Assembly (NCBI RefSeq): GCF_023923225.1
Contig: NZ_CP099489.1
Location: 3,100,001-3,164,000 of the forward strand
DNA: 64,000 bases
Origin: Ornithinimicrobium faecis
Lineage (GTDB): Bacteria > Actinomycetota > Actinomycetes > Actinomycetales > Dermatophilaceae
Direction of reading: 5' to 3'
The notes below the pieces were generated by a model, which saw only the letters and a list, made by a program, of their open reading frames with translations, was not told where the DNA came from and did no database searches. The position numbers and the translations under genes were made by a program. This document shows positions 1 through 64,000 of this stretch, piece after piece. How positions within the stretch are numbered: position 1 is the first letter of the stretch; each line of letters opens with the position of its first letter.

Positions 1-2
1 TG

Positions 3-635
3 CAGGAGGTCGCCGCCCGCCTCGGCCACGTCGGCGCCAAGCTCGCGCCGTCCTTCCCGCGCGATGCCGTGCCGGCTGGCGCCGAGGCACAGTGGGCCTC
101 CTTCGGCGGCGAGGCCCTGGAGTGCACCATCTGGTGGGGCGATCTGGTGCAGCGCCCCGGCCGCTCGGCACAGGTCCACACCGGGCCTGCCGACGGGGGT
201 CAGTGGTTGGAGGTTCACGACGACGGGGGTGGGCCGGCGCCGGCCGCCGAGGTCGCGGACGAGGTGGGCGGCTGGCTCTATGAGCCGGACCGGGCTGTGC
301 TGCAGGCGGGGCTCACCGGCACCCTGGCCCGGCTCGTCCGGGGCATCGAGACGGCACCTGGGGCGGGCTACGTGACCGGACCGGACGAGGTGGACATCCC
401 GTGGGCGCGCAGGTTCCAGGTCCTGTCGGTCCACCCGCTCTCGGTCAAGCCACTGCGTCGCTGGGCCCGGGAATCTGACATCGGTGCCCTGACGATCAAG
501 AAGCGTGGGGTCTCCGTCGACCCGGACCGGCTGCGCCGAGATCTGCGACTGTCCGGCTCACGCGACGTCGTGGTGGTGCTGTCCCAGCTCGCCGGCCGCC
601 CGACGCTGATCGAGGTCGAGCCCGTCGTCACCTGA
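3..635 (+). CDS. class I SAM-dependent methyltransferase, C-terminal part (THUMP-like domain)
   Basis: The reading frame is open to the left edge of the window, so only the last 210 residues are seen and the SAM-binding core must lie mostly upstream. The final 75 residues (from RFQVLSVHPLSVK, through LTIKKRGVSVDPDRLR, to VVVLSQLAGRP) match the THUMP-like C-terminal domain found behind class I methyltransferase domains in actinobacteria. The family is presumed to methylate RNA, but the substrate is not known. The gene ends convergently with the GH3 lipoprotein gene, about 210 bases away. Identification rests on recognition of the C-terminal domain only. Confidence 0.75.
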   Translation, partial: QEVAARLGHVGAKLAPSFPRDAVPAGAEAQWASFGGEALECTIWWGDLVQRPGRSAQVHTGPADGGQWLEVHDDGGGPAPAAEVADEVGGWLYEPDRAVLQAGLTGTLARLVRGIETAPGAGYVTGPDEVDIPWARRFQVLSVHPLSVKPLRRWARESDIGALTIKKRGVSVDPDRLRRDLRLSGSRDVVVVLSQLAGRPTLIEVEPVVT

Positions 636-733
636 GCCGTCCGCCTCGCCTCAGCGTCAAGCGCGCAGCGACATTACCGCCGTCCCGTGCACACCAACCG
701 GCCCAAGGCGCACGCGTCATGCCCCTCGATCCC

Positions 734-831
734 GTGCATACGAACAGGCAATGTCAGAGGGCTCGTGACAACAGTGCAGGTCAGCGGCTTGCGTCAGCCC
801 ACGGAGCTCCACGTTGCCTGTTGGCGTGCAC
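734..831. repeat. imperfect inverted repeat between convergent genes
   Basis: Arms at 734-754 and 811-831 pair at about 16 of 21 positions and share the core AACAGGCAA/TTGCCTGTT. They are separated by 56 bases. The element fills the gap between two convergent genes, so it could act as a bidirectional terminator. Its right half (767-832) resembles a second copy near 56724-56793. The rest of the 636-843 gap shows nothing recognisable. Confidence 0.45.
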
Positions 832-843
832 GGCCACGATCGA

Positions 844-2742
844 TCAATGACCGCAGCCGGAGCCGATCGGGTGGTCCCCCACCGGTGTCGGGAGCGCCCC
901 TGGAGCCGTTGTCTCTCCGAGCAGCACCTGCACCAGGGCCTCCATGGTGGCGGGGTCTCGCCCGTAGGCCGCGATCAGCGCCGTGGACGCAGAACTGTCT
1001 GCCAGGGGGTAGGGCCGGTCGGTGGTGACCACGATGTCCCCACTGCCGGTGCCGGGGCCGCCCGCTCCGCCACCTGCCTGATAGGTCGACCCGCCCACGA
1101 GCACCACCGAGTCACCCGACCCGGTGCCAAGACCCGCTTCCTGCGCGGCCTCGGCGAGGTTGGCACGGTCGGTCTCGGTGCCGCCGCTGATGGTGATCGA
1201 GTCCCCCACGAGCCGCTCACCACAGGCACCGGTGAGCTGGGTCAGCCCTGCCGCGGCGGCCCGCACCGACAGGTCGTGCGCCGAGCCGATCACCGAGGCG
1301 CCAGGAGCGGGCACCTGCTGCTGGTGGCGCAGCGTGGCGACAACGCGGGCCGCGGAGTCCTCCAGGTCTGCTCGATCAAGCGTGCCGTCTGCGAGGGCGG
1401 CCACCACGGCATCCAGCGAGCCGATCGGGTCCGGCGGCATCAGCAGCACGTCGACACCGGCCAGCAGCGCCGACACCGCAGGGTGCTGATCGCCGGAGGC
1501 CTCCGTGATCGCGCCCATGTTGAGCGCGTCGGTGACCACCAGACCGGTGAACCCCAGATCCTCCTGCAGCAGACCGGTGAGCACCGCAGAGGAGAGGGTG
1601 GCCGGCTGGCCCGGGTCGATCGCGTCAACAACGATGTGCCCGGGCATCATCGCCGGCGCGCCGGCGTCGATCACCGCACGAAAGGGCACCAGGTCCCGCT
1701 CCTGCAGGGTGGCCAGGTCAGCGGTCTGCTCGGCCACCCCCAGATGGCTGTCCGTGGTGATGCTCCCGTGCCCGGGGAAGTGTTTGGCAACGGGCAGGAT
1801 GCCTGCGTCGGCGAAGCCGGCCAGTTCAGCGATGGCGGTCTGCGCCACCAGCTCGGGATCGCTCCCGGGTGACCTGGCTCCAATGGTCGGGTCCTGCGGA
1901 CCAATGGTGGTGTCGGCCGACGGCGCGAAAACGACGGTGTAGCCCAGGGCGCGCAACTGCTCCCCCGAGGCCTGCGTGACCTCCTGGGTCAGCTCCGGGT
2001 CGCGTGCGGCACCCAGGGCCATGGCGGCGGGCCAGTGATCAAGCGGGGCGCCGACGCGGGTGATCGGACCGCCCTCTTGATCGATGCCCAGGAAGGCCGG
2101 CCAGTCGCGCCCACTGTCGGTGACCGCGTCCTGCACGGCCCCGGTCAGCTCGGTGAGCAGGGGCACCCGCGAGTCCACTGCTTCCGGCACGTTGGCGCCC
2201 AGGGTGATGACTCCAGCGAGGTGGTGCTCGCGCACGAGGTCAGCGGCAGCGCCGGCATCAGTGCCCTGATAGGACGCCACGATCAGTTGACCGACCAGCT
2301 CTCGGTCGGTGAGGTCGCTGACGTCCTCGCGCGCCGTGGTGATCTCATCCGGCGTCGGCAGACCCAGGCTGGCAGGAGCCGCCCCGGAGGATGAGGTGGC
2401 ACTCGGGTCGGGGGTGCTCGGGTCGGGGGTGCTCGGGTCGCCGGTGCTCGGCGACGTGGACGGGTCAGGCGTTGCCCCGGGGGTCTGCGAGGGGCTCTGC
2501 GTCGTGGGAGCGCCACCGCCCGGCTCGCTGTTGCTCTGGCCGTCGGTCGTGGCCACCGACGAGGACGATGTGCCGAGGACCTCTCCCCCGCCGCTGCACG
2601 CGGTCAGCACCAGCACGGAGGCGGTGAGCGCGGCCACCAGGCTGCGCGTGCCCGCACTGCCAGCGCGGCGCGCACTGCCACCACTGCCAGCACGGCCTGG
2701 GCGGCCGGTGCTCGTGCCGGCCCTCCGCGCCCCACTGCTCAC
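844..2742 (-). CDS. GH3-family beta-N-acetylhexosaminidase-like lipoprotein
   Basis: A secreted glycoside hydrolase family 3 protein of 632 residues, probably removing N-acetylglucosamine from muropeptides or glycans outside the membrane. A basic N-terminus is followed by a hydrophobic segment and a lipobox LTAC with Cys49, so it should be a lipoprotein. A Ser/Thr/Pro/Asp-rich linker (repeated STPDP) runs to about residue 130. The GH3 barrel then shows GIDQEGG, the signature KHFPGHG near residue 318, and VVTDALNMG, whose Asp near residue 404 is the expected nucleophile. The GTG start overlaps the tsaD stop (GTGA), which decides the start over longer in-frame possibilities and implies translational coupling. 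The exact substrate is inferred. Confidence 0.85.
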
Positions 2743-3800
2743 GAGGCCAGCCTGATCCCCGGTCGGATCTGCTCCACCGGCTGAGAGGAGTCGGCCGGGA
2801 TGTCCAACGGGGACGACTCGTGCCCCGCGGCGATCAGCAGCGACCCGAGAGCGGCGACCATGGCACCGTTGTCGGTGCACAGGTCGCGCCGCGGGACGCG
2901 CAGGCGGATGCCGGCCTCGGCACACCGCTGTTCCAACAGCTCGCGCAGCCGCCCGTTGGCTGCCACGCCACCACCGAGCTGCAGGTCCATCACGTCGTGC
3001 TCGGTGCAGGCCAGCACAGCCTTGCGGGTGAGCACATCCACGACGGCCTCCTGGAAGGACGCGGCAACGTCGGCGACGGGCACCGGCTCACCGGCGCGTT
3101 CCTGCGCCTGCACCCACCGGACCACCGAGGACTTCAGCCCACTGAAAGAGAAGTCATAGCGGTGCCGCTCCATGTCCCTCCCGGAGGTCAGTCCGCGCGG
3201 GAACCTGATGGCCCTGGGGTCACCCTCACGAGCGACCCGGTCGATGTGCGGCCCACCCGGATAGGGCAGCCCCAGCACTCGAGCGACCTTGTCGAAGGCC
3301 TCACCCGCGGCGTCGTCAATGGTGGCCCCGAGAGAGCGGATGTCGCTGGTGATGTCAGGGACGTGCAACAGATTGGTGTGCCCCCCGGAGACCAGCAGGG
3401 CCATCATCGGCTGTGGCAGCGGGCCATGGTCCAGCACGTCCACTGCGACGTGGGCCCCCAGGTGGTTGACGCCATAGAGCGGCACACCCAGTGCCAGCGA
3501 CAGCGTCTTGGCGGCGGCCACCCCCACCAGCAGCGCCCCGGCCAGACCAGGGCCAGCGGTGACCGCGACCGCGTCCACATCACTCAACTGCACGCCCGCA
3601 TCGGAGCAGGCGCGCTGGATCATCGGCACCATCGCTTCCAGGTGCGCGCGGCTGGCGACCTCGGGCACGACCCCACCGAAGCGGGCATGCTGCTCCACAC
3701 TGCTGGCGACAGCATTGGCCAACAGCGTGGTGCCGCGGACCAGCCCGATCCCGGTCTCGTCGCAGCTGCTCTCGACTCCCAGCACCAGTGGGTCACCCAC
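2739..3800 (-). CDS. tsaD: tRNA N6-threonylcarbamoyladenosine transferase TsaD
   Basis: Catalytic subunit of the t6A machinery, which transfers the threonylcarbamoyl group to A37 of ANN-decoding tRNAs in the cytoplasm. The 353-residue protein starts [17 protein letters not shown], the typical N-terminus of the family. It contains ASRAH (metal-binding region), [10 protein letters not shown] and a C-terminal CTDNGAM motif. The GTG start at 3800 lies inside the end of rimI (8-base overlap) and gives the usual length; upstream codons would add residues with no family match. It sits in the order tsaB-rimI-tsaD that is common in actinobacteria. tsaE and tsaC are not in the window. Confidence 0.95.
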
Positions 3801-4287
3801 GGGCCACCACCTCTTTCCGCATGATAAGCGCATCGACCCGCCGGTAGTCTTGTCGGGGGGTACCCGAGGGGCGGAGCCCCCCGGGCGGGTAATACCCGCG
3901 GCGCCGGTGCACCTCCGCGAACCCGTGCCGGTCATACAGCCGGATCGCCGCCTCGTTGTCTGCCCGGGCCTCCAGCATCACCTGGGTCGCACCGGCCGCC
4001 GCCGCACGGTCCACGAGCCGTTCGAGCAGGACGGTGCCCAGGGCCTGTCCGCGCAGGACCGGGTCGACCGCGATGGTCATCACATCGGCGGTCTCTCCGC
4101 CCAGATCCAGGCCCCCATAGCCGAGCACCCGCTCGTCCTCCAGCACCACGTAGTCACGCCGTGGCCTGGCGGCCAGCTCGGCCCAGAAGGTGCCCTGCGA
4201 CCAGGCGTCCTGGGGGAAGGAGGCAGCCTCGATGCGGTGCACCTCCGGCAGGTCCTGCCATCGCATCGCCCGCACGGTCTGACTCAC
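3793..4287 (-). CDS. rimI: ribosomal protein S18 alanine N-acetyltransferase RimI
   Basis: A GNAT acetyltransferase of 164 residues that in bacteria acetylates the N-terminal alanine of ribosomal protein S18. It shows the GNAT core: [18 protein letters not shown] (acetyl-CoA pyrophosphate loop, with QxxGxG rendered RGQALG) and [18 protein letters not shown], with YYPPGG near the end. Its GTG start overlaps the tsaB stop (GTGA) and its end overlaps tsaD. Position between tsaB and tsaD supports RimI over other GNATs; the true substrate is inferred from that synteny. Confidence 0.88.
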
Positions 4288-4979
4288 GAGGCCACCTTGG
4301 GCGGCCCCGGCTCGGTGGCGTCTGGGCGGCGCAGATAGAGCGGCTCGGGAGGCAGCAGTATGCCGTGGCCCGGCGTCGCGTCCTGGTCGGCACCGGCGGT
4401 GAGGGCTCGGTGGGCGACGATGCCGATCCAGCCGGGCGCCACGTCCGTGGGGGCATCATCGGCGGCCCGGGTCAACACGTCATAGAGCAACGGGCCCTGC
4501 CCGACCGCGGGCAGGGCGCGCACGGACGCAGGCAGGTCGGCCGCGCGGGCGACGTCCGGACCGCCGGTGCGGTGCGCGACGCCGTTGGCCACGGCAAACT
4601 GCGCCCAGTAGACCTCCTTGCGCCGGGCATCGGTGGCCACCAGGAAGGGACCGTCCACAACCTGCTCGGCGACGGCCTGCTCGGCCAGCGCGTCCAGGGA
4701 GCAGATGCCGTGGACCGGGATGCCCCGCACCTGCCCGAGGACCAGTCCGGTGACCACACCGACCCGCAGGCCGGTGAACGGACCCGGACCGACGCCGACA
4801 GCGACAGCGCTGAGGTCCGCGACCCTGACGCCGGCCGTGGCCAGGGCCTGGTCCATGGCCGGGGCCAGCAGCTCCCCGTGGCGGCGCGAGTCCTGGTGGG
4901 TCACCTCGGCCAGGACCCGGCCGTCGTCGAGGACGGCGGCGCCGAGGGATCCGGTGGCGGTGTCGAGGGCGAGCAGCAC
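4284..4979 (-). CDS. tsaB: t6A biosynthesis protein TsaB
   Basis: A 231-residue ASKHA-fold partner that dimerises with TsaD and is needed for t6A formation. It begins MLLALDTATGSLGAAVLDD and contains VAVGVGPGPFTGLRVG, both family signatures, and is close to the usual length. It is the first gene of the tsaB-rimI-tsaD-GH3 run. The GTG start is preceded six bases upstream by a TAGCCT -10 hexamer, so the mRNA may be leaderless from here. Confidence 0.93.
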   Translation of the reverse strand: MLLALDTATGSLGAAVLDDGRVLAEVTHQDSRRHGELLAPAMDQALATAGVRVADLSAVAVGVGPGPFTGLRVGVVTGLVLGQVRGIPVHGICSLDALAEQAVAEQVVDGPFLVATDARRKEVYWAQFAVANGVAHRTGGPDVARAADLPASVRALPAVGQGPLLYDVLTRAADDAPTDVAPGWIGIVAHRALTAGADQDATPGHGILLPPEPLYLRRPDATEPGPPKVAS

Positions 4980-4985
4980 CGCACC

Positions 4986-4991
4986 AGGCTA
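4986..4991 (-). promoter_or_regulatory. tsaB: candidate -10 element of tsaB operon (leaderless)
   Basis: TAGCCT on the minus strand fits TANNNT and ends six bases before the tsaB GTG. No clear -35 is seen. It would let the tsaB-rimI-tsaD-GH3 operon be transcribed independently of the upstream HD-domain genes. Confidence 0.45.
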
Positions 4992-5059
4992 CGTCTTCTG
5001 GGGTGTGACACCGCACCTCATGATGTCCCAGGGCGGCTGGAGCCACGGTCGTGCTGTGC

Positions 5060-6385
5060 TCAGACGTCCAGCTCGGCGATCTCGCTCGGTGTCACACGGC
5101 CCTCACGCACGAGCACCCGGCACAGCGAGCGAACCACCAGCGGGTCGTACTCGTAGCCCAGATTGAGACGGATCCGCTGCAGTGCCTTGATCGTGGCCGG
5201 ACGCCGTGTGGAGGCGGCGGTGAGGTCGTCGAAGGCGTTGCTGACCTTGAGGATCCGGCACAGCAGGCTCACATCGCGTGAGTCCCGGCCGTAGCGGTAG
5301 GGCGCGGCCTGGCCGGCAACGATCAGCGACAACCGACTCAGCTCGGCGGTCCGCGCCAGGATCGAGGCCCCCGTGTTGGCGATGCGGCGCTGGTCCAGTG
5401 GCGAGATGTCGACCGTGGCACCGCCCGGGATCTGACGCTGCAGGGTGACCTGCCCGAGGTCGTGCAGGAGCGCGGCATACTCCAGATCGACCAGGTCGCG
5501 CTCCGCCAGCCCCAGGTCGCGCCCCAGCGCCAGGGACAGGTGCGCCACCCGCACCGCGTGACCCTGCGTGGTGAACCCACCCTGGTCGGTGATCCGGGAC
5601 AGCGACCGGATGGTCTGACGCTGCGCATCGCGGACCAACGACTGCCGACTGACCGCGAGCTGGAGCAGCAGGAGAGGGGCAAGGAAGAGCGGGATCGCAA
5701 TGGACCCCAGGGCGCCGACAGCAAGGGCGAGCACGACGGAGCTGGTGGCGGTCGCCAGGGCGAGAGGACCCACGGCGCCCACCTCGTCGACCAGGGACTG
5801 CCACAGGAGGGCATGTGTGCTGGTCGAGTGCTGCATGGCCAGCAGCGTGAGTTGCACGAGCATCGCCGCCACGCCGACGAGGAGCATCGTCATGGCGGTC
5901 AACCACAGGATGTCCTCCCACTCGACGGCCCAGTCGGCCAGGGGGCGCCCACCCAGCGGCAGCTCACGATAGAGCAGTGCGGTGAGGGTGACGACCAGCA
6001 CTCGCGAGGCGATCTGAGGCGCCACGAAGGCGCCGATCCCGATCCACTGGCGCAGGGCCTGACCGAACAGGGTGGCCAGGCCGACGACCACGATCACCAG
6101 GCCAGCGGAATAGCCCGCAGCAATGTCTCCTGGCAGGGCGGTGGTCATCGGCATGGCCAGGGCAGCGGCCAGCGCAATGGGCGGGAAGTCGCGCGTGCCG
6201 AGCACGTTGACTCGCCACAGCTCACCCACCACGATCGTGACCGCATAGACCAGGGCGACGCCCCAGCCGGTCGGGGCGACCTCGCCGACGAGCAGGACAG
6301 CCTGCACGGTCGCGGCGATCATGATCACCCCGGCCAGCCAGATCAGCAGTTGGGAGCGCGAGCGCATCCTGCCGGCCCGCTTCAC
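5060..6385 (-). CDS. membrane protein with degenerate HD-GYP-like domain
   Basis: A 441-residue protein. About the first 240 residues hold six or more hydrophobic segments; the C-terminal 180 residues form an HD-type domain with YAALLHDLGQ. In active HD-GYP phosphodiesterases this motif is followed by Lys and by later His and GYP residues. Here those later positions read VAGQAAPYRYGRDSRD and KVSNAFDDLTA, so the second metal/GYP site looks lost. It may be a regulatory or non-cyclic-di-GMP homologue. The GTG start overlaps the stop of the preceding HD-GYP gene (GTGA), so the two are translationally coupled. Confidence 0.75.
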   Translation of the reverse strand: MKRAGRMRSRSQLLIWLAGVIMIAATVQAVLLVGEVAPTGWGVALVYAVTIVVGELWRVNVLGTRDFPPIALAAALAMPMTTALPGDIAAGYSAGLVIVVVGLATLFGQALRQWIGIGAFVAPQIASRVLVVTLTALLYRELPLGGRPLADWAVEWEDILWLTAMTMLLVGVAAMLVQLTLLAMQHSTSTHALLWQSLVDEVGAVGPLALATATSSVVLALAVGALGSIAIPLFLAPLLLLQLAVSRQSLVRDAQRQTIRSLSRITDQGGFTTQGHAVRVAHLSLALGRDLGLAERDLVDLEYAALLHDLGQVTLQRQIPGGATVDISPLDQRRIANTGASILARTAELSRLSLIVAGQAAPYRYGRDSRDVSLLCRILKVSNAFDDLTAASTRRPATIKALQRIRLNLGYEYDPLVVRSLCRVLVREGRVTPSEIAELDV

Positions 6386-7830
6386 CTGGTCACCTCCCCG
6401 TCAGGCGACCACTCGGCATACAGATCGCTGACCAGGGGGTCGTCGTGGTCGTGGGCATCGCCCACGACGGACCGCACGTCGTCCTCGATGACCGTCGGCC
6501 ACCACCGTCGGGTGGCGAGGGCCTCCGCCAGCGCCTCAACGACAGCCGCATCCAGGTGGGTGCCGGTCCTGGCCCGCAGCACCTCCAGCGCCTTGTCCTG
6601 ATCAAGTGCCGCGCGATAGGACCGGGTCGTGGTGAGGGAGTCGAAGGCGTCAGCTGCCGCGATCACCCGGGCGAACAACGGGATGTCCTCCCCCGACAGG
6701 CCGGTCGGGTAGCCGCGACCATCCATCCGCTCGTGGTGGTGCAAGACCCCGAGCATGGCACCGCCCAGGAAGTCGATGCCCTCCAGCATGCGCACGCCGG
6801 CCTCGGGGTGGGTGGTGATCGTGACCAGGTAGTCGACGTCGACGGGGCCGCTGGCGCGCGGGACGCGAGGAGCAGCAGCGATCAGACCGATGTCGTGCAG
6901 CAGCGCGGCGTAGTGCAGGGCCTCGCTGCCTACAGTGTCGATGCCGACCCTGGGTGCGATGCGGTCGCAGAGCTCGGCCACGCGCGCGCTGTGGCCGGCA
7001 GAGTAGGGGTTGGCCTCCTCCAGCGCTGCCACGATGGTGCGGACGGTGCGCAGGTGCGAGCGCCGCTCCACGGCGTCGCGACTGAGCGTCCATTGCGCGA
7101 TAAACATGGGCCCCAGGATGAGCACGGCGCTGAAGGTCCCGACCCCCACCGGGGCCCAGAGCACGACGAACAGGAAAGCGATCAGGGCATGGGTCAGATA
7201 GCCGCCCCCGACCCGACGCAGCGTCCGGAGCGCGACGTCCCAGACCCGGGCCCCACTAACAGCACGGGCCATCCCGCCGATGAGCAGACAGTTGAGGAGC
7301 GTCATCACGACGTAGCCGACGACGAGCGGGACCGCAACGCGCAACAACAGGTCGAGTGGCGATAGGTCTCGATTGTCGTCGGGTGAGACGCCTCCCGCGA
7401 AGATATACACGAGGCCGCCCACCCCACCGACGACCCCCGTCATGCCGGCGTTGAAGAGTCTGGTCCGCAGCCGCTGCGAGCGCACGCTGCCCAGGTAGGA
7501 CAGGAAACCGACGATGACGGCACCGGTCGGGCCCGCCAGGGGCAGCGCCGCGGCCAGGATCACGGTGGCGACCGAGACGCCGAGGTGGGGGCCGAGGTCA
7601 CGCTCGCGCAGGGACGAGCCCAGGATGCCCAGGCCGGTCAGGACCGCGACAACGACGCCGGACGGGGGGCGACCCACCTGCAGGGCCACCAGCCCCAGAG
7701 CCAGGGCCAGCAGGCACACCGCCGTGACATAGCCCGCCACAGCGACGCTCGTCTGGTCGGCAGGATGCGTGGGCCGAGACTGCACCCGGGCAGACTGAAG
7801 CGGCGCCGACACCTGATATTTGTCAGGCAT
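6382..7830 (-). CDS. membrane-anchored HD-GYP domain protein (putative cyclic-di-GMP phosphodiesterase)
   Basis: A 482-residue protein. Roughly residues 30-260 are polytopic membrane segments, and the C-terminal 220 residues form an HD-GYP domain: GHSARVAELC, YAALLHDIGLI, ITTHPEAGVRML, HHHERMDGRGYPTGLSGEDI and ARVIAAADAFDSLTT. Most metal ligands and a GYP motif are present, so phosphodiesterase activity is plausible, although the usual Lys after HDIG is Leu. The ATG start lies 38 bases after a 25-codon ORF on the same strand. It is coupled to the second HD-domain gene downstream. Substrate and sensed signal are unknown. Confidence 0.8.
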   Translation of the reverse strand: MPDKYQVSAPLQSARVQSRPTHPADQTSVAVAGYVTAVCLLALALGLVALQVGRPPSGVVVAVLTGLGILGSSLRERDLGPHLGVSVATVILAAALPLAGPTGAVIVGFLSYLGSVRSQRLRTRLFNAGMTGVVGGVGGLVYIFAGGVSPDDNRDLSPLDLLLRVAVPLVVGYVVMTLLNCLLIGGMARAVSGARVWDVALRTLRRVGGGYLTHALIAFLFVVLWAPVGVGTFSAVLILGPMFIAQWTLSRDAVERRSHLRTVRTIVAALEEANPYSAGHSARVAELCDRIAPRVGIDTVGSEALHYAALLHDIGLIAAAPRVPRASGPVDVDYLVTITTHPEAGVRMLEGIDFLGGAMLGVLHHHERMDGRGYPTGLSGEDIPLFARVIAAADAFDSLTTTRSYRAALDQDKALEVLRARTGTHLDAAVVEALAEALATRRWWPTVIEDDVRSVVGDAHDHDDPLVSDLYAEWSPDGEVTR

Positions 7831-7868
7831 CGACGCCGCTCAGAAACTCAGTCAACCAGGGGGACCGT

Positions 7869-7946
7869 TCAGTCCTCCCAGCTAATGATGTCGGTGAATC
7901 CACCGCCACCAAAGCCATTCAGCATGTTCATCAGTGCTGCGATCAT
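7869..7946 (-). CDS. 25-residue peptide upstream of the HD-GYP genes
   Basis: An ATG is preceded at 8 bases by a strong GGAAGGA ribosome-binding site and opens a 25-codon frame. The peptide starts MIAALMNML, has a Gly-rich core GFGGGGF and ends DIISWED. It is hydrophobic/amphipathic at the N-terminus and acidic at the end. It is 38 bases upstream of the HD-GYP gene in the same direction, so it is probably in the same transcript. No known family is recognised. It could be a signalling or regulatory peptide, or a translated leader that couples expression. Coding status rests on the ribosome-binding site and context. Confidence 0.55.
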   Translation of the reverse strand: MIAALMNMLNGFGGGGFTDIISWED

Positions 7947-8054
7947 CGTCTCAGTCCTTCCCGGGGCCGATACTTTGGTTGTCCTTGCACGTCGCCCCTC
8001 CTGCGCGGGCGGCATGCGCAAACATGGTCATAGGGTGTCACATCTTGCGAGGAG

Positions 8055-8083
8055 TTGACATGCCCATGGCGCAATTCTAAGCA
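8055..8083 (+). promoter_or_regulatory. weak candidate promoter upstream of bL37
   Basis: A perfect TTGACA (8055-8060) is followed after 17 bases by TAAGCA, a poor -10. If real, it would give a 5' leader of about 210 bases before the bL37 gene. The rest of 7947-8298 holds no gene that can be supported. Confidence 0.25.
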
Positions 8084-8298
8084 TTCTTTGCCGAATCCTT
8101 ACCATTCGGACGCTCTTCTGCGGAGTTTGTGCGTGGACCACGCACGGTTGGCTCGCAGAACCCTCCCGGCACTGGGGTCTCGACCGCCAGAGTCTGTGCC
8201 AGAATGGGCAGCCGGACCGGTGGATCACCAGCGCCCCACCACGCGCCCCGCGTGGGGGCTCGCCGGCCACCGCAGTGCCCCAACCGTGAGGAGATGCC

Positions 8299-8373
8299 AT
8301 GAGCAAGCGTGCCCGCAAGCGCCGTGACCGCAAGAAGAAGGCCGCCAACCACGGCCGCAAGCCCAACGCCTGA
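8299..8373 (+). CDS. 50S ribosomal protein bL37
   Basis: A 24-residue, very basic protein starting MSKRARKRRDRKKK and ending AANHGRKPNA. Length and the ANHGxxPN ending match bL37, the small actinobacterial large-subunit protein first described from mycobacterial ribosome structures. A GAGGAG ribosome-binding site lies just upstream of the ATG, and a strong terminator follows about 40 bases after the stop. It stands alone on the plus strand, converging with sigR-rsrA. Confidence 0.85.
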   Translation: MSKRARKRRDRKKKAANHGRKPNA

Positions 8374-8414
8374 CCAGCTCCGGCGCACCGCCTCAACACC
8401 AGGCGCTGTGCCAG

Positions 8415-8461
8415 ACACAGAAGGACCCCGTCGCCCTCGTGGGCACGGGGTCCTTCTGTGT
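8415..8461. terminator. bidirectional hairpin terminator
   Basis: A perfect 17-bp stem (8415-8431 with 8445-8461) encloses a 13-base loop, with no long T-tract. It lies between the convergent bL37 and rsrA genes and probably serves both. Confidence 0.8.
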
Positions 8462-8515
8462 TGCTGACGAGGCCGTGTTCTGGCGCCGGTGACCGCTGGA
8501 CGGTGACCCAGACGG

Positions 8516-8800
8516 TCAGGCGCGGCCGTCGCCGAGGTGCTCGGTGATCGTGATGGTGCTGATCCGCGCCATGATCTGGGTGCGCAGGGCGGCCGGCGCG
8601 GCCTCCGAGCTGCACGCCCGCTTGACCATCTCCTTCAGGAGCAGGTCACGCTCGTACTCGCGCAGACAGGACCCACACGCATCCAGGTGCTCCCGGATCC
8701 GCACGCCGTCCTCCTCGGCTGCCTCATGGTCGACATACTCAAACAGGCGCAGCACGACCTGCGCGCAATCGGTCTGTTGACTGTGCTCCGACTGGCTCAT
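8516..8800 (-). CDS. rsrA: mycothiol-system zinc anti-sigma factor RsrA
   Basis: A 94-residue zinc-binding anti-sigma factor that holds SigR inactive in the cytoplasm until thiol oxidation breaks the zinc site. The ligands of the family are visible: Cys12, then the H-x3-C-x2-C motif in HLDACGSCL. The ATG overlaps the sigR stop by four bases (ATGA), the standard translationally coupled arrangement. Length fits the family (about 95-105 residues). Confidence 0.92.
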
Positions 8801-9441
8801 GACGTCACCGCCTGCTCGTTAATGAATCCGCGCTCCAGCGCGTAGTCCGTCAGCAGATCGCGCAGCTGGCGCCGACCGCGGTGCAGTCGAGACATCACCG
8901 TGCCGATGGGGGTGTCCATGATCTCGGCGATCTCCTTATAGGCATAGCCCTCGACGTCCGCGAGGTAGACCGCCAACCGGAAGTCCTCACCGATCGAGGC
9001 CAGGGCGCGCTTCACATCGGAGTCCGGCAGGTGGTCCAGTGCCTCCGCCTCCGCGGACCGCAGCCCGCTGGAGGTGTGCTGCGCGGCACGGGCCAACTGA
9101 TAGTCCTCGACCTCGGCCGCGTCCGACTCCAACGGCTGCCGCTGCTTCTTGCGGTAGGTGTTGATGTAGGTGTTGGTCAGGATGCGATACATCCAGGCCT
9201 TCAGGTTGGTGCCGGGACGATACTGGTGGAAGGCGGCGAACGCCTTGGCGAACGTCTCCTGCACCAGGTCCTCGGCATCCGTGGGGTTGCGCGTCGTGCG
9301 CAGCGCCGCGCTGTACATCTGGTCGAGCAGCGGCATTGCCTCCCGCTCGAATCGGGCGGCACGCTCCGCGGGCGTCTCCGCCGCGACATCCACCTCGTGG
9401 TCCGGGTTGACCGGCTCCTCGGTCACGTCATCACTAGTCAT
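8797..9441 (-). CDS. sigR: RNA polymerase sigma factor SigR (redox-responsive, ECF)
   Basis: An ECF sigma factor controlling the thiol-oxidative stress regulon. From ATG 9441 it is 214 residues: region 2 carries [17 protein letters not shown] and [16 protein letters not shown], and region 4 carries [19 protein letters not shown]. The 9441 start fits the family core and has a TATCGT -10 eight bases upstream (leaderless promoter). An in-frame ATG at 9549, behind an AGGAGG site, would add 36 residues. A SigR-type promoter lies just upstream of that start. The layout parallels Streptomyces SigR/SigR', where the extended form is made from the autoregulated promoter. Confidence 0.93.
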
Positions 9442-9449
9442 CGGTGTCC

Positions 9450-9455
9450 ACGATA
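9450..9455 (-). promoter_or_regulatory. sigR: sigR promoter p1, -10 element
   Basis: TATCGT on the minus strand ends eight bases before ATG 9441. This is the spacing of a leaderless vegetative promoter, giving the short SigR form. Confidence 0.5.
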
Positions 9456-9585
9456 GCCCGGTGGGCCGTGCTGATGCGCTCCCACCGAAGCGGACGGGAC
9501 CGGGCACACGCACTCCGGCGTCGGGGGCAGCCAGGCAGGCAACCGTCATACGTCCTCCTGAAGGTCTTGCGTTCTCACAAGGTTG

Positions 9586-9611
9586 AACAGCGCCGAGCCC
9601 TCGACGATTCC
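9586..9611 (-). promoter_or_regulatory. sigR: sigR promoter p2, SigR-type autoregulated
   Basis: Minus strand reads GGAAT, 18 bases, GTT, an exact match to the known SigR/SigH promoter pattern (GGAAT-N18/19-GTT). A transcript starting near 9579 would first meet ATG 9549 with an AGGAGG site and so encode an N-terminally extended SigR. Confidence 0.75.
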
Positions 9612-9638
9612 CACGCCTTGTGGTGGCACGATGGACCG

Positions 9639-10883
9639 GTGACCGACACCGCCCACGAGGGTCCTCTTCGTCCACTGCGCCAGGCGAGCAAGTTGCAGAA
9701 CGTGCTCTACGAGATTCGGGGGCCCGTCGCCGCCCGGGCAGCCCAGCTCGAGGCCGAGGGGCACCGCATCCTCAAACTCAACATCGGCAACCCCGCGAAC
9801 TTCGGTTACGAGGCGCCCGACACGATCCTGCAGGACATGATCGCCGCCCTGCCGACCGCGCAGGGGTATTCCGACTCCAAGGGCATCCTGTCGGCACGCC
9901 GGGCCGTGGTCAGCCGCTATGAGGAGGACCCAGACTTCCCTCGTTTCGACGTCAACGATGTCTACCTCGGCAACGGTGTCTCCGAGCTGATCAGCCTCGT
10001 CCAGCAGGCCCTCCTCGACGACGGTGACGAGGTGCTGATCCCCGCGCCCGACTATCCGTTGTGGACCGCTGCGACCAGTCTGGCCGGCGGCACCCCCGTG
10101 CACTACCTGTGCGATGAGCAGCAGGACTGGGCCCCCTCGATCGAGGACATTCGCGCCAATATCACCGAGCGCACCAAGGCGATCGTGGTGATCAACCCGA
10201 ACAACCCCACCGGCGCGGTCTATCCACGCGAGGTCCTCGAACAGATTGCCCAGGTCGCCCGGGAGCACTCGCTGCTGATCCTGGCGGACGAGATCTACGA
10301 CCGCATCCTGTATGACGACGCCCAGCACACCAGCATCGCCAGCGTCGCTCCCGACCTGCTCGTGATCACCTTCAACGGCCTGTCCAAGACCTACCGCGTC
10401 GCTGGCTATCGTGCCGGTTGGCTGGTCATCAGCGGACCGAAGTCGCACGCCACGGGGTTCTTGGAGGGCATCGAGCTGTTGGCCTCGACCCGGCTGTGTC
10501 CCAACGTCCCCGGACAACACGCAATCCAGGTGGCGGTGTCTGGCCGGCAGAGCATCCTGGACCTCGTCGGTCCTGGTGGCCGCCTGCGCGAACAGCGCGA
10601 CACCGCCTGGTCGATGCTCAACGCCATGGACGGTGTGACCTGTGTCCGGCCGGAGGGGGCCCTCTACGTCTTCCCCCGGTTGGACCCCGAGGTGCACGCG
10701 ATCCACGACGACATGCGGCTCTGCCTGGACCTGCTGGAGCAGGAGCGGATCCTGGTGGTGCATGGGACTGGCTTCAACTGGCCGACCCCGGACCACCTGC
10801 GCGTCGTGATCCTGCCCTCGCAGCGCGATCTCACCGTCGCCCTCGAGCGGATGGGCAACTTCCTGGCCAGCTATCGGCAGTGA
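9639..10883 (+). CDS. PLP-dependent aminotransferase (AlaA-like)
   Basis: A 414-residue fold-type I aminotransferase, close to the glutamate-pyruvate aminotransferase AlaA, which makes alanine. Visible motifs: [12 protein letters not shown] near the N-terminus, [25 protein letters not shown] and the PLP-lysine motif [17 protein letters not shown]. The GTG start at 9639 follows CACGAT at six bases (possible leaderless promoter) and gives the family length. It diverges from sigR, so the two promoters share the gap. Substrate preference is inferred from overall resemblance. Confidence 0.85.
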
Positions 10884-10929
10884 CAGCTCGCGGCTGGGTC
10901 CGGTCCCCTGGGTGATCGTCCACCGCCAC

Positions 10930-10951
10930 TGTCTGTCGTCCGTCGTAGGTT
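10930..10951 (+). promoter_or_regulatory. leaderless promoter of SRAP gene with partial PafBC-type motif
   Basis: TAGGTT (10946-10951) ends six bases before the ATG. Eight bases further upstream sits TGTCTGTC, matching 6 of 8 positions of the RecA-NDp element TGTCRGTG at the exact N8 spacing. Confidence 0.45.
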
Positions 10952-10957
10952 GGGTGC

Positions 10958-11806
10958 ATGTGCGGTAGGTATGCGGCCACGGCCGACCCTGATGAACTGA
11001 TCGAGGCCTTCGAGGTCGAGGTCGACGCGACCGGTGAGACCTCGCGCAGCGTGCTGGTCAACCCGCAGGATCCACCGGCCGGGACGCCGGACTACAACAT
11101 GGCCCCCTCCAAGCAGGCGCCGGTCGTGCTCACCCGGGTGCAGCGAGGTGCCGACGGCACCCAGGACGAGTCGGCCGAGCCCGCCCGCCAACTGCGCCAC
11201 CTCACCTGGGGACTCGTCCCGTCCTGGGCCAAGGACCCCAAGGTCGGCCTGCGGATGACCAACGCCCGGGCCGAGACGCTGCTGGACAAACCCGCGTTCG
11301 CACGAGCTGCGGTCGCCCGGCGCTGCCTGGTGCCCGCCGCCGGGTGGTATGAGTGGCAGGTCTCCCCCGTGGCCAAAGACACCAAGGGCAAGCCCCGCAA
11401 ACAGCCGTTCTACATGCACCGTGGCGACGGCGACGACATCGGGTTCGCCGGCCTCTATGAGTTCTGGCGCGACAAGAACGCCGCGCAGGATGACCCGAGC
11501 GCCTGGGTCGTCAGTTTCACCATCATCACGACGGCGGCCGAGCCGGGCCTGGACCGGGTCCACGACCGTCAGCCAGTCGTCCTCGAGCGTGCGGACTGGC
11601 GGGAGTGGCTCGACCCGGGCACCACCGACCCGGACGCCGTCCGGGCACTGCTCGAGTCACCCGGGGCCGGGCGGTTCGAGGCCTATCCGATCGGCACCGA
11701 GGTCAACACGACGCGCAACAACGGCCCCCACCTGCTGGATCGGTTGCCGGACGAGGCGTTGATCGGGGCGGTCAATCCGGCGACGGGCGAGGTGCTCGGC
11801 GGATGA
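10958..11806 (+). CDS. SOS response-associated peptidase (SRAP/YedK-HMCES family)
   Basis: A 282-residue SRAP protein. The family forms a covalent thiazolidine link between Cys2 and abasic sites in single-stranded DNA, shielding them. It starts MCGRYA, so Cys2 is present, and shows NARAET, LVPAAGWYEWQ and VHDRQPVVL, which contain the expected active-site Asn, Glu and His regions. The N-terminus must be exact for function, and the ATG has a TAGGTT -10 six bases upstream, suggesting a leaderless mRNA. Its stop overlaps the start of the hydrolase gene (ATGA). The partial PafBC-type element fits a DNA-damage role. Confidence 0.9.
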   Translation: MCGRYAATADPDELIEAFEVEVDATGETSRSVLVNPQDPPAGTPDYNMAPSKQAPVVLTRVQRGADGTQDESAEPARQLRHLTWGLVPSWAKDPKVGLRMTNARAETLLDKPAFARAAVARRCLVPAAGWYEWQVSPVAKDTKGKPRKQPFYMHRGDGDDIGFAGLYEFWRDKNAAQDDPSAWVVSFTIITTAAEPGLDRVHDRQPVVLERADWREWLDPGTTDPDAVRALLESPGAGRFEAYPIGTEVNTTRNNGPHLLDRLPDEALIGAVNPATGEVLGG

Positions 11807-12483
11807 TCGGCGAGCCGATCACGCTGTCCACCAGCCTGGGGCCGGCGGCGGTCCGGGTCCACGCACCGACGGAGGGCAGCCGCGGCACGATCGTGCTCGG
11901 CCACGGCGCCGGCGGGGCCCTGGGGTCCTGGCCCCAGGATCTGCGCAGCGTGTTGCAGGCGACGTCGCACGGCTGGACCGTTGTGCTGGTTGAGCAGCCG
12001 TGGCGGGTGGCCGGACGCAAGGTGGCCACTCGCCCACCGACGCTCGACGCCGCCTGGAGCGAGATCGTTCCCGCCCTGCCCGGCACGCCACTCCCCCGCC
12101 CACTGGTCTACGGCGGTCGCAGTGCTGGTGCCCGGGTCGCCTGCCGCACCAGCTCCGGCAACCCGGACACCGACCTGCCCCGGGCCGATGCCGTGCTCTG
12201 CCTCGCCTTCCCCCTGCACCCACCGGGCCGACCCGACAAGAGCAGGGCCCCGGAGCTGCTGACCCCGGTGCGCCTCGGCATACCCACGCTGGTGGTCCAG
12301 GGACGAGCCGACCCATTCGGCACTCCCGCCGAGGTGCGCGAGGCACTGAGCGCCGGACCAGAGGACACACAGCCCGGTTCAACGCAGGTGGAGTTGGTGG
12401 ACGTGCCGGGCAACCACTCCCCATCGCGTGACCAGGGGCTGGTGACTCGCACGGTGCTCTCCTGGCTGGAACAGTTAGGTTAG
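11803..12483 (+). CDS. alpha/beta-hydrolase family protein (KANL3/Tex30-like)
   Basis: A 226-residue serine hydrolase-fold protein. Features: the oxyanion-region LGHGAGG, the nucleophile elbow GGRSAGAR (Ser), VVQGRADPFG (Asp) and VPGNHSP (His), a complete triad in order. It resembles the small dienelactone-hydrolase-like proteins often placed next to SRAP genes in actinobacteria. The ATG overlaps the SRAP stop by four bases, so the two are coupled. Substrate unknown. Confidence 0.78.
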   Translation: MIGEPITLSTSLGPAAVRVHAPTEGSRGTIVLGHGAGGALGSWPQDLRSVLQATSHGWTVVLVEQPWRVAGRKVATRPPTLDAAWSEIVPALPGTPLPRPLVYGGRSAGARVACRTSSGNPDTDLPRADAVLCLAFPLHPPGRPDKSRAPELLTPVRLGIPTLVVQGRADPFGTPAEVREALSAGPEDTQPGSTQVELVDVPGNHSPSRDQGLVTRTVLSWLEQLG

Positions 12484-12540
12484 AACCCACAGGGTGCCCC
12501 GACCCGTCACCCTGCCACCGGCCGAAAACACAGGAGCATC

Positions 12541-13041
12541 ATGGTCTTCCGCAAGTTCGCCCGTCCCCTCCTCGCCAGCGCCTTCATCACGCGCGGCATC
12601 GACGCACTGCAGCACCCCGGCTCCCGGATCCCCGCGGCCCAGGAGTTCTCCACCTCCGTGGCCGAGCCGCTGGGTCTGCCCGGCGACCCCGAGCTGCTGG
12701 TCCGCGTCAACGGTGCGGTCATGGCCGGTGCCGGCACGCTCCTGGCGCTGGGCAAGTTCCCCCGGGTCGCCGGCGCGGCCCTGGCCCTGAGCCTGGTGCC
12801 CGCGACGGTCTTTGAGCACCGCTTCTGGGACGAGACCGACCCCGAGGTCAAGGCCGCCGAGAAGCGTGCCTTCTTCGGCAACCTCGGCCTGCTCGGTGGC
12901 GTCATGCTCGCCACCCTCGACACGGCCGGCAACCCGGGCCTGGTGTGGCGCACCAAGAATGCCGCCCACATCGCCTCGCTCGAGTCCCAGCTGGCGGCCA
13001 AGAACGCCGTCTCCTCGTTCTCCGACAAGCTCCCCTTCTAG
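12541..13041 (+). CDS. DoxX family membrane protein
   Basis: A 166-residue protein with four predicted hydrophobic segments. It starts FRKFARPLLASAFITRGIDAL and contains the DoxX-type helices VNGAVMAGAGTLLALGKFPR and LALSLVPATVFEHRFW. DoxX proteins are small four-helix membrane proteins, some linked to oxidative stress. The gene is six bases upstream of aroA, likely the same transcript. Confidence 0.82.
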   Translation: MVFRKFARPLLASAFITRGIDALQHPGSRIPAAQEFSTSVAEPLGLPGDPELLVRVNGAVMAGAGTLLALGKFPRVAGAALALSLVPATVFEHRFWDETDPEVKAAEKRAFFGNLGLLGGVMLATLDTAGNPGLVWRTKNAAHIASLESQLAAKNAVSSFSDKLPF

Positions 13042-13047
13042 AGCACC

Positions 13048-14376
13048 GTGGTCTGGGCAGCGCCCGCCTCGTCGGGCCCCGTCACCGGCACTGTCGTCGT
13101 GCCCGGCAGCAAGTCGTTGACCAATCGGCACCTATTGCTGGCAGCCCTGGCCGACGGTCCCACGACGCTGCACCGTCCGCTCGTCTCGCGGGACGCCGAG
13201 TTGATGCTCGGTGCTGTGCAGTCGCTGGGGGTCACCGTCGAGCGTGCCAGCGACGACAGCACCTGGGTCCTGACGCCGCCGCAGCAGCTGCGCGGCGAGA
13301 GCACCATCGACTGTGGTCTGGCCGGCACCGTCTTGCGGTTCGTCCCCCCAGTGGCTGCTCTGGCCGACGGCCCGGTGCACTTCGACGGTGACGAGGCGGC
13401 TCGGACCCGACCGGTGGCGCCGTTGCTGGATGCGTTGGCTGCCCTCGGCATCCAGGTCGACCACGGCGGGCGCAACACGCTGCCCTTCACGGTGAGCGGC
13501 ACGGGCCGGGTGAGCGGCGGCGAGGTGGGCGTGGACGCGTCCGCGAGCTCGCAGTTCGTCAGTGCCCTGCTCCTGGCAGCGCCCCGCTTCGATCAGGGCC
13601 TGGTGCTGCGCCACACGGGTGATCGGCTGCCCAGCACCCCGCATATTGAGATGACGGTGCAGACTCTGCGCGCGGCTGGCGTGCAGGTCAGTGAGCCCGA
13701 GCCAGGGGTCTGGCGGGTGGCCCCAGGCCCGGTCCGCGGTCAACGGATCGACGTCGAGCCGGACCTGTCCACCGCCGCGCCCTTCCTGGCCGCTGCGGCG
13801 GCGACCGGCGGCACCATCAGGGTGACCGGATGGCCCACCCACACCTCGCAGGCCGGGGACCAGATGCGGCACATCCTGACCACCATGGGTGCTCAGGTGG
13901 AGTTCACCGAGACGGCAGACCGTGTCGGCACCCTCACGGTGACCGGACCGCCGGCGGGCGAGCTGCGCGGCGCCGACCTCGACCTGCACGACGTCGGCGA
14001 GCTGACCCCGGTGGTGGCGGCCCTGGCGGCACTCGCAGCCACCCCGACCCGCATTCGGGGCGTGGCGCACCTGCGCGGACACGAGACCGACCGGCTGCAC
14101 GCGATCGAGACCGAGTTGTCTCGCCTCGGGGGCGAGGTCACCCAGACTGACGACGGCCTCGAGATCCTGCCGGGGCGTCTCTATCCGGGCGCGCTGGAGA
14201 CTTACGACGACCACCGGATGGTGATGTTCGCAGCGGTTCTGGCGCTCGGTGTCCCGGGCACCGAGGTGCTCAATGCCCAGACGGTGGCCAAGACCTACCC
14301 TGCCTTCGAGCAGGCCTGGAGCGCCCTGGTGCTCGGTCAGGGCGCCACGGCGATGCCTGAGCGGGGTGCCGGGTGA
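13048..14376 (+). CDS. aroA: 3-phosphoshikimate 1-carboxyvinyltransferase (EPSP synthase)
   Basis: Sixth step of the shikimate pathway: joins phosphoenolpyruvate to shikimate-3-phosphate. The 442-residue protein carries VPGSKSLTNRHLL (Lys22, substrate binding), DCGLAGTVLRF, LHDVGELTPVVAALAA (catalytic Asp region), RGHETDRL and YDDHRMVMFA, all expected. The GTG start lies six bases after the DoxX stop, and the stop overlaps rsgA (GTGA). The DoxX-aroA-rsgA run looks like one operon. Confidence 0.96.
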   Translation: MVWAAPASSGPVTGTVVVPGSKSLTNRHLLLAALADGPTTLHRPLVSRDAELMLGAVQSLGVTVERASDDSTWVLTPPQQLRGESTIDCGLAGTVLRFVPPVAALADGPVHFDGDEAARTRPVAPLLDALAALGIQVDHGGRNTLPFTVSGTGRVSGGEVGVDASASSQFVSALLLAAPRFDQGLVLRHTGDRLPSTPHIEMTVQTLRAAGVQVSEPEPGVWRVAPGPVRGQRIDVEPDLSTAAPFLAAAAATGGTIRVTGWPTHTSQAGDQMRHILTTMGAQVEFTETADRVGTLTVTGPPAGELRGADLDLHDVGELTPVVAALAALAATPTRIRGVAHLRGHETDRLHAIETELSRLGGEVTQTDDGLEILPGRLYPGALETYDDHRMVMFAAVLALGVPGTEVLNAQTVAKTYPAFEQAWSALVLGQGATAMPERGAG

Positions 14377-15407
14377 GTCGCTATGACCACCTCGACGAGT
14401 CGTCCGTGCGCGTGCGACCGTCCCGCCGCGGCAGCCGGCCGCGCACCAAGGAGCGCCCTGCCCATGAGAACGCTGAGGAGGCCCTGGTCATCGGGGTCGA
14501 CCGGGGCCGCTACACCACTCGCCTCGACGACCGCCAGGTGACCGCGATGCGCGCCCGGGAGTTGGGCCGCAAGAGCATCGTGGTCGGTGACCGCGTCGGC
14601 CTGGTGGGTGACTCCTCCGGTGGCCCCGACAGCCTGGCCCGGATCGTCCGGGTGCTCCCCCGCACCTCGGTGCTGCGCCGCTCGGCTGACGACACCGACC
14701 GGGTCGAGCGGGTCATCGTGGCCAACGCCGACCAGATGGTCATCGTCACGGCCCTTGCCAACCCCGAGCCCCGCCCCCGCATGATCGATCGCTGTCTCGT
14801 CGCGGCCTATGACGCCGGGCTGGAGCCACTGCTCGTGCTCACCAAGTCCGACCTGGCGCCGGCCGAGCCGCTTCTGGAGATCTATGGCCCGCTCGATGTC
14901 GCGTCGGTGACGACCTCGCTGGACCCCTCCGGTGAGGGACCAGCCGAGGGCGTTGAGCAGGTCCTGGAGCACCTGCGGGACCGGGTCAGTGTCTTCGTCG
15001 GTCACTCTGGAGTTGGCAAGTCCACCCTGGTCAACGCTGTGGTGCCGGCGGCCCGGCGCGCCGTCGGTGTGGTCAACGACGTCACCGGCCGCGGACGCCA
15101 CACATCAACCAGTGCCGTCGCGCTGGAGGTTCCCGGGGGAGGGTGGGTGGTCGACACCCCCGGCGTGCGGTCCTTTGGCCTCGGTCACGTGGACCCGGGC
15201 ACCTTCATCGAGCACTTCCCCGACCTCGCACGGGGCGCGGAGCAGTGTCCGCGTGGCTGCAGCCATGACGAGCCGGAGTGCGCCCTGGACGCCTGGGTCG
15301 CGGCCGGGCGCGCCGGTGCCTCGGGTGTGGTCCGGCTCGAGTCGTTGCGGCGCCTGTTGCGCAGCCGCACCGGCGACAGCACGGACTCGTCCACCACCCA
15401 CGCCTAG
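14373..15407 (+). CDS. rsgA: ribosome small-subunit-dependent GTPase A
   Basis: A circularly permuted GTPase that checks 30S subunit maturation. Order of motifs in the 344-residue protein is the diagnostic one: OB-fold N-terminal part, then G4 (VLTKSDLA), then G1 (GHSGVGKSTL near residue 211), then G3 (VDTPGVRSFG). A C-terminal zinc knuckle CPRGC-SHDEPEC follows. The first ~30 residues are basic and low in complexity. GTG overlaps the aroA stop. Confidence 0.95.
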   Translation: MSRYDHLDESSVRVRPSRRGSRPRTKERPAHENAEEALVIGVDRGRYTTRLDDRQVTAMRARELGRKSIVVGDRVGLVGDSSGGPDSLARIVRVLPRTSVLRRSADDTDRVERVIVANADQMVIVTALANPEPRPRMIDRCLVAAYDAGLEPLLVLTKSDLAPAEPLLEIYGPLDVASVTTSLDPSGEGPAEGVEQVLEHLRDRVSVFVGHSGVGKSTLVNAVVPAARRAVGVVNDVTGRGRHTSTSAVALEVPGGGWVVDTPGVRSFGLGHVDPGTFIEHFPDLARGAEQCPRGCSHDEPECALDAWVAAGRAGASGVVRLESLRRLLRSRTGDSTDSSTTHA

Positions 15408-15526
15408 CCGCTGCACGCCCGCGCCGCCACCCGGGCCGAGCGCCAGCCGCCATCGGGCACTGGCTCCACGGCCGCGGCTGGCCGCCGAGACGGGCAGACC
15501 TCCGCGCCGATCGACCTCCCACCAGC

Positions 15527-15532
15527 TAGCGT
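15527..15532 (+). promoter_or_regulatory. hisN: -10 element of hisN (leaderless)
   Basis: TAGCGT ends seven bases before ATG 15540, favouring that start over an in-frame GTG at 15531. Confidence 0.5.
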
Positions 15533-15539
15533 GGTGCCG

Positions 15540-16358
15540 ATGGCCTCCTTCGACGACGACATGCGTCTCGCCCACGTCCTGGCCGACGCGGTCGAGCGCT
15601 TCACCCTGGACTCCTTCCGCAGCGATGATCTGCAGGTTGAGTTCAAGGAGGACGGCTCCATGGCGACCCGCGCAGACCGGCACACCGAGGAGCTGCTGCG
15701 TCATCAGTTGGGGCGCACCCGGCCGCGCGACGTTGTCCAGGGCGAAGAGTTGCCCACGACCGGACACGGCAACCGTCGCTGGATCCTCGACCCGATCGAC
15801 GGCACCGTCAACTATGTGCGGGGTGTGCCCGTGTGGGCCACCCTGATCGGTCTGGTCGTCGATGACGTGCCCGTGGTGGGGCTCGTCGCGGCGCCTGCCC
15901 TGAACCGACGTTGGTGGGCCGGCAGCGGCTCCGGCGCCTGGACCGGTCGCTCGTTGTCCCGTGCCTCTCGGATCCACGTCTCAGACACCTCCCGCGTCGA
16001 GCACGCCTCGCTGTCCTATGCCGAGCTCAACTCTTGGTTGGACCACCCCCGCAGGGAGGGTTTCCTGCGCCTGGCGGGCCGGTGTTGGCGCACCCGTGCC
16101 TATGGCGACTTCTGGAGCCATGTGCTCGTCGCCGAGGGTGCCGTGGACATGGCGGTGGAGCCAGCACTGGCCATTCATGACATGGCGGCCCTGGCCCCGA
16201 TCGTCACTGAGGCCGGGGGTCGCTTCAGTGACCTGGACGGCACTGACGGACCGTTCGGGAGCAGCGGGGTGAGCTCCAACGGGGTGCTGCACGACGGCAT
16301 GCTCTCGCTGCTGAACGACGGGCTGGACACGGTGGATGACGCCGCAGAGCTCGCGTGA
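15540..16358 (+). CDS. hisN: histidinol-phosphatase HisN (inositol monophosphatase family)
   Basis: Dephosphorylates histidinol phosphate in histidine synthesis; actinobacteria use an IMPase-type enzyme for this. The 272-residue protein has VQGEE, the metal-binding WILDPIDGTVNYVRGVP and the second signature AVEPALAIHDMAALAPIV. The RSW-type His-pathway assignment relies on family resemblance and on its usual place next to rsgA-aroA and sigR in actinobacteria. Other IMPase-family phosphatases cannot be fully excluded. Confidence 0.87.
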   Translation: MASFDDDMRLAHVLADAVERFTLDSFRSDDLQVEFKEDGSMATRADRHTEELLRHQLGRTRPRDVVQGEELPTTGHGNRRWILDPIDGTVNYVRGVPVWATLIGLVVDDVPVVGLVAAPALNRRWWAGSGSGAWTGRSLSRASRIHVSDTSRVEHASLSYAELNSWLDHPRREGFLRLAGRCWRTRAYGDFWSHVLVAEGAVDMAVEPALAIHDMAALAPIVTEAGGRFSDLDGTDGPFGSSGVSSNGVLHDGMLSLLNDGLDTVDDAAELA

Positions 16359-16395
16359 GGTGTCGCAACGGCCGTTGAGCGGCCATACTGGCTGG

Positions 16396-17109
16396 GTGCA
16401 TGCTTGGCGCACTCTGGCCGCGACCTGTCTGACGGCCCTGCTGATCTGCACCGGCATCCAGGTCGCCGGGGCCGACCCGAGCGTGCCCGACCACCGCACC
16501 GCGTTGGAGCGGGACGACACCGCCAACTTGCTCGCCGTGGTGACCAAGCAGCGACCCATCCACCCCCTCGACTACGCGCCTGAGGACCTCGTCACCTGGC
16601 CGCACACCGACTTCGAGTTGCGCGCCGAGGTGGCCGACCAGCTCGAGTTGATGTTCACCGCCGCCGCGGATGACGGGCTGGCCTACCGGGTGGTCAGCGG
16701 TTACCGCTCCTACGACACCCAGGCCGGCACCTATGAATACTGGGCGCGGCAGTCCGGCACCGCCTCAGCCGACGCTGTCAGCGCCCGCCCGGGCCACAGT
16801 GAGCACCAGACCGGCCTCGCCGTCGATCTCGACAACACCACCGGCGAGTGCTATCTCAAGATGTGCTTTGGCGAGACCACCGAGGGGCGTTGGGTGGCAG
16901 AACATGCCCACGAGTTCGGCTTCGTCATCTCCTACCCCGAGGGCACGCGGGACATCACGGGTTACGCCTACGAGCCATGGCACATCCGTTACGTGGGCCC
17001 GCAGGTCGCCGGGGACATGAACCGGCGAGGTTACCTGCTGATCAGCACCTACCTGGCCCCGCCAGCCTCCTCCGTGCGTCTTGGCGAGCTACTCGGCTCG
17101 CATGGCTGA
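16396..17109 (+). CDS. secreted D-alanyl-D-alanine carboxypeptidase, VanY type (M15B)
   Basis: A zinc peptidase trimming D-Ala from peptidoglycan stem peptides outside the cell. From GTG 16396 the 237-residue protein begins with a short basic stretch, a hydrophobic run (LAATCLTALLICTGIQ) and an AGA cleavage region, a normal Sec signal. The catalytic domain shows VVSGYRSYDTQ, RPGHSEHQTGLAVDLD (zinc His and Asp) and YEPWHIRYVG (Glu and third His). An ATG at 16336 is in frame, but it overlaps hisN and would bury the signal peptide. CATACT six bases before the GTG may be a leaderless -10. It ends convergently, overlapping the M16 gene by 21 bases. Confidence 0.88.
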   Translation: MHAWRTLAATCLTALLICTGIQVAGADPSVPDHRTALERDDTANLLAVVTKQRPIHPLDYAPEDLVTWPHTDFELRAEVADQLELMFTAAADDGLAYRVVSGYRSYDTQAGTYEYWARQSGTASADAVSARPGHSEHQTGLAVDLDNTTGECYLKMCFGETTEGRWVAEHAHEFGFVISYPEGTRDITGYAYEPWHIRYVGPQVAGDMNRRGYLLISTYLAPPASSVRLGELLGSHG

Positions 17110-18462
17110 CACGATGTCCACGACGCCGCGTCCGAGGGCACGCACCCCCGCTGCATGCTCGGCATCGCCGACCAGGACCACCGTCCAGTCCGTGCCGCGG
17201 TGTCGGTCCCACGCCTGCCGGGCGACGTCCGGATCGAGGGTCCGGATCTGCGCCACCGTGCGGCTGACGAAGTCGGTGTCCAGCCCGTCCAGCGCGAGGG
17301 AGACGGCCTCGCCGGCCACTGCCTCACACGTGGCGAACCTCCCGGGGGCGGTGCGCGCCTGATAGCCAGCGGCGTGGGCGAGCTCGGCATCGGTGAGGTC
17401 GCTGCCCCGCAGATCAAGGATGTCCAACAGTGCCTCGAGCGCCTCCACCGTGACCTCGCCTCGCACCGAGCCCAGGGCGGTGAACAGGCCTCCGTGTGAG
17501 CGGTGCCGGAAGCCGGCCCTGATGCCGTAGGTGTAGCCCCGCTCCTCGCGCAGCACGCGGTCGATGCGGGCGTGTGGCGAGCCACCGATGGCAAATGACA
17601 GCACCTGGTAGGGACCCCAGCCGAGCGGGTCGCCGCGGTCCGGCCCGGGGCCACCCAGATGCAGTTCGGTCTGGACCGATCCGGGACGGTCCACGAAGAC
17701 GATCCGCCCCGCATCGGCAGCCCTGGTGCCCTGCGACCCGGTGGCCGGCTGGTGGCTCGGGACGCTCGACCAGGCCGCCAGGGCACGCTCGAGCTCCTCC
17801 TGCAGTGCGATGCCGGTGAGGTCGCCCGCAACTGCCAGCACGGCACCGTCGGGGTGCACGGTCGCTGCGTGATAGGCACGGGCGTGCTCCGCCGTGATCT
17901 GCGAGACGCTCTCGTGGCTGCCACCCCCGGGTCGCGAGGCCCGGTCCTTCGGGTCGAAGTAGGTGGCGATGAACTCCAGGGAGGCCAGGCTGGCGGGGTC
18001 GGCTTTGTCCTGCCCGATGTCAGCCAGCCGGTGGCGCACCTCGCGGCGCACCTCGGCCTCGGGGAAGGTCGCCTCGGTCAGGCACTCGACCATCAGGTCC
18101 AGCGCCTCGGACACGTTGCGGCTGATCGTGTCGACCTCGACGATGACGCCCCGCTCCCCCACACCCGCGTGCAGGGCAATCCCCTTGCGCGCCAGGAGCT
18201 CTGCGAGCTCGTCAGCCGTATGCCGCGCGGTCCCCAGGTCGAGGCAGCGCGCCATGATCAGGCCCACCCCCTCGACCTCGAGGGGCTCGCCGGCCAGGGG
18301 GGCAGGGATCCCGAGCTGGAGCGAGAGGACGTGCTGGCCGGGCATGTCGAAGGCCTGGACGGCCAGCCCGTTGGACAACACAAACCGGTCCGGCTGGGGG
18401 AACGACCACGGGGCAGGTTCGGCGACGACGGGACGTGGCCCGGCTGCGGACAGGGTGCTCAC
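17089..18462 (-). CDS. M16 family peptidase homologue lacking the HxxEH zinc motif
   Basis: A 457-residue partner of the pitrilysin/processing-peptidase family. At the place where active members have HxxEH it reads GVGLIMARCLDLGTARHTAD, so it cannot bind zinc in the usual way. The second-domain signature LREERGYTYGIRAGFRHR, used for substrate holding, is kept. It is coupled by GTGA to the active M16 gene, so the two most likely form a heterodimer like bacterial two-subunit M16B enzymes. Substrate unknown. Confidence 0.85.
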   Translation of the reverse strand: MSTLSAAGPRPVVAEPAPWSFPQPDRFVLSNGLAVQAFDMPGQHVLSLQLGIPAPLAGEPLEVEGVGLIMARCLDLGTARHTADELAELLARKGIALHAGVGERGVIVEVDTISRNVSEALDLMVECLTEATFPEAEVRREVRHRLADIGQDKADPASLASLEFIATYFDPKDRASRPGGGSHESVSQITAEHARAYHAATVHPDGAVLAVAGDLTGIALQEELERALAAWSSVPSHQPATGSQGTRAADAGRIVFVDRPGSVQTELHLGGPGPDRGDPLGWGPYQVLSFAIGGSPHARIDRVLREERGYTYGIRAGFRHRSHGGLFTALGSVRGEVTVEALEALLDILDLRGSDLTDAELAHAAGYQARTAPGRFATCEAVAGEAVSLALDGLDTDFVSRTVAQIRTLDPDVARQAWDRHRGTDWTVVLVGDAEHAAGVRALGRGVVDIVSAMRAE

Positions 18463-19751
18463 GCGACCACCTCCTGTGGTTCCTCATCGACGGCTCTGAA
18501 CGCCACCGTGGCCCTGGCGTCGGGGACCAGCCACCGTGCGGCGGCGTCGCGGACCTGATCAGCAGTCACTGCTCGGACAGTGTCCAGATAGGTGTTGATG
18601 TGCTCCGGGTCCTCGTGCAGGAGGGCGTAGTGGCTGATCAGATCGGCTCGCTCCTGGTGACCAGCGAGTGCCTCGAGCCACGACCGCTCGGTGTCAGCCA
18701 GCGATGACTCAAGCTCCACGGCGGTGGGGCCCTCCAGGGCGAACTTCTCCAGCTCGGCACAGACTGCGGCCTCGACGGCCGCACTGTCCGCTCCGGTTGC
18801 CACGTCGACACCGAGGAACCCCAGAGACGCACCGTCGACGAGGCCGAGCGAGGCCCCGGAGACGCTGGTGGCGACCTCCTCGGTGCGGACGAGTCGGCGA
18901 TAGAGCCGGCTGGTCATCAGGCTCGCCAGGGCGTCCAGTGCGACCGAGCAGGCGATGAACTCCGGCGTGTGCGCCACGGGCAGTCGGAAGCCGAGGTAGA
19001 GCCGGTCGTTGGGGACCTCCTCAACCCGTTCCAGCCGCGGAGCCTGCGTCAATGGCGACAGTTGCGCCCCGCGCGGTTGTGGCTCTGGGGCCGCATGATG
19101 GAGCGGGTCAAAGTGCCGAGCGACGGCGGCAAAGCCTTCCTCGACGGTGATGTCCCCGACGAGGGTGAGCACCGTGTTGGCGGGGGTGTAGTGCTGCCGA
19201 TAGAAGGCGTGCACGTCCTCCAGTGCGGCCGCGTCGAGATCCTCCATCGAGCCGATGGTGGGGTGGTGGTAGGGGTGGCCCTCCGGGAAGACGAGGCTGC
19301 CCAGGTCGGCGATCGCCGTGCCGTAGGGCTGGTTGTCGTAGCGCTGGCGCTTCTCCTCCTTGACCACGTCCCGCTGGTTGTCCAGGTTGGCCTGGTTGAC
19401 GGCGTCCAGCAGCCGGCCGTGGCGGTCTGCCTCGAGCCAGAGGGCCAGGTCGAGCGCGCCGGTGGGCACGGTCTCGAAGTAGTTGGTCCGGTCGAACCAG
19501 GTCGTGGCGTTGAGGGTGCCCCCCTGCTCCATCAGCAGGGAGAAGTGCTCGCCCTCCTCGACGTTGGCCGAGCCCTGGAACATCAGGTGCTCAAACAGGT
19601 GCGCGAGACCGGTGCTGCCGGGGCGCTCGTGGCGTGAGCCGACGCCGACCCAGATGTTGACGGTCACGGTCGGCACGGTGTGGTCGGGGCTGACGACCAC
19701 CCGCAGCCCGTTGTTCAGGGTGCGGGTGGCGATCGGATAGTCCAACGGCAT
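18459..19751 (-). CDS. M16 family zinc metallopeptidase, catalytic subunit
   Basis: A 430-residue M16B peptidase with the inverted zinc motif HLFEH inside GLAHLFEHLMFQGS and a downstream Glu in the DNQRDVVKEEKRQRYDN region. The C-terminal half has the paired inactive M16 fold. ATG 19751 is preceded at six bases by TACAGT, so the mRNA is probably leaderless and the longer in-frame possibilities upstream are unlikely. It is the first gene of a two-gene operon with the non-catalytic partner. Confidence 0.92.
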   Translation of the reverse strand: MPLDYPIATRTLNNGLRVVVSPDHTVPTVTVNIWVGVGSRHERPGSTGLAHLFEHLMFQGSANVEEGEHFSLLMEQGGTLNATTWFDRTNYFETVPTGALDLALWLEADRHGRLLDAVNQANLDNQRDVVKEEKRQRYDNQPYGTAIADLGSLVFPEGHPYHHPTIGSMEDLDAAALEDVHAFYRQHYTPANTVLTLVGDITVEEGFAAVARHFDPLHHAAPEPQPRGAQLSPLTQAPRLERVEEVPNDRLYLGFRLPVAHTPEFIACSVALDALASLMTSRLYRRLVRTEEVATSVSGASLGLVDGASLGFLGVDVATGADSAAVEAAVCAELEKFALEGPTAVELESSLADTERSWLEALAGHQERADLISHYALLHEDPEHINTYLDTVRAVTADQVRDAAARWLVPDARATVAFRAVDEEPQEVVA

Positions 19752-19757
19752 CGGATC

Positions 19758-19763
19758 ACTGTA
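19758..19763 (-). promoter_or_regulatory. -10 element of M16 operon (leaderless)
   Basis: TACAGT on the minus strand ends six bases before ATG 19751. Confidence 0.5.
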
Positions 19764-19845
19764 AGCACATCGGGGCGGTTGCTCTAACCGAGCAGGGCCC
19801 CGCCCAGCAGGATCCGGAGTCCCGAGCTCCTTGGGGGCTCGTGGC

Positions 19846-21222
19846 TCAGGTCTCGTCGTCCCGGTGCCACCCGAGGTTGCGCGCGGCACGTTGCGGCAGG
19901 TCGTTGACCCGGTGCATCGCCAGGCGCCCGAAGATCTGCTGCTCGGTGATGTTGCGCTCGGCCCGTCCACGCCCCAGGAAGCTCACCATCCAGTGTAGGA
20001 GCGTGGTGATGCGGGACTTGAACCCAATGATGTAGACGAGGTGGACGCCCAACCAGAGTCCCCACGCCGGGAACCCGGTGACCTTGACCTTGCCGATCTC
20101 CGCGATGGCGCGGAACCGCGAGATGGTGGCCATGTTGCCCTTGTCGAAATAGGCGAACGGCTCGGTCACCGGCTTGCCGCCCAGCGACGCCTTGATCTTG
20201 GAGGCTGCGTAACGGGACTGCTGGATGGCCACCTGCGCCACACCAGGCAGCCCGTCGAGGGAGGCCATGTCACCCACGACGAAGATGTCGTCGTGGCCGG
20301 GCAGGGTCAGGTCAGCGTTGACCGGGATGCGGCCCGCGCGGTCGACCTCGAGTCCGACCTGGTCGGCGAGCACCCGGGCCAGCGGCGAGGCGGCGACACC
20401 GGCGGCCCACACCTTGGTCAGCGCCTCGATGCGGTGGGTCTCGCTGTCCGCGTCCTGATATTCCAGGCCCCTGGCGTCGACGTCGACCACCTTGGCGCCC
20501 AGCCGCACGGTGACGCCCAGCTTTTCCATCGCGGCCCGGGTCTTGACCTGCAGCGATTCGTCAAACGATCCGAGGATGGCTGGGGCGGCGTCCAGCAGAT
20601 AGATCTTGGCCCTGCGGGGATCGATGTGCCGGAAGTCGTGTTTGAGGGTGCGCCGTGAGAGCTCGGCCAGCTGCCCGGCCATCTCAACACCGGTGGGTCC
20701 TGCGCCGACGACCACGAACGTCGTGAGGGCCTCGGCCGCATCGTGGCGACCGTCGGCTGCGGCGAGTTCGGCGAGCTCGAAGGCACCAAAGATCCGGCCG
20801 CGCAACTCCAGGGCGTCGTCGATGCTCTTCATGCCCGGCGCGAAGTCTGCGAACTGGTCGTTGCCAAACCACGACTGGTTTGCACCAGCGGCGACGATCA
20901 GGTGGTCATAGCTGAAGGTCCGTGGCATGTCCAGGGTGGTCGCCGTGACCGTCTTGGCCTCCACGTCGATGTTTGTGACGTCGCCCAGCTCGACCTGCAC
21001 GTTGTCCTGGTGGGCCAGGACCTCACGGGTCGCGGGAGCGATCTCTCCGGGCGACAGGATGCCGGTCGCGACCTGATAGAGCAGGGGCTGGAACAGGTGG
21101 GTGGTCGTGCGACCGATCAGGCGGATGTCGACATCGGCCTTGGCCAGGGCGCGGGCTGCGAACAGGCCGCCGAAGCCGGACCCGATGATGACGACCCTGG
21201 GCCGCCGGGCAGTGGGGTTCAT
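19846..21222 (-). CDS. ndh: type II NADH dehydrogenase (NDH-2)
   Basis: A single-subunit, non-proton-pumping NADH:quinone oxidoreductase on the inner face of the membrane. The 458-residue protein has an N-terminal FAD site VVIIGSGFGGLFAARAL, a second dinucleotide site FVVVGAGPTGVEMAGQL, FVVGDMASLDG, and the quinone-region VAQVAIQQSRYAA. A C-terminal amphipathic/hydrophobic stretch (AWGLWLGVHLVYIIGFKSR) should anchor it. ATG 21222 has a strong GAGGAGG site. Confidence 0.93.
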   Translation of the reverse strand: MNPTARRPRVVIIGSGFGGLFAARALAKADVDIRLIGRTTTHLFQPLLYQVATGILSPGEIAPATREVLAHQDNVQVELGDVTNIDVEAKTVTATTLDMPRTFSYDHLIVAAGANQSWFGNDQFADFAPGMKSIDDALELRGRIFGAFELAELAAADGRHDAAEALTTFVVVGAGPTGVEMAGQLAELSRRTLKHDFRHIDPRRAKIYLLDAAPAILGSFDESLQVKTRAAMEKLGVTVRLGAKVVDVDARGLEYQDADSETHRIEALTKVWAAGVAASPLARVLADQVGLEVDRAGRIPVNADLTLPGHDDIFVVGDMASLDGLPGVAQVAIQQSRYAASKIKASLGGKPVTEPFAYFDKGNMATISRFRAIAEIGKVKVTGFPAWGLWLGVHLVYIIGFKSRITTLLHWMVSFLGRGRAERNITEQQIFGRLAMHRVNDLPQRAARNLGWHRDDET

Positions 21223-21289
21223 GTGGTGCCTCCTCACAAGAAACAACCAAGCAATGAGACCGAGTATGCCGTGACTTCCGCCACCCTGC

Positions 21290-21361
21290 CTGTGTTAGTT
21301 GGGCAGCGCCTGCAAGAGGCGTGTGATCGAAGTTCTCATCAGGGAGGAACTTGATCGTCAT
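21290..21361 (-). pseudogene. truncated DUF5615-like toxin remnant
   Basis: ATG 21361 overlaps the antitoxin-like stop (ATGA) and opens with MTIKFLPDENFD, the typical N-terminus of DUF5615 PIN-like toxins. After about 12-16 residues family resemblance is lost, and the frame runs antisense into ndh. The end given is approximate. It is the toxin half of a decayed module. Confidence 0.5.
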
Positions 21362-21566
21362 GCGCCACACCGGGCGTGCATCCTGGCACGTAGCGCCGCA
21401 GGCGGGAACCACCTCTCAGCTTCGAGGCGCGTCTCAGCCCGTTGGTCGGCACGCTCTGCGAGGTAGGCGTCGACATCAGTTCGGTGCCGCACGCAATAGG
21501 TGAATACGGCGTAGATGTCGCCCAAGGGCACGGAAGGATAGGACTCTTGTATCGCCTCGCGGTCAT
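21358..21566 (-). pseudogene. DUF433-family antitoxin, frameshifted at its start
   Basis: The readable part runs AIQESYPSVPLGDIYAVFTY, then VDAYLAERADQ and ends LEAERWFPPAALRARMHARC, matching a DUF433 helix-turn-helix domain plus toxin-binding tail. A perfect AAGGAGG site lies nine bases before ATG 21566, but that ATG is out of frame with the domain. One extra C (ACCCGC instead of ACCGC) just after the start would restore it. An in-frame ATG at 21618 exists but lacks a ribosome-binding site. The module is therefore probably dead. Confidence 0.55.
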
Positions 21567-21659
21567 GTCGGTGCACCTCCTTGATCCAAGGTACCGGTGA
21601 TGGGGTGTCTCGTTCCAAGGTTCATTGCTCAGCAGGCAACTACTGCGGGGCAGGAACAT

Positions 21660-21799
21660 CCGGCGATCAGCAGTCGGTGCGTGCAGAGGAGTCCCTGAGC
21701 GGGCAGGAGCGCGAAGGGGTCGAGCTCCAGGAGCGGATCGAAGCGCTCTACCCACCGGACGGGCTACGAGCCAAACTGCTCGCACGCCTGGACACGTGA
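21660..21799 (+). pseudogene. C-terminal remnant of a second DUF433-type antitoxin
   Basis: The last ~45 codons end with LQERIEALYPPDGLRAKLLA, a typical DUF433 antitoxin tail similar in layout to the minus-strand copy. The N-terminal DNA-binding domain is missing. The stop overlaps a GTG (GTGA) that opens a toxin-like start. The left edge is approximate. Confidence 0.45.
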
Positions 21800-21936
21800 C
21801 GGTCCGGTTCCTGACCGACGAGCACATCGCTCGCACGGACTGCTCGCAGGCCGGCAGCGGTAGCAACTTCTACGGGCAGACGAAGAAGGCCGGTCGATCA
21901 AGCATTTCGCCTGATCAACCGGCCTTCCGGTGGTAG
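21796..21936 (+). pseudogene. truncated DUF5615-like toxin remnant (second module)
   Basis: It begins VTVRFLTDEHIAR, the DUF5615 N-terminal pattern, coupled to the antitoxin remnant by a GTGA overlap. After ~13 residues the frame turns into unrelated sequence. It then runs through the terminator of the tRNA gene and stops near the tRNA 3' end. Confidence 0.45.
21885..21927 (-). terminator. hairpin terminator downstream of tRNA-iMet
   Basis: Arms 21885-21900 and 21912-21927 pair at 15 of 16 positions (core AAGGCCGGT) around an 11-base loop, only a few bases past the tRNA 3' end. On the minus strand it is followed by the T-rich TTCGTC. Confidence 0.7.
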
Positions 21937-22007
21937 CGGGGGCAGGATTTGAACCTGCGACCTCCGGGTTATGAGCCCGGCGAGCTACCGAACTGCTCCA
22001 CCCCGCG
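21931..22007 (-). tRNA. initiator tRNA-fMet (anticodon CAT)
   Basis: The minus strand folds as a 77-base tRNA with an encoded CCA end. Initiator hallmarks are visible: position 1 (C) is unpaired with 72 (T), and three consecutive G-C pairs (GGG/CCC) close the anticodon loop around CTCATAA. The T-arm reads GGTTCAAATCC. Confidence 0.95.
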
Positions 22008-22120
22008 TCGTGATCCCAACCATACGGCACGGCCAGCGCCCGAACAAATTGATGGTCACGTCGACCACGCCCGTTGTTCACGGGAGGCTTCCACAGGCTT
22101 CACCAACCGACGCAGCGCGG

Positions 22121-22621
22121 TTAATCAAGCTCGGAGCGCGCACGTGACTCGACGGTGATCGAGACGCTGCCCCCGAGCTGGCGCAGGATGCCACTGATCA
22201 GCGGGATCTCCGCCTCGCCGGTGAGCCGGACGACCGCGGTGCGCGCATCCGTGGTCCCGGTGCCCTCCGCAACCTCCCAGCCCAGCACACGATCGGGCAT
22301 CGGCTGCCGGGCGAGGTGCTCCTGAGCCGCGCCGGCGACCCCCTGCGTGGTGAGCGGGACCCCGTCACCCAGCCCAACGGCATACAGCGTCTCCTCGTCC
22401 ACCGCGTCAGCTGCGGCCAGTGCTGCGGCGTCGGCCGCGTCGAGCAGGTGAATGCGACTGAGCTGGACGGAGGTTGCTCCGACCACGCCCAGGATAAGAA
22501 GCAGGGCGATGGACGCCATGCCAATGAGCAGGACACTGATCTGCCCACTCTCCCTCCCCCGTTCCAGGTCACCTCGGATGCGCCGGAGTCCCCGCGCCGC
22601 GTCACTGCTCACGAAACTCAT
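22121..22621 (-). CDS. TadG-like / Rv3654c-like pilus locus protein
   Basis: A 166-residue protein (163 if GTG 22612 is used) with one N-terminal hydrophobic segment: ESGQISVLLIGMASIALLLI, followed by LLDAADAAALAAADAVDE. This is the helical TadE/TadG-like start seen in the last gene of actinobacterial tad clusters. The domain should lie outside the membrane. Both candidate starts overlap the upstream TadE-like gene, so it is coupled. The role is probably minor pseudopilin or assembly protein. Confidence 0.75.
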   Translation of the reverse strand: MSFVSSDAARGLRRIRGDLERGRESGQISVLLIGMASIALLLILGVVGATSVQLSRIHLLDAADAAALAAADAVDEETLYAVGLGDGVPLTTQGVAGAAQEHLARQPMPDRVLGWEVAEGTGTTDARTAVVRLTGEAEIPLISGILRQLGGSVSITVESRARSELD

Positions 22622-23069
22622 CCACCGGTGAGACGTGACTCGAGGAGAGAGTGACCGTGGTCGGGAGGGCGCCGGACAGGAAGTCTGGGATGAGTGGGAG
22701 CGCGACGTCAATGGTGGCGTCGCTGCGCACCGTGCTCCCCGGCGTCAGGCAAGGGCTCTGCTCACACGCGATGGCGACGCCACCCTCATCGGTCGTGAAA
22801 CCGTGTGCCTGCATGACCAGCATCGCCGACGTGTGCGCCGCAGCATGACCCTCGGCGTCGTCATCGCTGGTGACAAAAGTGCGCCCCGCCTCGCGCGCCG
22901 CTGCTGACACGGCATAGGCGCCCGCCTGGAGCCTGCCGAGCGTGCCCACGAGATAGAGCAGCGGCAGCATCACCAGCACGAGCAGGAAGGCGGTCTCGAC
23001 GAGCATGGACCCACGGTCTGGGGCCGTGCCACCGATGTGGCGCAGCAGGGTGCGGAGCCGGCCGAGCAC
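22602..23069 (-). CDS. TadE-like pilus assembly protein
   Basis: A 155-residue protein with the TadE start GSMLVETAFLLVLVMLPLLY, a single membrane helix carrying the conserved Glu. An extracytoplasmic domain with a likely disulphide (CEQSPC) follows. The GTG starts one base after the upstream TadE gene's stop. Probably a pseudopilin-like part of the tad pilus. Confidence 0.78.
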   Translation of the reverse strand: MLGRLRTLLRHIGGTAPDRGSMLVETAFLLVLVMLPLLYLVGTLGRLQAGAYAVSAAAREAGRTFVTSDDDAEGHAAAHTSAMLVMQAHGFTTDEGGVAIACEQSPCLTPGSTVRSDATIDVALPLIPDFLSGALPTTVTLSSSHVSPVDEFREQ

Positions 23070-23070
23070 G

Positions 23071-23475
23071 TCACTGCCCCTCGGCGTAGGCCTGGCCAGT
23101 CACGGTCATGCTGCCCGGCACACCCAGCGGTCCGATCACCGGCAGTGGTAGCTCGGCAAACACACGCACCACCTCGACTCCGTCGAGCGTCACACGCTCT
23201 CCGTGGACCGTGGTCCCATAGCGTCCAGGCAGCGTCGTCGCCAGCAGTTCGGAGGCTCGAGCGACCCCGTCACCGGTCGAGTTGTCCGCGCGTGCTCCAA
23301 CCCGGGCACCTTCGATCACGTGCGCCGTCGCAGTGTTGCGGACGTGCAGGGCATAGCCGATCTGGACGGTCGCCAGGAACAGGAGCACCAAGACCACCGA
23401 GACCAGGGCAAACTCAACCGTCGCAGCCCCGCGGTCTGAGCGGAGGAGTCCTCGTTTGAGCAGTCCACGGCTCAT
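23071..23475 (-). CDS. TadE family pilus protein
   Basis: A 134-residue protein with the classical TadE motif RGAATVEFALVSVVLVLLFL (Glu at +5 of the helix) after a basic N-terminus, and an outside domain rich in beta-prone sequence. ATG 23475 is chosen because it places the TadE motif about 15 residues in. A longer GTG start is possible. Confidence 0.83.
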   Translation of the reverse strand: MSRGLLKRGLLRSDRGAATVEFALVSVVLVLLFLATVQIGYALHVRNTATAHVIEGARVGARADNSTGDGVARASELLATTLPGRYGTTVHGERVTLDGVEVVRVFAELPLPVIGPLGVPGSMTVTGQAYAEGQ

Positions 23476-23504
23476 GTCCTGGGCGTCCGCGCCCAGGGAG
23501 GTGG

Positions 23505-23726
23505 TCACGGGCCGCTGACTCCCGACACGGCCGTCACGAACAGGTCGGACAGCAGCGGCTCCGCCACGAGCCACAGGGCTGCGACCAACCCGGCGGTCAT
23601 GATCGTGATGAGGACCCAGCCAGGCACATCACCCCGCTCGGGTTGTTTCGCCCAGGTGGCCACTCGGGTCGAATAGTTCGTGATCGCCGAGGTGAGTCGG
23701 TTCCGCTGGCGGGTCAGTGCCTGCAT
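23505..23726 (-). CDS. Flp-like pilin of the tad locus
   Basis: A 73-residue small protein. The N-terminal third is polar and basic (TRQRNRLTSAITNY), then RGDVPGWVLITIMTAGLVAA opens a hydrophobic helix ending in a short exposed tail. This matches the actinobacterial Flp-like pilin slot (Rv3656c-type) between tadC and tadE. ATG 23726 has a GAGGA site. It is likely processed by a prepilin peptidase, not found in this window. Confidence 0.75.
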   Translation of the reverse strand: MQALTRQRNRLTSAITNYSTRVATWAKQPERGDVPGWVLITIMTAGLVAALWLVAEPLLSDLFVTAVSGVSGP

Positions 23727-23810
23727 GGTGGTTTCCTCTCCAGTGGTGCATCTGTGGTCTTGAACTTGCGTCTGGGTGGACATGGTTGTGGTGCCAGCGC
23801 GAGTGAAGCG

Positions 23811-24734
23811 CTAGACGGTGAGCCGGAGGAGGGAAGCCCCCGGATAGACCGCGAACAGCACGGTCACGGGCAGGACGAGGAAGACAACGGGGATCATCAT
23901 GAGAATCTCGCGTCGGCCCCCTTCTTCGATCAGTTGCTGGCGAGCGGCCTCCCGGGCGTCCTGGGCCTGAGCGCGCAGGACCTCCCCCAGCGGAGTGCCA
24001 CGTTCGATGGCAACGACCAGACCGTCGACGAATCGCACGATGGGTCCGAGCCCGGTCCGGTCACCCATGCCCTCGAGTGCCTCCGCCATGGTGGCTCCCG
24101 TGCGAGCCTGAGCCAGGCAGAGTTCCAGTTCGTCAGACAGTTCTCCGCGGGAGAGTCTGGCGACCCGGTCCAACGCCTGAGTGGTGCCCTCCCCTGCCGT
24201 CACGGAGAGGGCCAGGAGCTCAGCGATCGCCGGGAACTCTGCCATGATGCGTCGCTCGCGTCGGGTCGCTGCCCGCGAGAGCAGTTGGTCACGCAGGAGC
24301 ACCCCACCGAAGGCTGCAGTCAGGATCACCACCGCCAACGCAGGCACGCTGACGCCTCGGGTCCACACGGCCAGGGAGCCGACGATGGCGACCAGCACGG
24401 CCGCAGCCACGCCCCAGAGCACCTGCTGGATCCGGAATCCCTCGACGTCAGCCGGCAGCCCGGCCCGCTGCAGCCGCAGTGCCACTGAGTCCGCTCCGCC
24501 CAGAACTCGGTCCACGACTCGGCCTGCCCAGCGCAGGCCGTCTGTTGCGCCGTCGCGGCCCCGAGACTTGGTCCCCGGGCGCCGTGCTGTGCCTTCAGGG
24601 AGTTGGTCGAGGTAGGGCTCGATCCGCGCTCCGAGGTCTATCTGCCGACCGATGGGCACGCCAACAACCATCAGCAGCAGTCCGACTGCCAGAACACCCC
24701 CGAGCAGTCCCCCGAGGAAGATCGACATGGTCAT
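23811..24734 (-). CDS. tadC: type II secretion F-family protein TadC
   Basis: A 307-residue inner-membrane platform protein of the tad pilus. It has two N-terminal hydrophobic segments, a cytoplasmic GspF domain (FPAIAELLALSVTAGEGTTQ, LAQARTGATMAEALEGMGDR) and C-terminal helices (ILMMIPVVFLVLPVTVLFAV). Its ATG overlaps the tadB stop by four bases (ATGA). Confidence 0.88.
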   Translation of the reverse strand: MTMSIFLGGLLGGVLAVGLLLMVVGVPIGRQIDLGARIEPYLDQLPEGTARRPGTKSRGRDGATDGLRWAGRVVDRVLGGADSVALRLQRAGLPADVEGFRIQQVLWGVAAAVLVAIVGSLAVWTRGVSVPALAVVILTAAFGGVLLRDQLLSRAATRRERRIMAEFPAIAELLALSVTAGEGTTQALDRVARLSRGELSDELELCLAQARTGATMAEALEGMGDRTGLGPIVRFVDGLVVAIERGTPLGEVLRAQAQDAREAARQQLIEEGGRREILMMIPVVFLVLPVTVLFAVYPGASLLRLTV

Positions 24735-25597
24735 CGAAGCACCCGCTGTTCCTCGGGGAGTCGGCCGATGCGAATCATGATCTGAAAGGCCGCAACCGAC
24801 AGGACAGCACCGATGAACAAGATGAGCACGCCGGTGGGTTCGCGGTAAGCCTGAAGGGCAGTGCCGCGGGTGGCCATCAACAGCAACACGATCCACGGTG
24901 CCACCATGGCCAGGCGTGCAGCGTTCACGGTCCAGGACTGACGTGCCTCAAGCTCGGCACGGGAGCGTGCGTCCTCGCGCAGAAAGGTTGACAGGGTCCG
25001 CAGCACCCTGCCCAAGTCACTCCCACCGACCTCGCGAGCCAGTCGGAGAGCCTCGATGAGACGGTCTGCGACCGGGTCTGCCATCCGCTCCTTGAGACGA
25101 TCCAGCGAGTCGGCAAACTGGCCGCTGGCCCGGTAGTCATGGCCGAAGGCCTCAAACGCCGGGCGCAACTCAGCCGGGCCACGTTGCCCCAGCTGGGTCA
25201 GTGCCTCAGGCAGGGCGAGACCGGCCCGCACTCCGGAGGCGATGTGGTCCACTGCATCAGGCCACACCTCGCGGAGCCGGGAGCGTTTCGTGCGGGCCCG
25301 AGCACGCACGGCCGCCAACGGCGCCCAACCGGCCATGCCCGCGAACGCGAGGCTGACCGCCGGGACTCTGGTGACGGCCAGTCCGAGGACGAGCACCGTC
25401 GCAGCCGCCACAACACAGCCCGCGAGCAACCCGGGCCACCGGACCGAGGTGATGCCAGCGAGGACGATGTCGTCGTCCAGCCGAGCCAGGGCCGGGTGTC
25501 GACGCTTGGAGACGACCTGCTCCGGCTGTGGCCAGAAGGACCACCAGATGCACGCCAGTCCGAGACCAAGCGTCAGGCCGAGCAGAGCGCCACTCAC
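24731..25597 (-). CDS. tadB: type II secretion F-family protein TadB
   Basis: A 288-residue platform protein paired with TadC. Features: N-terminal helix, a second hydrophobic pair near residues 55-95, GspF domain with DAVDHIASGVRAGLALPEAL and REVGGSDLGRVLRTLSTFLR, and two C-terminal helices. GTG overlaps the tadA stop (GTGA). Confidence 0.88.
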   Translation of the reverse strand: MSGALLGLTLGLGLACIWWSFWPQPEQVVSKRRHPALARLDDDIVLAGITSVRWPGLLAGCVVAAATVLVLGLAVTRVPAVSLAFAGMAGWAPLAAVRARARTKRSRLREVWPDAVDHIASGVRAGLALPEALTQLGQRGPAELRPAFEAFGHDYRASGQFADSLDRLKERMADPVADRLIEALRLAREVGGSDLGRVLRTLSTFLREDARSRAELEARQSWTVNAARLAMVAPWIVLLLMATRGTALQAYREPTGVLILFIGAVLSVAAFQIMIRIGRLPEEQRVLR

Positions 25598-26832
25598 GGC
25601 CTCCCACCTCCCGGCGCCAGCAGGTCCGCGAGGTTGTGCCCCGCCCGTTCGAACCGTTCTGGGTGCGGTGGGAACCCGTCTGCGCGCACCAGGGTGGCGT
25701 CGCGGGTGACAAAGATGTCGGCGATCTCAACGACCTCTGCCTCCACGCGACCTGGCAGGCCAACGATCTCTTGCACCGAGCGGCGACCGTCCGGCAACAG
25801 CGACATATGAACCACAAGATCGATGGAACTTGCCACGGTCGGGACCACGAAACCACTCGCGACGTTTGTTCCGGCGAGAAGGGGCAGGGTGCACATCTTG
25901 GTGACCGCCTCGCGAGCGCTGTTGGCGTGCACCGTGCACATGCCTGGCAAACCACTGTTCAGGGCGATCAGGAGATCGAGGCTCTCCTCCTGGCGCACTT
26001 CTCCGACAAGAATCCTGGAGGGCCGCATCCGCAGGGCCTCCTTGACGAGCCGCCGCAGGGGCACCTCACCGGTGCCCTCCAAGCTGGCCTGACGACACTG
26101 CAGCGCTGCGACGTCGCGCAGCGGGATCTTCAGCTCGAAGACCTCTTCGCACGTCACCACTCGTTCGTTGGGTGGGATGGCGGCAGCCAGGCAGTTGAGC
26201 ATGGTTGTCTTCCCCGCCTGGGTTCCTCCGGCAACCAGGATGTTGAGCCCACTCTCAACAGCCGCCGTCAGAAAGGTCGCGGCATGCTGCGGGAGCGAGC
26301 CGAGGCGGACCAGGTCCGAGAGTTCGTCGGCGGCCACCACAAACTTCCGGATGTTGACCGCCCAGTGACGCCTCGTAATGTCGGGGATCACCACGTGAAG
26401 TCGGGAACCGTCGGGCAAGGCAGCATCCACGAACGGACTGCTCAGGTCCACGCGCCGACCCGACGAGCGCAGCATCCGCTCGACCAGGTCGCGCACCTGC
26501 TGCTCGGACAGCAAGGTGGGCGTCAACTCTGAGCGGCCGTGCCTGGCAACGAAAATCTTCCCTGGGTCGTTGATCCAGATTTCTTCGACTTCGGGGTCAT
26601 CCAGATATTGCTGAAGAGGTCCGAGTCCTGCGACAGACTCCAGCAGGAGACGGCCCGCCTCCTCTGCGTCCTGGAGTGGGCGGACGCCACCTTTCATGGC
26701 TCGCTCGTCAAAGTCAGACACGACCTCGCGCACTAGGTGTCGAAGGGCAAGGTCGTCAGTCGCCGGGTCAAGACGGCGCTGTCGGATCTGCTCGCGGACT
26801 TCGTCCTCGAGTGTCTGGATGGTCGTCTGCAC
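25594..26832 (-). CDS. tadA: tad pilus assembly ATPase TadA (CpaF family)
   Basis: The 412-residue secretion ATPase that powers pilus assembly. Walker A is GGTQAGKTTML (near residue 200), the Asp-box region is VVTCEEVFELKI, and Walker B/His box reads RILVGEVRQEESLDLLIALN then GMCTVHANSAREA. The N-terminal domain (EEIWINDPGKIFVARHGRSE) is typical of CpaF. First gene of the seven-gene tad operon, divergent from the FHA-FtsK gene. Confidence 0.95.
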   Translation of the reverse strand: MQTTIQTLEDEVREQIRQRRLDPATDDLALRHLVREVVSDFDERAMKGGVRPLQDAEEAGRLLLESVAGLGPLQQYLDDPEVEEIWINDPGKIFVARHGRSELTPTLLSEQQVRDLVERMLRSSGRRVDLSSPFVDAALPDGSRLHVVIPDITRRHWAVNIRKFVVAADELSDLVRLGSLPQHAATFLTAAVESGLNILVAGGTQAGKTTMLNCLAAAIPPNERVVTCEEVFELKIPLRDVAALQCRQASLEGTGEVPLRRLVKEALRMRPSRILVGEVRQEESLDLLIALNSGLPGMCTVHANSAREAVTKMCTLPLLAGTNVASGFVVPTVASSIDLVVHMSLLPDGRRSVQEIVGLPGRVEAEVVEIADIFVTRDATLVRADGFPPHPERFERAGHNLADLLAPGGGRP

Positions 26833-26941
26833 GAGACCCCCCGTCGCACCTTCTCCGGCAACAGCGCCGGTCCACAGTTGTCAACCGCTGCGTTGTCGCC
26901 TCGGTGATGGGCCACCACGTAACCGTCTGACCCGCTCAAGG

Positions 26942-26970
26942 TCTACAGAGTTTGCGAAACTTTTGGACAA
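26942..26970 (-). promoter_or_regulatory. tadA: candidate tadA promoter with palindrome in the spacer
   Basis: TTGTCC and TGTAGA are 17 bases apart on the minus strand. The spacer contains AGTTTGCGAAACT (26949-26961), a 5+5 inverted repeat that could be an operator. The transcript would have a leader of about 100 bases. Confidence 0.35.
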
Positions 26971-27013
26971 TCCGAACGAAGCATGTGGATGACCTCCGAG
27001 TTCACTGAGACCC

Positions 27014-27038
27014 TGTGGACAACTGCGGCTGTGGACAA
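27014..27038 (+). repeat. two direct TGTGGACAA boxes (DnaA-box-like)
   Basis: TGTGGACAA occurs at 27014-27022 and 27030-27038 within CTGTGGACAACT repeats. It equals the high-GC actinobacterial DnaA box TTGTCCACA read on the other strand. Only two copies are present, just before the FHA-FtsK start, so a replication origin is unlikely. Confidence 0.5.
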
Positions 27039-27077
27039 CTTTCAGTCCTGGGGCCCCGATCGCGACACCATCAGCGT

Positions 27078-30000
27078 GTGGAACTGCGGATCTCTGTCGG
27101 CGACCGGCGGCACGTGCGCACCGTCGGTGTGCGTGCGCGAGCCGGCGCCCCGTGGGGTCCGGTGGCCACGACACTTGGCCTCCACACGGACATGGTGGCG
27201 GAGGGCTCCGGTCAAGCGCTCCTCCTCACCGACGAGGCGGTGCTCGGGGACCCACCCCTGATTCATGGCGTGACCCTCCGGCCAAAGATCGCAGGTGAGG
27301 TCTCCGACAGCACCTGGGCGCCGGTGGCCGTGTGGGTCATCGGCGGCCCCGACGCTGGGGGCGCGTTTCCGCTCCGCACCGGGGGCAGACTGACGATCGG
27401 GCGCGGCTCGTGGTGCGACGTCATGATCGACGACCCCGGCCTCTCACGTCACCACCTCACGTTGTCGACCACGCGTCACGGCATCTTGATCGAGGACGGG
27501 ATGTCGACCAACGGGACCCTCCTCGACGAGTCCCTCGTCGAGGAGCCCACGATCTGGACGCCGGGGGTCCCACTGCGCGCTGGGGCCTCCACCCTGGCGT
27601 TGGTCCCCACGGTCGCCACCCTGCCGAGATCGGCGGCAGACGGTCAGGGTCGACTGGTCGTCGCCCCTCGTCACCAGGTCCCACCGTCCATTGCTCCGGT
27701 CGAGCTCGACCATCCTGTTCGGGCCACACCGACAGCCCCAGTGGCTCCGGGCGCACTGGGCTGGTTGATCCCCCTCGGCGTCTCCGTGCTGCTGGCTGTC
27801 GTGCTGTCCATGCCAGCCCTACTGCTGTTCGGGTTGATGGCACCAGCCATGGCTCTGGGCAGCCATGTCGGAGAACGACGTCGGTATCGCCGAGAGTGTC
27901 TGGCCTCCGAGGAGACCCATCGTCGAGCGTTGGCTGCGGTCCAGGACGTGGGAAGGCACGCGGTGGCCGTCGAACTTCGCGCTCGGCACGAGCGCGCGCC
28001 AGACCTGGCACGCCTGATCCAGGACGCTCACCAGGCTGGCCCCTTGCTGTGGAGCCGCCCCAGCGACAACCTCATCTGCCGTCTGGGCGCAGGCAAGCAA
28101 TCCACCACAGTCACCATCGGGGGCGTGCCCGAGGTCGCACCCCTGGTCCCGATCGAGATCGATCTGCGTCACGGACTGTCCCTGGTCGGGTCGGCAGCAC
28201 AGACGCGTGCGCTGGCGCGCAGCGTGCTGCTCCAACTGGCGATGCTCCACGCCCCCAGTGAGCTCAGTCTTGACCTCGCTGCTCCCTCGTGCGCTGGTGC
28301 CTTCGCTGCCTCGCGCGCGCACTGGGACTGGATGGCCTGGCTGCCACATGCCTCACCCGGCCTGCACAGCCGTGCCCAGATCCAGGTGCACGACCTCATC
28401 GACACGACCGAGCCGAGCGACATCATCCCTCAAGCCCGACCGACCGATGCTGACACCGGGACAGGGCATCGCGCTTTCGGGAGCCTCACCGAGGCAGAGC
28501 AGAATGAGCCCAAGGTCATCCCGATCGTGCTGTGTCACAACGAATCACAAGCCGCCGAGAGTTCAATCGTGGTGGCTGTCAACGGGCCAACCCTGCAGGT
28601 GTCCACGTCGTCGGGTCCCCTCACCTGCACCCCCGACCTGCTTTCGGCCGTGCGGACCCACCGCACGGCCCGCCTCCTGGCACCACTGAGCGACGGCTCG
28701 AGGGACGATGGCCCTGGCTCGGTCCCGCTCCGTGTCGATCTCACCACCATCGTGCCGCCGATCAGCGCCGACGCGCTGGCAGACCATTGGCGCGCGGAGC
28801 CACGCTCAACCCGCTTTGCACTGGGCCGAGATGCCACGTCCACGGTGGCCCTCGACCTGGCGGCCGACGGACCGCACGCTCTGGTAGCCGGGACCACCGG
28901 ATCCGGCAAGTCGGAGCTCCTCCGCACCCTGGTCACCTCCCTCGCCCTCGTCAACCGCCCGGACGAGCTCGTCATGGTCCTGGTCGACTACAAGGGTGGA
29001 TCTGCCTTCGCCGAGGCCGCCGCCCTTCCCCATGTGGTCGGGGTCATCACGGACCTGGACCCGCACCTGGCTGACCGCGCCCTGACCTCCCTGACCGCAG
29101 AGCTCAAACGTCGCGAACACATTCTGGCCGATGCTGGAGTGCCGGACCTCCCGGCCTACCAAGCCCTGAACCCACGTGAGCCGATGCCCCGGCTGGTCCT
29201 GGTCATCGACGAGTTTCGGGCGCTCGCCGAAGAGCTCCCCGACTTCCTGGACGGACTCGTGCGGATCGCCGCGCTCGGGCGGTCCCTCGGGGTCCACCTG
29301 GTCCTCGCCACCCAGCGCCCCGGTGGCGTCGTCTCTGCTGACGTCCGCGCCAACGTCAATCTGCGCATAGCTCTGCGCGTCCGGGACGGCTCGGACTCCT
29401 ATGACGTCATCGACTCGCAGGCGGCCGCAGACCTGCCAGAAGGTGTTCCGGGGCGGGCCCTGATCCGCACCGGCGCCGACGCACCACGCACGGTGCAGGT
29501 TGCCAGCAGCTCCACGCCTGCGGCGACCGCCTCAGCCGATGACGCCGAGTCCGTGAGCATCATCCCGGTGCACGATCTCTGGTCACCAGACCGCCACCCG
29601 ACCCCAGAGGCACCGGAGGATGACGGCACCTCGACGCTGGCCCGTGCAACCGCGGCCACGACGCAGGCAGCCACCGCGGTGGGAGCGACCCCGCCGCCCT
29701 CACCCTGGCTGCCAGCCCTGCCAGAGTTCGTCCCCCTCGCCGACCTGCCCGCCGACGGTGAGCCAGCAGGGTGGGGAGGTCTGCCCCTGATGCTGACTGA
29801 CCTTCCTGCTCAACAACTCCAGCCGGTCCACTGCTGGCACCCCCTGGTCGACGGGCACCTGGGCCTCGCTGGGGCCGCGCGGTCCGGCCGCAGCACCGTC
29901 GCGCGCAGCATCCTGGCCGGACTGCTGGCCCGTCCCCCGGGTGACGCTCACATCTATGCCTTCGACCTGGCCGGGAGTCTCGGGACGCTCTTCCAGGCAC

Positions 30001-31193
30001 CCCAGGTGGGCGCCGTCCTCGCGGCACCCGACGTGGTGCGTGGTTGTCGAGTCATCGCACACCTCGCCCGGGTGGTCACCGAGCGACAGCAGGCGCTTGC
30101 CGCCGACGGCTACACCTCACTCGCCGAGCAACGCGCGAGCGCGACCCATCCGTGGCCACTGGTCGTGCTCGTGATCGACGGGTGGGCACGCTTCACCGAG
30201 ATCTATGGCGAGTCAGAGCGCGGGCGTCCACTCGAGCAGGTGTTGCAGATCCTGCGGGAGGGACTGGCCGTCGGCGTCGTCGCTGTCGTGACGGGTGACC
30301 GTTCCCTGCTCGCGGGGAGGATCGCCCCACTCCTCGGCGAGATGTGGTCGCTGCGTCTGACCGATCCCGCGGATCTGCTGATGGCTGGCCTGACCAAGTC
30401 GCAGGTGCCTGGCCGTATGCCGCCAGGCCGGGCCGTCCGTCTGCGCGACGCGGTCGTGGGTCAGGTGGCAGTGGTCGGCTCCGGCGCGGACGGCTCCGAG
30501 CAGGTGGCCGCCTTGAGCCAGATGGTCGCGCGGGTGTCGTCTGTTCCGCCCGGCACAGGTCCGAGGGTTTTTCGTGCCCTGCCTCGCACGGTCGACCTGG
30601 ACACGTTGGACCCCGCCGGTGCAGCCGGGCTGGTGCTCGGCGTCGGTGGTGACGCGGCCGAGCCGTGCGAGTTACCGCTTCCCGCGACAGGCGTGGGTGC
30701 GCTCGGCATCGTCGGGCCACCGGGCAGTGGACGCACCACCACGTTGCACACACTCGAGCACGCAGCTCGTTCTCGTGGATGGTCCGTGGTGGTCCTTGAC
30801 GAGGCCCTGATTCGGGACACCACTGCCCTGGAGCGTCAACTGCAGGAGAGTCAGGACGGGACTCTCGTCACCGTCGACGGATTCGAGAGCCTCAGCACCA
30901 ACGGCGTCGAGGACGTGCTGCTCTCCTGGCTGGACACACCACGCTCCCATGAGCACCCGCGCGAGCGGCTCGTCGCCGTCACCGGAGAGCCCGACGACCT
31001 CGGAGGTTTCCGCGGCCTGGCCGCACGCGTGGCCCGCGGACGCACCGGCATCATCCTGCAGCCGGAGAGCGCCGCGGACGGGGCCGGCTTCGGGGCGGCC
31101 GTGCCGACGGGTGATGAGCGGCTGCCCGGCCGAGGAGTGCTAGTCGCCCGAGGCGCGTGCACGGCAATCCAGGTCGCTCGGCCGGGCCCCTGA
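27078..31193 (+). CDS. FHA domain / FtsK-SpoIIIE ATPase (EccC/EssC-like)
   Basis: A 1,371-residue protein. Order: N-terminal EssC-like segment, FHA domain (IGRGSWCDVMIDDPGLSRHH, MSTNGTLLDE), two membrane helices (WLIPLGVSVLLAVVLSMPAL), then three RecA-like ATPase domains. The first has AGTTGSGKSELL and LVLVIDEFRAL, so it should be active. The second (AGAARSGRSTVA, VVLVIDGWARF) and third (VGPPGSGRTTTL) lack key Lys/Glu residues, as in EccC proteins. This is the type VII secretion motor architecture, but no WXG100 or other ESX gene is visible here. GTG 27078 gives the EssC-like N-terminus VELRISVGD; GTG 27015 is an alternative. Confidence 0.85.
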   Translation: MELRISVGDRRHVRTVGVRARAGAPWGPVATTLGLHTDMVAEGSGQALLLTDEAVLGDPPLIHGVTLRPKIAGEVSDSTWAPVAVWVIGGPDAGGAFPLRTGGRLTIGRGSWCDVMIDDPGLSRHHLTLSTTRHGILIEDGMSTNGTLLDESLVEEPTIWTPGVPLRAGASTLALVPTVATLPRSAADGQGRLVVAPRHQVPPSIAPVELDHPVRATPTAPVAPGALGWLIPLGVSVLLAVVLSMPALLLFGLMAPAMALGSHVGERRRYRRECLASEETHRRALAAVQDVGRHAVAVELRARHERAPDLARLIQDAHQAGPLLWSRPSDNLICRLGAGKQSTTVTIGGVPEVAPLVPIEIDLRHGLSLVGSAAQTRALARSVLLQLAMLHAPSELSLDLAAPSCAGAFAASRAHWDWMAWLPHASPGLHSRAQIQVHDLIDTTEPSDIIPQARPTDADTGTGHRAFGSLTEAEQNEPKVIPIVLCHNESQAAESSIVVAVNGPTLQVSTSSGPLTCTPDLLSAVRTHRTARLLAPLSDGSRDDGPGSVPLRVDLTTIVPPISADALADHWRAEPRSTRFALGRDATSTVALDLAADGPHALVAGTTGSGKSELLRTLVTSLALVNRPDELVMVLVDYKGGSAFAEAAALPHVVGVITDLDPHLADRALTSLTAELKRREHILADAGVPDLPAYQALNPREPMPRLVLVIDEFRALAEELPDFLDGLVRIAALGRSLGVHLVLATQRPGGVVSADVRANVNLRIALRVRDGSDSYDVIDSQAAADLPEGVPGRALIRTGADAPRTVQVASSSTPAATASADDAESVSIIPVHDLWSPDRHPTPEAPEDDGTSTLARATAATTQAATAVGATPPPSPWLPALPEFVPLADLPADGEPAGWGGLPLMLTDLPAQQLQPVHCWHPLVDGHLGLAGAARSGRSTVARSILAGLLARPPGDAHIYAFDLAGSLGTLFQAPQVGAVLAAPDVVRGCRVIAHLARVVTERQQALAADGYTSLAEQRASATHPWPLVVLVIDGWARFTEIYGESERGRPLEQVLQILREGLAVGVVAVVTGDRSLLAGRIAPLLGEMWSLRLTDPADLLMAGLTKSQVPGRMPPGRAVRLRDAVVGQVAVVGSGADGSEQVAALSQMVARVSSVPPGTGPRVFRALPRTVDLDTLDPAGAAGLVLGVGGDAAEPCELPLPATGVGALGIVGPPGSGRTTTLHTLEHAARSRGWSVVVLDEALIRDTTALERQLQESQDGTLVTVDGFESLSTNGVEDVLLSWLDTPRSHEHPRERLVAVTGEPDDLGGFRGLAARVARGRTGIILQPESAADGAGFGAAVPTGDERLPGRGVLVARGACTAIQVARPGP

Positions 31194-31216
31194 CCCCTGT
31201 CCAGATGACCGTCAGG

Positions 31217-31603
31217 TCAGGCCAGGCGACCCATCAACGCGGCGGACGCGATGGTCGCCACCGCTGTGACGAGGATCGTCCCAGCCAGCAGCGGCGGGGC
31301 AAACTGGAACATCGCGATGCCCAGGGGCACGAGCAGGAAGTTGAACGCGATGGCCGGCGCCTGCGCCCGGGGGTGACGGCGCCACAGTCCCATCGATACA
31401 TAGCCCAGCCCGACCACGAAGACCACCATGGTCAGCGCCGACATCAGCACAATCATCGGGTCGCTGCCCTCACCCAGGACGAGCTCGACCAGATAGAACA
31501 CCGCAAAACCGGCGATCGCCAGGGCCTCCGCCCCGACCAACACAGAAGCCACCTTGCCCAGGAGCACCTGGCGGTCGGTGGGAGTCGGAGCGGTCATGGC
31601 CAT
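31217..31603 (-). CDS. four-helix integral membrane protein of unknown function
   Basis: A 128-residue protein with four hydrophobic segments covering nearly its whole length (for example VGAEALAIAGFAVFYLVELV and LGIAMFQFAPPLLAGTILVT). No catalytic motif. It ends 23 bases from the FHA-FtsK stop (convergent) and lies downstream of the two-component genes, 136 bases away, in the same direction. Function not recognised. Confidence 0.7.
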   Translation of the reverse strand: MAMTAPTPTDRQVLLGKVASVLVGAEALAIAGFAVFYLVELVLGEGSDPMIVLMSALTMVVFVVGLGYVSMGLWRRHPRAQAPAIAFNFLLVPLGIAMFQFAPPLLAGTILVTAVATIASAALMGRLA

Positions 31604-31739
31604 GGGTGCAAGGTTAATCGTCGAGGCCCGGTGCTCTCGTCTCAGGTGGGCCCGAGAAGGGGCACGATCATCGGAGCCCGATGGACGGACCCGAGCGCTG
31701 GGACAGTCACTGTGCAGGCCAACGGAGCCGCGAGTGCGC

Positions 31740-32396
31740 TCAGTCCTGGATGCCGGCCAGCCCGGTGCGGTGGGCCAGGACCACCAGCTGGGCCCTGTCG
31801 CGTGCCTCCAGTTTGCCGAGCAGTCGGCTGACATAGGTGCGGGCGGTGGCCGGGCTGATGAACAGCGCCGCGGCGATCTCATCGTTGCTCAGTCCCTGCC
31901 CCACGCCGGCCAGCACCTCCACCTCACGCGGCGCCAGGTGGGCGATCAGGTCGGTGTCGACACCCGAGCGCGCCCTGGCGGCTGCGCGCATCACGGTCGC
32001 AGTGACATCCGGAGACAGCACCGGATGACCTCCGGCGACCGTGCGGATCGCCGCTCGCAGGTCCGCCGGTGCGATGTCCTTGAGCAGATAGCCGGCGGCT
32101 CCGGCCCGCAGGGCCTCCACCACGGTGTCGTCCTCGGCGAACGTGGTCAGCACCAGCACCACGATGCCCGCCAGCTCTGGGTCCTCGGTGATCAGCTGCG
32201 TCGCGGCGATCCCGTCGAGGCCAGGCATTCGGACGTCCATCAGCACCACGTCCGGTCGGGTCTCGCGGGTCCGGGCGAGCGCCGTCCCACCCTGGTCTGC
32301 CTCCCCGACGACGGTGATGTCACCGTCGTGCTCAGCCAGTGCCCGCAACCCGCCGCGCAGCAGCGGCTCGTCCTCGGCGATGACGACCCGGATCAT
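31740..32396 (-). CDS. LuxR/NarL-family response regulator
   Basis: A 218-residue two-component regulator. The receiver domain has the acidic pocket AEDE, phospho-acceptor Asp54 in VVLMDVRMPGLDG, and VLTTF and LLKD. The output domain is a LuxR helix-turn-helix (LAPREVEVLAGVGQGLSNDE, PATARTYVSRLLGKL). Overlaps the sensor kinase stop by four bases. Target genes unknown. Confidence 0.92.
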   Translation of the reverse strand: MIRVVIAEDEPLLRGGLRALAEHDGDITVVGEADQGGTALARTRETRPDVVLMDVRMPGLDGIAATQLITEDPELAGIVVLVLTTFAEDDTVVEALRAGAAGYLLKDIAPADLRAAIRTVAGGHPVLSPDVTATVMRAAARARSGVDTDLIAHLAPREVEVLAGVGQGLSNDEIAAALFISPATARTYVSRLLGKLEARDRAQLVVLAHRTGLAGIQD

Positions 32397-33565
32397 GGGG
32401 CTTCGCCCAGTGGCAGGTCGGCGGTGACGGTGACGCCACCCCCGCGCTCGGACGTCGTGAAGGTGCCGCCGAGAAGCTCGGCCCGGTCCTGCATGCCGGC
32501 GATCCCCCGCCCACCCGAGTGCCGTTCGGCCGCGCGGTCGGCGGCCATGCCCCTGCCGTCGTCGGCGACCTCGAGGTGCAGCACCCCAGAGCCGGCTCGG
32601 ACCTCGATGCGCACCCGGGTGGCCTGCGCATGACGCAGCACGTTCGTGATCGACTCCTGCACGATGCGGAAGGCGGCACTCGCCACGGGGCCGGGGGCGT
32701 CCGCACCAGCCACGTCGACGACCAGGTCCACGTCCAGACCAGCGTCGCGGGCTGCCTGGGCGGTCCGCTCGATCCCGGCCAGGGTGATGGGGGCGTGCCC
32801 AGTGCCGTCACGATCGGACCGCAGGGTGTCCAGGGTGCGCCGCAGGTCTGTCAGCGACGAGCCAGCCGCGCTGGCGACGCGGTCGAGGGCGACCACCGCG
32901 GCCTCGCGATCGGTGTCCAACACCTGGTGTGCCACCCGGGCCTGCACCGAGACCAGCGTGAGGGCATGGCCGAGCGAGTCGTGCACGTCCCGGGCCAGTT
33001 GCAGGCGCTGCTCCTCGACCTGCCGGGCCGCACGCTCCTGCTGGGCGGCCCTCTCCAGCCGCACGGCACGCTCGCGCTCCTCACCCAGATGCCGTCGGCT
33101 GCGCACCGTGAGTGCCAGGGCGATGGCGCACCCGATCAGCGCGGCGTTGGTGATCACGTCATAGGCCAGGACCGCACTGGACTCACCATCCTGGATCCGA
33201 AAATACAGCGCCACCACCAACAGCACGGCGCCGGCCACCGACGCCACGACGACGCGACCCCGCTCGGCGGCGTTGTAGAGCGCACCGAACACCGGCACCG
33301 CCATCCCGATCGGCGGATAGTCGGCGACATAGTAGGCAAAGGTGCCCAGCACCGTCAGCACCAGCACGGTCGCTGGCGCCCAGGAGCGCAGCAGGAGCAG
33401 CGCCCCGAAGCCGACGGCAAACAGATAGGCACCGAGCCCAGCGACCTGCCCACCAACCGAGCCCACGGCGATCACCACGGCGACGGCGATCGCCTGACCG
33501 GCCGCGCCGAGAGCAGTGAGCACCCAGGCGGGCACCTCGGCCCGCTCCGTGTTCATCGTGGTCAT
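32393..33565 (-). CDS. NarL-type sensor histidine kinase
   Basis: A 390-residue membrane kinase: about five hydrophobic segments in the first 155 residues, a coiled coil rich in Glu/Arg, a HisKA_3 domain with LARDVHDSLGHAL (phospho-His near residue 196), and an ATPase domain with DDGRGM and GGRGIAGMQDRAELLGG. Partner of the adjacent response regulator. Starts ATG 33565 or 33556 behind AAGGAGG; the second has the better spacing. Confidence 0.92.
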   Translation of the reverse strand: MTTMNTERAEVPAWVLTALGAAGQAIAVAVVIAVGSVGGQVAGLGAYLFAVGFGALLLLRSWAPATVLVLTVLGTFAYYVADYPPIGMAVPVFGALYNAAERGRVVVASVAGAVLLVVALYFRIQDGESSAVLAYDVITNAALIGCAIALALTVRSRRHLGEERERAVRLERAAQQERAARQVEEQRLQLARDVHDSLGHALTLVSVQARVAHQVLDTDREAAVVALDRVASAAGSSLTDLRRTLDTLRSDRDGTGHAPITLAGIERTAQAARDAGLDVDLVVDVAGADAPGPVASAAFRIVQESITNVLRHAQATRVRIEVRAGSGVLHLEVADDGRGMAADRAAERHSGGRGIAGMQDRAELLGGTFTTSERGGGVTVTADLPLGEAP

Positions 33566-33713
33566 CCCCCTCCTTCCCGGCGTTCCCCCATAGTGGCATC
33601 CGGCCCCGAGGCGCGGTGTACGTCGAGAAGCGACATCGCGGGGTCGCTCTGCGCAGTCAGGTGACCCACCAACTGACGAGATCGAACCGACAGGGCCAGC
33701 CAGTCGGCATACC

Positions 33714-33719
33714 TAGCGT
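33714..33719 (+). promoter_or_regulatory. -10 element (leaderless) of the following membrane gene
   Basis: TAGCGT ends seven bases before ATG 33727. Confidence 0.45.
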
Positions 33720-33726
33720 CGAAGCC

Positions 33727-34155
33727 ATGAACACGACACCCCGAACACACACCCTCCACTGGCCGCTCATCGTCGGCCTGGGCGCTCTCGCCCTGGTCCG
33801 GCCGTTGGCCTCGATCGTCGGACTGACCGACACGCTCGGACAGCCCGGCACCTCGCTGACCCTCACCGCGCTCATCACCGCGGCCTGGGTGCTGGTCGTC
33901 GGGCTCAGCACGGTGGCCCGACCGGTCGCCACCCTGGTCGCCGCAGGGCTGGTCTATGCCGCGCTGGCCGCCCTGATCAGCGCGGTCCTGTCCCCCATCC
34001 TGGACGGCCAGCTGGACGGGCCGCTCACCAACCCGTTCGCGCTCGTCGGGCTGCTGGTCACCAATGCCCTGTGGGGTCTGGTCGCGGGCGTGCTGGCCCT
34101 CGGCATCCAGCGGGCCCGCGGCGTCCGTGCACCCGCCGTCGGCGCGGGCCGCTAG
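33727..34155 (+). CDS. integral membrane protein of unknown function
   Basis: A 142-residue protein with four hydrophobic segments (WPLIVGLGALALVRPLASI, LTLTALITAAWVLVVGLSTV, LVAAGLVYAALAALISAVLS, FALVGLLVTNALWGLVAGVL). Diverges from the sensor kinase and precedes the dimer glycosylase by nine bases. Not recognised; a role with the two-component pair is possible but not shown. Confidence 0.68.
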   Translation: MNTTPRTHTLHWPLIVGLGALALVRPLASIVGLTDTLGQPGTSLTLTALITAAWVLVVGLSTVARPVATLVAAGLVYAALAALISAVLSPILDGQLDGPLTNPFALVGLLVTNALWGLVAGVLALGIQRARGVRAPAVGAGR

Positions 34156-34158
34156 CCT
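34137..34158 (+). promoter_or_regulatory. leaderless promoter of the dimer glycosylase gene, partial PafBC-type motif
   Basis: TAGCCT (34153-34158) ends six bases before GTG 34165. CGTCGGCG (34137-34144) sits exactly eight bases upstream and matches 6 of 8 positions of TGTCRGTG. Confidence 0.4.
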
Positions 34159-34164
34159 CGACGC

Positions 34165-34626
34165 GTGCGTCTCTGGTCACTTCATCCGCGCTATCTGGAC
34201 CGCCCCGGTCTCACGGCCGCCTGGCGCGAGTCGCTCCTCGCCCAGGCGGTCCTGGCCGGCCGCACACGCGGCTACACCCGCCATCCGCAGCTGGAGCGGT
34301 TCCGCGCCTGCGAGGACCCGCTCGTCGCCATCGGCGCGTTCCTGTCCGGCGTGCAACAGGAGGCTTCCGAGCGCGGCTACCGCTTCGACGTCACCCGGAT
34401 CGATCGGCCCCCAGACCCCGGTATGCCGACAGCCGGCTGGGCCGGGTCGGTCCCGGTGGCCACGGGCCAGGTGGGGTATGAGTGGGAGCACCTGATGGCC
34501 AAACTGGCCCGCCGCAGCCCGGAGGTCGGCGCACGGTGGGCCACCACCACGAACGCGCAGGTGCACCCTCTGTTCGTGGTCGTCCCCGGTCCGGTCGCCA
34601 GCTGGGAGCGGCCCGGGCCCAGTTGA
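34165..34626 (+). CDS. pyrimidine dimer DNA glycosylase / endonuclease V family protein
   Basis: A 153-residue protein of the T4 DenV-like family, which flips out and cleaves UV-induced pyrimidine dimers. It begins MRLWSLHPRYLDRPGLTAAW, with RESLLAQAVLAG and GYTRHPQLERF, the conserved family start. Cellular members are common in actinobacteria. The GTG start is supported by a TAGCCT -10 six bases upstream (leaderless). Its stop overlaps the -35 of the next gene. Confidence 0.85.
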   Translation: MRLWSLHPRYLDRPGLTAAWRESLLAQAVLAGRTRGYTRHPQLERFRACEDPLVAIGAFLSGVQQEASERGYRFDVTRIDRPPDPGMPTAGWAGSVPVATGQVGYEWEHLMAKLARRSPEVGARWATTTNAQVHPLFVVVPGPVASWERPGPS

Positions 34627-34653
34627 CCCTCAACCTGGTTGAGGGCGCACAGT
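34623..34653 (+). promoter_or_regulatory. MerR-type promoter/operator of the MerR-DnaN-like gene
   Basis: TTGACC (34623-34628) and CACAGT (34648-34653) are separated by 19 bases, the overlong spacer typical of MerR-controlled promoters. A perfect palindrome CCCTCAACCTGGTTGAGGG (34627-34645, odd central T) lies between them. The -10 ends seven bases before GTG 34661. Autoregulation is the simplest reading. Confidence 0.75.
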
Positions 34654-34660
34654 TGGTTCC

Positions 34661-35743
34661 GTGACCGACCCCACCACCCACCGACTGCTGCCGATCGGCG
34701 AGCTCTCCCGGGCCAGCGGCCTGACCGTCAGCGCGCTGCGCTTCTATGACCGCGAGGGCCTGCTGGTCCCCGCCGACGTGGACTCGCACACCGGCTATCG
34801 GCGCTATTCCCCCGGCCAGGTGCGCCTGGCGCGCCTGCTGGCCGGGATGCGCCGGGTCGGGATGCCGCTGGCCGAGATGGCTGCGGTCCTCGCCGCGCTG
34901 CCCGACAGCGAGGTTGCCGAGGACCTGCTGACTGCGCACCTGCGGCGGTTGGAGGAGGGCCTGGTGGACGCTCGGCGCGAGGTGGAGCGGCTGCAGGCAC
35001 TGCTGCCCGGCGCGCACACCCACCCGTGGACCGCCGCGGTCGAGGTCGGTGAGTTGGCCCAGGCGCTGGACGGCGTGCGCTTTGCCGTCGGCACCGACCC
35101 GGACTTCCCGATGCTGGGCGGTGTCCTCTGTGAACCGGTCGGCGAGGCGCTCCAACTTGTCGCCACCGATCGCTTTCGCCTGGCGATGGCGCAGGCACCA
35201 GCCACCATCGGCAGCGCCTCGTCGAGCGATGCGCAGACCGGCAGTGCGGCCCTGCTCCCCACCACAGTGATCGATCAGCTGCGACGCGCCCTGAGTGACC
35301 TCGAGGACCAGGAGCTCGTCCGGCTGCACCTGAGCCGGACCCGGTTCGTGCTCGAGGCCAGGGACAAGGCCGTGCTCAACGGCGACTGCCTCGACCTGGA
35401 CTTCCCCGACTATCGGCGGTTGTTGCACGGCGCGGATGAGGGCGGTCAGTCCGTCCGGCTCCCGGTGGCTGACATCCTGGCTGCCCTGTCGGATCGCACC
35501 TCGATGGGTGACGCCTCGGATCGCGTGGTGCTGCACGCCCATGGGATCGGCGATGAGGCCGGGCTCGACGAGGGTGCTGGTCTGCTGCTGGATCGGACCT
35601 TCCTGTGGGAGGCGGCGAGCGCGGCCAGCGACGGTCACGTGGTGCTGCCCCTGGGAGAGCAGATCGCACCGTTGGCCTTCCACGGCGCTGACGACACTGT
35701 GCTGAGTCTGCTGATGCCCGTGCGTCCGGAGCCCTCGCCATGA
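34661..35743 (+). CDS. MerR regulator fused to a DNA polymerase III beta-like (sliding clamp) domain
   Basis: A 360-residue protein. Residues ~8-78 are a MerR helix-turn-helix with wing (IGELSRASGLTVSALRFYDR, GYRRYSPGQVRLARLL). Residues ~80-115 form the dimerisation helix. From ~128 on it resembles the middle domain of DnaN: LDGVRFAVGTDPDFPMLGGV, LVATDRFRLAMAQ and LDLDFPDYRRLL. Only about one or two clamp domains fit, so it cannot make a full DNA ring alone. The clamp-like part may serve as an effector-binding or protein-contact module. It lies directly behind a repair glycosylase and is coupled (ATGA) to a cysteine-rich protein. Confidence 0.85.
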   Translation: MTDPTTHRLLPIGELSRASGLTVSALRFYDREGLLVPADVDSHTGYRRYSPGQVRLARLLAGMRRVGMPLAEMAAVLAALPDSEVAEDLLTAHLRRLEEGLVDARREVERLQALLPGAHTHPWTAAVEVGELAQALDGVRFAVGTDPDFPMLGGVLCEPVGEALQLVATDRFRLAMAQAPATIGSASSSDAQTGSAALLPTTVIDQLRRALSDLEDQELVRLHLSRTRFVLEARDKAVLNGDCLDLDFPDYRRLLHGADEGGQSVRLPVADILAALSDRTSMGDASDRVVLHAHGIGDEAGLDEGAGLLLDRTFLWEAASAASDGHVVLPLGEQIAPLAFHGADDTVLSLLMPVRPEPSP

Positions 35744-36078
35744 GTGTCCTGCTGCACGTGTGCCGCACCTGCCAGCACCGGGAGACCTCCCACCAGGGGC
35801 GGGACCGGGGCTACACCGCGTGCCCGTGCTGTCGCGGAGATGGCGACATCGATCCGGACCCGCTGCTTGTGCAAACCTGGGCCTTCCCGCGGTGGGAGAT
35901 CGAACCGCTCTATCGCCCCGGGACCCAGTGGAACTCCGGCACCAGCCACCGCCTTGAGCTGTGTGCCTGCGCCCGCTGCTTTGCCCGCTACGGAGAGCTC
36001 GCGCCCGACGCGCCCACGGCCGCCTCAACGGCCGGGACCAGCCGGGCGCGCAGCGGCTCGAGCAGCGAGACCGCATAG
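35740..36078 (+). CDS. cysteine-rich (zinc-ribbon-like) protein of unknown function
   Basis: A 112-residue protein with three Cys pairs: CRTCQHR, CPCC and CACARCF, likely one or two zinc sites. The tail is low-complexity Ser/Thr/Ala. The ATG overlaps the MerR-DnaN-like stop by four bases, so it is translationally coupled to it. Its last 91 bases overlap the acyltransferase gene on the other strand. No family recognised. Confidence 0.6.
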   Translation: MSVLLHVCRTCQHRETSHQGRDRGYTACPCCRGDGDIDPDPLLVQTWAFPRWEIEPLYRPGTQWNSGTSHRLELCACARCFARYGELAPDAPTAASTAGTSRARSGSSSETA

Positions 36079-38162
36079 GTGTTGGTGATGTGCGATCCCT
36101 GGCGATAAACCAACACATCGCCGATGACCGGTGGGCAGTCCTCCAGTGGGCAGATCCAGTCGTTCATCGTCAGGAAGGTCGCGGTCGGGACCTGCGCGGC
36201 CGCGGCCTGCAGTGCCCTGGTGCCGCTGCCGTCGGAGCGGTCGAACGCACAGACGGACACGTCATCACGGTGCTCGGAGACACACTCATAGACCGGGTGC
36301 TCCCCCGGACTCGGGGTGTCGGAGAGCACGATGACCGGCACCCCCACCTGCCCCAGATCGGACCAGTAGTCGGCGTAGCCCGCCGCGAGCCGGTCCCGCC
36401 GCTCCTGCCCACTGCCATCACCGCTGCCGTGCTTGACCCCCGAGACGATCACCACATCGGGCTGCTCGTCGCCGAGGAGCCGATCATGGACGTCCTGTCC
36501 CCACCGGAGACAGCTGCCGTCGTCATCGATCGAGGCTGCGGTCCAGGTGCACCCCGACCGCGTGTAGAGGTGCAGCTGCCACCCCTCATCGGTCGCGACC
36601 TGCTCGAGCACGTCGCCCCACTGCCCGATCTTGGAGTCGCCCACCACGGCCACGACGAGCTCACCCTCCGGGTCGCCTGAGACACAGTGGATCACCTCGG
36701 TGGCGCCGACCTTGCCGGAGCAGCCCCGGGCATACAGGTCGGGCAGGTCCTTGGTGGCCAGCAGCGGGTCCGGTGAGATCGACTCGGGCGTGAGGTCGAT
36801 CCGGGAGACATCCGGCCCCGTGTCGGCGAGGTCTGGGTCGCTGTCGTCCGTTGCTGTGGCCGTGGCGGGCGTTGCGTCCTCGTCCACGGCGGACGGGTCG
36901 TCGGCGTCACGTCCCGGTGCCGGCGCATCCATCGGATTCTCCCCACCGTCGAGCAGTGCTTCGGCTCCCGGCGCCGCCTCCGTCTGCTCGATCGAGGACT
37001 CCATGCCGCGCACCAGGGTGACTCCCGCGCCCACCCCGAGCACAGTGCAGGCTGCCCCGACCACGAGCGCCACGAAGGGCAGCCTCGACATCACCGGCGC
37101 GGACCGGATGGGGTTCTCCACCAGCGCATAGGTCAGGCGCGCGGGCAGATAGGAGAAGGCGGCGATCGCAACGCCCTGCCACAGGGAGAGATCCCCCCAG
37201 GCGGCAGCGGCAACCACCAGCAGCGGCCAGTGCCACAGATAGAGGGAGTATGACGTGGCACCGATGTCGCGCATCGGCGCGGCGCCCAGGAGCCGGACCG
37301 GGCCCCGATCCCGTCCCGCGAAGCCACCGGCGATGACTGCTGCGGTGCCCAGCGTCGGCAACAGTGCGGCATACCCGGGCCAGGCCGTTCCGGTTCCCAG
37401 GATCGTCACCGAGAGGAGGAGAGCCGCCAGGCCCGCCCACGCCAGGCCGGTCGCCGTCCCGGGCGCCAGTCGCTGCCAGTGGGCCGAGGTGATGGCCACG
37501 AGGCCGCCGACCCCCAGCTCCCACAGCCGGGTCGTCGTCACGAAATAGGCCGTCTCGGGCTGACTGGCGGTCGCGACCACCGACCACCCGAGCGAGCCCA
37601 CCACGACGAGGAGCAACAGGGCACCGAGCACGGGGCGGGTCCGCAACCGGTGACGATGGACCAGCCAGGCCCCGAACACGATGAGCAGCGGCCAGACGAT
37701 GTAGAACTGCTCCTCCACCGCCAGCGACCAGTAGTGCTGCACCGGGGAGGCGACGGAGTCCTCGGCAAGGTAGTCGACCGACCGGTCCGCCAGTCGCCAG
37801 TTGATCAGATAGGCCGCCGAGGCCACCAGGTCGCCCCCGATCTCGGCCCATCGCACCCGCGGGATGAACAGCCAGGTGAGGATGCCCGTGACGACGAGCA
37901 CGAGCGAGGCGGCCGGCAGGAGCCGCTTGGCCCGTCGCGCATAGAAGGTCAGCAGTGAGACCCGCCCGGAGCGTTCGACCTCACGAACCAGCAGCCCCGT
38001 GATCAGGAACCCGGAGATCACGAAAAAGACGTCGACGCCGGCGAAGCCACCCGGGGCGAAGGGCAGGCCCGCATGGAAGGCGAGCACCATGAGCACCGCA
38101 ACCGCCCGAAGGCCCTCGATGTCGGGACGGAAGTGCGCGGTGCCGGAGTGTCTTCCGGGCAC
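35988..38162 (-). CDS. acyltransferase_3 / SGNH hydrolase fusion (OafA/YrhL-like)
   Basis: A 724-residue membrane O-acyltransferase that probably acetylates a cell-surface glycan. The N-terminal ~370 residues hold about ten helices and the family signatures FRPDIEGLRAVAVLMVLAFH, FFVISGFLITGLL and HYWSLAVEEQFYIVWPLL. An acidic Ser/Asp/Thr linker follows. The C-terminal SGNH domain has VVGDSKIGQWG (Ser block) but ends without an obvious DxxH motif. GTG 38162 is preceded six bases upstream by TACGCT, supporting a leaderless start here rather than GTG 38216. Confidence 0.87.
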   Translation of the reverse strand: MPGRHSGTAHFRPDIEGLRAVAVLMVLAFHAGLPFAPGGFAGVDVFFVISGFLITGLLVREVERSGRVSLLTFYARRAKRLLPAASLVLVVTGILTWLFIPRVRWAEIGGDLVASAAYLINWRLADRSVDYLAEDSVASPVQHYWSLAVEEQFYIVWPLLIVFGAWLVHRHRLRTRPVLGALLLLVVVGSLGWSVVATASQPETAYFVTTTRLWELGVGGLVAITSAHWQRLAPGTATGLAWAGLAALLLSVTILGTGTAWPGYAALLPTLGTAAVIAGGFAGRDRGPVRLLGAAPMRDIGATSYSLYLWHWPLLVVAAAAWGDLSLWQGVAIAAFSYLPARLTYALVENPIRSAPVMSRLPFVALVVGAACTVLGVGAGVTLVRGMESSIEQTEAAPGAEALLDGGENPMDAPAPGRDADDPSAVDEDATPATATATDDSDPDLADTGPDVSRIDLTPESISPDPLLATKDLPDLYARGCSGKVGATEVIHCVSGDPEGELVVAVVGDSKIGQWGDVLEQVATDEGWQLHLYTRSGCTWTAASIDDDGSCLRWGQDVHDRLLGDEQPDVVIVSGVKHGSGDGSGQERRDRLAAGYADYWSDLGQVGVPVIVLSDTPSPGEHPVYECVSEHRDDVSVCAFDRSDGSGTRALQAAAAQVPTATFLTMNDWICPLEDCPPVIGDVLVYRQGSHITNTYAVSLLEPLRARLVPAVEAAVGASGASSP

Positions 38163-38168
38163 GTGCGC

Positions 38169-38174
38169 AGCGTA
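38169..38174 (-). promoter_or_regulatory. -10 element of the acyltransferase gene (leaderless)
   Basis: TACGCT on the minus strand ends six bases before GTG 38162 and decides that start. Confidence 0.45.
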
Positions 38175-38237
38175 CTTCCCGGCGCCCCCGCAGACGCGGT
38201 GCCGGAGCACCGACACGCGGTGGACCGAGGAAGGCCG

Positions 38238-39008
38238 TCAGAGCGCGGACAGCACCCGGGTGTGGAAACGGTGGTGGGTCCGATAGCCCAGCGAGTGATA
38301 GAGCGAGATGGCCGGCGCGTTCGAGCTGAACACTCCGAGGGTGCTGACCCCGCAGCGGTCGAGCGCCCGGCGCGTCAACGCGACGGTCAGCGCCCGGCCG
38401 ATTCCTCGTCCCCGCTGGGCACGATCGACCACGATGCCCGAGAGGTGCGGAGTGCCCGTGGCCAGCAGGTGCATCCCGCCGATGGCCACCAGTGCGCTGC
38501 TGGCGTCCCGCAGCCCGAGCCAGAGCACGCTGAAGCCGTGGCCCGGGAAACCTTCAAAGTCGGTGTTGTGCGCCCGACCGAACGCCTCCAGCTCCGCCGC
38601 GTCGGTGGCATCATCCAGCTCGAGCAGCTCGAGATCACCCGGAAAGACTGCACCCGCTGGTGGCACATCGACGCGGGTCGAGAGGAAGTCCCACCGCCCG
38701 GAGCCGTCGACCAGGAAGCCCGGCGGTGCCGCCAGCTGGCGCCCCGCACTGGTGGAGAACCATTCCAGTGGGGTGTCCGGTGCCAGTGCCAGGAGCTCGG
38801 CCAGGGCCTGCGACTCGGCCTCCGGAGGGGCTCCCGGAGCGACGAGAGCTGCGCCACCCCAGTGGCCGGACGGGCGCCACGGGTGCATCGCCGCCCAGCC
38901 GTGCTCCCCCACGATCGCCACCGCGTCGGCCGGCACCGCCACGTCGACATAGGGACTTGCTCCAGTGGCCTCAAGCAGTTCGTCGTGATTGACAACGCGC
39001 CAGCTCAC
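38238..39008 (-). CDS. GNAT family N-acetyltransferase
   Basis: A 256-residue protein with a C-terminal GNAT domain: LSGIVVDRAQRGRGIGRALT (acetyl-CoA loop RGRGIG), FSSNAPAISLYHSLGYR and RFHTRVL. The N-terminal half is a second, degenerate acetyltransferase-like region. GTG 39008 was chosen as the start nearest the first recognisable sequence (SWRVVNHDELL); other GTG codons lie upstream. It lies between miaB and the acyltransferase on the same strand. Substrate unknown. Confidence 0.78.
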   Translation of the reverse strand: MSWRVVNHDELLEATGASPYVDVAVPADAVAIVGEHGWAAMHPWRPSGHWGGAALVAPGAPPEAESQALAELLALAPDTPLEWFSTSAGRQLAAPPGFLVDGSGRWDFLSTRVDVPPAGAVFPGDLELLELDDATDAAELEAFGRAHNTDFEGFPGHGFSVLWLGLRDASSALVAIGGMHLLATGTPHLSGIVVDRAQRGRGIGRALTVALTRRALDRCGVSTLGVFSSNAPAISLYHSLGYRTHHRFHTRVLSAL

Positions 39009-39042
39009 GGTGTCGGGTCCTGCGGGATGGCGGGCCGGGCAT

Positions 39043-40566
39043 TCACTCGACGGCGCAGGGGGCAGCCGCGATCTGCGGGGTCGGCGGCTTGCCGATGCCC
39101 GGCAGGCCGAGGCTGACGGCCGGTCGCCCCGAGCCGGGGTTGTCCTGCAGTGCCTCCCACGCGTCCCCACCCCGGGTGCGGCGCACGGCATACGGCCCGT
39201 CCTGCACCCCCGAGTCAGCGACCAGGTGGTGCGGCGCGCCATAGGTGACCGCCACGGTCACCATGTCCCCGGGACGGGGCACCTCAGCGCCCTCGGGCAC
39301 CGCAAAGTGCACCAGCCGGTTGTCGCGGGCTCGTCCCGACATGCGCTGGGTCTCGGCGTCCTTGCGCCCCTCACCGGGGGCCACCAGCACCTCGACCTCG
39401 CGGCCCTCCAGGGTGCGGTTCTCCGCCCAGGAGACCTCCTCCTGGACCTCGAGCAGCCGGTCGAAACGGTCCTGCACAACCGCCTTGGGCACCTGATCGT
39501 CCATCTCGGCCGCGGGGGTGCCGGGGCGGATGGAGTATTGGAACGTGAAGGCCGAGGAGAATCGGGAGGCGCGGACCACCTCGAGGGTGTCCTGGAAGTC
39601 CTGCTCGGTCTCGCCGGGGAAGCCAATGATCAGGTCGGTGGTGATCGCCGCGTCCGGGATCTGCTCGCGCACGGAGTCGATGATCCGCAGGAACTTGCTG
39701 CTGCGATAGGAGCGCCGCATGTCCTTGAGGACCTTGTCCGAGCCAGACTGCAGCGGCATGTGCAGGCTCGGCATGACGTTGGGGGTCTCGGCCATGGCCG
39801 TGATGACGTCGTCGGTGAAGGCCGCTGGGTGCGGGCTGGTGAAGCGGACCCGCTCCAGGCCCTCGATCTCACCGCACGCGCGCAGGAGCTTGCCGAAGGC
39901 GAGCCGGTCACCGAACTCGACGCCATAGGTGTTGACGTTCTGCCCGAGCAGAGTGATCTCCACGACCCCCTGGGCGACCAGCGCCTCGATCTCGGCGAGA
40001 ATCTCGCCGGGGCGACGGTCCTTCTCCTTGCCACGCAGGCTGGGCACGATGCAGAACGTGCAGGTGTTGTTGCAGCCCACCGAGATCGACACCCAGGCGG
40101 AGTATGCCGAGTCTCGCCTGGTCGGCAGCGTGGAGGGGAAGACCTCGAGAGACTCGAGGATCTCCACCTCGGCCGCCTTGTTGTGCCGGGCACGCTCCAG
40201 CAGCGCCGGCAGTGATCCGATGTTGTGGGTGCCGAAGACGACATCAACCCACGGCGCCTTGGACACGATGGTGCTGCGATCCTTCTGCGCCAGGCAGCCC
40301 CCGACAGCGATCTGCATGTCCGGGTTCTTCTGCTTGGCCGGGCGCAACATCCCCAGGTTGCCGTAGAGCTTGTTGGCGGCGTTCTCGCGCACCGCGCAGG
40401 TGTTGAACACGACGACGTCGGCTGCCTCGGGGCGCTCACCCTCGGGGATGCTGGCCAACTCGACATATCCGGCGGTCTCGAGGAGCCCCGAGAGCCGCTC
40501 GGAGTCGTGCACGTTCATCTGGCACCCGTGGGTGCGCACGTCATAGGTCTTCACTGCAGTCTCCAT
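39043..40566 (-). CDS. miaB: tRNA-2-methylthio-N6-dimethylallyladenosine synthase MiaB
   Basis: A radical-SAM methylthiotransferase that modifies A37 of UNN-decoding tRNAs. The 507-residue protein has the N-terminal UPF0004 cluster ligands ([28 protein letters not shown]), the radical SAM motif CNNTCTFC, and a C-terminal TRAM domain ([13 protein letters not shown]). ATG 40566 is followed by [21 protein letters not shown] ten bases upstream may be the -10. Confidence 0.95.
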
Positions 40567-40614
40567 CGCACCCACAAGGGTAACCGGCGGTGGTGACAAC
40601 TTTGGCAGGCCTCC

Positions 40615-41397
40615 TCAGCCGCTCGTGCCGCCCCGTCGCCCACGCCGTTGCCTGGCCGTGCGCACGTCATCCGCGACAGGGATCAGACCGGCCGCCAAGA
40701 GGATCAGCGCAAACGGAATCACCGCGGGATAACCGATCCACGTGTAGCCGAGTGCCCCGATGACGCCGCCCACCGCAAACAGGGACACCATCGTCACCAG
40801 CAGCCCGAGCTTGACCGGGTCGTGCTCCACCGGCGGTGTGTTGGCACGCCTGTTGCGGTAGGCGGCCTTCCCCAACTCGATCCCGATGTCGGTCACCATG
40901 CCGGTGACGTGCGTCGTGCGGATGCGGGCGCCGGACACCTTGGTGATCAGGGCATTCTGCAGTCCCATGACGAAGCCCAGGATCGCGATGATCAGCAGTT
41001 CCCCGCCCACGGCGTCCAGGCTGTTCGCGAGCAGACCGAAGAGCAGGATCAGCAGCGCCTCAAGGACGAGGACGATGGCGAAGCGGGCGGAGGTGTCCCG
41101 TCGCCGCATCCAGTTGAACAGGACCGCCGTGGTCGCGGCCCCGGCAACAAAGGACACCAGCGCGGTGCCGGGCGGGAGGATGAGGCGCCACTCCCCCGCA
41201 GCCACGTGATCGGAGACCAGCGCGGTCATGCCGGTCATGTGCGAGGTGTAGATCGCCACCGCCACGAACCCGACCGCGTTGAGGGCGCCGGCAACCACCG
41301 CCATGGCGAAGGCCAGGTGCTGGTTGCCGCGTTCGCTGCGGGAGGCGCCGGTCAGCGCCCGCCCGTAGGCGCCGACCGCGGACCTGCGCGGTTTCAC
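40615..41397 (-). CDS. DUF1275 (YoaK-type) membrane protein
   Basis: A 260-residue protein with about six hydrophobic segments and the DUF1275 signatures AVAIYTSHMTGMTA, FVMGLQNALITK and RTTHVTGMVTDIG. The family is thought to be a transporter or membrane protein with no fixed role. GTG overlaps the upstream methyltransferase stop (GTGA). Confidence 0.86.
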   Translation of the reverse strand: MKPRRSAVGAYGRALTGASRSERGNQHLAFAMAVVAGALNAVGFVAVAIYTSHMTGMTALVSDHVAAGEWRLILPPGTALVSFVAGAATTAVLFNWMRRRDTSARFAIVLVLEALLILLFGLLANSLDAVGGELLIIAILGFVMGLQNALITKVSGARIRTTHVTGMVTDIGIELGKAAYRNRRANTPPVEHDPVKLGLLVTMVSLFAVGGVIGALGYTWIGYPAVIPFALILLAAGLIPVADDVRTARQRRGRRGGTSG

Positions 41398-41999
41398 CGT
41401 GTCGCGGTCGCCAGGAAGACCGAGTAGGCGTGGTCACGCTTGATGATGGTGGTGCAGTCGGTGATGGTCGCCCCGGCGAAGCCCGCCTGCTCCAGTTGCT
41501 CGCTCAGTTCACCGCGGTCGATGCCGTGATGACCGTGGAAGTCGCTGTCGTGGAATGACCCGTCCTCGGTGTCCAGGTCTGTGATGCACACGTGTCCTCC
41601 GGGCCTCAACAGCGAGGCGAAACCGGCGAGCACAGCTGGCACATCGCGCACGTGGTGCATCACCATCGAGGTGACGATCAGGTCGAACTCTTCCGGAGGT
41701 GCCACGTCGTGCTCCAGGTCCAGGTCCCACACCTGGGCATCGCTGAGGACACCCGCCTCGATCTTCTCCTGGATGACCTGTCTCATGCCGGTGGAGTTGT
41801 CCGCCAGCACGATCTGCCCGACATGAGCACGCAACTCCTGGGAGACCAGGCCAGTGCCTGCGCCATACTCCAGGAGCCTGGTTGCGGGCTGGAGCTGCAC
41901 CGCAGCACGCACCGCCGCGGCAACGTCGCGGGCCCGGGACACCTTGTCCGGGTCGCTGTCCCAATCTGCGGCTCTGTCGTCGAAGTTCTCGCTGCCCAT
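41394..41999 (-). CDS. class I SAM-dependent methyltransferase
   Basis: A 201-residue soluble methyltransferase. Motif I is LLEYGAGTGLVSQEL, then IVLADNSTGM, FDLIVTSMVMHHV and LLRPGGHVCITDLD, a standard small-molecule methyltransferase order. CACTCT seven bases before the ATG may be a leaderless -10. Substrate unknown. Coupled to the DUF1275 gene. Confidence 0.85.
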   Translation of the reverse strand: MGSENFDDRAADWDSDPDKVSRARDVAAAVRAAVQLQPATRLLEYGAGTGLVSQELRAHVGQIVLADNSTGMRQVIQEKIEAGVLSDAQVWDLDLEHDVAPPEEFDLIVTSMVMHHVRDVPAVLAGFASLLRPGGHVCITDLDTEDGSFHDSDFHGHHGIDRGELSEQLEQAGFAGATITDCTTIIKRDHAYSVFLATATR

Positions 42000-42103
42000 G
42001 GGCCACAGAGTGCCACGTCCCAGCGGAACACGGTGACGGTGTCACTCCCGGGAGGCGAGGGCTGCGTTGAGGACTACGCTCGGGACAGCGAAAGGAGCGC
42101 ACC

Positions 42104-42604
42104 ATGAGCGATCAGACCAGCCGCGAGAACCTCGACGGTGAATACGGCACCTACAGTCTCGACGACGAGGACCAGCTGCAGCCCGAGGACACCCTCGACG
42201 GATCCGGCGACCCGCTGGACCAGGGCTATCAGACAGCCGACCGGCTCCAGGGCACGACGGCCTGGGGCACCACGGCCGAGGAGCAGCGCACCGACGAGAC
42301 GATCAATCAGCGCATCGGCCAGGAGGTGCCCGACCCGCACTCTGCCTATGGTGCCCCCGACAACGAGAGCGGCCTGGACCGCGATCCGCGCGATCGGGTG
42401 GGTGGTGACGACCCCGACTCGATCCCGGCAGACCAGGACTGGGTCGGCGACTCCGCAGAGGGCGTTGGTCGTCTCGTCGCCCCGGATGAGGGCAATGGCC
42501 CAGACCTCGAGAAGGACATGGTCGCCAGCAACACCGCGAACGCCGATGACTCGCCGGAGGGTGCAGCCATGCACTACGTGGACGAGGACGATCTCGAGGA
42601 CTGA
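42104..42604 (+). CDS. DUF5709 domain-containing protein
   Basis: A 166-residue, strongly acidic and hydrophilic protein, predicted mostly disordered. It carries the DUF5709 pattern DQLQPEDTLDG, PLDQGYQTADR and AWGTTAEEQRTDETINQRIG. An AAAGGAG site precedes the ATG. Function of the family is unknown; it is widespread in actinobacteria. Confidence 0.85.
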   Translation: MSDQTSRENLDGEYGTYSLDDEDQLQPEDTLDGSGDPLDQGYQTADRLQGTTAWGTTAEEQRTDETINQRIGQEVPDPHSAYGAPDNESGLDRDPRDRVGGDDPDSIPADQDWVGDSAEGVGRLVAPDEGNGPDLEKDMVASNTANADDSPEGAAMHYVDEDDLED

Positions 42605-42625
42605 CCGCCTGCCCCAGCGTGGCTG

Positions 42626-43315
42626 CTAGTCGCGCTGGTGCTCGGGCAGGTCCGCGAGGGCCTCGCGGATGACGCCGAAGGCCACATTGCTGTCATAGCC
42701 CTTGCGCGCCAGGAAGCCGGCCAGTCGGCGGGTCTGCACCTGCGGGTCGAGCCCGCGCATGGTGCGCAGCCGCTTGTCCACGAGCTCGCGGGCACGGACA
42801 TGTTGGTCGTCCGAGGCGATGTCCGCCAGGGCGTCCTCGATCAGGTCATCAGACACGCCCTTGCGGCGCAGCTCCTGGCTCAGCGCACGAGGCGCAAGAC
42901 CCTTGGTCTCCTGCCTGGTGCGCACGAGCATGCGGGCATAGGCCGCGTCGTCGATCAGCCCGACCTCCTCGAGCCGGTCCAGGACCACGTGCGAGACCTC
43001 GTCCGCGCAGCCTTTCTGGCGCAGCTTGTCCTCGAGCTGCTTGCGACTGCGCGGAGCCATCGTGAGTTGCCGCAACGCGATCTGTCGCGCGACGTCGTGC
43101 GGGTCCGCCTCGGCATCACCACGCACGGACTCCGGCACATCGGTGTCGCTCCCGTCGCGGCGACGCGAGTCGGGCGCTCGGTCGGCCGAGCGGCGCGTGG
43201 TCGTGGTGGGGGGCGTGGGATCGACCGAGGGTTCACCAGCCTCGGCTGCGGCCAGGACCTCCCGAGCCCGGGCCAACCGATCGGCCGGCCCGGGCTGGGG
43301 CGTGCTGTCGCTCAT
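42626..43315 (-). CDS. recX: recombination regulator RecX
   Basis: A 229-residue RecA modulator. The first ~75 residues are charged and low-complexity; RecX three-helix repeats follow (IALRQLTMAPRSRKQLEDKL, VLDRLEEVGLIDDAAYARML, LRRKGVSDDLIEDAL). It starts five bases after recA, the usual co-transcribed pair. Confidence 0.92.
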   Translation of the reverse strand: MSDSTPQPGPADRLARAREVLAAAEAGEPSVDPTPPTTTTRRSADRAPDSRRRDGSDTDVPESVRGDAEADPHDVARQIALRQLTMAPRSRKQLEDKLRQKGCADEVSHVVLDRLEEVGLIDDAAYARMLVRTRQETKGLAPRALSQELRRKGVSDDLIEDALADIASDDQHVRARELVDKRLRTMRGLDPQVQTRRLAGFLARKGYDSNVAFGVIREALADLPEHQRD

Positions 43316-43320
43316 CTGCG

Positions 43321-44463
43321 TCAGAAGTTGACCGAGACCTCACCGGTGCGTGGGTCGACCCCATCGGGCACCTGGTCATCGACCCCGCCCACCGCTGCGA
43401 GCTCGGCATCCAGAACATCCTCGCCCGCCGGGCGCGGGCCCACCCCGAGCTTGGCCTTGACCTTGCGCTCGATCTCGTCGGCCAGGTCCGGGTTGTCCTT
43501 GAGGAACTGCCGGGAGTTCTCCTTGCCCTGACCGAGCTGGTCGCCCTCGTAGGTGTACCAAGCACCGGCCTTGCGCACGAAGCCGTGCTCGACACCCATG
43601 TCGATCAGGCCACCTTCACGAGAGATGCCCTGCCCGTAGAGGATGTCGAACAGCGCCTCCTTGAACGGCGGGGACACCTTGTTCTTGACGACCTTGACGC
43701 GGGTGCGGTTGCCCACCGCGTCGGTGCCATCCTTGAGTGTCTCGATGCGCCGCACGTCCAGCCGCACTGACGCATAGAACTTCAGCGCCTTGCCACCAGT
43801 GGTCGTCTCAGGTGAGCCGAACATCACACCGATTTTTTCACGGAGCTGGTTAATAAATATGGCAGTGGTGCCGGTCTGGCTCATCGCACCGGTGATCTTG
43901 CGCAGGGCCTGTGACATCAGTCGGGCCTGCAGACCGACGTGGCTGTCACCCATCTCGCCCTCGATCTCAGCGCGGGGCACCAGCGCCGCGACGGAGTCGA
44001 TGACGATGATGTCCAGGGCGCCGGAGCGGATCAGCATGTCCGCGATCTCCAGGGCCTGCTCGCCGGTGTCCGGCTGGCTGACCAACAGAGCATCGGTGTC
44101 GACGCCGAGTGCCTTGGCATACTCCGGGTCGAGTGCGTGCTCGGCATCGATGAAGGCCGCGATGCCCCCGGCCTTCTGTGCACTGGCCACCGCGTGCAGG
44201 GCCACGGTGGTCTTGCCCGAGCTCTCTGGGCCGTAGACCTCGACCACGCGACCGCGTGGGAACCCGCCAACCCCGAGCGCCACGTCGAGTGCGATCGAGC
44301 CGGTCGGGATGACGGCGATCGGCGGGCGACTGTCATCACCCAGGCGCATGACCGCGCCCTTGCCATGTGATTTCTCGATCTGCGCCAGGACCGAGTCAAG
44401 GGCCTTGGACTTGTCCCCCTGGATCTGCTGGATCGGCGTTGGCCTGCTGTTCGGACGTGCCAT
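43321..44463 (-). CDS. recA: recombinase RecA
   Basis: The strand-exchange ATPase of homologous recombination. The 380-residue protein has Walker [40 protein letters not shown] and loop residues [16 protein letters not shown] 44463 lies behind an AAGGAG site with six bases between, better than GTG/ATG codons slightly upstream. A PafBC-type promoter motif lies about 100 bases upstream; no LexA-type palindrome was found in the 220-base gap. Confidence 0.98.
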
Positions 44464-44561
44464 GTCCTGCTCCTTCACACTCGTGGATGGGCGCGCCTAC
44501 CGGCGACCGACTGCGGTGTGCCCGACCCCACCGGGGCGCGTGCTCATCCGTGTCCTGTCAG

Positions 44562-44583
44562 ACGCTAGATGCCACCACCGACA
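44562..44583 (-). promoter_or_regulatory. recA: recA promoter with full PafBC (RecA-NDp) motif
   Basis: Minus strand reads TGTCGGTG (44576-44583), eight bases, TAGCGT (44562-44567), matching the known TGTCRGTG-N8-TANNNT element at every fixed position. It predicts LexA-independent, damage-induced recA transcription with a leader of about 90 bases. Confidence 0.8.
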
Positions 44584-44685
44584 CTCCCCCGAGAACAGCA
44601 TCATGCTGTGGACGGACGAGGTGTCCGGTGGGCACCTGTGCACAACCCTAATCGAAAGTGTGTGCCATTCCGTGCGACACGCGGG

Positions 44686-45816
44686 TCAGGAGTCCGAGGG
44701 TTCCACCGTCTCCAACAGATAGTCCTTGTCGACGTCGCTCCAGTCGAGAAAGATGACTCCCTCGGTCGCGGCCGCCCGGGTGAACTGCAGGAACGAGCGA
44801 TAGCCCAGCTTCTTTTCCGAGAAGCCGGGCGCCTTGCGACGCAACTGGTCCTTCAGCCCGGACAGCGGCACGCTCTCCTGCCCCGTGGACAGTTCCTCCA
44901 CGACCGAGCGCAGCAGAGCAAACGCCTCCTCCTTGTCACCGGCCTCGGCGAGAAGGATCTCCGGGTCGCCCTTGGCCGGCCCCTCGGACAGCTCGATGAC
45001 ATTGCGGTCGGCCAGGTGCCGCAGCAGTTCCCCGAAGGCACGAAACCCATAGTCAGCCTCGCTGAACGTCGGGTCCTTGCGCACCAGTGTGCGTTTGAGC
45101 ACCGATGCCGTGACCTCGCCCGCCTGACTGGTCTGCAACCCACTGAGGGTCTGCGCGACCAGCACCGCCAGGTCCGGTTGCGCGGTTTCCTCACCGTCCT
45201 CGTCATCGTGGGTCTGCGCGGTCGCCTCCTCCACGACCGGCTCCGGGGTCGCGCTCTTGGCGCTCTTGCGCGCGCGCCCGGACTTCTTCTCCCCCGACGC
45301 CGCGCCAGACCCGGAGCCGGCCGTGTCCTTGGAGGGCAGCGGCTCGACCCCCTCGAGGTTGTCGTAATAGAGGAACTCATCGCAGGCAGGCGGCAGCATC
45401 TTGGAGGTCGAGTCGCGCACCCCGAAGCCAATGACCCGCTTGTCCAGCTCGCGCAACTTCAGCACCAAGGGGGTGAAGTCGCTGTCGCCGGTGCAGATCA
45501 CGAAGGTCGAGATGTAGTCGCGGGCGAAGGCCATCTCGATGGCGTCCACGGCCATCTTGATGTCGGCCGCGTTCTTGCGCGAGGCGCCCATCCGCTGGGT
45601 CATCTCGATCAACTCGACCTGGGCTCTCGTGAGCATCCGCCGGTCCTCGTCGAAATAGGACCAGTCGGCATAGGCACGGCGCAGCACCACGCGCCCTCGC
45701 TCGGCCAGGGCGTCGGTGATCGGCTTGAGCTCGAAACCTCCCCCGAGGTGGTCCCGAGCGCCGAGCGCGAGGTTCTCATAGTCCAGGAACAGGGCAATCC
45801 GCTCTTCAGTAGCCAC
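44686..45816 (-). CDS. NYN-domain (PIN-like) protein with OST-HTH/LOTUS domains
   Basis: A 376-residue putative ribonuclease. The N-terminal NYN domain (~1-150) has acidic metal ligands in ALFLDYENLALGA, ADIKMAVDAIEMAF and FVICTGDSDFTPLVLKLREL. A charged linker follows, then two OST-HTH (LOTUS) repeats: the first around KDPTFSEADYGFRAFGELLR, the second around KAPGFSEKKLGYRSFLQFTR. This is the architecture of MARF1-like RNA-binding proteins. GTG has TAGGTT six bases upstream (leaderless). RNA target unknown. Confidence 0.87.
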   Translation of the reverse strand: MATEERIALFLDYENLALGARDHLGGGFELKPITDALAERGRVVLRRAYADWSYFDEDRRMLTRAQVELIEMTQRMGASRKNAADIKMAVDAIEMAFARDYISTFVICTGDSDFTPLVLKLRELDKRVIGFGVRDSTSKMLPPACDEFLYYDNLEGVEPLPSKDTAGSGSGAASGEKKSGRARKSAKSATPEPVVEEATAQTHDDEDGEETAQPDLAVLVAQTLSGLQTSQAGEVTASVLKRTLVRKDPTFSEADYGFRAFGELLRHLADRNVIELSEGPAKGDPEILLAEAGDKEEAFALLRSVVEELSTGQESVPLSGLKDQLRRKAPGFSEKKLGYRSFLQFTRAAATEGVIFLDWSDVDKDYLLETVEPSDS

Positions 45817-45822
45817 GCCCCA

Positions 45823-45828
45823 AACCTA
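45823..45828 (-). promoter_or_regulatory. -10 element of the NYN gene (leaderless)
   Basis: TAGGTT on the minus strand ends six bases before GTG 45816. Confidence 0.5.
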
Positions 45829-45918
45829 GGCCCTGTCCGCAGCTCCGGCACGCGCGCCACGGCACCCTCGTCGGGTCCGGTCCGCGACAACCCCATGAAC
45901 GCCCCAACCCTCTCGCCG

Positions 45919-45924
45919 TAGACT
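45919..45924 (+). promoter_or_regulatory. lysC: candidate -10 element of lysC-asd
   Basis: TAGACT lies 59 bases before the lysC ATG. A small 6-bp hairpin (CTGACG...CGTCAG) lies in the leader. No clear -35 or riboswitch is seen. Confidence 0.35.
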
Positions 45925-45983
45925 GGCCGGCACTGACGACGGCGTCAGCCCCTCGTCACACCCCCTGCCCCACGGAAGTTCCT

Positions 45984-48436
<2,453 letters not shown>

Positions 48437-48545
48437 AAGCCCACGATCTGGGTGGCGCCGTGGCTCCTGAGGTGCCTGTGGACCCGTCCGCGCTGAGTTA
48501 TCCACAGCTGCGGTTCGGGCCTCGGCGTGTCGTCCCATGACCGCC

Positions 48546-48551
48546 TATGGT
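48546..48551 (+). promoter_or_regulatory. -10 element of the coiled-coil protein gene (leaderless)
   Basis: TATGGT ends six bases before ATG 48558, favouring that start over ATG 48537. Confidence 0.45.
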
Positions 48552-48557
48552 GGGCAG

Positions 48558-49016
48558 ATGGCCGCCCCAGACATCGAGCACAAGATCCGCCAGCACGACA
48601 ACGACATCGCGGCGATCTACACGATGATCACCAACGTGCTGAACACGCAGGTCCGTCACACCAACCGGTTCAACGAGTTGGGTGAGGACGTCGCGACACT
48701 CGCCGGCAAGGTCGACTCCCTCAACATCAAAGTCGACACCCTCGACACGCGCATGACCTCCCTGGAGGGCAAGGTTGACTCCCTCGACACGCGCATGACC
48801 TCCCTGGAGGGCAAGGTCGACTCACTGGACACGCGCATGACCTCGCTGGAGGGGAAGGTCGACTCACTGGACACGCGCATGACCTCCCTGGAGGGCAAGG
48901 TCGACTCACTGGACACGCGCATGACTTCCCTGGAGGGCACTGTCAACTCCCTGGACGGAAAGGTCGACGCCCTGGACGGCAAGGTCGACCAGATCCTGGA
49001 CCTGCTGAAGCGTTGA
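48558..49016 (+). CDS. repeat-built coiled-coil protein
   Basis: A 152-residue protein. The first ~55 residues (IEHKIRQHDNDIAAIYTMIT) are helical; the rest is near-identical 14-residue units of the form DTRMTSLEGKVDSL with hydrophobics at heptad positions, ending DGKVDQILDLLKR. This predicts a long parallel coiled coil with no enzymatic site. DNA repeat units of 42 bases underlie it. No family assigned; possibly a structural or membrane-bridging element. Confidence 0.72.
   Translation: MAAPDIEHKIRQHDNDIAAIYTMITNVLNTQVRHTNRFNELGEDVATLAGKVDSLNIKVDTLDTRMTSLEGKVDSLDTRMTSLEGKVDSLDTRMTSLEGKVDSLDTRMTSLEGKVDSLDTRMTSLEGTVNSLDGKVDALDGKVDQILDLLKR
48744..48953 (+). repeat. 42-bp tandem repeat, five copies, in frame
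   Basis: Five head-to-tail 42-base units, mostly more than 90% identical, each coding 14 residues. The last copy has diverged. Unit length is a multiple of three, so copy number can change without breaking the frame. Confidence 0.9.
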
Positions 49017-49031
49017 ACCCGGCCGGCCCCG

Positions 49032-49259
49032 CTATCGGGACCGGCGCGGCTTGACCTCCTGCGGGACCCACCGGTCCTCTGGGACGTCCATGTGCCGGCA
49101 GAACTCGACCCAGACCTGCTTGACAGACAGCCCCGCCTCAATAGCCTCGGCCGGGGTGCGCTCGCCGAGGGAGCTCAGCACTTGGCTGCTCGCCTGGAAC
49201 CGCCCGTAGGGACCGCCGAACTCGTCCTCCACGGCCCTCCAGAACTCGCTCACGCGCAT
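49032..49259 (-). CDS. DUF3046 domain-containing protein
   Basis: A 75-residue protein beginning MRVSEFWRAVEDEFGGPYGR, with LSSLGERTPAEAIEAGLSVK and VWVEFC, the DUF3046 pattern. This family normally sits near recA in actinobacteria, here about 5 kb away. ATG 49259 matches the family start. Function unknown. Confidence 0.85.
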   Translation of the reverse strand: MRVSEFWRAVEDEFGGPYGRFQASSQVLSSLGERTPAEAIEAGLSVKQVWVEFCRHMDVPEDRWVPQEVKPRRSR

Positions 49260-49443
49260 CAGCTGGCACCGCTCGTCGAAGACTTCATACACGCACAATA
49301 TGTCGGGTGACCGACACGAGCACCGGTGCGCAGCATCTGCTCGGCTGCTTCGTCCGAGCTCGCCCTCTGCGCCACCGGCAATCCGGACCCACGGTGGGCC
49401 GTCGACGCTCTGCCATCACCGAGTGAGAGGATGCCGTGAGACG

Positions 49444-49689
49444 ATGGGGCCGACGACGAGACCCTCGCGCGAGATGGAGGACACGGTGCGACCCGAGCAG
49501 GACTTTGCGTGGTGGCAGAAGTTGCTGATCAAGGCGAAGATTTGGCAGCCGCCCCACCTCACGATGCACCACGTGGTGCGCGACATGGAGCGCCCGGTGC
49601 CTCCGCCGGTCACCGGCGCCTATGGCAACAAGGTCGTCACGGCCACCCGGCCGCGCCTGGTCCCCCAGCGCGACGACGCCCAACGCTGA
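49444..49689 (+). CDS. small hypothetical protein
   Basis: An 81-residue protein with DFAWWQKLLIKAKIWQPPHL and a basic tail. A GAGAGGA stretch is upstream of the ATG at a long distance; ATG 49474 is an alternative. No family recognised and no membrane segment. Its last codons lie in a 25-bp tandem repeat. Confidence 0.45.
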   Translation: MGPTTRPSREMEDTVRPEQDFAWWQKLLIKAKIWQPPHLTMHHVVRDMERPVPPPVTGAYGNKVVTATRPRLVPQRDDAQR

Positions 49690-49735
49690 GTCACACGACG
49701 ACACCCAACGCTGAGTCGCACGACGACACCCAGCA
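49671..49735 (+). repeat. 25-bp tandem repeat, 2.6 copies
   Basis: Units starting CGACGAC at 49671, 49696 and 49721 differ by only one to two bases and span the stop codon of the small hypothetical gene. Confidence 0.8.
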
Positions 49736-49779
49736 CGATTCCGGGTCTCGTCGCCTGCCGCACTCTGACCTTGCGAAGT

Positions 49780-49821
49780 CGACCTTGTTTCCTCACGCCC
49801 GCACCAGAGAAAACAAGGTCG
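49780..49821. repeat. inverted repeat (15-bp stem)
   Basis: Arms 49780-49794 and 49807-49821 pair at 14 of 15 positions (core CGACCTTGTTT) around a 12-base loop. It could terminate the upstream gene, but there is no T-tract. Confidence 0.6.
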
Positions 49822-49900
49822 CAAACTCCAGGTCACCGATGAGCCGACCCCGCGTGGGAGCGTCCATCGGGCGACGCTGGTGTTAGGAGGGCAGGGCAGG

Positions 49901-49922
49901 TGTCAGTAGGGCATGGCAGGCT
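49901..49922 (+). promoter_or_regulatory. lhr: candidate lhr promoter, near-match to PafBC motif
   Basis: TGTCAGTA, eight bases, CAGGCT: 7 of 8 positions of the upstream element at exact spacing, with a weak -10. It lies 27 bases before the lhr ATG. Confidence 0.4.
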
Positions 49923-49929
49923 CACCGTG

Positions 49930-49953
49930 ATGAGTGAAGCACCGACCAGATGA
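49930..49953 (+). CDS. seven-codon upstream ORF coupled to lhr
   Basis: ATG 49930 opens a 7-codon frame (MSEAPTR) whose TGA overlaps the lhr ATG by four bases. It may only deliver ribosomes to lhr; no ribosome-binding site of its own is strong. Confidence 0.3.
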   Translation: MSEAPTR

Positions 49954-52900
49954 GTCCGCCCCCACAGACCGATGTGCTGGAGCAGTTCTCCCCTGCCACC
50001 CAGGCCTGGTTCCGCGCGTCGTTCGCCGAGCCCACGCAGGCCCAGCGCGGCGCCTGGGAGGCCATCAGCGCGGGCCAGCACACTCTCGTGGTCGCACCCA
50101 CCGGGTCGGGCAAGACACTGTCGGCCTTCCTCTGGGCCCTGGACCGCATCGCGACTCATCCGCGTCCTGCAGACACGCCGCGCTGCCGCGTGCTCTACAT
50201 CTCCCCGCTGAAGGCTCTTGCGGTGGACGTCGAGCGCAACCTGCAGTCGCCGCTCGTCGGCATCAGCCATGCAGCCACCCGATTGGGGCAGCCCACACCG
50301 CAGGTGAGTGTCGCCGTCCGCTCGGGTGACACCCCTGCCGCCGACCGCCGTCGGTTCGCCCGCGAGGGGGCGGATGTGCTGATCACCACTCCGGAGTCAC
50401 TCTTCCTGCTGCTGACCTCGGCAGCTCGCGAGGCGCTGGCCGGCGTCGAGACGGTGATCATCGACGAGGTGCACGCGGTGTTCGGCACCAAACGTGGAGC
50501 GCACCTCGCGGTCAGCCTGGACCGTCTCGACGCCCTGCTGCCCGAACCGGCTCAGCGGATTGGACTGTCCGCCACGGTCCGCCCCGCCGATGAAGTCGCC
50601 CGCTTCCTGACCGGCGGACGCCCCGTGACAACGGTCCAGCCCACCTCCACCAAGCAGTGGGACCTGCAGATCGTCGTGCCGGTCCCCGACATGACAGACC
50701 CTGGGGCCACCGAGGCCGCGGCCGGGCCAACAGCCAGCGAGCAAACCGCGGTGGTGCCTGAGCCTCCCACCGAGGACCCCCCACCCGAGGACCCCCCACC
50801 CGACGACCCCTTCGACGACCTCCCGGATCTCGAGGAGATCGACTGGACGATGCCGACGAGCGACCCCGCCGAGCGGGCCTCGGTGTGGCCGCACATCGAG
50901 ACGCGGATCGTCGACCTCGTCGCCGACCAGACCTCCACCCTGGTCTTCGCCAACTCACGGCGCCTCGCGGAGCGGCTCACCAGCCGGCTCAACGAGATCT
51001 GGGAGGGACAGACGGAGCCGAGTGACGGCATACGGCCCGATCGGGACGGCCGCGACCCCAGTGCCCCGGATCACGGTGTGCCGCAGCGCCCCCCGGCTCA
51101 GATCATGGCTCAGTCTGGCGCGGCCGGCGGAGCGCCACCGGTGCTCGCCCGCGCCCACCACGGGTCGGTCAGTCGCGAGCAGCGCGCCGACATCGAGGAC
51201 GCGCTCAAGACCGGGCGGCTGCCTGCCGTTGTGGCGACCAGTTCCCTCGAGCTCGGCATCGATATGGGCGCAGTGGACCTCGTCGTGCAGGTCGAGTCCC
51301 CGCCGAGCGTGGCCAGCGGGCTGCAGCGTGTCGGCCGGGCGGGCCACCAGGTTGGGGCGGTCTCGCACGGGGTGTTCTTCCCCAAGCACCGCGGTGACCT
51401 GCTGCAGAGCGCCGTGGTGGTCGAGCGGATGCGCAGCGGTCAGATCGAGGCCCAACGGGTGCCGGCCAACCCGCTCGATGTGCTGGCCCAACAGGTCGTG
51501 GCCATGGTCGCGATGGATGAGTGGCCCGTGGGCGAGCTGTTTGACCTGGTCAGGCGCAGTGCACCCTTTGCGTCCCTGCCCCGGAGCCTGTTCGACGCGA
51601 CGCTGGACATGCTGGCCGGTCGCTATCCCAGCGAGGACTTCGCCGACCTGCGACCCCGCATCGTGTGGGACCGACTCCAGGACACCCTGACGGCCCGCCG
51701 CGGCGCGCAACACCTGGCGGTGATGAGCGGCGGCACCATCCCCGACCGGGGTCTGTATGCCGTGATGCTGGCCACCGGCGACGGGCCCGGCCGCCGCGTG
51801 GGTGAGCTGGACGAGGAGATGGTCTATGAGTCGCGGGTCGGTGACGTCTTCACCCTGGGCACGACGTCGTGGCGCATCGAGGACATCACCCACGACCGCG
51901 TGCTGGTCACCCCCGCGCCCGGGCAGCTGGGTCGGCTGCCGTTCTGGAAGGGCGACTCCCTCGGCCGGCCGGCCGAGCTGGGCGCCGCTGTCGGCGGATT
52001 CGTGCGCGAGCTCGCGGCCGCACCGGAGGCCTCGCGCGCGCGGCTGCGTGCGCGGGGACTGGATGAGTATGCCGCGACGAACCTGATCGACTACGCCACC
52101 GGACAGGTGGAGGCCACCGGTGCGGTGCCGGATGACCGCACCATCGTCGTCGAGCGCTTCCGCGACGAGATCGGCGACTGGCGGGTGGTGGTGCACAGCC
52201 CGTTCGGCACCCCGGTCCACGCGCCGTGGGCCCTGTGCATCGGGGCGCGGATGCGCGAGCGCTATGGCGCCGACGTGCAGGCGATGGCAGCCGACGACGG
52301 CATCGTGCTGCGCCTGCCAGAGCTGGCCGACGTCGAGCAGCTCGACCGCGACCTCGCCGATCTGTTGGTGTTGGACCCTGAGGAGGTCCACGACCTGGTG
52401 ACGACCGAGATCGGTGGGTCGGCACTGTTTGCTGCCCGCTTCCGCGAGTGCGCGGCCCGTGCCCTGCTGCTGCCCCGGCGCCGACCGGACCGCCGCCAGC
52501 CGCTGTGGCAGCAGCGGCAGCGTTCGGCCCAGCTGCTCGAGGTGGCGGCCCAGTTCCCGAGCTTCCCGATCGTGCTGGAGGCGGTCCGCGAGTGTGTGCA
52601 GGATGTCTATGACGTCGCGGCGCTGACCTCGCTCATGCAGGACGTGGCGGCCCGTCGGGTGCGAGTGGTCACCGTCGAGACCGCCACTGCCTCTCCCTTC
52701 GCGCGGTCCCTGCTGATGGGCTATGTCGCGCAGTTCCTCTACGAGGGCGACTCCCCCATCGCCGAGCGACGCGCCGCAGCTCTCGCTCTGGACCCGACGC
52801 TGTTGTCGGAGTTGCTGGGGCGTGGCGAGGGTGCCTCGCTGCGTGACCTGCTCGACCCAGAGGTGGTCGCCCGCACCGAGGCCGAGCTGCAACGGCTGGT

Positions 52901-54851
52901 CCCTGAACGGCACGCCCGGGACGCCGAGGACGTGCTGGACATGCTGCGCACGCTGGGGCCACAGTCGCTGGAGGAGATCGCCGCGCGCACGACCCCCGAG
53001 GCGAGCGCGCAGATCCCTGGCTGGCTCGACGACCTCGCCGGTCAGCGGCAGGTGATCGCCGTCCGGATCGCCGGAGACGACCGGTGGGCCGATGCCCAGG
53101 ACGCCGCACGGCTGCGCGATGCGTTGGGCGTCGCCGTGCCGCCGGGGCTGCCGGCCGCCTTCCTGGAGCCGGTCGCCGACCCGTTGGGTGACCTGGTGGT
53201 GCGCTGGTCCCGCACGCACACGCCCTACCGTCGCAGTGCCCTCGCGGCCCGTCTCGGCATCGGGTCGGCCGTTCTCGGCGACGTCGTGCGCCGACTGGTG
53301 GACAGCGGACGCCTCGTCGAGGGGGCCCTGCGCCCTCTCGGCGCTGCTCCGGGCGGGGTCACCGGAGGCGAGGCCGACCGAGACGGTCAGCGGGACGTGG
53401 ACGCCCCGGCCGACGGCGACGCCGAGCCGCTGGAGTCCGCTGTTGAGCGCGCCGAGCCCGACGTGTGCGACGCCGACGTGTTGCGGATGCTGCGCCGCCG
53501 CTCGCTGGCGGCGCTGCGCCAGGAGGTCGAGCCGGTCACCCAGCGCAGCTATGCCCGGTTCCTGCCGACCTGGCAGTCGGTGGGCACGCTGCGCGGTGTC
53601 GACGGCCTGCACCGGGCCGTCGAGCAGTTGGCTGGCGCCCGGCTGCCAGCAAGTGGGTTGGAGTCCCTGATTCTGCCCGCGCGAGTGAGGGACTACTCCC
53701 CGGCGATGCTCGATGAGTTGATGACGGCTGGTGAGGTGCTCTGGCAGGGTCACGGACCGTTGCCGGGCGACGACGGATGGATCTCGCTGCACCTGGCCGA
53801 CACCGCACCCCTGACGATGACGCTCCCTGAGCTGACCGACCCGGATGCTGGTGCCAGCAGCGACGCCGCCGAGCCCACGCCACCTGCCTCGGAGGTGCAA
53901 GACCTGCTCTCCGGCGGTGGCGCCTACTTCTTCCGGGCTCTGGCCGACACCCTGGGCCGCACGGACGACGGTGCGCTGCTGGACGAGATCTGGTCCCTGG
54001 TCTGGTCCGGTCAGGTCACCGGCGACACCCTGGCACCGGTCCGTGCCCTGCTCTCCGGCGGCCGTGGAGCCCACCGACAACGACAGTCCGGAGCACGGTC
54101 CAGCCGGTGGTCCCGCGGAGGCGTCGCCCTGTCACCCACCTCCTCGCGGGCGTCGCGACCGGGTCGACCGGCCCTGCCCTCACGCTCCGGGCCGAGCACC
54201 GGCGTGGGTCGCTGGTCGGCGCTGCCTCCCGTCGAGACCGACCCCACGGCCCGGGCGCTGGCCACTGCCGAGCAGTTCCTCGACCGTTACGGCGTCCTCA
54301 CGCGCGGCAGCGTTGTCTCGGAAGGCACCCTTGGTGGGTTCGCAGGGGTCTATCGCGTGCTGGCGACGGCCGAGGAGGCCGGGCGGGTGCGCCGCGGCTA
54401 CTTCGTCGAGCACCTCGGGGCCTCCCAGTTCGGCACGACTGGCGCCGTTGACCGGTTGCGAGCCCTCAGCTCAGACGAGGACACCGTGCACGTCCTGGCC
54501 GCCACGGACCCGGCCAGCCCGTTCGGGGCGGCCATCCCGTGGCCCGATGCTGGCGAGGGAAGTCACCGACCCGGTCGCAAGGCCGGCGCCATCGTGGTGA
54601 CGGCCGGGGGTGAGCTCGTCCTCTATCTCGAGCGGGGCGGGCGGACCGCCCTGACCTACTCCACCGACCTCGAGGCGTGCGCGGCGACCGCTGCGGCTCT
54701 GGCTGCCCAGGTGCGCCAGGGACGCCTCGACTCCCTCACGGTCGCCAAGATCGACGGCGAGTCAGCGCTCGCCTCGCCTCATCCGCTGGCCACTGCGCTG
54801 CAGGACGCTGGCTTCCACACGGCGCCGCAGGGTCTGCGGCTGCGGCGGTAG
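49950..54851 (+). CDS. lhr: Lhr-family ATP-dependent DNA helicase
   Basis: A 1,633-residue superfamily 2 helicase used in DNA repair. Motifs: Q-like FAEPTQAQRGAW, Walker A APTGSGKTLSAF (near residue 50), IIDEVHAVFG (DEVH box), LSATV, ATSSLELGIDMGAVDLVVQ and QRVGRAGHQ. The long C-terminal half after ~residue 600 is the winged-helix/Lhr-CTD region typical of the long actinobacterial form. A Pro/Glu/Asp insertion (PTEDPPPEDPPPDDP) interrupts the helicase core. Followed six bases later by nei2, the usual repair pair. Confidence 0.95.
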   Translation: MSPPPQTDVLEQFSPATQAWFRASFAEPTQAQRGAWEAISAGQHTLVVAPTGSGKTLSAFLWALDRIATHPRPADTPRCRVLYISPLKALAVDVERNLQSPLVGISHAATRLGQPTPQVSVAVRSGDTPAADRRRFAREGADVLITTPESLFLLLTSAAREALAGVETVIIDEVHAVFGTKRGAHLAVSLDRLDALLPEPAQRIGLSATVRPADEVARFLTGGRPVTTVQPTSTKQWDLQIVVPVPDMTDPGATEAAAGPTASEQTAVVPEPPTEDPPPEDPPPDDPFDDLPDLEEIDWTMPTSDPAERASVWPHIETRIVDLVADQTSTLVFANSRRLAERLTSRLNEIWEGQTEPSDGIRPDRDGRDPSAPDHGVPQRPPAQIMAQSGAAGGAPPVLARAHHGSVSREQRADIEDALKTGRLPAVVATSSLELGIDMGAVDLVVQVESPPSVASGLQRVGRAGHQVGAVSHGVFFPKHRGDLLQSAVVVERMRSGQIEAQRVPANPLDVLAQQVVAMVAMDEWPVGELFDLVRRSAPFASLPRSLFDATLDMLAGRYPSEDFADLRPRIVWDRLQDTLTARRGAQHLAVMSGGTIPDRGLYAVMLATGDGPGRRVGELDEEMVYESRVGDVFTLGTTSWRIEDITHDRVLVTPAPGQLGRLPFWKGDSLGRPAELGAAVGGFVRELAAAPEASRARLRARGLDEYAATNLIDYATGQVEATGAVPDDRTIVVERFRDEIGDWRVVVHSPFGTPVHAPWALCIGARMRERYGADVQAMAADDGIVLRLPELADVEQLDRDLADLLVLDPEEVHDLVTTEIGGSALFAARFRECAARALLLPRRRPDRRQPLWQQRQRSAQLLEVAAQFPSFPIVLEAVRECVQDVYDVAALTSLMQDVAARRVRVVTVETATASPFARSLLMGYVAQFLYEGDSPIAERRAAALALDPTLLSELLGRGEGASLRDLLDPEVVARTEAELQRLVPERHARDAEDVLDMLRTLGPQSLEEIAARTTPEASAQIPGWLDDLAGQRQVIAVRIAGDDRWADAQDAARLRDALGVAVPPGLPAAFLEPVADPLGDLVVRWSRTHTPYRRSALAARLGIGSAVLGDVVRRLVDSGRLVEGALRPLGAAPGGVTGGEADRDGQRDVDAPADGDAEPLESAVERAEPDVCDADVLRMLRRRSLAALRQEVEPVTQRSYARFLPTWQSVGTLRGVDGLHRAVEQLAGARLPASGLESLILPARVRDYSPAMLDELMTAGEVLWQGHGPLPGDDGWISLHLADTAPLTMTLPELTDPDAGASSDAAEPTPPASEVQDLLSGGGAYFFRALADTLGRTDDGALLDEIWSLVWSGQVTGDTLAPVRALLSGGRGAHRQRQSGARSSRWSRGGVALSPTSSRASRPGRPALPSRSGPSTGVGRWSALPPVETDPTARALATAEQFLDRYGVLTRGSVVSEGTLGGFAGVYRVLATAEEAGRVRRGYFVEHLGASQFGTTGAVDRLRALSSDEDTVHVLAATDPASPFGAAIPWPDAGEGSHRPGRKAGAIVVTAGGELVLYLERGGRTALTYSTDLEACAATAAALAAQVRQGRLDSLTVAKIDGESALASPHPLATALQDAGFHTAPQGLRLRR

Positions 54852-54857
54852 TCCACC

Positions 54858-55706
54858 GTGCCCGAGGGTGACGCCGTCTGGCGAACAGCGCGACGCCTGC
54901 ACCGTGCCCTGACCGGAGAGGTCCTGCTCGGCGCCGACCTGCGGGTGCCCGCGCTGGCCACCAGCGACCTCACTGGGCGGGCGACGTTGGAGGTCCTTCC
55001 CCGAGGCAAGCACCTGCTGCACCGTCTCGAGGGTGGCATCACGCTGCACAGCCATCTGCGGATGGACGGATCGTGGCGGGTGCTGACACGCACCGGTGGT
55101 GACGGGTCCGTGACCGATGCGCTGGGGGTGCAGACGCACCCGGCGACACGCCCGCACACGGTGCGCGCAGTGCTCTGGACGCGGGAGCACTTGGCCATTG
55201 GCGACAGCCTCGGCATGCTCGACCTGGTCGAGACCCGGCACGAGGAGCGGCTCGTGGGTCATCTGGGACCCGACCTGCTCGACCGCACCTTCGACCGGGA
55301 TCGCGCTCTGTCGCATCTGGTCCGGGATCCGTCGGTCCCTGTGGCCGTCGCACTGCTCGACCAGCGCAACCTGGCCGGCATCGGCACGATCTATGCCAGC
55401 GAGCCACTGTTCGAGCACCGGGTTAGTCCGTGGGCACCGGTGGGCGACGTCGACCCGGAGGTGCTGGGGCGGGTCATTGACACCGCGCGACTCTGGATGG
55501 TGCGCTCCTGCCGGGTCGGGCACGATTCCTCCGTTGGTCTCCTGACGCGACAGCCTGCCGACGGGTGGCTGCCCGGGACCTACCGGGTCTTCGGCCGCAG
55601 CGGGCGACCGTGCCGACGCTGTGGCGCAGTCATCGTGGAGCAACCGATCGGCCAGCAACCGCGTCAGCGCGTGATCAGTTTCTGCCCTGCGTGCCAGGGA
55701 TCATGA
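54858..55706 (+). CDS. nei2: endonuclease VIII-like DNA glycosylase (Nei2)
   Basis: An Fpg/Nei family base-excision glycosylase/AP lyase for oxidised pyrimidines. The 282-residue protein starts MPEGDAVWRTA, giving the catalytic Pro1-Glu2 after Met removal. It carries LDQRNLAGIGTIYASEPLF (H2TH region) and a C-terminal zinc finger CRRCG...CPAC. It is six bases behind lhr and probably co-transcribed. Confidence 0.93.
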   Translation: MPEGDAVWRTARRLHRALTGEVLLGADLRVPALATSDLTGRATLEVLPRGKHLLHRLEGGITLHSHLRMDGSWRVLTRTGGDGSVTDALGVQTHPATRPHTVRAVLWTREHLAIGDSLGMLDLVETRHEERLVGHLGPDLLDRTFDRDRALSHLVRDPSVPVAVALLDQRNLAGIGTIYASEPLFEHRVSPWAPVGDVDPEVLGRVIDTARLWMVRSCRVGHDSSVGLLTRQPADGWLPGTYRVFGRSGRPCRRCGAVIVEQPIGQQPRQRVISFCPACQGS

Positions 55707-55765
55707 CCCGTGGCACCGGCCCAAACCAGTGGCGAGGCCCGGCCCGCAGTCCCCACACTTGAGGC

Positions 55766-56080
55766 ATGGCTGAAATCAACAGCAACTCGGTCCGCGCGTT
55801 CCTGTCCGGTGTGCTCACGGTCAATAGCATCGACCACCTGGCCACTGCGGCCGTGGGCAAGGAGTTCCTGACGCCCTTGGCAGGCAAGAACTCTGGCCCG
55901 CTTGTCAATGCGCTGTGGGGCGGCGCGAACCTCATGGGTGGCCTCGCCCTGGCCAGGTCTGCTGCGAGTCCCGGGCCCAGATGGGGACCGGAGGCCCATG
56001 CCTTCGGGGCCGGAGCAGCAGCCTTCGCGACCTGGATGTTTCTCAGCGAGGTGCTCCTCGAGGTCAACACCTCGGGCTGA
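55766..56080 (+). CDS. small membrane protein of unknown function
   Basis: A 104-residue protein with hydrophobic segments around VRAFLSGVLTVNSIDHLATA, GPLVNALWGGANLMGGLALA and GAGAAAFATWMFLSEVLLEV. CACACT six bases before the ATG could be a leaderless -10. No family recognised. Confidence 0.65.
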   Translation: MAEINSNSVRAFLSGVLTVNSIDHLATAAVGKEFLTPLAGKNSGPLVNALWGGANLMGGLALARSAASPGPRWGPEAHAFGAGAAAFATWMFLSEVLLEVNTSG

Positions 56081-56118
56081 GGGCGGCACGTCCTCGTGCT
56101 GTTCGTGGTGCGGTGGCA

Positions 56119-56206
56119 CGACGCTTCCGGGGTCAGACCACGGCGGCGGCAACGCTGCCGGGGTCAGACCAACCTGGCGGCAACGCTGGCGGGGTCAGAC
56201 CACCGC
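56119..56206 (+). repeat. 31-bp tandem repeat, three copies
   Basis: Units start at 56119, 56150 and 56181 and share CGGGGTCAGACCA and GGCGG. They lie between the small membrane gene and the VOC gene and run into the latter's last codons. Confidence 0.75.
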
Positions 56207-56581
56207 TGTCAGCACCTCGACCCGATTGCCAAAGCCATCGCGGCAGTGAAACCGCTCATAGCCCGCAAACGAGTGCCGTTCGTCCCACGACACCTCAAAC
56301 CCCTGGTCGGCAACCCGAGCCCCCAGCGTCTCCAACTCGTCAACGCTGCCAAGGAGCAGGGCCGGGTGTGCCTTTCGTGCTGCCACGAAAGGGTCGTCGA
56401 CGCCCAGATGGATCTCGGCCGTCACGGCGTCCCCCTCGAAAGCGCGAAACCAGCACCCACCCCGCCCAGCAAGCTCGTCGGGCTTGTCGACCTCAGTCAG
56501 CCCCAAGGCCCCGTGATAAAACGCCCTGGCGATCTCCTCGCCACCTCGTGGCATCGACACCTGCACGTGGTGTAGCCGCAT
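56195..56581 (-). CDS. VOC family protein (glyoxalase/dioxygenase-like)
   Basis: A 128-residue single-domain VOC protein. It starts RLHHVQVSMPRGGEEIARAF (metal His region), has EIHLGVDDPF and ends FHCRDGFGNRVEVL with the terminal Glu ligand. ATG 56581 has a perfect GGAGG site; ATG 56593 lies inside the operator. Small VOC proteins detoxify or open rings of aldehydes, quinones or catechols, but the substrate is unknown. The palindromic operator suggests control by a MarR-type repressor. Confidence 0.85.
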   Translation of the reverse strand: MRLHHVQVSMPRGGEEIARAFYHGALGLTEVDKPDELAGRGGCWFRAFEGDAVTAEIHLGVDDPFVAARKAHPALLLGSVDELETLGARVADQGFEVSWDERHSFAGYERFHCRDGFGNRVEVLTAVV

Positions 56582-56591
56582 GGCATCCTCC

Positions 56592-56641
56592 ATTATCTCG
56601 ATGTCAAGATAATTCTAGTGCGATGCCCGGCGGACCTCCAA
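56592..56641 (-). promoter_or_regulatory. promoter with MarR/MhqR-like operator for the VOC gene
   Basis: Minus strand: TTGGAG (56636-56641), 18 bases, TAGAAT (56612-56617), then a near-perfect palindrome over 56592-56613 (ATTATCT...AGATAAT) right at the expected transcription start. It overlaps the ribosome-binding region, so a bound repressor would block initiation. Confidence 0.7.
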
Positions 56642-56723
56642 CCGTTTGATGCCGTGCAGCGTGCACAGGGGAACAATTCGCTCATCTGGCGTGCACCCAG
56701 ACCGGCGACGCCAGCGGGCCTCT

Positions 56724-56793
56724 GACATCAGTGCAGGTCAACGCGTTGCCGTGCCCGGGCAGAGGGCACGTTGCCTGTTTGGCTGCACGTCAC
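56724..56793. repeat. second copy of dispersed intergenic element
   Basis: Shares CAGTGCAGGTCA and CACGTTGCCTGTT, in the same order and at similar spacing, with 767-832 near the left end of the window. Confidence 0.5.
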
Positions 56794-56827
56794 ACGGGCA
56801 GGAGTGCGAGCCCAGGGCAAGAACTCA

Positions 56828-57003
56828 GGCGCTCAGCGAGACGGACGCTCCGGCGCCCACGCGCCCAGTGCGAGGGAGACTCGGGCGCTCACGCGCTCAG
56901 TGGGACGGAGACTCCGGCGCTCACGCGCTCAGTGGGGCTGAAAGTCGGGCGCCCACGCGCTTGGTCGGAGGGAGACTCGGGCGCTCGCGCGCTCGGTCGT
57001 CTT
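56828..57003. repeat. 32-bp tandem repeat array
   Basis: Four full 32-base units (starting 56852, 56884, 56916, 56948) flanked by partial units, each beginning GGCGCYCACGCGC and containing GGAGACTC. There are no spacers, so it is not a CRISPR array. With the dispersed element it fills the 400-base gap between the VOC gene and clgR; nothing else is seen there. Confidence 0.85.
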
Positions 57004-57015
57004 GAGAGGGAGGGG

Positions 57016-57360
57016 TCAGGCGGCGGAACTGATCAGGCGGCGCTTGGTCTGCGCGACAGTGTCCGGGTGCCTGATCGGCTTGGCCAAACCCTCGGCCAGC
57101 ACGGTGCTGAACTGCTGGTCGGCTGCCTCGGACAGGCTCACGCGGCCTGCCACGTCGGTCAGCATACGGGACAGCGGCAGGTCGAGCGCCTTACAGATGG
57201 AGGCCAGCAACTCGCTGGATGCTTCCTTCTCGCCACGCTCGACCTCGCTCAGATAACCCAGGGACACGGAGGCGGAGGCGGACACCTCACGCAGCGTGCG
57301 GCCCTGGTGCTGGCGCTCCTCGCGGAGGACGTCGCCCATCTCGCGTCGCAGTAGAACCAT
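57016..57360 (-). CDS. clgR: XRE-family regulator ClgR
   Basis: A 114-residue transcription activator of clp protease genes in actinobacteria. It begins VLLRREMGDVLREERQ and contains the helix-turn-helix GRTLREVSASASVSLGYLSE then VERGEKEASSELLASICKAL, the ClgR signature. ATG 57360 has an AGGGAGG site eight bases upstream. Minus-strand TACGGT at 57397-57402 may be its -10. Directly downstream of cinA and pgsA, the conserved actinobacterial order. The C-terminal AA ending could be a ClpXP/ClpCP degron, an inference. Confidence 0.88.
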   Translation of the reverse strand: MVLLRREMGDVLREERQHQGRTLREVSASASVSLGYLSEVERGEKEASSELLASICKALDLPLSRMLTDVAGRVSLSEAADQQFSTVLAEGLAKPIRHPDTVAQTKRRLISSAA

Positions 57361-57439
57361 GGCCAAAACCTCCCTCATCCCGTCTGGGTTACCTCAACCG
57401 TACAACGCCGGGCTGACATGAGCCCTCCCGGTTGTGCAC

Positions 57440-57946
57440 TCAGCGCCCGGCGGACCCGCCAGTCAGCACCTCGAGCACCAGCTCCAGGGCAGCACCGACG
57501 CTCTGTTGCCGGATCTGTTCCCGGGAGCCGTGACAGGACAACGCCCGCACCTGGCGTTCTGATTCCCGTGTCACGGCGACGAAGACCCTGCCCACCGGGT
57601 GTCCCTCGATCGGGTCCGGCCCGGCGACACCGGTCGTTGCGACACCGAGGTCGGCTCCGGTGAGCCGTCGCACGCCGTCTGCCATCAGCAGCGCAGTCTC
57701 GGCCGCCACCGTGCCGTGCTCGGCGATGATGGCGGCTGGCACCCCGAGCACTCTGGTTTTCAGATCCGTCGAGTAGGACGCGAGGCCACCGAAGACGACG
57801 GCACTGGCACCGGGCACCGACGTCAACGCCGCGCAGACCAGCCCCCCGGTGAGCGACTCAGCAGTGGCCACAGAGGCCTCCGCCTCTATCAGTGCCCGGA
57901 CGGTCTGCGTGGCCAACCGGTGGGCGCCGGCGTCTGAGGCGGTCAC
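57440..57946 (-). CDS. pncC: CinA C-terminal domain protein (nicotinamide-nucleotide amidohydrolase PncC)
   Basis: A 168-residue single-domain CinA family enzyme that deamidates NMN. It shows SVATAESLTGGLVCAAL, VVFGGLASYSTDLKTRVLGV and VATTGVAGPDPIEGHPVGRV, the full family set. Start is nine bases after pgsA, so co-transcribed. Confidence 0.92.
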   Translation of the reverse strand: MTASDAGAHRLATQTVRALIEAEASVATAESLTGGLVCAALTSVPGASAVVFGGLASYSTDLKTRVLGVPAAIIAEHGTVAAETALLMADGVRRLTGADLGVATTGVAGPDPIEGHPVGRVFVAVTRESERQVRALSCHGSREQIRQQSVGAALELVLEVLTGGSAGR

Positions 57947-57955
57947 GTCATCACC

Positions 57956-58555
57956 TCAACGCTCCGCTGTGTCCCGGCGCAGCCGCAGCGCCTGCATCAC
58001 GTAGTCCACGCCAGTGACGACGGTGACCACGACCGCTGCATACATCACCCACAGGCCGAGGGAGTGCAGCAAGCCGGTGAGCGGAAGGATCAGCAGGAGC
58101 AGGCCGATGGCCTGCAGGGTCGTCTTGATCTTGCCGCCCTTGCTGGCCGCGATGACTCCCCTGCGAATCACCCAGAAGCGCAGGGCGGTGATGCCCAGCT
58201 CACGGATCAGTATGACGACAGTCACCCACCAGGGCAGCTCACCAAGGATGGACAGCCCGATCAGGGCGGAGCCCATCAGCGCCTTGTCGGCAATCGGGTC
58301 AGCGATCTTGCCGAAATTGGTCACCAGCTGGCGCCGGCGGGCCAGATCACCATCCAGCCAGTCGGTGAGGCTGGCCACACCAAAGACGACCGCAGCCCAC
58401 CACCGGTGCGGCTCGGACTCCCCGGACTCGCTCAGCAGCAACCACAGGAACAGTGGGACCAGGAGCATCCGCAGCACCGTCAGTGCGTTGGGCAGGTTCC
58501 ACGCGCTGGCGCGCGGTGCCACCGGCGTCGTTGCCGGGTCCGGTGTGCTGGTCAC
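57956..58555 (-). CDS. pgsA: CDP-diacylglycerol-glycerol-3-phosphate 3-phosphatidyltransferase
   Basis: Makes phosphatidylglycerol phosphate in the membrane. The 199-residue protein begins its conserved part with [20 protein letters not shown] and has the CDP-alcohol motif [10 protein letters not shown]...G...D...D ([13 protein letters not shown]), plus four further helices. GTG overlaps the rimO stop (GTGA). Confidence 0.92.
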
Positions 58556-60087
58556 GGCGCCGGCGCCCCCTGGTCGGGCAGCACCCGGGCGATGAGATCG
58601 ACACCCTCGGTGTCGACCACCTCGGCGCGCACCACCGCACCGATCTGCGGCACCTCGCCCTCCGGCCACTCCACCAGCATGGTGGCGCCGTCGACGTCGG
58701 GGCCCTGCTGCTCGGCGCGCCCGGTGACCACGATCTCGCCGTCGGTCTCCTCAATCTCCTCGACCAGCACGCTCACGGTCTGCCCCACCCGGTCCTGCGC
58801 GCGCTGCGCGGTGAGCTGCTCGACGAGTTCGGTGACCAGGGCCACCCGCTCGTCGATGACCTCGGCAGGCAACTTCTCGGCATACGTCTCGGCCTCGGTG
58901 CCGTCCTCATCGCTGTAACCGAAGACCCCCACCACGTCGAGCTCGGCCTCGGTCAGGAAGGTGGTCAGCTCGGCCAGGTCCTCCTCCGTCTCACCGGGGA
59001 AGCCGACGATGACGTTGGACCGGATGCCTGCCTGTGGGACGCGCTCGCGCACCATGCGCAGCAGGGACAGGAAGGACTCGCGGTCACCGAAGCGCCGCAT
59101 GCGTCGCAGCAGCGGACCCGAGGCGTGTTGAAAGGAGATGTCGAAGTAGGGCGTCACACCGGAGGTCTGAGCCATGACGTCGAGCAGCTCGGGTCGGATC
59201 TCAGCGGGCTGCAGGTAGGAGACCCGGACGCGCTCGATGCCCGCAATGGCCGTCAACTCGGGCAGCAGCTGCTCGAGCAACCTCAGGTCGCCAAGATCCT
59301 TGCCGTAGGACGTGGTGTTCTCACTGACCAGGAAGACCTCACGCACACCGCGCTCGGCCAACCAGCGCGCCTCGTCGATGATCTCGTGGGGGCGCCGCGA
59401 GACGAACGAGCCGCGGAACATCGGGATGGCACAGAACGCGCAGCGCCGGTCGCAGCCCGAGGCGATCTTCAGCGGGGCCCACGGGCGGCCGTCGAGGCGG
59501 GCACGGACCACGGGTGGACCGGACGGTGTGGCCAGCTGATCGGTGCCCTGGGAGTTGGTGGCGACGAAGTCGTCGGGCCGGATCTGCTGGTGCCCCGGCA
59601 GTGCCACCCCGGCGCTGCCGTCCTGGCGCGCGGCGGGCGAGATCGGCAGCAGCTGGCGTCGGTCGCGCGGGGTGTGCGCAACGGGTTTGTGGCCGTCCAG
59701 GATGGACTGCAGTTGACCCGACATGTCCTGATAGGAGTCGAAACCGAGGACCGCGTCCGCCTCGGGGAGCTGGTCGGCGAGCTGCTCACCGTAGCGCTCA
59801 GCCAGGCAGCCCACCGCGACCACCGCCTGCGTGCGGCCGCTGTCCTTGAGGTCGCTGGCCTCCAGCAGGGCATCGATGGAGTCCTTCTTGGCCTGCTCGA
59901 CGAAGCCACAGGTGTTGACGACCGCGACGTCCGCCTCTGCGGCGTCGTCCACCAGCGTCCACCCACCGGCGGTCAGCCGCCCGGCCAACTCCTCAGAGTC
60001 GACCTCATTGCGCGAACACCCGAGTGTCACGAGGGCGACCGTCCGACCCTGGGCAGGGGCAGCGGGCTCAACGACACGGGGGCACAT
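58552..60087 (-). CDS. rimO: ribosomal protein S12 methylthiotransferase RimO
   Basis: A radical-SAM enzyme that methylthiolates Asp of ribosomal protein S12. The 511-residue protein has [34 protein letters not shown] and GCLAERYG (first cluster), the radical SAM motif [15 protein letters not shown], and a C-terminal TRAM domain. An insertion of ~60 residues precedes the SAM domain. ATG 60087 has TACAGT six bases upstream (leaderless). Confidence 0.93.
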
Positions 60088-60093
60088 AGGTCC

Positions 60094-60099
60094 ACTGTA
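60094..60099 (-). promoter_or_regulatory. rimO: -10 element of rimO-pgsA-cinA (leaderless)
   Basis: TACAGT on the minus strand ends six bases before ATG 60087. Confidence 0.5.
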
Positions 60100-60140
60100 A
60101 GCGAGTCGGAGCCCGGCAGCGCCCCGCACCGGGAGGCGCG

Positions 60141-63100
60141 TCACCAGATGGCGTAGGCCGGCTCCTTGGGCAGTCCGCAGGCGAGCCGGATCGACCCCGC
60201 CATGTCGCGCACCGCGATCGCCCTGACCTCCTGGCCCATGATGTCGTAGAGCTCCCCGAAGGCGAGCAGGACGCGGAACTCCATCTCGAGCAGGCCATGG
60301 CGACGGGTGCGGGCCAGTGCCTCATCCAGCCGCACCATCGAGCGCCGCGGATGCTCGTCCCGGTCCAGTCGGGCCAAGCCGATCAGACACAGCACGAGCT
60401 CGGCCTGCTCTCCCTGGTGTGCCAGCTCGGCCAGCGAGGCCTCGAGCAACTCTCGGGCGGTCTCGTGGTCGCCGAGGCCGAATCGTGCCTCGGCCTGGAG
60501 GGCACCGAACTCACTGCGCAGGATGTGCTCGGAGGTCTGCGTCGTCAGATCGATCGCTTCACGAATCAGGGGCTCGGCGGCACGCGGCCGTGCGCGGCGC
60601 AGCTGCAGGATGGCCAGGCTGCGCAGCGCGTTGGACCGCGCGGAGGGGTGCACCGCCTCGCCGAGGAGCTCACGCAGCACCCGCTCAGCGTGCTCGTGGC
60701 GCTCCAGAATCACCAGCACAAAGCCCATGTTGGCGCGGATGGACTGGCTCCGGTCCTGGTCGCCGGCCACCTCGATGTGCCGGAGAGCAGCCCGCAGGTG
60801 GCCCCAGGCGCGCGGGAACTGCCCCTGCGGCAGCAATGCACTGGTGTAGTTGTTGTGCACGACGGCGAGGGCGAACGAGCTGCCGGACGCGATGGCCATC
60901 TCCCGTGCGCGGGCCCACTGTTGATCTGCCTTGTGCTGGTCCCCGAGTTTGCCCGTGACGGCCGCCAGCACCTGCATCGCCAGGGCTGCGGCCTCCAGGT
61001 CCCCGCGTCGCTCCGCCGCCATGACCGCCGTGCTGTGCAGACGTCCCGCGAGCTCCAGTGCCCCGCGCCCGGTGAGGGCGCCCCCGAGATAGCGGGAGAG
61101 CTCGGTCACCTCGCTGCCGGCAAAGTCCGCAGCCATCTCGGCCACTGTCACCAGCGGGGCCGCAGCACGGTCCAACCACTGATTGGCCTCCTGCAGGCTG
61201 CGGAAGACCGACTGCCCCGCCGTGCTGGCGGTGAGCGCGTCAACGGCTTTGACCTGATCCACGTAGTAGCCCAGCAACCGACGCAGCATCTGCTCGCGCT
61301 CCGCCCGTGCCAAGCTCGAGCCGCGCTCCGCCGAATACGCAGCCAGCAGGTCGTGCTGGCGCACCCACCCGGCCTCCAACTGCGCGAGATTGGCGCGCAC
61401 CAGGCGCTCGACCCCGCGCCTGGCCGTCCTGGGGTCCGTGTCAATGAGCGCCGCCAACCCGCCCACATCGATCCGGCTGGCCACGTTGACACCGAGGGCG
61501 AGGAAGAGACGCAGGTCGTCTCGATCCAGCGCATCCACGGACCAGGAGAAGATCGTGCGGGCACTGGTCATGGGATCACCGACGTCAAGCAGGTCCAGCA
61601 CGTCGGGAGCTCCCTGGCCCGGGCCGCCATCCAGCACATCGGCATCTCGGGCGCGCAGCGCGGCCACCCGCAGCGCGATGGGGAGCCCCCCGCAGCGTTC
61701 CGCCAGGCGTTCCAACTGATCCGCGTCGAGGCCTGTGCCGCTGGCTCGTGAGGCCCCTGCCGCAGGCGCTGGTTCGGTGGACGAGTCATCCTGCTCAGTC
61801 TCGGGCGCGCCGGCGAGGCTCCGGAGCAGTGCGACGGCGTGCTCGCGATCGAGGGGTTGGAGTGGGACGTGGTGGACGTTGTCCCGGGCGATCAGCCCCG
61901 TCAGGTCGTCTCGGCTGGTGACCAGGCTGGCGCACCCGTTGTCTCCGGGGAGCAACGGTCGGACGGCTTCCTCGCTGCGGGCGTTGTCGATCAGGATCGC
62001 AACCTGGCGACCGGCCAGCAGACTGCGATAGGTGGCCACCCGTTCCTCCCTGTCGCGGGCCCCTGCTGGGTCGCCTCCCAGCGCCCGGATGAATCGCTCC
62101 AGGGCGGCATCCACCGAGGGGCCGGGGGTTGGCCCGTAGCCCTGGAAGTCGACGTAGAGCTGACCGTCCGGAAAGTCCGCACGGTGAGCGGCGACCCACG
62201 CCACGGCCAGGGCGGTCTTGCCGACTCCGGGCAGCCCCGAGATCAGGGCGTGCCGGTTGGTGCCGTCGGTCAGCGCGGCGTCGAGCAGCTCGAGCGCTCC
62301 GTCGCGCCCCACCAGGGGGACGCTGGCGGGCAGCTGTGCCGGGGGCGCCTGCATCGGCTGGACCGTGACGCGTTCGCGACCAGGAGCCGGTGTCTGCGGT
62401 GCCTGACCGCTGAGGACAAACTCCTGCATCCGGCGCAGCGGCTCGGAGGGCTCCATCCCGAGCTCATCGACCAGGACCCGTCGGGTCCGGGCATAGACGT
62501 CCAGCGCGTCGACCGGCCGGCCCGCCTGGTGCAGCCCCTGCATCAGGCGCACCTGGAGCGGCTCGCGCAGGGGGTGCGCGGCGGCCACCCGCTCGAGATC
62601 GGCGAGCACCTCCTGATGGTGCCCGAGACGGATCTCGGCATCGAACAGGATGTCGGTCACGTCGAGGCGGAGCTGCTCCAACCGCTGGGCCTCATCGGTC
62701 ACCAGGGGGACGTCCAGGTCGGGATAGGCCGTCCCTCCCCACGGGTCGGCCCACTGTGACAGGGCCTCGCGTGCCAGGCCCGCCCGGGCAGGATCATCGG
62801 CAGCGGCTCCCATCGCCCCCTCGACCAGCCGGGCAAACCGGGTGGCGTCCAGCTCGTCGTGCTCGACCTGGAGCAGATAGCCACTGCCGTCCGCCACCAG
62901 CCTCTCCGCGCTGTCCAGCTCCTGACGGAACCGGTGGGCGTGCAGGTGCAGCCGGGCAGCCACCCGGACCTGGGGCTGTGGGTCGTCGTCCTGACCTGGC
63001 CACAGTGCCTGCGCCAGCGCGTCATAGGTGACCACGTGGCCGGCCCGAGCGAGCAGCACCCCGAGCATCCTGCGGCGCAGGGCGCCACGGGGCCGCACCC

Positions 63101-63149
63101 ATGACTCGCCGGCGCGGTATCCCACGCGGCCCAGAACCTGAAACTCCAT
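60141..63149 (-). CDS. AfsR/SARP-family transcriptional regulator (BTAD, NB-ARC, TPR)
   Basis: A 1,002-residue STAND-type regulator. N-terminal winged helix ([32 protein letters not shown]), then a BTAD domain ([20 protein letters not shown]...[20 protein letters not shown]), then NB-ARC with Walker [17 protein letters not shown] and [12 protein letters not shown], then TPR-like helices over the last ~350 residues. Such proteins often drive secondary-metabolite or transporter genes. ATG 63149 has a GGAGG site. It diverges from an MFS gene, a likely target. Confidence 0.92.
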
Positions 63150-63162
63150 CTCACCCCTCCGC

Positions 63163-63175
63163 CTATCGACGATAG
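63163..63175. promoter_or_regulatory. short palindrome between SARP and MFS genes
   Basis: CTATCGACGATAG is a 6+6 inverted repeat. On the minus strand it contains TATCGT, a possible -10 of the SARP gene, so a bound protein could block it. Confidence 0.35.
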
Positions 63176-63234
63176 CCCTCCCCCAGCGTGCGTGCGAGCG
63201 GATTGAAAGAACGAGGAAAGGTGGGGCGATCACG

Positions 63235-64000
63235 ATGCTGGCCATGGGAATCACGACAACGGGGGTGCCACCGCGCGCCCTCACCCGGTGGCAGGTCCAC
63301 GGGGTCTGTCTCGTCATGTTCATCGAGGGGCTCAGCTCCTCGAGCATCAATGTCCAGGTCGCGGCCGTGCGGGCCGACCTGGCACCCGGCCCGGTCGGGT
63401 TGCAACTGGTGGCCTCGACCTTCCTGGTCGCGTATGCCGCCCTGCTGCTCCCGGCCGGGCGCCTCGCGGACTGGCTGGATCGTCGCAAGGTCTTCCTGGT
63501 CGGCCTCACCCTGTTCGCCCTGGGCAGCCTGCTCGGCACCCTGGCCCCCTCCGTCTGGTTGCTTGTCCTCGCCCGGCTGCTGCAGGGAGCCGGAGCCGCC
63601 CTCACCGCACCCGCCGCACTCGGACTGATCACTGCGCCGTTGCCGCAGGGGCCCGAGCGCAACCGCCTGGTGGCGCTGTATGGCGCGCTCGGTGCGGTGG
63701 GGTTCTCCACCGGGCTGGTCCTCCCGGGATTCCTGGTGGCGCACCTCGGGTGGCGCAGCAGTTTTGCGGTGCTGCTCCCCTTTGTCCTCCTGGTCCTGCT
63801 GCTGACCTGGCGGGTCCCCGCGGCCCCCGCCGATGACGTCGACCGGTCCTCCCAGCGACCCGACTGGTGGGGCACGATCGCCCTGCTGGCCCTGATCGGC
63901 GGTGGCACCTGGTGGCTCGGCGCCCTCCGGCAGCTGTCCGTCACGACTGTCCTGGCGAGCCTGTTGGTGCTGACCTGTCTGGCTGGCGTCGTGCTCGCCC
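63235..64000 (+). CDS. MFS transporter, N-terminal part
   Basis: The reading frame is open to the right edge; 255 codons are seen. After a short N-terminus (WQVHGVCLVMFIEGLSSSSI) there are at least six helices with the MFS loop signature AGRLADWLDRRKVFLVGL after the second helix and LVLARLLQGAGAALTAPAAL (drug/proton antiporter-like). ATG 63235 or 63244. Probably a DHA2-type drug efflux pump; substrate unknown. Confidence 0.85.
   Translation, partial: MLAMGITTTGVPPRALTRWQVHGVCLVMFIEGLSSSSINVQVAAVRADLAPGPVGLQLVASTFLVAYAALLLPAGRLADWLDRRKVFLVGLTLFALGSLLGTLAPSVWLLVLARLLQGAGAALTAPAALGLITAPLPQGPERNRLVALYGALGAVGFSTGLVLPGFLVAHLGWRSSFAVLLPFVLLVLLLTWRVPAAPADDVDRSSQRPDWWGTIALLALIGGGTWWLGALRQLSVTTVLASLLVLTCLAGVVLA

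Follow-up and report, generated by a model that had tools for sequence, protein, structure and literature searches.

A conserved 25-codon gene ahead of a membrane HD-GYP pair in Ornithinimicrobium: a candidate signal peptide encoded beside its possible receptor

We confirm as a real gene the 25-codon open reading frame (ORF) that precedes two membrane HD-domain genes in a 64,000-nucleotide stretch of the Ornithinimicrobium faecis genome (referred to below as the window), and we judge the balance to tip slightly toward its encoding a short signal peptide, or the precursor of one, beside its own receptor, HD-GYP1. The gene has a fixed place, is conserved throughout the genus, and is under purifying selection between close relatives. 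We rate at a little below even the chance that it belongs to a widespread, undescribed peptide-signaling system of Actinomycetota, Firmicutes, and Atribacterota, in which tiny precursors, some with tandem tails, would be paired with receptors made of an S-component-like domain and an HD-GYP domain, and in which the HD output would have been repurposed in lineages without c-di-GMP. The features of the window locus are as follows.

8081..8102, minus strand: conserved upstream element GTAAGGATTCGGCAAAGAATGC (GTAAAGATTCGTTAAAGAAT-type), kept in the window and five close relatives, about 135 nt 5' of the peptide start
7955..7961, minus strand: Shine-Dalgarno site GGAAGGA, 8 nt ahead of the peptide ATG
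7869..7946, minus strand: peptide ORF, 25 codons plus stop, product MIAALMNMLNGFGGGGFTDIISWED, with genus-wide conservation and purifying selection in close pairs
7795..7843, minus strand: predicted RNA hairpin, very stable, with the HD-GYP1 start codon inside the stem
6382..7830, minus strand: HD-GYP1, the proposed receptor, with a predicted ECF-S-like membrane domain (about residues 54-232) and an HD-GYP domain
5060..6385, minus strand: HD-GYP2, a degenerate HD domain protein whose start overlaps the HD-GYP1 end by 4 nt

The initial annotation of this DNA had described a 25-codon frame with a GGAAGGA site, both of which are present (minus strand, 7946 to 7869, the site 8 nt before the ATG), and its 38-base gap to two coupled membrane HD genes was borne out, with 38 nt between the peptide stop and the HD-GYP1 start (7830) and a 4-nt overlap joining the two HD genes. 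A GG(G/A)AAGGACTGA block at the Shine-Dalgarno site is kept in the window and five close relatives. The element at 8081..8102 is possibly an operator or part of a promoter, to judge by its conservation, and a scan of window positions 7600-8320 found no consensus promoter. Divergent from the peptide gene, on the plus strand at 8299-8373, lies a very basic 24-residue ORF, MSKRARKRRDRKKKAANHGRKPNA, which we take to be perhaps a short bS22/AURKAIP1-like ribosomal peptide; it has no match in Pfam and sits near zinc-finger anti-sigma and sigma genes.

We searched 58 genomes, that of the window included, for homologues of HD-GYP1 and obtained matches in 44. All 27 of the same-genus loci examined carry, directly upstream of HD-GYP1, an ORF of 24 to 31 residues with a good Shine-Dalgarno site; the typical peptide reads M(L/F/I)xxL...ID(V/I)(V/I)SWED, and one subclade ends in WNG. 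Trp is invariant in the tail, present in 26/26 Ornithinimicrobium peptides of an alignment that leaves out L036, and the C terminus is better conserved than the middle, which varies. The N-terminal half is hydrophobic or amphipathic and has no basic start in the four Ornithinimicrobium peptides for which this was computed, and in some species the peptides are short, partly amphipathic, and acidic. In three genomes (G003, G004, and G009) the HD-GYP1 match falls into two frames, and despite this the peptide ORF is intact there (loci L037, L036, and L040). A profile HMM built from 23 genus peptides and run on 186 family genomes gave one significant match per genome (E 2e-13 to 2e-5) in 29 of the 31 genus genomes, always just upstream of HD-GYP1; the two genomes without a match have completeness values of 75% and 84%, and one of them, G005, seems to have a contig end ahead of HD-GYP1. 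No significant match was obtained in the other 155 family genomes (best E, 0.016).

Many of the peptides were picked by eye, from listed ORFs or translations in three frames, once we knew what pattern to expect; the rates obtained with an automatic criterion (a Shine-Dalgarno site, 20 to 80 amino acids, and a Trp within the last 6 residues) are the less biased figures. Upstream of HD-GYP1, such an ORF occurs at 25/27 genus loci versus 2/27 antisense and 8.9% of dinucleotide shuffles. The corresponding counts are 14/22 for the other loci of the order (shuffle rate, 0.091; antisense count, 2), 22/30 for Firmicutes (0.137; 2), and 9/12 for other loci (0.117; 0).

Loss of the frame in relatives that keep the HD-GYP pair had been chosen beforehand as a check on the gene, along with a comparison of synonymous and nonsynonymous change across relatives. 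Frame and peptide are both retained in the genus relatives, and in five close pairs, chosen as independent, pS was 0.18 and pN was 0.041, with 7, 3, and 20 differences at codon positions 1, 2, and 3; these alignments show purifying selection in the close pairs. When every pair whose peptides were at least 60% identical was included (22 pairs), pS was 0.21 and pN 0.12 (107, 43, and 94 differences), and pN exceeded pS in 7 of the 22, so divergence between subclades is less constrained.

Peptides at the same place were found in other Actinomycetota. A short ORF with a Trp in its C-terminal part is present at all 22 other order-level loci that were read (L032, L034, L035, and L081 to L099), 19 of them with a Shine-Dalgarno-like site; the site is not clear at L091, L093, and L099, whose peptide starts were chosen by eye. 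The L034 peptide is MSKIVSAVEKFLSAQPHWTWEG, and L094 offers an example of a Sec-type precursor, MRTLRILASAIALAALASVGASAAQAEAAPSRPIIQLDGWQW, a type whose tails end in GWQW or DWTW. Several precursors repeat their tails: in L093 a start resembling a signal peptide leads into six NIDWA units spaced at exactly nine residues, L099 has one YDWA and three SWDWA units, L084 has RGWDWKG twice, and L042 has SVLTWRP four times. Database homologues of the Phycicoccus-type precursor contain one, two, or three GW(D/G/T)Wx(G/T) units; four of the five carry the label hypothetical protein, and one is unnamed. The L039 peptide ends in NIGWSPT, and that of L041 is doubtful.

A short upstream peptide also occurs at 8/8 loci of Nonomuraea, Planotetraspora, Streptosporangium, and [Actinomadura] parvosata, with tails of GVSWT, GVSWI, or GISWT, and the Sporichthya locus carries a short peptide as well. 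In two Actinomycetota MAGs a gene for ...ILGSL(V/I)GIC(A/S)TVRW is present in tandem, as two copies in one MAG and three in the other, and the peptide of an uncultured actinobacterium (L124) ends in ...GGESGWKWS. No peptide was found upstream at L119 or L123. Fifteen Streptomycetaceae loci that we scanned had no such peptide within 400 nt of the HD frame; at several of them the automatic rule picked out Trp-tailed ORFs, every one of which lies more than 400 nt ahead of the opening of the HD frame, and no two resemble each other. In the phylum sample described below, the peptide was absent at 5/5 Streptomyces-like loci (four also read in three frames, L234 by scan only). Loci L078 to L080, L107, and L108 repeat genomes already counted.

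At the 30 best Firmicutes loci of a 149-genome sample, an ORF of 23 to 29 residues lies upstream in 30/30. Its product approximates MxxLxKxLxALxxLVLAGGA with a tail of 4 to 8 residues, often xFxW and sometimes without Trp, and is signal-peptide-like. Within this set L192 is the locus of L184, and L205/L207/L208, L210/L212, and L211/L213/L219 are near-duplicates. A further 27 loci came from the phylum sample (296 genomes); peptides of the LAGGA kind or near it occur at 12/12 loci of assorted lineages in that sample and at 8/10 loci of family f41, where tails end in GRLG or SRMG. The peptide of an Atribacteria MAG ends in ...LLLAGGARFRW, and a Thermosediminibacterales MAG carries a short peptide at the same place. 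A profile comparison of the Ornithinimicrobium and Firmicutes peptide sets detected no homology, and 10 representative peptides had no match over the cutoff in Pfam or NCBIfam (best E, 0.026). What these clade-specific peptides have in common is place, size class, and design.

HD-GYP1 matches Pfam HD_5 (E 2.8e-35) and contains HDIGL and HHERMDGRGYP motifs; it has the motifs of an HD-GYP phosphodiesterase, with Leu for the Lys of HDxGK, and its structure model shows the catalytic-domain fold. The description of the pair as a "tandem HD-GYP" in the initial annotation suits HD-GYP1, which carries these motifs, and fails for the degenerate HD-GYP2, which has neither an HHE nor a GYP motif. In the structure model, residues 54 to 232 (approximately) of HD-GYP1 take the fold of ECF S components (TmRibU, FolT, BioY, and ThiT), and sequence identity between this membrane domain and those proteins is 9 to 16%. 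The divergence of the peptide tracks the membrane domain and not the HD domain (HD-GYP1 comparison, L036 left out).

The N-terminal domain of the window HD-GYP1 had no match to MASE9 (PF20972), only HD families being listed (E up to 0.001); a MASE9 match is present in the homologous loci L141 and L184 and in the genome of L117. The idea that MASE9 in general is the peptide-linked unit was not supported: 3/3 MASE9 proteins with GAF-GGDEF or GAF output lack such an upstream peptide (the output domains were read by eye, and the upstream sequence of L263 spans only about 360 nt). At L141 and L184, DUF5317 adjoins the HD-GYP gene, replacing a second HD-GYP, and at L264 the HD-GYP frame continues, as read by eye, into a DUF5317-like stretch. 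The L264 frame suggests that DUF5317 and this type of HD-GYP protein may act together. As a candidate peptide-processing enzyme, DUF5317 gave a model with a pLDDT of 83.7 and no PDB match at E 0.001.

The predicted hairpin of the window (7795..7843) has a free energy of -36.9 kcal/mol and a z score of -9.7 and begins about 25 nt after the peptide stop. Throughout the window clade the HD-GYP1 start codon lies within this hairpin, whose z scores are -5.1 to -10.4 in five relatives; for L022 and L026 the cut segments missed the hairpins and z was near 0. The hairpin precedes the putative HD-GYP1 start in some other Ornithinimicrobium species. Within 80 nt after the peptide stop, a hairpin beats 20/20 shuffles in 24/27 genus loci (the exceptions are L013, L014, and L016), against 4/27 for a control stretch upstream of the peptide, and in a 150-nt search the hairpin stands out in 21/27 and is unremarkable in L009, L013, L014, L015, L016, and L036.

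In Firmicutes, a Watson-Crick helix of 9 to 17 bp encloses the peptide ORF at 21/30 loci (null, 2.7%), its 5' arm lying 87 to 156 nt before the peptide start and its 3' arm 5 to 31 nt after the stop, and the helix sequences differ between species. Such an enclosing helix occurs at 2/4 f41 loci and 0/27 Ornithinimicrobium loci. This search admitted only Watson-Crick pairs, in fixed windows chosen after a looser search had been seen. That looser search, which allowed G-U pairs and used wide windows, was only weakly distinct from its shuffles (mean, 12.8 versus 9.7) and took the wrong ORF for L196, so the stricter search carries this point. RNAalifold predicted no pair on a MAFFT alignment of 22 Firmicutes leaders, in which the arms are not aligned. 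Many of the leaders of L192 to L221, from roughly 156 nt ahead of the ORF to 45 nt past it, contain AGCGGAGCGG and TAGCGG motifs. When the window and 15 loci (138 kb, including 9 of the 30 Firmicutes loci) were compared with Rfam, only a tRNA, in the window, and a raiA RNA (RF03072), at L141 positions 944-1150 near the Atribacteria peptide/HD-GYP locus, were found. These modeled structures could raise the level of the peptide over that of the receptor, and they suggest a fit with a leader-peptide mechanism as well, a predicted cis RNA structure lying between the ORF and the downstream gene as expected of a leader or attenuator.

The initial annotation had imagined a peptide-signaling module with HD-GYP output. 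The Sec-type and multicopy precursors and the codivergence with the sensor domain speak for the module; its output is another matter. The window genome (G000; one contig, 4.62 Mb, 99.9% complete) has no GGDEF domain over the cutoff (best E, 0.245) and no EAL domain at E 0.01, and c-di-GMP output in this organism was set aside on these grounds. The same complete genome has six HD-family matches, and a diadenylate cyclase (c-di-AMP cyclase) domain is present. GGDEF domains were found at E 1e-8 in 45/184 family genomes, the only same-genus positive being G005, a fragmented genome that is 84% complete. The Lys of HDxGK is replaced by Leu or Met in 7/7 Ornithinimicrobium HD-GYP1 sequences checked. 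Because the GYP motif is missing in 10/27 HD-GYP1 sequences checked, including the NIDWA type and the majority of Sec-type clades (L091 and L092 are Sec-type sequences that retain it), linkage to the peptide outlives the usual catalytic motif. From these sequences, c-di-GMP hydrolysis is probably not the output here, and another nucleotide or a protein-protein switch is more likely.

If the ORF encodes a signal, as we favor, the active piece would be the C-terminal stretch that surrounds the invariant Trp (DIISWED in the window). The translated peptide, once exported and processed, would most likely reach the outer face of the membrane and bind the ECF S-component-like domain of HD-GYP1, whose switching would carry the signal on to the HD domain in the cytoplasm and to the degenerate partner HD-GYP2, and the hairpin after the peptide gene would hold the receptor level low relative to the peptide. 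We infer this chain, from translation to the expression ratio and the output of the module. The repeat precursors of relatives are the strongest argument that several copies of a tail may be released; what speaks most strongly against secretion of this particular member is that Ornithinimicrobium peptides lack a signal peptide. The peptide might also act in self-inhibition.

We think it fairly unlikely that the peptide is instead not secreted and, as a small subunit or inhibitor associated with the membrane, remains in the cell that makes it and packs against the membrane domain of HD-GYP1. The N-terminal half of the four Ornithinimicrobium peptides computed, which is hydrophobic or amphipathic and lacks a basic start, would suit such a subunit, as would codivergence with the membrane domain, whereas the tail repeats and cleavable-looking signal peptides of relatives point to release of the tail. 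Those same relatives weigh against a somewhat less probable account, that of a leader peptide acting only in cis, whose translation, or stalling near its C terminus, would control a hairpin that hides or attenuates HD-GYP1, with no role in trans: signal peptides of a Sec-like kind and tails repeated 2- to 6-fold would be unexpected of it. Also against it, peptide divergence tracks the sensor domain, and the window hairpin begins about 25 nt past the stop. This account draws instead on the stable hairpin within 80 nt of the stop in 24/27 genus loci, the start codon inside it in the window clade, the helix of at least 9 bp around the peptide ORF in 21/30 Firmicutes loci, and a C terminus more conserved than the middle.

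That the peptide is secreted for some other job, as an amphipathic surfactant-like or antimicrobial product merely controlled together with the HD genes, strikes us as improbable. The short, partly amphipathic, acidic peptides of some species would be in keeping with such a product, but there is one significant copy per genome, tightly linked to HD-GYP1 in the genus, the peptide is absent from 3/3 loci with other MASE9 outputs, and the 4- to 8-residue Firmicutes tails are short for such a role. Least of all do we credit a fortuitous frame within a 5' untranslated region, to which we assign next to no probability; the ORF is short and Shine-Dalgarno-like stretches are common, but conservation, selection, and the 8.9% shuffle rate rule against it.

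The closest described relative of the receptor pair is found in Streptomyces, where, in the excerpts consulted, HdgA and HdgB are a 6TM-HD-GYP protein followed by a 6TM-degenerate HD-GYP protein, membrane bound and very likely encoded in one operon, and where hdgA and hdgB mutants had no developmental phenotype, the activating signals being said to be likely missing (PMC6205966). HdgB lacks GYP (PMC13232838), and neither account, in the same excerpts, describes a peptide (PMC6205966, PMC13232838). The window pair shares the arrangement of an active-type and a degenerate membrane HD-GYP protein in one operon, but no such peptide was seen near the HD gene at the Streptomycetaceae loci that we looked at (15, plus 5 Streptomyces-like), and S. 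venezuelae has GGDEF proteins, whereas the window genome has none over the cutoff. The MASE9-type HD-GYP proteins of Firmicutes and Atribacterota (PF20972 plus PF13487) share a homologous membrane domain joined to HD-GYP and an upstream peptide (30/30 of the best Firmicutes loci); they differ in the LAGGA peptide with its 4- to 8-residue tail, in the helix-closed leader (21/30), and in having DUF5317 next to them at L141 and L184. With the ECF S components HD-GYP1 has the predicted fold in common, at 9 to 16% identity, and it adds an HD-GYP domain.

Among peptide-signaling systems, Rgg/SHP and ComR/ComS of streptococci place a tiny gene next to its receptor and have an active C-terminal tail with aromatic or acidic residues. 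The tiny-gene layout and, by our proposal, the active tail are shared here, but their receptor is a cytoplasmic transcription regulator, and the genes downstream of our ORF encode membrane HD proteins where an RRNPP/Rgg system would have an adjacent cytoplasmic TPR/HTH receptor. In agr (AgrD/AgrB/AgrC), a short precursor peptide is encoded beside a polytopic membrane receptor, a layout that the window also has, although HD-GYP1 is no histidine kinase and the window peptide, which lacks Cys, gave no AgrD-type match in NCBIfam or Pfam at E 1.

Within the open-licence PMC literature, we found no paper on MASE9, DUF5317, or HD-GYP with an S component and ECF, and nothing on point for HD-GYP and peptide signals among titles and abstract openings. 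Peptide signaling is a known kind of system, and what would be new, as far as those titles and abstract openings go, is a receptor class without a prior link to peptides; we therefore regard the proposed module as a variant on a known signaling design. Many bacterial sensor domains embedded in the membrane have no known ligand, and peptides, if our reading is correct, would supply the input for a class of HD-GYP receptors in several phyla, from genes short enough for gene finders to overlook. That input would be testable with short synthetic peptides, and it would help explain HD-GYP proteins in genomes without c-di-GMP makers. A peptide-to-HD-GYP route would then be added to known peptide signaling, with tail-repeat precursors resembling that of the yeast alpha-factor, which repeats its tail.
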